From Nocardioidaceae bacterium (GTDB lineage Bacteria > Actinomycetota > Actinomycetes > Propionibacteriales > Nocardioidaceae): DNA of 8,219 nucleotides. The stretch covers positions 1 to 8,219 of the forward strand of contig JAGQUE010000506.1 in the NCBI GenBank assembly GCA_020438665.1, written 5' to 3'. A program made the translations under genes and the position numbers. The first letter of the stretch is position 1. Every line of letters starts with the position of its first letter. Positions 1 through 8,219 of this stretch are shown here, piece after piece. The notes under the pieces are model-generated. The model made no database searches. It was given only the letters and a program-made list of their open reading frames with translations, and was not told where the DNA came from.

Positions 1-486
1 GCCCGGATCGCCGTGGTGCGTGAGGCCGTGGGAGAGGCCGCCTATGCGGCGGGCCATTATGCCGAGGCGCTGGCTGAGCTCCGCGCCGCCAAGCGCATCA
101 ACGGCGCGACGGCCTATCTGCCGATCATGGCCGACTGTCTGCGTGCTGTGGGCCGCCCGCAGGAGGCGCTCAAGCTCGCCAAGAGCCCCGGTGTGCGCAA
201 CTTCCAGCCGGCGGCCAAGGCCGAGATGACGCTGGTCGAGGCCGGTGCTCGTCGCGACCTCGGTCAGATGGAGGCGGCACTGGCGACGCTCGAGGCGGCG
301 CCGCTCATGTCGCGCAGCCGCGAGTCGTGGGTGGTGCGGCTGCGCTATGCCTACGCCGACACGCTGCTGGCGGCGGGGCGCGAGCGCGATGCGCTGGCCT
401 GGTTCCACCGCGCCCATGCGATCGACAGCGACGAGATCACCGATGCGGCTGAGCGTGCCGACGAGTTGGAGCGACGCGCAGAGTGA
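1..486 (+). CDS. TPR-repeat protein, C-terminal part (5' truncated)
   Basis: The frame is open from base 1 and ends in TGA at 484-486, giving 161 residues of a longer protein whose start lies outside the window. A GTG at 13 is in frame but is probably internal, because conserved-looking sequence (ARIAVVREAVGEAAY) runs through it. The protein is almost wholly helical and alanine-rich. It has degenerate tetratricopeptide-type helix pairs, for example GEAAYAAGHYAEALAELRAA near the start and ADTLLAAGRERDALAWFHRA near residues 117-136. No signal peptide or membrane segment is visible in this part. It resembles a family of small actinobacterial TPR proteins whose partner and function I do not know. 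In some actinobacteria similar proteins sit beside a HAD-type phosphatase gene; here the next gene is a DUF3145 protein 172 bases away, so co-function is not implied. The TPR assignment is fairly firm, the role is unknown. Confidence 0.75.
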   Translation, partial: ARIAVVREAVGEAAYAAGHYAEALAELRAAKRINGATAYLPIMADCLRAVGRPQEALKLAKSPGVRNFQPAAKAEMTLVEAGARRDLGQMEAALATLEAAPLMSRSRESWVVRLRYAYADTLLAAGRERDALAWFHRAHAIDSDEITDAAERADELERRAE

Positions 487-488
487 CC

Positions 489-515
489 CTCGCGGCCGGC
501 TGCGGACGGCCTGAG
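489..515 (+). terminator. Possible terminator hairpin after the TPR gene
   Basis: Three bases after the TPR stop codon, GGCCG (494-498) and CGGCC (507-511) can pair around an 8-base loop. CTC (489-491) and GAG (513-515) extend the stem across a small asymmetric internal loop. There is no T-tract, which is common in high-GC actinobacteria but also makes the call weak. Confidence 0.35.
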
Positions 516-553
516 CCGGATCAATCACACCGCTGGCATTCAGCCGCCACATG

Positions 554-589
554 CGTCACAATGGTGCGCACAACGTCATAACCGTCACA
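554..589 (+). promoter_or_regulatory. Three CGTCAYA repeats upstream of the DUF3145 gene
   Basis: The heptamer CGTCAYA occurs at 554-560 (CGTCACA), 574-580 (CGTCATA) and 583-589 (CGTCACA), with start-to-start steps of 20 and 9 bases, inside the 172-base gap before the DUF3145 gene. CATAAC at 577-582 matches a -10 hexamer at four of six positions, but no convincing -35 sits at the right distance. The stretch is a plausible promoter or operator region, but a chance repeat cannot be excluded. Confidence 0.3.
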
Positions 590-646
590 CGGCCCTCATC
601 ACCGAGGCGAGAACGCTGGGGAAGGCGCATCTCCGCGCTGGTGATG

Positions 647-654
647 AAGGAGGT
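647..654 (+). promoter_or_regulatory. Shine-Dalgarno sequence fixing the DUF3145 start
   Basis: AAGGAGGT is a near-perfect complement to the 3' end of 16S rRNA. It lies four bases before GTG at 659-661. It overlaps or follows the other in-frame candidates upstream (ATG 551, GTG 641, ATG 644), which therefore cannot use it. Confidence 0.85.
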
Positions 655-658
655 CTGG

Positions 659-1177
659 GTGACCACAAGCACTGCCACTCGCGTTGCGACGAGGGGTGTC
701 CTTTTCGTGCACTCCGCGCCGTCGGCGATGTGCCCCCACATCGAGTGGGCGGTCGGTGGTGTTCTTGGCGTGGCCACGAACATGCACTGGACTCCCCAGC
801 CTGCCCAGTCGGGCACCTATCGCGCCGAGCTGTCCTGGTCCGGTGCGGCCGGCAGCGCCGCCGCGATCGCCTCGGCGCTGCGCGGCTGGAACCACCTGCG
901 CTTCGAGGCCACCGAAGAGCCCACCCCGGGCACCGAGGGCGCCCGCTTCTCCTACACCCCGCACCTCGGTGTCTTCCATGCCGTCACGGGCATCCACGGC
1001 GACATCATGATCCCCGAGGATCGCATCAAGGCCGCGGTCGTCAAGGCGACGCTGGGTGACACCACGCTGCTGACCGAGATCGACAAGCTGCTCGGCAAGC
1101 CGTGGGACGACGAGCTCGAGACGTTCCGGCACGCGGGCGAGGGTGCCCCGGTCCGCTGGCTCCACCAGGTCGTCTGA
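659..1177 (+). CDS. DUF3145 family protein
   Basis: A 172-residue protein read from GTG 659, chosen because of the ideal ribosome site just upstream and because the family is about 165 residues and starts just before the TRGVL motif. Conserved-looking blocks are TRGVLFVHSAP (11-21), CPHIEWA (25-31), ASALRGWNHLRFE (71-83), TPHLGVFHA (100-108) and WDDELETFRHA (149-159). There is no signal peptide or membrane helix, so it is probably cytoplasmic. The family is restricted to actinobacteria as far as I know, and no biochemical function is known to me. It converges on the fatty-acid operon with only 35 bases between stop codons. I recall DUF3145 genes next to fab clusters in other actinobacteria, which hints at a lipid-related role, but that is inference from neighbourhood alone. 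Confidence 0.9.
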   Translation: MTTSTATRVATRGVLFVHSAPSAMCPHIEWAVGGVLGVATNMHWTPQPAQSGTYRAELSWSGAAGSAAAIASALRGWNHLRFEATEEPTPGTEGARFSYTPHLGVFHAVTGIHGDIMIPEDRIKAAVVKATLGDTTLLTEIDKLLGKPWDDELETFRHAGEGAPVRWLHQVV

Positions 1178-1183
1178 CCATCC

Positions 1184-1203
1184 GGCCGCGCGCCAGCGCG
1201 GCC
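1184..1203. terminator. Perfect hairpin between convergent genes, likely bidirectional terminator
   Basis: GGCCGCGC (1184-1191) and GCGCGGCC (1196-1203) are exact reverse complements around the four-base loop GCCA. The stem has 8 GC pairs and fills most of the 35-base gap between the stop codons of the DUF3145 gene (1177) and accD (1213). Being symmetric it can fold in transcripts from either side. No T-tract follows on either strand, so this would be a stem-only actinobacterial terminator or a barrier to read-through. Confidence 0.65.
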
Positions 1204-1212
1204 TGGGTGAGA

Positions 1213-2691
1213 TCAGAGCGGGATGTTGCCGTGTGCCCCGCGTCGGACGCCCTTGGCCGAGATGTCGTCGGCGATGGCACGGGCGATCGCCGAGCGGGTG
1301 TGGGCGGGGTCGACCACCTCGTCGACGACGCCGATCTCCACGGCCTTGTCGACACCACCCGCGATGAGCTCGTGTTCGGCTGCGAGCTCGGCCTCGACCT
1401 GCGCCCGCAGATCGGGAGCGACCTCGGCCAGCTTGCGTCGGTGGAGGATGCGGATCGCGGCGACCGACCCCATCACGGCGACTTCGGCACCCGGCCAGGC
1501 GAACACCTTGGTGGCCCCGAGGGACCGTGAGTTCATCGCGACGTAGGCACCGCCATAGGTCTTGCGGGTCACCAGGCTGACACGGGGCACCACGCACTCG
1601 CCGAACGCATGGAGGAGCTTGGCTCCGCGCCGGACCACGCCGTCCCACTCCTGGCCGACACCCGGGAGATAGCCGGGCACATCGATGAGCACGATGAGCG
1701 GGACACCGAAGGCGTCGCACATGCGCACGAACCGGGACGCCTTCTCGGCCGATGCCGAGTCCAGGCAGCCACCGAGACGCAGTGGGTTGTTGGCGACGAC
1801 GCCGACGGTGCGGCCGCCGAACCGCCCCAGGGCGGTGACGATGTTGGGGGCCCAGCGCTGGTGGAGCTCCTGCATGGTGTCGTCGTCGAGCACGGCCGCC
1901 ACGAGCGGGTGCACGTCATAGGCGCGCTTGGGGGACTCGGGGAGGGAGGCGGCCAGGTCGCGGTCCTCGACCGCGGGGACGTCGAGCGTCCCCGGCGCAC
2001 CGAGCAAGTGGCCCACCGCGCGGGCACGGTCGAGCGCCTCGGCCTCGGAGTCGGTCAGGATGTGAACGACACCCGAGCGGCGACCGTGGGGCTCGGGACC
2101 ACCGAGACGCAGCATGTCGACGTCCTCGCCGGTCACCGACCGGACGACGTCGGGACCCGTGACGAAGATGCGCCCGTCGGGGCCCAGGATCACCACATCG
2201 GTCAGGGCCGGGCCATAGGCCGCACCACCGGCGGCCGGGCCGAGGACCACGGAGATCTGCGGGATCTTGCCGGACGCCTGCGTCATCACCTGGAAGACAC
2301 GCCCCACCGCGTGGAGCGACAGCACCCCCTCCGCGAGCCGTGCCCCGCCCGAGTGCCACAGTCCGATGATCGGTACGGCGTCGGTCAGCGCGCGGTGGTA
2401 GGCGGCGACGATGACCTGGCAGCCCTGATCGCCCATCGCACCGCCCATCACGGTGGCGTCGGTGGAGAACGCGACGACCGGTGCCCCATGGACCCGACCG
2501 GTGACGGCGAGCACCCCCGACTCGTCGCCGGGGCTGATCAGCTCCAGGGAGCCTTCGTCCAGCAGCGCGCTGAGTCGGCGTAGGGGGTGGCGCGGGTCGT
2601 CAAGGCGCGAGGGCTTGGGCGCCCGCGGGGCCGGGACCTCGGCGGCGGTCGTCGAGGCCGTCGACACCGGGCCCGCCTGGACCGCGGTCAT
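1213..2691 (-). CDS. accD6: Acyl-CoA carboxylase carboxyltransferase (beta) subunit, AccD6-like
   Basis: A 492-residue carboxyltransferase subunit that moves carboxyl from carboxybiotin to acetyl- or propionyl-CoA, giving malonyl- or methylmalonyl-CoA. It is full length for the PccB/AccD6 type, with both crotonase-like halves in one chain. The oxyanion-type glycine motifs are GPAAGGAAYGPALTD (151-165) and KTYGGAYVAMNSR (377-389). TDATVMGGAMG (77-87), WHSGGARLAEG (112-122), VTGPDVVRSVTGEDVDM (177-193) and NNPLRLGGCLDS (301-312) are close to my recollection of mycobacterial AccD6, as is the C-terminal tail ending HGNIPL. Val384 occupies the position where Streptomyces PccB has the propionyl-selecting Asp422; AccD6 has Ile there. 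The start ATG at 2691-2689 overlaps the fabF stop by one base, so the gene is probably translated by coupling. The biotinylated alpha partner (AccA3-like) is not in the window. Family is sure; acetyl-CoA preference is inferred. Confidence 0.95.
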   Translation of the reverse strand: MTAVQAGPVSTASTTAAEVPAPRAPKPSRLDDPRHPLRRLSALLDEGSLELISPGDESGVLAVTGRVHGAPVVAFSTDATVMGGAMGDQGCQVIVAAYHRALTDAVPIIGLWHSGGARLAEGVLSLHAVGRVFQVMTQASGKIPQISVVLGPAAGGAAYGPALTDVVILGPDGRIFVTGPDVVRSVTGEDVDMLRLGGPEPHGRRSGVVHILTDSEAEALDRARAVGHLLGAPGTLDVPAVEDRDLAASLPESPKRAYDVHPLVAAVLDDDTMQELHQRWAPNIVTALGRFGGRTVGVVANNPLRLGGCLDSASAEKASRFVRMCDAFGVPLIVLIDVPGYLPGVGQEWDGVVRRGAKLLHAFGECVVPRVSLVTRKTYGGAYVAMNSRSLGATKVFAWPGAEVAVMGSVAAIRILHRRKLAEVAPDLRAQVEAELAAEHELIAGGVDKAVEIGVVDEVVDPAHTRSAIARAIADDISAKGVRRGAHGNIPL

Positions 2692-2693
2692 CA
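2689..2693 (-). promoter_or_regulatory. TGATG stop/start overlap joining fabF to accD
   Basis: On the minus strand the fabF stop TGA (2693-2691) shares its last base with the accD start ATG (2691-2689). This arrangement typically gives translational coupling and suggests matched output of the ketosynthase and the carboxyltransferase. Confidence 0.8.
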
Positions 2694-3929
2694 GACGCTC
2701 CTGAAGGCGAGAGCCACGTTGTGGCCCCCGAACCCGAAGGAGTTGTTGAGCCCGGCGATGTCGCCCGAGGGCAGGTCGCGCCGCTTGTCGGCGAGGTCGA
2801 GCCCGACGTCCTCGGGATCATCCAGGTTGATGGTCGGCGGAACGGTGCGGTCTCGCAGCGCGAGGATCGTCGCGACGGACTCCAGCGCGCCGGCAGCGCC
2901 GAGCAGGTGCCCGGTCATGGACTTGGTCGAGGTCACGACCACTCGGCCGGCGGCCTCATCGCCGAGGGCCGTGCGGATGGCCAGCGCCTCGGCAAGGTCG
3001 CCTTGCGGCGTGGACGTGGCATGCGCGTTGATGTGGACGATGTCGGCCGGCGTCAGGTCGGCCTCGGCCAGGGCCATACGCATGGCCCTGGTCGCTCCCA
3101 GGCCCGACGGGTCGGGCTGGGCGATGTCGTGGGAGTCGGCGGTGATGCCGGCACCGGCGGCTTCCGCATAGATGCGCGCACCCCGGGCGGCCGCGTGCTC
3201 GGCTGACTCCAGGACCACCGCAGCGGAGCCTTCGCCCAGGACGAAGCCGTCGCGGCCCTTGTCCCACGGGCGGGAGGCTGCTGGGGGGTCGTCGTTGCGC
3301 TTGGACAGCGCCATCATCTGGCTGAAGGCGGCCATCGGGAGGGCATGAACGGCGGCCTCGGTGCCGCCACACACCACGACGTCGGCGCGACCGAGCCGGA
3401 TCATGTCGATGCCGAGCGCGATGGCCTCGTTGCCCGAGGCGCACGCGGACACGGGCGTGTGGACGCCGGCCTTGGCGCCGATCGCGAGCCCGATGTTGGC
3501 CGCGGGGGAGTTGGGCATGAGCATCGGGATCGCCAGCGGCGACACCCGCCGTGGGCCCTTCTCGTTGAGCGCGTCGTAGTTGCTCAGCAGTGTCTGGACC
3601 CCACCGATCCCGGAGGCCATGGCGACACCGAGACGCTCGGGATCGACCCCGCCGTCGGCGAGGCCGGAGTCCGCCCATGCCTCGAGGCCGGCGACCATGG
3701 CCAGCTGGCCGGAGCGGTCGAGGCGTCGTGCCTTGACGCGGTCGAGGACCTCGGTCGGGTCGACCGCCGCGACGGCGGCGATACGCGCCGGGAGCTGCCC
3801 GGCCCAGTCCTCGGTCAGGGCGGAGACGCCCGAGCGGCCCTCGAGGAGGGCAGCCCACGTGGAGGCGACATCGCCTCCGACGGGTGAGGTGGCGCCCAGG
3901 CCGGTGACGACGACTCGCTTGGTGCTCAT
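2691..3929 (-). CDS. fabF: Beta-ketoacyl-ACP synthase II (KAS II)
   Basis: A 412-residue elongating condensing enzyme that joins malonyl-ACP to a growing acyl-ACP and releases CO2. The thiolase-fold active site is complete: nucleophile Cys163 in SACASGNEA, His303 in NAHATSTPQGD, Lys336 in TSTKSMTGH and His341 in GHLLGAAGA. The glycine-rich C-terminal loop NNSFGFGGHN is at 395-404. Length and residue numbering nearly equal Escherichia coli FabF. The start is ATG 3929-3927 because MSTKRVVVTGLG is the usual N terminus and AAGGA (3941-3937) lies seven bases upstream; the frame stays open further upstream but into non-coding sequence and acpP. It is related to mycobacterial KasA, but only one KAS II copy is present here, unlike the kasA-kasB pair. 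Its stop overlaps the accD start. Confidence 0.97.
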   Translation of the reverse strand: MSTKRVVVTGLGATSPVGGDVASTWAALLEGRSGVSALTEDWAGQLPARIAAVAAVDPTEVLDRVKARRLDRSGQLAMVAGLEAWADSGLADGGVDPERLGVAMASGIGGVQTLLSNYDALNEKGPRRVSPLAIPMLMPNSPAANIGLAIGAKAGVHTPVSACASGNEAIALGIDMIRLGRADVVVCGGTEAAVHALPMAAFSQMMALSKRNDDPPAASRPWDKGRDGFVLGEGSAAVVLESAEHAAARGARIYAEAAGAGITADSHDIAQPDPSGLGATRAMRMALAEADLTPADIVHINAHATSTPQGDLAEALAIRTALGDEAAGRVVVTSTKSMTGHLLGAAGALESVATILALRDRTVPPTINLDDPEDVGLDLADKRRDLPSGDIAGLNNSFGFGGHNVALAFRSV

Positions 3930-3974
3930 GCACACGTCCTTCGGGGTGGGAGGGATGGGGACCGGTGGGAACCG

Positions 3975-3995
3975 GAGCCGGCCTGAGCCCGGCTC
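3975..3995 (-). promoter_or_regulatory. GC-rich hairpin in the acpP-fabF gap
   Basis: GAGCCGG (3975-3981) and CCGGCTC (3989-3995) are exact reverse complements around a 7-base loop. The hairpin lies in the 118-base gap between acpP and fabF, upstream of the fabF ribosome site. No T-tract follows, so it could be a partial terminator, a processing site or a 3' stabiliser of the acpP message. Confidence 0.45.
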
Positions 3996-4012
3996 GGAGC
4001 GCCCCCGTGGGA

Positions 4013-4027
4013 CGCCCCGGCCGGGCG
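4013..4027 (-). promoter_or_regulatory. Second short GC hairpin just after acpP
   Basis: CGCCC (4013-4017) and GGGCG (4023-4027) can pair around a 5-base loop, with a 10-base palindrome CCCGGCCGGG nearby at 4016-4025. It begins about 20 bases after the acpP stop codon. Together with the hairpin at 3975-3995 it forms a structured leader between acpP and fabF. Short GC palindromes are common by chance at this base composition. Confidence 0.3.
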
Positions 4028-4047
4028 CGGGTCGGATGAGGCCCGGG

Positions 4048-4293
4048 TCAGCCCTGGGCGCGCTCGATGAAGGCGACGGCGTCACCGACGGTCTTGAGGT
4101 TCTTGACCTCGTCGTCGGGGATGGAGACGCCGAACTTCTCCTCACAGGCGACGACGACCTCGACCATGGAGAGCGAGTCGACGTCGAGGTCGTCCACGAA
4201 CGACTTGTCGAGCTGGACGTCGTCGGCGTCGATCCCGGCGACCTCGTTGACGATCTCGGCGAGGTCGGCGCGGATCTCTTCAGTGGTGGCCAT
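4048..4293 (-). CDS. acpP: Acyl carrier protein
   Basis: An 81-residue acidic acyl carrier protein that carries the growing acyl chain on a 4'-phosphopantetheine arm. The attachment serine is Ser40 in the DSL motif (DLDVDSLSMVE, 35-45). Helix I (TEEIRADLAEIVNEVAG) and the C-terminal helix (TVGDAVAFIERAQG) fit the four-helix ACP fold. It lacks the long C-terminal extension of mycobacterial AcpM, so it is a standard-length ACP like that of Streptomyces. The start is ATG 4293-4291, preceded by GAAGGA (4306-4301) with a seven-base spacer; an in-frame ATG further upstream at 4410 would overlap fabH and gives no ACP-like sequence. It lies between fabH (46-base gap) and fabF (118-base gap), so it has its own ribosome site and is not coupled to its neighbours. 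Confidence 0.98.
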   Translation of the reverse strand: MATTEEIRADLAEIVNEVAGIDADDVQLDKSFVDDLDVDSLSMVEVVVACEEKFGVSIPDDEVKNLKTVGDAVAFIERAQG

Positions 4294-4339
4294 AGTGGCT
4301 TCCTTCACTTTCTGGGGGTAGGACGTGTGGGTGGTTGGG

Positions 4340-5353
4340 TCAGGGGATGATGACGACCTGGGCCGCATAGGCCAGGCCGGCACCGAAGGCGATGAACAAC
4401 GCCGTGTCACCGCTCTTCGCCTCGCCCTCGGAGTACATCCGGTCGAGGGCGAGGGGGATCGAGGCCGCCGAGGTGTTGCCCTGCTCGGCGATGTCGCGGG
4501 CGATCTTGACCCGCTCGGGGAGCTTCATGGCCTTCGCCATGGCGTCCGTGATGCGCATGTTGGCCTGATGCGGCACGAAGATGTCGAGGTCGTCGACCGT
4601 GATGCCGGCGCGATCGAGCGCCTCCTGGGCGACCTTGGCCATCGTGAAGACGGCCCAGCGGAACACCGGGTTGCCCTGCATCACCAGGTGGGGCATGAGG
4701 CCGGAGCCCGGGGTCTCGGGGGAGCCGACGACATCGCGCCAGTCCTCCTTCTGACGGATCAGGTCGAACTGCTCGCCGTCGGAGCCCCAGACGACCGGAC
4801 CGATCGCGGGGGCGTCGCTCGGGCCGATGACCGCGGCGCCCGCACCGTCGGCGAAGATGAAAGCCGTCCCGCGGTCATAGACATCGGTGAGGTCGGAGAG
4901 CCGCTCCACGCCGATGACCAGCACATGGCGGGCGCTGCCGCCGCGGACCATGTCGGCGGCCATCGAGACGCCGTAGGTGAAGCCGGCGCAGGCCGCGGAG
5001 ATGTCGAAGGCCGCCGCCTGGTTGGTGCCGAGCTCGTGGGCGATCGCCGTCGAGATCGCCGGCGTCTGCAGCAGGTGGCTCACCGTGGCCACGATGACGC
5101 AGTCGATCTGCTCGGCCGTCATCCCACTGTGCTCGAGCGCTTGGCGTGCCGCGGCCACCGACATCAGCTGCACGGTCTCGTCGGGGGCGGCCCAGCGGCG
5201 CTGCTTGATGCCGGACCGCTGCTGGATCCACTCGTCGCTGGACTCGATCGCCTCGACCACCTCGGAGTTGGGGATGACCAACGAGGGTCGGTAGGCCCCG
5301 ATCCCCAGGATGCGGGCGTGCTGGGCGCCTTGCTGGTGGATGTTGATCGTCAT
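4340..5353 (-). CDS. fabH: Beta-ketoacyl-ACP synthase III
   Basis: A 337-residue enzyme that starts fatty-acid synthesis by condensing an acyl-CoA primer with malonyl-ACP. The Cys-His-Asn triad is present: Cys122 in SAACAGF, His262 in VPHQAN (260-265) and Asn293 in QGNTSAAS (291-298). The N-terminal part carries ILGIGAYRPS (15-24) and the SSDEWIQQRSGI motif (38-49), both typical of FabH. Thr97 in LLQTPA sits where E. coli FabH has Phe87 and Mycobacterium tuberculosis FabH has Thr87, so the acyl pocket is probably open to longer or branched primers. The start ATG 5353-5351 overlaps the fabD stop by one base; extending the frame upstream gives only a Pro/Gly-rich string antisense to the fabD coding frame. 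Assignment is sure; primer choice is inferred. Confidence 0.97.
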   Translation of the reverse strand: MTINIHQQGAQHARILGIGAYRPSLVIPNSEVVEAIESSDEWIQQRSGIKQRRWAAPDETVQLMSVAAARQALEHSGMTAEQIDCVIVATVSHLLQTPAISTAIAHELGTNQAAAFDISAACAGFTYGVSMAADMVRGGSARHVLVIGVERLSDLTDVYDRGTAFIFADGAGAAVIGPSDAPAIGPVVWGSDGEQFDLIRQKEDWRDVVGSPETPGSGLMPHLVMQGNPVFRWAVFTMAKVAQEALDRAGITVDDLDIFVPHQANMRITDAMAKAMKLPERVKIARDIAEQGNTSAASIPLALDRMYSEGEAKSGDTALFIAFGAGLAYAAQVVIIP

Positions 5354-5355
5354 CA
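5351..5355 (-). promoter_or_regulatory. TGATG stop/start overlap joining fabD to fabH
   Basis: The fabD stop TGA (5355-5353) shares one base with the fabH start ATG (5353-5351) on the minus strand. The same junction type is found at fabF-accD, and it implies translational coupling of the malonyl transferase and the initiating synthase. Confidence 0.8.
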
Positions 5356-6537
5356 GGCCGTTCCCTCCGGGTGAAGCCGGACCAGGGGTTGGCCCGGGGA
5401 GACCAGGTCGCCGTCCTCGACCAGCCACTCCACGACCTGGCCGCCGTGGGGGGCGAGGATGTCGGTGCGGTCGCGCAGGCTCGCCACCGCGCCGACGACG
5501 GCGCCGGGCGGTAGCAGGCTGGCGTCGCGGGCCGCATCGTCGAGGTGGAAGGTGCCCTTGGCCGGGGAGACGACCATGCGCCAGGTCGGTGTGGTGTCGA
5601 TGACGGAGGGCTCACCGTGCTTCTCGACGAACGCGCGGGCATCGTCGAGCTGGTCGGGGGTCTTGAGTGCGAACGTCTCGACTCCCTTCATGGCGCGCTT
5701 GGCGATGCCGGTGAGGGTGCCGGCGGGAGGCATCTCGAGCAGCCCCGTCACGCCGAGGTCGAGCATCGTCTCCATGCACAGGTCCCAGCGGACCGGGCTG
5801 GCGATCTGGCCCACGATGCGGCCGAGCAGGTCGACGCCGTGATGGACCACCTGGCCGTCACGGTTGGAGATCACGGGAGTGCGGGGGTCGTGGGTCGAGA
5901 CCGAGCGGGCCAGCCGCTCGAGGTGGCCGACCGCGGGCGCCATGTGGGCGGTGTGGAAGGCGCCCGCGACGCTCAGCGGCACGAGGCGTGCCTTGGCGGG
6001 CGGATCGTCGGCCAGCGCTGAGAGCTGCTCGAGGGTGCCGGCGGCGACGACCTGCCCCGGGGCGTTGTCGTTGGCGGGGGTCACCCCGTGACGTTCGAGC
6101 GTGGCCAGCACCTCGTCGCGGTCGCCCCCGAGGACGGCGGTCATGCCGGTGGGCGTGCGGGCGGCGGCGTCGGCCATCGCTTTGCCGCGCTCGCGCACGA
6201 GGACCATGGCCTGCTCGGCGGTGATCGCTCGGGCGCCGGCGGCGGCGGCGAGCTCACCCACGCTGTGCCCCGCCACGGCCCCGATCTTGGAGAACGCGTC
6301 GGCGGGGTGGGGGAACAGCCCCAGCGCCGCCACGAGCGGAGTCGCGACCAGCAGTGGCTGGGCGATCTGGGTGTCACGGATGGTCTCGGCGTCGGCCTCG
6401 GTGCCGAAGTGGGCCAGGTCGAGCCCGGCCACGGTGGACAGCCACTCGAGACGGGAGGCGAAGACGGGGTCCTCGAGCCACGGGGTCAAGAAGCCGGGAG
6501 TCTGAGCGCCCTGCCCGGGCGCGACGATCACGAGCAC
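5353..6537 (-). CDS. fabD: Malonyl-CoA:ACP transacylase with a C-terminal pseudo-biotinyl domain
   Basis: A 394-residue protein that transfers malonyl from CoA to ACP. The acyltransferase domain (about 1-300) has GQGAQ (8-12), the catalytic serine Ser92 in GHSVG (90-94), Arg117 in VRERG and His195 in AGAFHTAHM. Typical FabD is about 310 residues. Here a tail follows a linker: VVSPAKGTFH (322-331), then from Gly345 to the end a stretch that aligns without gaps to the BCCP biotinyl region, with VASLRD replacing the EAMKM core, Arg355 in place of the biotin-accepting lysine, and VEWLVEDGDLVSPGQPLVRL (368-387). It should therefore not be biotinylated. GTG 6537 is preferred because it gives MLVIVAPGQGAQ, the usual N terminus, although its ribosome site is weak; ATG 6576 would add 13 unlikely residues. 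The gene follows fasR after 79 bases. Confidence 0.95.
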   Translation of the reverse strand: MLVIVAPGQGAQTPGFLTPWLEDPVFASRLEWLSTVAGLDLAHFGTEADAETIRDTQIAQPLLVATPLVAALGLFPHPADAFSKIGAVAGHSVGELAAAAGARAITAEQAMVLVRERGKAMADAAARTPTGMTAVLGGDRDEVLATLERHGVTPANDNAPGQVVAAGTLEQLSALADDPPAKARLVPLSVAGAFHTAHMAPAVGHLERLARSVSTHDPRTPVISNRDGQVVHHGVDLLGRIVGQIASPVRWDLCMETMLDLGVTGLLEMPPAGTLTGIAKRAMKGVETFALKTPDQLDDARAFVEKHGEPSVIDTTPTWRMVVSPAKGTFHLDDAARDASLLPPGAVVGAVASLRDRTDILAPHGGQVVEWLVEDGDLVSPGQPLVRLHPEGTA

Positions 6538-6587
6538 AGTCCCACTCTGCCGGGTAAGGCGGCCCTGACTCGCCATCGAGACGCACG

Positions 6588-6607
6588 AAAGTCGCCCCGG
6601 AAACTTT
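6588..6607. promoter_or_regulatory. Inverted repeat upstream of fabD, candidate FasR operator
   Basis: AAAGT (6588-6592) and ACTTT (6603-6607) form an inverted repeat separated by 10 bases, centred about 60 bases upstream of the fabD GTG, in the 79-base gap after fasR. This AT-rich patch stands out in very GC-rich DNA and is well placed for an activator. FasR binds the fabD promoter in Streptomyces; I do not have its consensus, so assigning this site to FasR is a guess. No good -10 box is evident downstream, as may be expected for an activated promoter. Confidence 0.4.
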
Positions 6608-6616
6608 GTCGGGTTC

Positions 6617-7813
6617 CTACAACTCTGGTTCGGGGCCTCGACCGGACTGGCGACCCAGCACGAGGGCGATCTGGAGGGTGAAAGCGGCGCGGGGGTCGGT
6701 GGGAGTCAGCCCGGTCAGCTCGGCGACCTGGCGCAGTCGGTAGCGCACGGTGTTGGGGTGCACGAACAGCGCCCGCCCGGTGGCCTCGATGCTGGTCCCT
6801 CGCTCGAAGTAGGCGGTGAGCGTCTCGACCAGGGCGCTGCGAGCACGCAGCAGCGGCAAGAACACCTGCTCCACCAGGTGGCGTCGCGCATGGCCGTCGC
6901 CGGCCAGCGCCCGCTCGGGCAACAGCTCATCGCTGCGCACTGGCCGGGGCGCCCCTGGCCAACCGGCGGCGGCCCGATGTGCGGCGACCGCCGACCGGGC
7001 GGACAGGTGGGCGTGGGCGAGGTCCTCGGTCACCGGCCCGACCACGACGGGGCCGGGTCCGAAGTGGTCGACCACCGCGTGGGCGGCGCTGAGGGCGTCG
7101 TCGACCGAGCCGAGCACCACGACGAGCCGGTCGCCCTGGATCGCGCACAGGGCGTCCATGCCGCGCGCGCGGCACACCCGGCGTACCTCGTCGAACACGT
7201 CGGTCGCCGGGCGCTGCTCGGGCGTTGCGCCCAACACCACGGCCACGTCGCCGGGGGAGGACCAGCCGAGCGCTGACGCACGCGACACCACGTTCTCGTC
7301 TGTCTCGGACCGCAACACGGCGTCGACGACCAGCGCCTCCAGCCGGGCGTCCCAGGCCCCACGGGACTCCGCGGCCCGGGCATAGACCTCGGCCGTGGCG
7401 AAGGCGACCTCGCGGCCGTACCAGGACACGGCCCGGTGCACGTCGGGTGCATCGGGCGCGTCGACGAACTCGTCGATGCTGTGCTCGGTGACGTCCAGCG
7501 ACAGCCGGATGAGGTCCACCGTCTGCTGCAGGGTGATGACGCGCGTCAGGGCACGCGGGGCGGCGCCGAACACGGTGGTCGCGATCGCCGACCCTTCGGG
7601 AGCGCCCGACTCGTGGAGGTACCAGTCGATGAAGTTCTTGATGCCGGCCTGCACGATCAGGCCGACCCAGGATCGCTCCTCCGCGGACAGCTCGCGAAAC
7701 CACGACATCTCGCTCTGCATGCGCGTCATCGCGTTGGTGCTGAGGGAGCCGACCGCCCGCTGGAGCGCCATCGCGGCGCGCTCGCGCGAGGGGGGGACGC
7801 CGGCGGCAGACAC
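6617..7813 (-). CDS. fasR: FasR-type PucR-family activator of fatty-acid synthesis
   Basis: A 398-residue transcription factor closely resembling my recollection of Streptomyces coelicolor FasR, which activates fabD-fabH-acpP-fabF. Shared blocks include RSWVGLIVQAGI (47-58), FGAAPRALTRVITLQQTVD (82-100), AESRGAWDARLEALVVDAVL (148-167), ALGWSSP (181-187) and DELLPERALAGD (295-306). A PucR-type helix-turn-helix lies at the C terminus, with recognition region VHPNTVRYRLRQVAELTG (351-368). The middle third, with GDRLVVVLG (227-235), looks like the GGDEF-like middle domain of PucR proteins, which may sense a lipid ligand (inference). It is unrelated to the TetR-type FasR of mycobacteria. GTG 7813 is chosen for length and a -10-like box seven bases upstream that would make the transcript leaderless; ATG 7771 would cut into the conserved N-terminal region. 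It is directly upstream of fabD and on the same strand. Confidence 0.93.
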   Translation of the reverse strand: MSAAGVPPSRERAAMALQRAVGSLSTNAMTRMQSEMSWFRELSAEERSWVGLIVQAGIKNFIDWYLHESGAPEGSAIATTVFGAAPRALTRVITLQQTVDLIRLSLDVTEHSIDEFVDAPDAPDVHRAVSWYGREVAFATAEVYARAAESRGAWDARLEALVVDAVLRSETDENVVSRASALGWSSPGDVAVVLGATPEQRPATDVFDEVRRVCRARGMDALCAIQGDRLVVVLGSVDDALSAAHAVVDHFGPGPVVVGPVTEDLAHAHLSARSAVAAHRAAAGWPGAPRPVRSDELLPERALAGDGHARRHLVEQVFLPLLRARSALVETLTAYFERGTSIEATGRALFVHPNTVRYRLRQVAELTGLTPTDPRAAFTLQIALVLGRQSGRGPEPEL

Positions 7814-7820
7814 AGTGGGA

Positions 7821-7848
7821 AGGCTACAAGCGCCGACCCTCCTGTCGG
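7821..7848 (-). promoter_or_regulatory. Candidate leaderless promoter of fasR with overlapping inverted repeat
   Basis: On the minus strand, CCGACA (7848-7843, four of six to TTGACA) and TAGCCT (7826-7821, fits TANNNT) are 16 bases apart, with seven bases between the -10 and the GTG start at 7813. There is no Shine-Dalgarno next to that GTG; an AGGAGGG at 7843-7837 is over 20 bases away, too far to serve it. An inverted repeat, CCGAC (7833-7837) and GTCGG (7844-7848) with a 6-base gap, overlaps the -35 and could be an operator. Confidence 0.4.
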
Positions 7849-7922
7849 AACGGTCGTCCGTCTGGTTGACTGTCTGCCCATTCCCACCCTTCCGGTGACC
7901 ACGGCGGGGACCAGCGGCGGCA

Positions 7923-7928
7923 GGGAGG
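7923..7928 (+). promoter_or_regulatory. Shine-Dalgarno sequence of the alpha/beta hydrolase
   Basis: GGGAGG lies seven bases before GTG 7936-7938 and decides the start. Another GTG at 7928 is out of frame and runs into a stop almost at once. Confidence 0.8.
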
Positions 7929-7935
7929 TGAACGC

Positions 7936-8219
7936 GTGACCGATCCACGGACCCGGCTGCGCTTCCTGACCGTGCACGGGCATCGCCGGGCCTTCGTCAC
8001 CGCCGGCTCCGGACCGGCGCTGCTGCTGTTGCACGGGCTCGGGTGTGACCATCGCACCTGGGACCCCGTGCTCACCTCGCTGGCGCGCCGCTACACCGTG
8101 ATCGCGCCGGACCTCCTCGGGCACGGCGCCTCGGACAAGCCCCGCGCCGACTACAGCGTCGGCGGCTATGCCAACGCGATGCGTGACCTGCTCGCCCTGC
8201 TCGACGTCGACCGGGTCAC
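7936..8219 (+). CDS. Alpha/beta-fold hydrolase, N-terminal part (3' truncated)
   Basis: The frame is open from GTG 7936 to the window end, giving 94 complete codons. The order of motifs is that of alpha/beta hydrolases: a first beta strand leading to LLLLHGLG (29-36, oxyanion loop HGLG), CDHRTWDPVLTSLARRY, and VIAPDLLGHGASDKP (55-69). The nucleophile elbow (GxSxG) would come just past the right edge, so the catalytic residues cannot be checked. There is no signal peptide, so it is probably cytoplasmic. It is divergent from fasR with 122 bases between start codons, so the two may share control; a FasR-linked role in lipid or ester metabolism is possible but unproven. Substrate is unknown: esterases, lipases, haloperoxidase-like and C-C hydrolases share this N terminus. 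Confidence 0.88.
   Translation, partial: MTDPRTRLRFLTVHGHRRAFVTAGSGPALLLLHGLGCDHRTWDPVLTSLARRYTVIAPDLLGHGASDKPRADYSVGGYANAMRDLLALLDVDRV

Follow-up and report, generated by a model that had tools for sequence, protein, structure and literature searches.

Relatives of the biotin carboxyl carrier protein (BCCP) that are not biotinylated have been described in plants. These BADC proteins, which have no AMKL motif, are described as an assembly glue and, on a different view, as an inhibitor (PMC11926652, PMC7712654). Actinobacterial acyl-CoA carboxylases have glue subunits such as AccE, and the authors liken this kind of subunit to BADC (PMC7835884). As for FabD, the mycobacterial enzyme is reported to hold the FASII enzymes together and to contact FabH, KasA and KasB; the same study provides a point against a need for docking, in that mycobacterial FabD is functional in yeast without these partners (PMC2765072).

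The DNA analysed here (the window) is a stretch of 8,219 nucleotides from a Nocardioidaceae bacterium, in which FabD is extended by a C-terminal domain of biotinyl type. FabD is the enzyme that gives malonyl units to fatty-acid synthesis, and type II fatty-acid synthesis (FAS-II) is usually viewed as a set of separate enzymes. A preliminary description had pointed to the extension and knew of no account of such a fusion; in the open-licence literature searched we likewise found, among the matches listed, no description of a FabD-biotinyl fusion or of a lysine-less domain between fabD and fabH. What is already known is the domain architecture as such, since in some relatives the domain is marked by Pfam and by the automatic annotation of NCBI. 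What is new is the lysine-free site in every examined copy, the loss of the carrier hairpin in some lineages, and the existence of both separate and fused forms.

The fabD locus and its additional domain

The operon lies on the minus strand of the window, with the order PucR-type gene, fabD (5353..6537), fabH (4340..5353), acpP for the acyl carrier protein (ACP; 4048..4293; PF00550), fabF for a condensing enzyme (2691..3929; profile match and neighbourhood), and an accD-type gene for the carboxyltransferase subunit of an acyl-CoA carboxylase (1213..2691; PF01039, 390 bits). A DUF3145 gene on the plus strand is convergent with the operon, and a scan of the window for promoters and terminators found 0 and 0. 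A FabD start at the GTG at 6537 gives 394 amino acids and agrees with relatives, and residues are counted from it as in the preliminary description; the frame is open further upstream, where an ATG at 6576 would give 407 amino acids.

The catalytic core, a malonyl-CoA:ACP transacylase (MAT) domain, comprises residues 1-304 (5626..6537, minus strand, from an alignment of 55 rows). FabD matches PF00698 with 73 bits (cut-off 32.7), and its MAT domain has the Ser, His, Arg and Gln that are typical of the family; Q9, S92 (in GHSVGE), R117 and H195 are invariant in 55/55 aligned FabD rows, and the family's catalytic residues are presumably among them. The TIGR00128 equivalog model gives 165.7 bits, short of its cut-off of 260.9, but despite this shortfall the protein matches the solved FabD 1nm2 at an E-value of 5.5e-102 and is encoded between the PucR-type gene and fabH. 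Another solved FabD, 2qc3, matches the MAT domain at 1e-78. Both solved chains, which we take to be actinobacterial FabDs, share the MAT domain and stop before the start of the extra domain. FabD of the mycobacterial kind is present in the PDB without a tail.

The core is followed by a linker of about residues 309-316 (5590..5613, minus strand). In the AlphaFold model both domains of FabD are confidently folded and the linker is not (block 311-320, mean pLDDT 58), so that one rigid unit is not suggested and the linker is predicted to be flexible.

The extra domain, a lysine-less biotinyl-type domain that we call PSB, comprises residues 317-390 (5368..5589, minus strand, from profile comparison and predicted structure). 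It is about 75 residues long and is predicted by AlphaFold, with a pLDDT of 92, to form the flattened beta-barrel of the biotinyl fold, and profile-profile comparison relates it to genuine biotinyl domains with an E-value of 3.6e-18. Structure prediction and profile comparison thus arrive at the same biotinyl barrel and bear out the BCCP-like domain that had been proposed from the sequence. In a structure search, in which Z differences under 1 were treated as ties, the best biotinyl domains gave Z 11.4 and other lipoyl-like proteins about 10. CphZ (cyanophycin dipeptide hydrolase) and efflux adaptors have lipoyl-like domains in the same fold class as the tail, score below the best biotinyl domains, and belong to operons unrelated to fab. 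With the PF00364 model the window tail reaches 16.8 bits, under the cut-off of 22.1; for the FabD tails of seven tailed genomes, two are over the cut-off (37.8 and 30.4), three are under it and two have no match, and PF00364 is precomputed for several relatives among the 120 listed.

The biotinyl domain (PF00364) found in AccB and at the C-terminus of AccA-type subunits shares with the window tail its predicted fold, its length and a turn of the VEDGxxVxxGQPL type, and the tail aligns to biotinyl domains without gaps through the carrier hairpin. Unlike the AccB and AccA domains, the tail has no lysine and no AMKM motif, is attached to FabD rather than to a carboxylase subunit, and lacks the thumb, the last point confirming what had been noted in the preliminary description. 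Several other origins for the resemblance were considered. Chance appears to be ruled out by the profile E-value together with the match to the predicted fold. Kinship to lipoyl rather than biotinyl domains is ruled out by the E-values, which are 1e-8 with a lipoyl profile of 7 rows and 4e-18 with the biotinyl profile. Annotation error or frameshift is ruled out by an intact frame that overlaps fabH, whose ATG shares one base with the fabD stop, and by purifying selection on the tail (dN/dS 0.39); the fusion, as had been argued, is real.

The tails of relatives do show conserved residues. Non-redundant class tails were obtained by reducing 164 aligned rows to 62 at 80% identity, 55 of which are tailed (L157 was dropped for a masked stretch). 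In these 55 rows G328, E370 and G382 are invariant, and P317, W319, R320, P325, G349, G366, W371, L372, G376, D377, V379, P381, Q383, P384 and R387 are nearly so. Because the GxxVxxGxxL...GQPL turns of biotinyl domains are structural, the conserved residues alone mark no binding face.

The position of the biotinyl lysine is occupied in the window by Arg355 (codon CGC, 5473..5475, minus strand, from the alignment), as originally reported. Of 403 aligned rows, 394 have a residue at this position; it is Arg in 370 of the 394 and, with near-copies counted, Lys in 0/394, which answers the question of whether Arg355 is ever replaced by Lys. Among the 55 non-redundant tails Arg occurs in 45, the others having S, Q, A, G, D or T. 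When 98 domains (43 of phylum loci, 55 of the class) were aligned jointly with 10 genuine biotinyl domains, the biotinyl-lysine column contained a lysine in 0/98 of the former and in 10/10 of the latter, and an MK motif occurred in 0/98. Domains that do not adjoin fabD (L257, L261, L263, L264 and L295) stand outside this alignment. Those of L257, L261, L263 and L264 carry the biotinyl lysine motif, and that of L295 is without it. Since the lysine is absent, PSB is not classed as a biotin carrier; it is a BCCP relative without the biotinylation motif, which is the BADC type. Arginine itself had been presented as a key feature, and this part of the preliminary description does not hold: Arg is found in 45 of the 55 non-redundant class tails, and in 11 of the 14 fused copies of deeper lineages the carrier hairpin is gone, with no residue at the lysine column. 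Such loss implies that carrier chemistry is dispensable.

It is accordingly very unlikely that the tail is still a carrier through modification of another residue, was a carrier until recently, or is a decaying relic of accB. Its homology to biotinyl domains and, in one group, a lysine adjoining the site (TKRE, K354) would fit such a reading, but the site itself is never Lys and the hairpin is lost in the 11 copies. Decay also agrees poorly with the dN/dS value and with the presence of the domain on the earliest class branches and across the phylum sample.

Distribution and history of fused and separate forms

The tail is no local oddity. In an even draw of the class, 105/296 genomes have a tail match extending to its end (query residue 98 or beyond, E at most 1e-9), and 123/296 have any tail match at E at most 1e-3; FabD at E at most 1e-30 was found in 272/296, among the matches listed. 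The tail is therefore common, and besides being fused to FabD the domain can have a gene of its own, located between fabD and fabH. A scan of named contigs found 250 relatives, and the 80 kept were all from Nocardioides except for one Nocardioidaceae and one Actinomycetota bacterium. Named relatives beyond Nocardioides, among the 120 listed, are Acidothermus/Acidothermaceae and Carbonactinospora thermoautotrophica. A recent novelty of Nocardioides is ruled out by the class and phylum surveys. On viral contigs, 0 relatives were found among 35 pattern matches. Many of the sampled Actinomycetes have no PSB, and untailed FabDs are scattered over the tree, so the module is either dispensable or replaceable.

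The phylum sample consisted of 198 genomes searched with the tail profile, 12 of them also with a FabD, and a second profile was built from 16 domains of deeper lineages, which the MAT tree places outside the class. These lineages have FabDs with PSB in the same frame, as well as small separate PSB genes adjoining fabD. All 40 phylum matches of at least 67 bits are fabD-linked, 14 being fused and 26 being a separate frame directly 3' of fabD, with the reservation that 16 of the 40 linked genomes supplied the profile and were partly picked for fabD linkage; the 24 such matches from genomes outside the profile set are also all fabD-linked. Below 67 bits, among the matches listed, G356 (51.9 bits, separate) and G002 (51.9 bits, fused) are fabD-linked, and in G377 (59.6 bits), G321 (53.2) and G466 (52.5) PSB is not directly 3' of fabD. 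Where PSB is a separate gene, 26 of the 27 fetched loci have it flanked by fabD and fabH, all on one strand, with a spacing of 47-252 bases from the preceding FabD match and of -6 to 69 bases to the following FabH match; the 27th locus (L260) stops at a contig end. In G466 (L291) and G377 (L292) PSB is directly upstream of fabH in a fab operon; fabD is divergent in L291 and absent from the fetched stretch in L292. The position of PSB beside fabD and fabH indicates that the module belongs with the FAS-II operon and not with accD. With the separate PSB of L256 as query, a search for homologues gave 2 proteins, and the range of the separate form is taken from the genome surveys. One separate copy is named a lipoyl domain-containing protein by its source, and the Carbonactinospora thermoautotrophica copy a biotin attachment protein; because the lysine is absent, both names are misleading.

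The class tail and the deeper-lineage domains resemble each other (E 5e-22) more closely than they do genuine biotinyl domains, which match the class tail at 4e-18 and the deeper-lineage domains at 1e-16. In a FastTree phylogeny of 150 MAT cores with a midpoint root, which omits seven phylum FabDs that had no match at the N-terminus, the class is well separated, with support of 100. The fused tail is present on the earliest branches of the class, and FabDs with no tail are scattered inside it, so several losses are likely. Mapping the fused, separate, partial and absent states on the tree requires 15 changes, a count that does not tell gain from loss, and since long branches meet in the tree its details are unsure. 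PSB can thus be described as a biotin-carrier module that has degenerated and belongs to the FAS-II operon of actinobacteria; existing as both a separate gene and a fusion, it is a part of this FAS-II that recurs and is under selection. It probably descends from a biotin carrier of the AccB/AccA type that was captured into the fab operon; we infer that the carrier gene joined the operon at an early stage, that the lysine was then lost, and that fusion to fabD took place repeatedly.

Possible partners of the domain

The preliminary description suggested that the tail docks FabD on the acyl-CoA carboxylase. The contact would be with AccD or with the alpha subunit that bears biotin, and it would serve to channel malonyl-CoA or, as with BADC, to assemble or restrain the carboxylase. 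We consider this unlikely. It is in line with the accD gene in the window's own operon, and with the presence of accD downstream in 43/47 tailed compared with 15/45 untailed class loci (loci with at least 4.5 kb downstream). Four class loci are tailed but have no accD (L152, L159, L162 and L163); these also lack Arg355, a coincidence that would speak for the carboxylase. By analogy, BADC may offer a precedent for a role at the carboxylase, and actinobacterial acyl-CoA carboxylases use non-catalytic glue subunits such as AccE (PMC7835884). When relatedness is allowed for, however, the accD link loses significance and comes down to 5 independent pairs (2.2 the same way, 0.5 the other way; median p 0.6), or 7 with the phylum loci included (median p 1). 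The tailed pair L162 and L163 has no accD, whereas its untailed sister clade of seven rows has accD throughout, and in the deeper lineages only 4 PSB loci have accD downstream, out of 28 whose downstream sequence extends to 5.5 kb or more. Rates of the tail and AccD do not co-vary either (partial correlation -0.16, p 0.99, n=44). Finally, it is the biotin hairpin that enters the active site of a carboxyltransferase, and this hairpin is deleted in most of the deeper fused copies. Docking to the carboxylase is thus disfavoured.

Rate co-variation was also evaluated for the FAS-II proteins, as partial correlations controlling for the other operon proteins, taking as input stop-to-stop frames and those alignment columns that were filled to 80% or more (44, 24 and 13 loci) and permutation p values that do not fully remove relatedness. 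For the class fused tail (n=44) the correlation is 0.55 with MAT (p 0.001), 0.22 with ACP (0.004), 0.11 with FabF (0.07) and 0.00 with FabH (0.53). The separate PSB (n=24) co-varies with ACP (0.35, p 0.001) and FabF (0.42, 0.001), with no partial co-variation with FabD (-0.04, p 0.64) or FabH (-0.02, 0.54). For the deeper fused copies (n=13) the values are 0.63 with FabD (p 0.001), 0.27 with FabF (0.008), 0.25 with FabH (0.06) and -0.27 with ACP (0.97). The three sets do not agree with one another, although overall the co-variation inclines towards ACP and FabF.

The strong co-variation of the fused tail with the MAT core in both fused sets would be expected if the tail were a structural appendage without any outside partner, there to make FabD stable, soluble or oligomeric, and untailed FabDs scattered among tailed ones agree with this as well. 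Such a role is nevertheless doubtful, because the linker, unlike both domains, has no confident fold, because PSB is a separate frame in 27 loci where it does not co-vary with FabD, and because two PSB genes occur in fab operons without a neighbouring co-directed fabD.

The leaning of the co-variation towards ACP and FabF favours, with modest confidence, a docking module inside FAS-II, and the missing biotin-bearing lysine makes a non-carrier role likely for such a module. We tentatively prefer this reading, at somewhat less than an even chance: the tail would be a non-carrier docking module of FAS-II that works with ACP and/or the condensing enzymes, the partner being suggested by the correlations. 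Precedents for such a role are BADC as an assembly glue (PMC11926652) and the reported ability of mycobacterial FabD to hold FASII enzymes together (PMC2765072). In this scenario a lysine-less domain is held to FabD by a predicted flexible linker; the carrier chemistry would have been lost and the protein-binding role of biotinyl domains kept. The partner would lie inside FAS-II, most likely ACP and/or condensing enzymes, and the tail may help FabD to load malonyl onto ACP near the place of use. In its broader form the proposal, which is possible but again falls short of probable, is that Actinomycetota have an undescribed FAS-II component, a captured biotin-carrier gene that is lysine-less and in some cases hairpin-less, placed between fabD and fabH or fused to FabD, and serving as a docking hub for malonyl transfer to ACP and the condensing enzymes.

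Comparison with known systems

If the docking module is real, the enzyme that loads malonyl would carry a widespread, selected and apparently non-catalytic part; genetically this would speak for an organised FAS-II complex, and the tail or the small gene would provide a simple genetic handle on malonyl channelling. AccE differs from PSB in that it acts on the carboxylase, whereas PSB is attached to FabD or encoded beside it; to our knowledge AccE also has no biotinyl fold. The two are alike in that AccE is a small subunit with an assembly role and no catalysis, whose gene adjoins that of its enzyme (PMC7835884). BADC and PSB are both lysine-less BCCP relatives that have no biotinylation motif, and BADC is non-catalytic (PMC11926652, PMC7712654). 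BADC binds BC and BCCP, whereas PSB is associated with FabD and, in Actinomycetota, with the fab operon. We suggest that PSB, if it functions as proposed, would show that bacteria too have put a swinging-arm domain to new use as a scaffold, in parallel to BADC in plants.

Separate and hairpin-less forms of the domain

In 27 of the fetched fab loci, a small lysine-less biotinyl-type gene (PSB) occupies its own reading frame directly 3′ of fabD (L253-L256, L258-L260, L262, L265-L273, L277, L280, L281 and L284-L290); the source annotation of the L256 copy is a lipoyl domain-containing protein. In loci L291 and L292, fabH lies immediately downstream of the PSB gene, while fabD is divergent or outside the fetched stretch; in L292 the genes fabF and then accD are found.

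Among the domains fused to FabD, those of loci L246-L250, L252, L276, L278, L279, L282 and L283 have the biotin hairpin deleted and carry sequence of the type GxVGEHEVRSPF. The carrier site has visibly been lost from these fusions.

The position of the biotinyl lysine

All four tailed loci of the Actinomycetes sample that have no downstream accD (L152, L159, L162 and L163) belong to the small group in which the biotinyl-lysine position holds a residue other than Arg. A further variation is seen in the protein relatives P0162, P0172, P0193, P0194 and P0201 and their kin, where the tip reads TKRE, with a lysine one residue before the site; this group includes a protein from Acidothermus (P0194).

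Unusual loci and the neighbouring DUF3145 gene

FabD of Nocardioides sp. B-3 (locus L038, genome G001) appears to be split into pieces in different frames (three matches); either the gene is truly interrupted or an error arose in sequencing or assembly. Genome G337 has two FabD-like genes, on contigs C75 and C320, and among the matches listed the domain is in frame with the C75 gene only. In locus L295, a 335-aa frame between fabF and accD holds another biotinyl-like domain (32.5 bits), with no MK motif within the matched stretch.

The window also contains a DUF3145 gene (551-1177, plus strand; Pfam match to an entry of unknown function) that runs convergently to the fab operon. Many loci of the Actinomycetes sample show this gene order too, whether their FabD is tailed or untailed.

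The window FabD compared with known FabD

The window FabD (5353-6537, minus strand) scores 165.7 bits, below the NCBIfam FabD equivalog cut-off of 260.9. Despite this, it matches the solved FabD structure 1nm2 at an E value of 5.5e-102.
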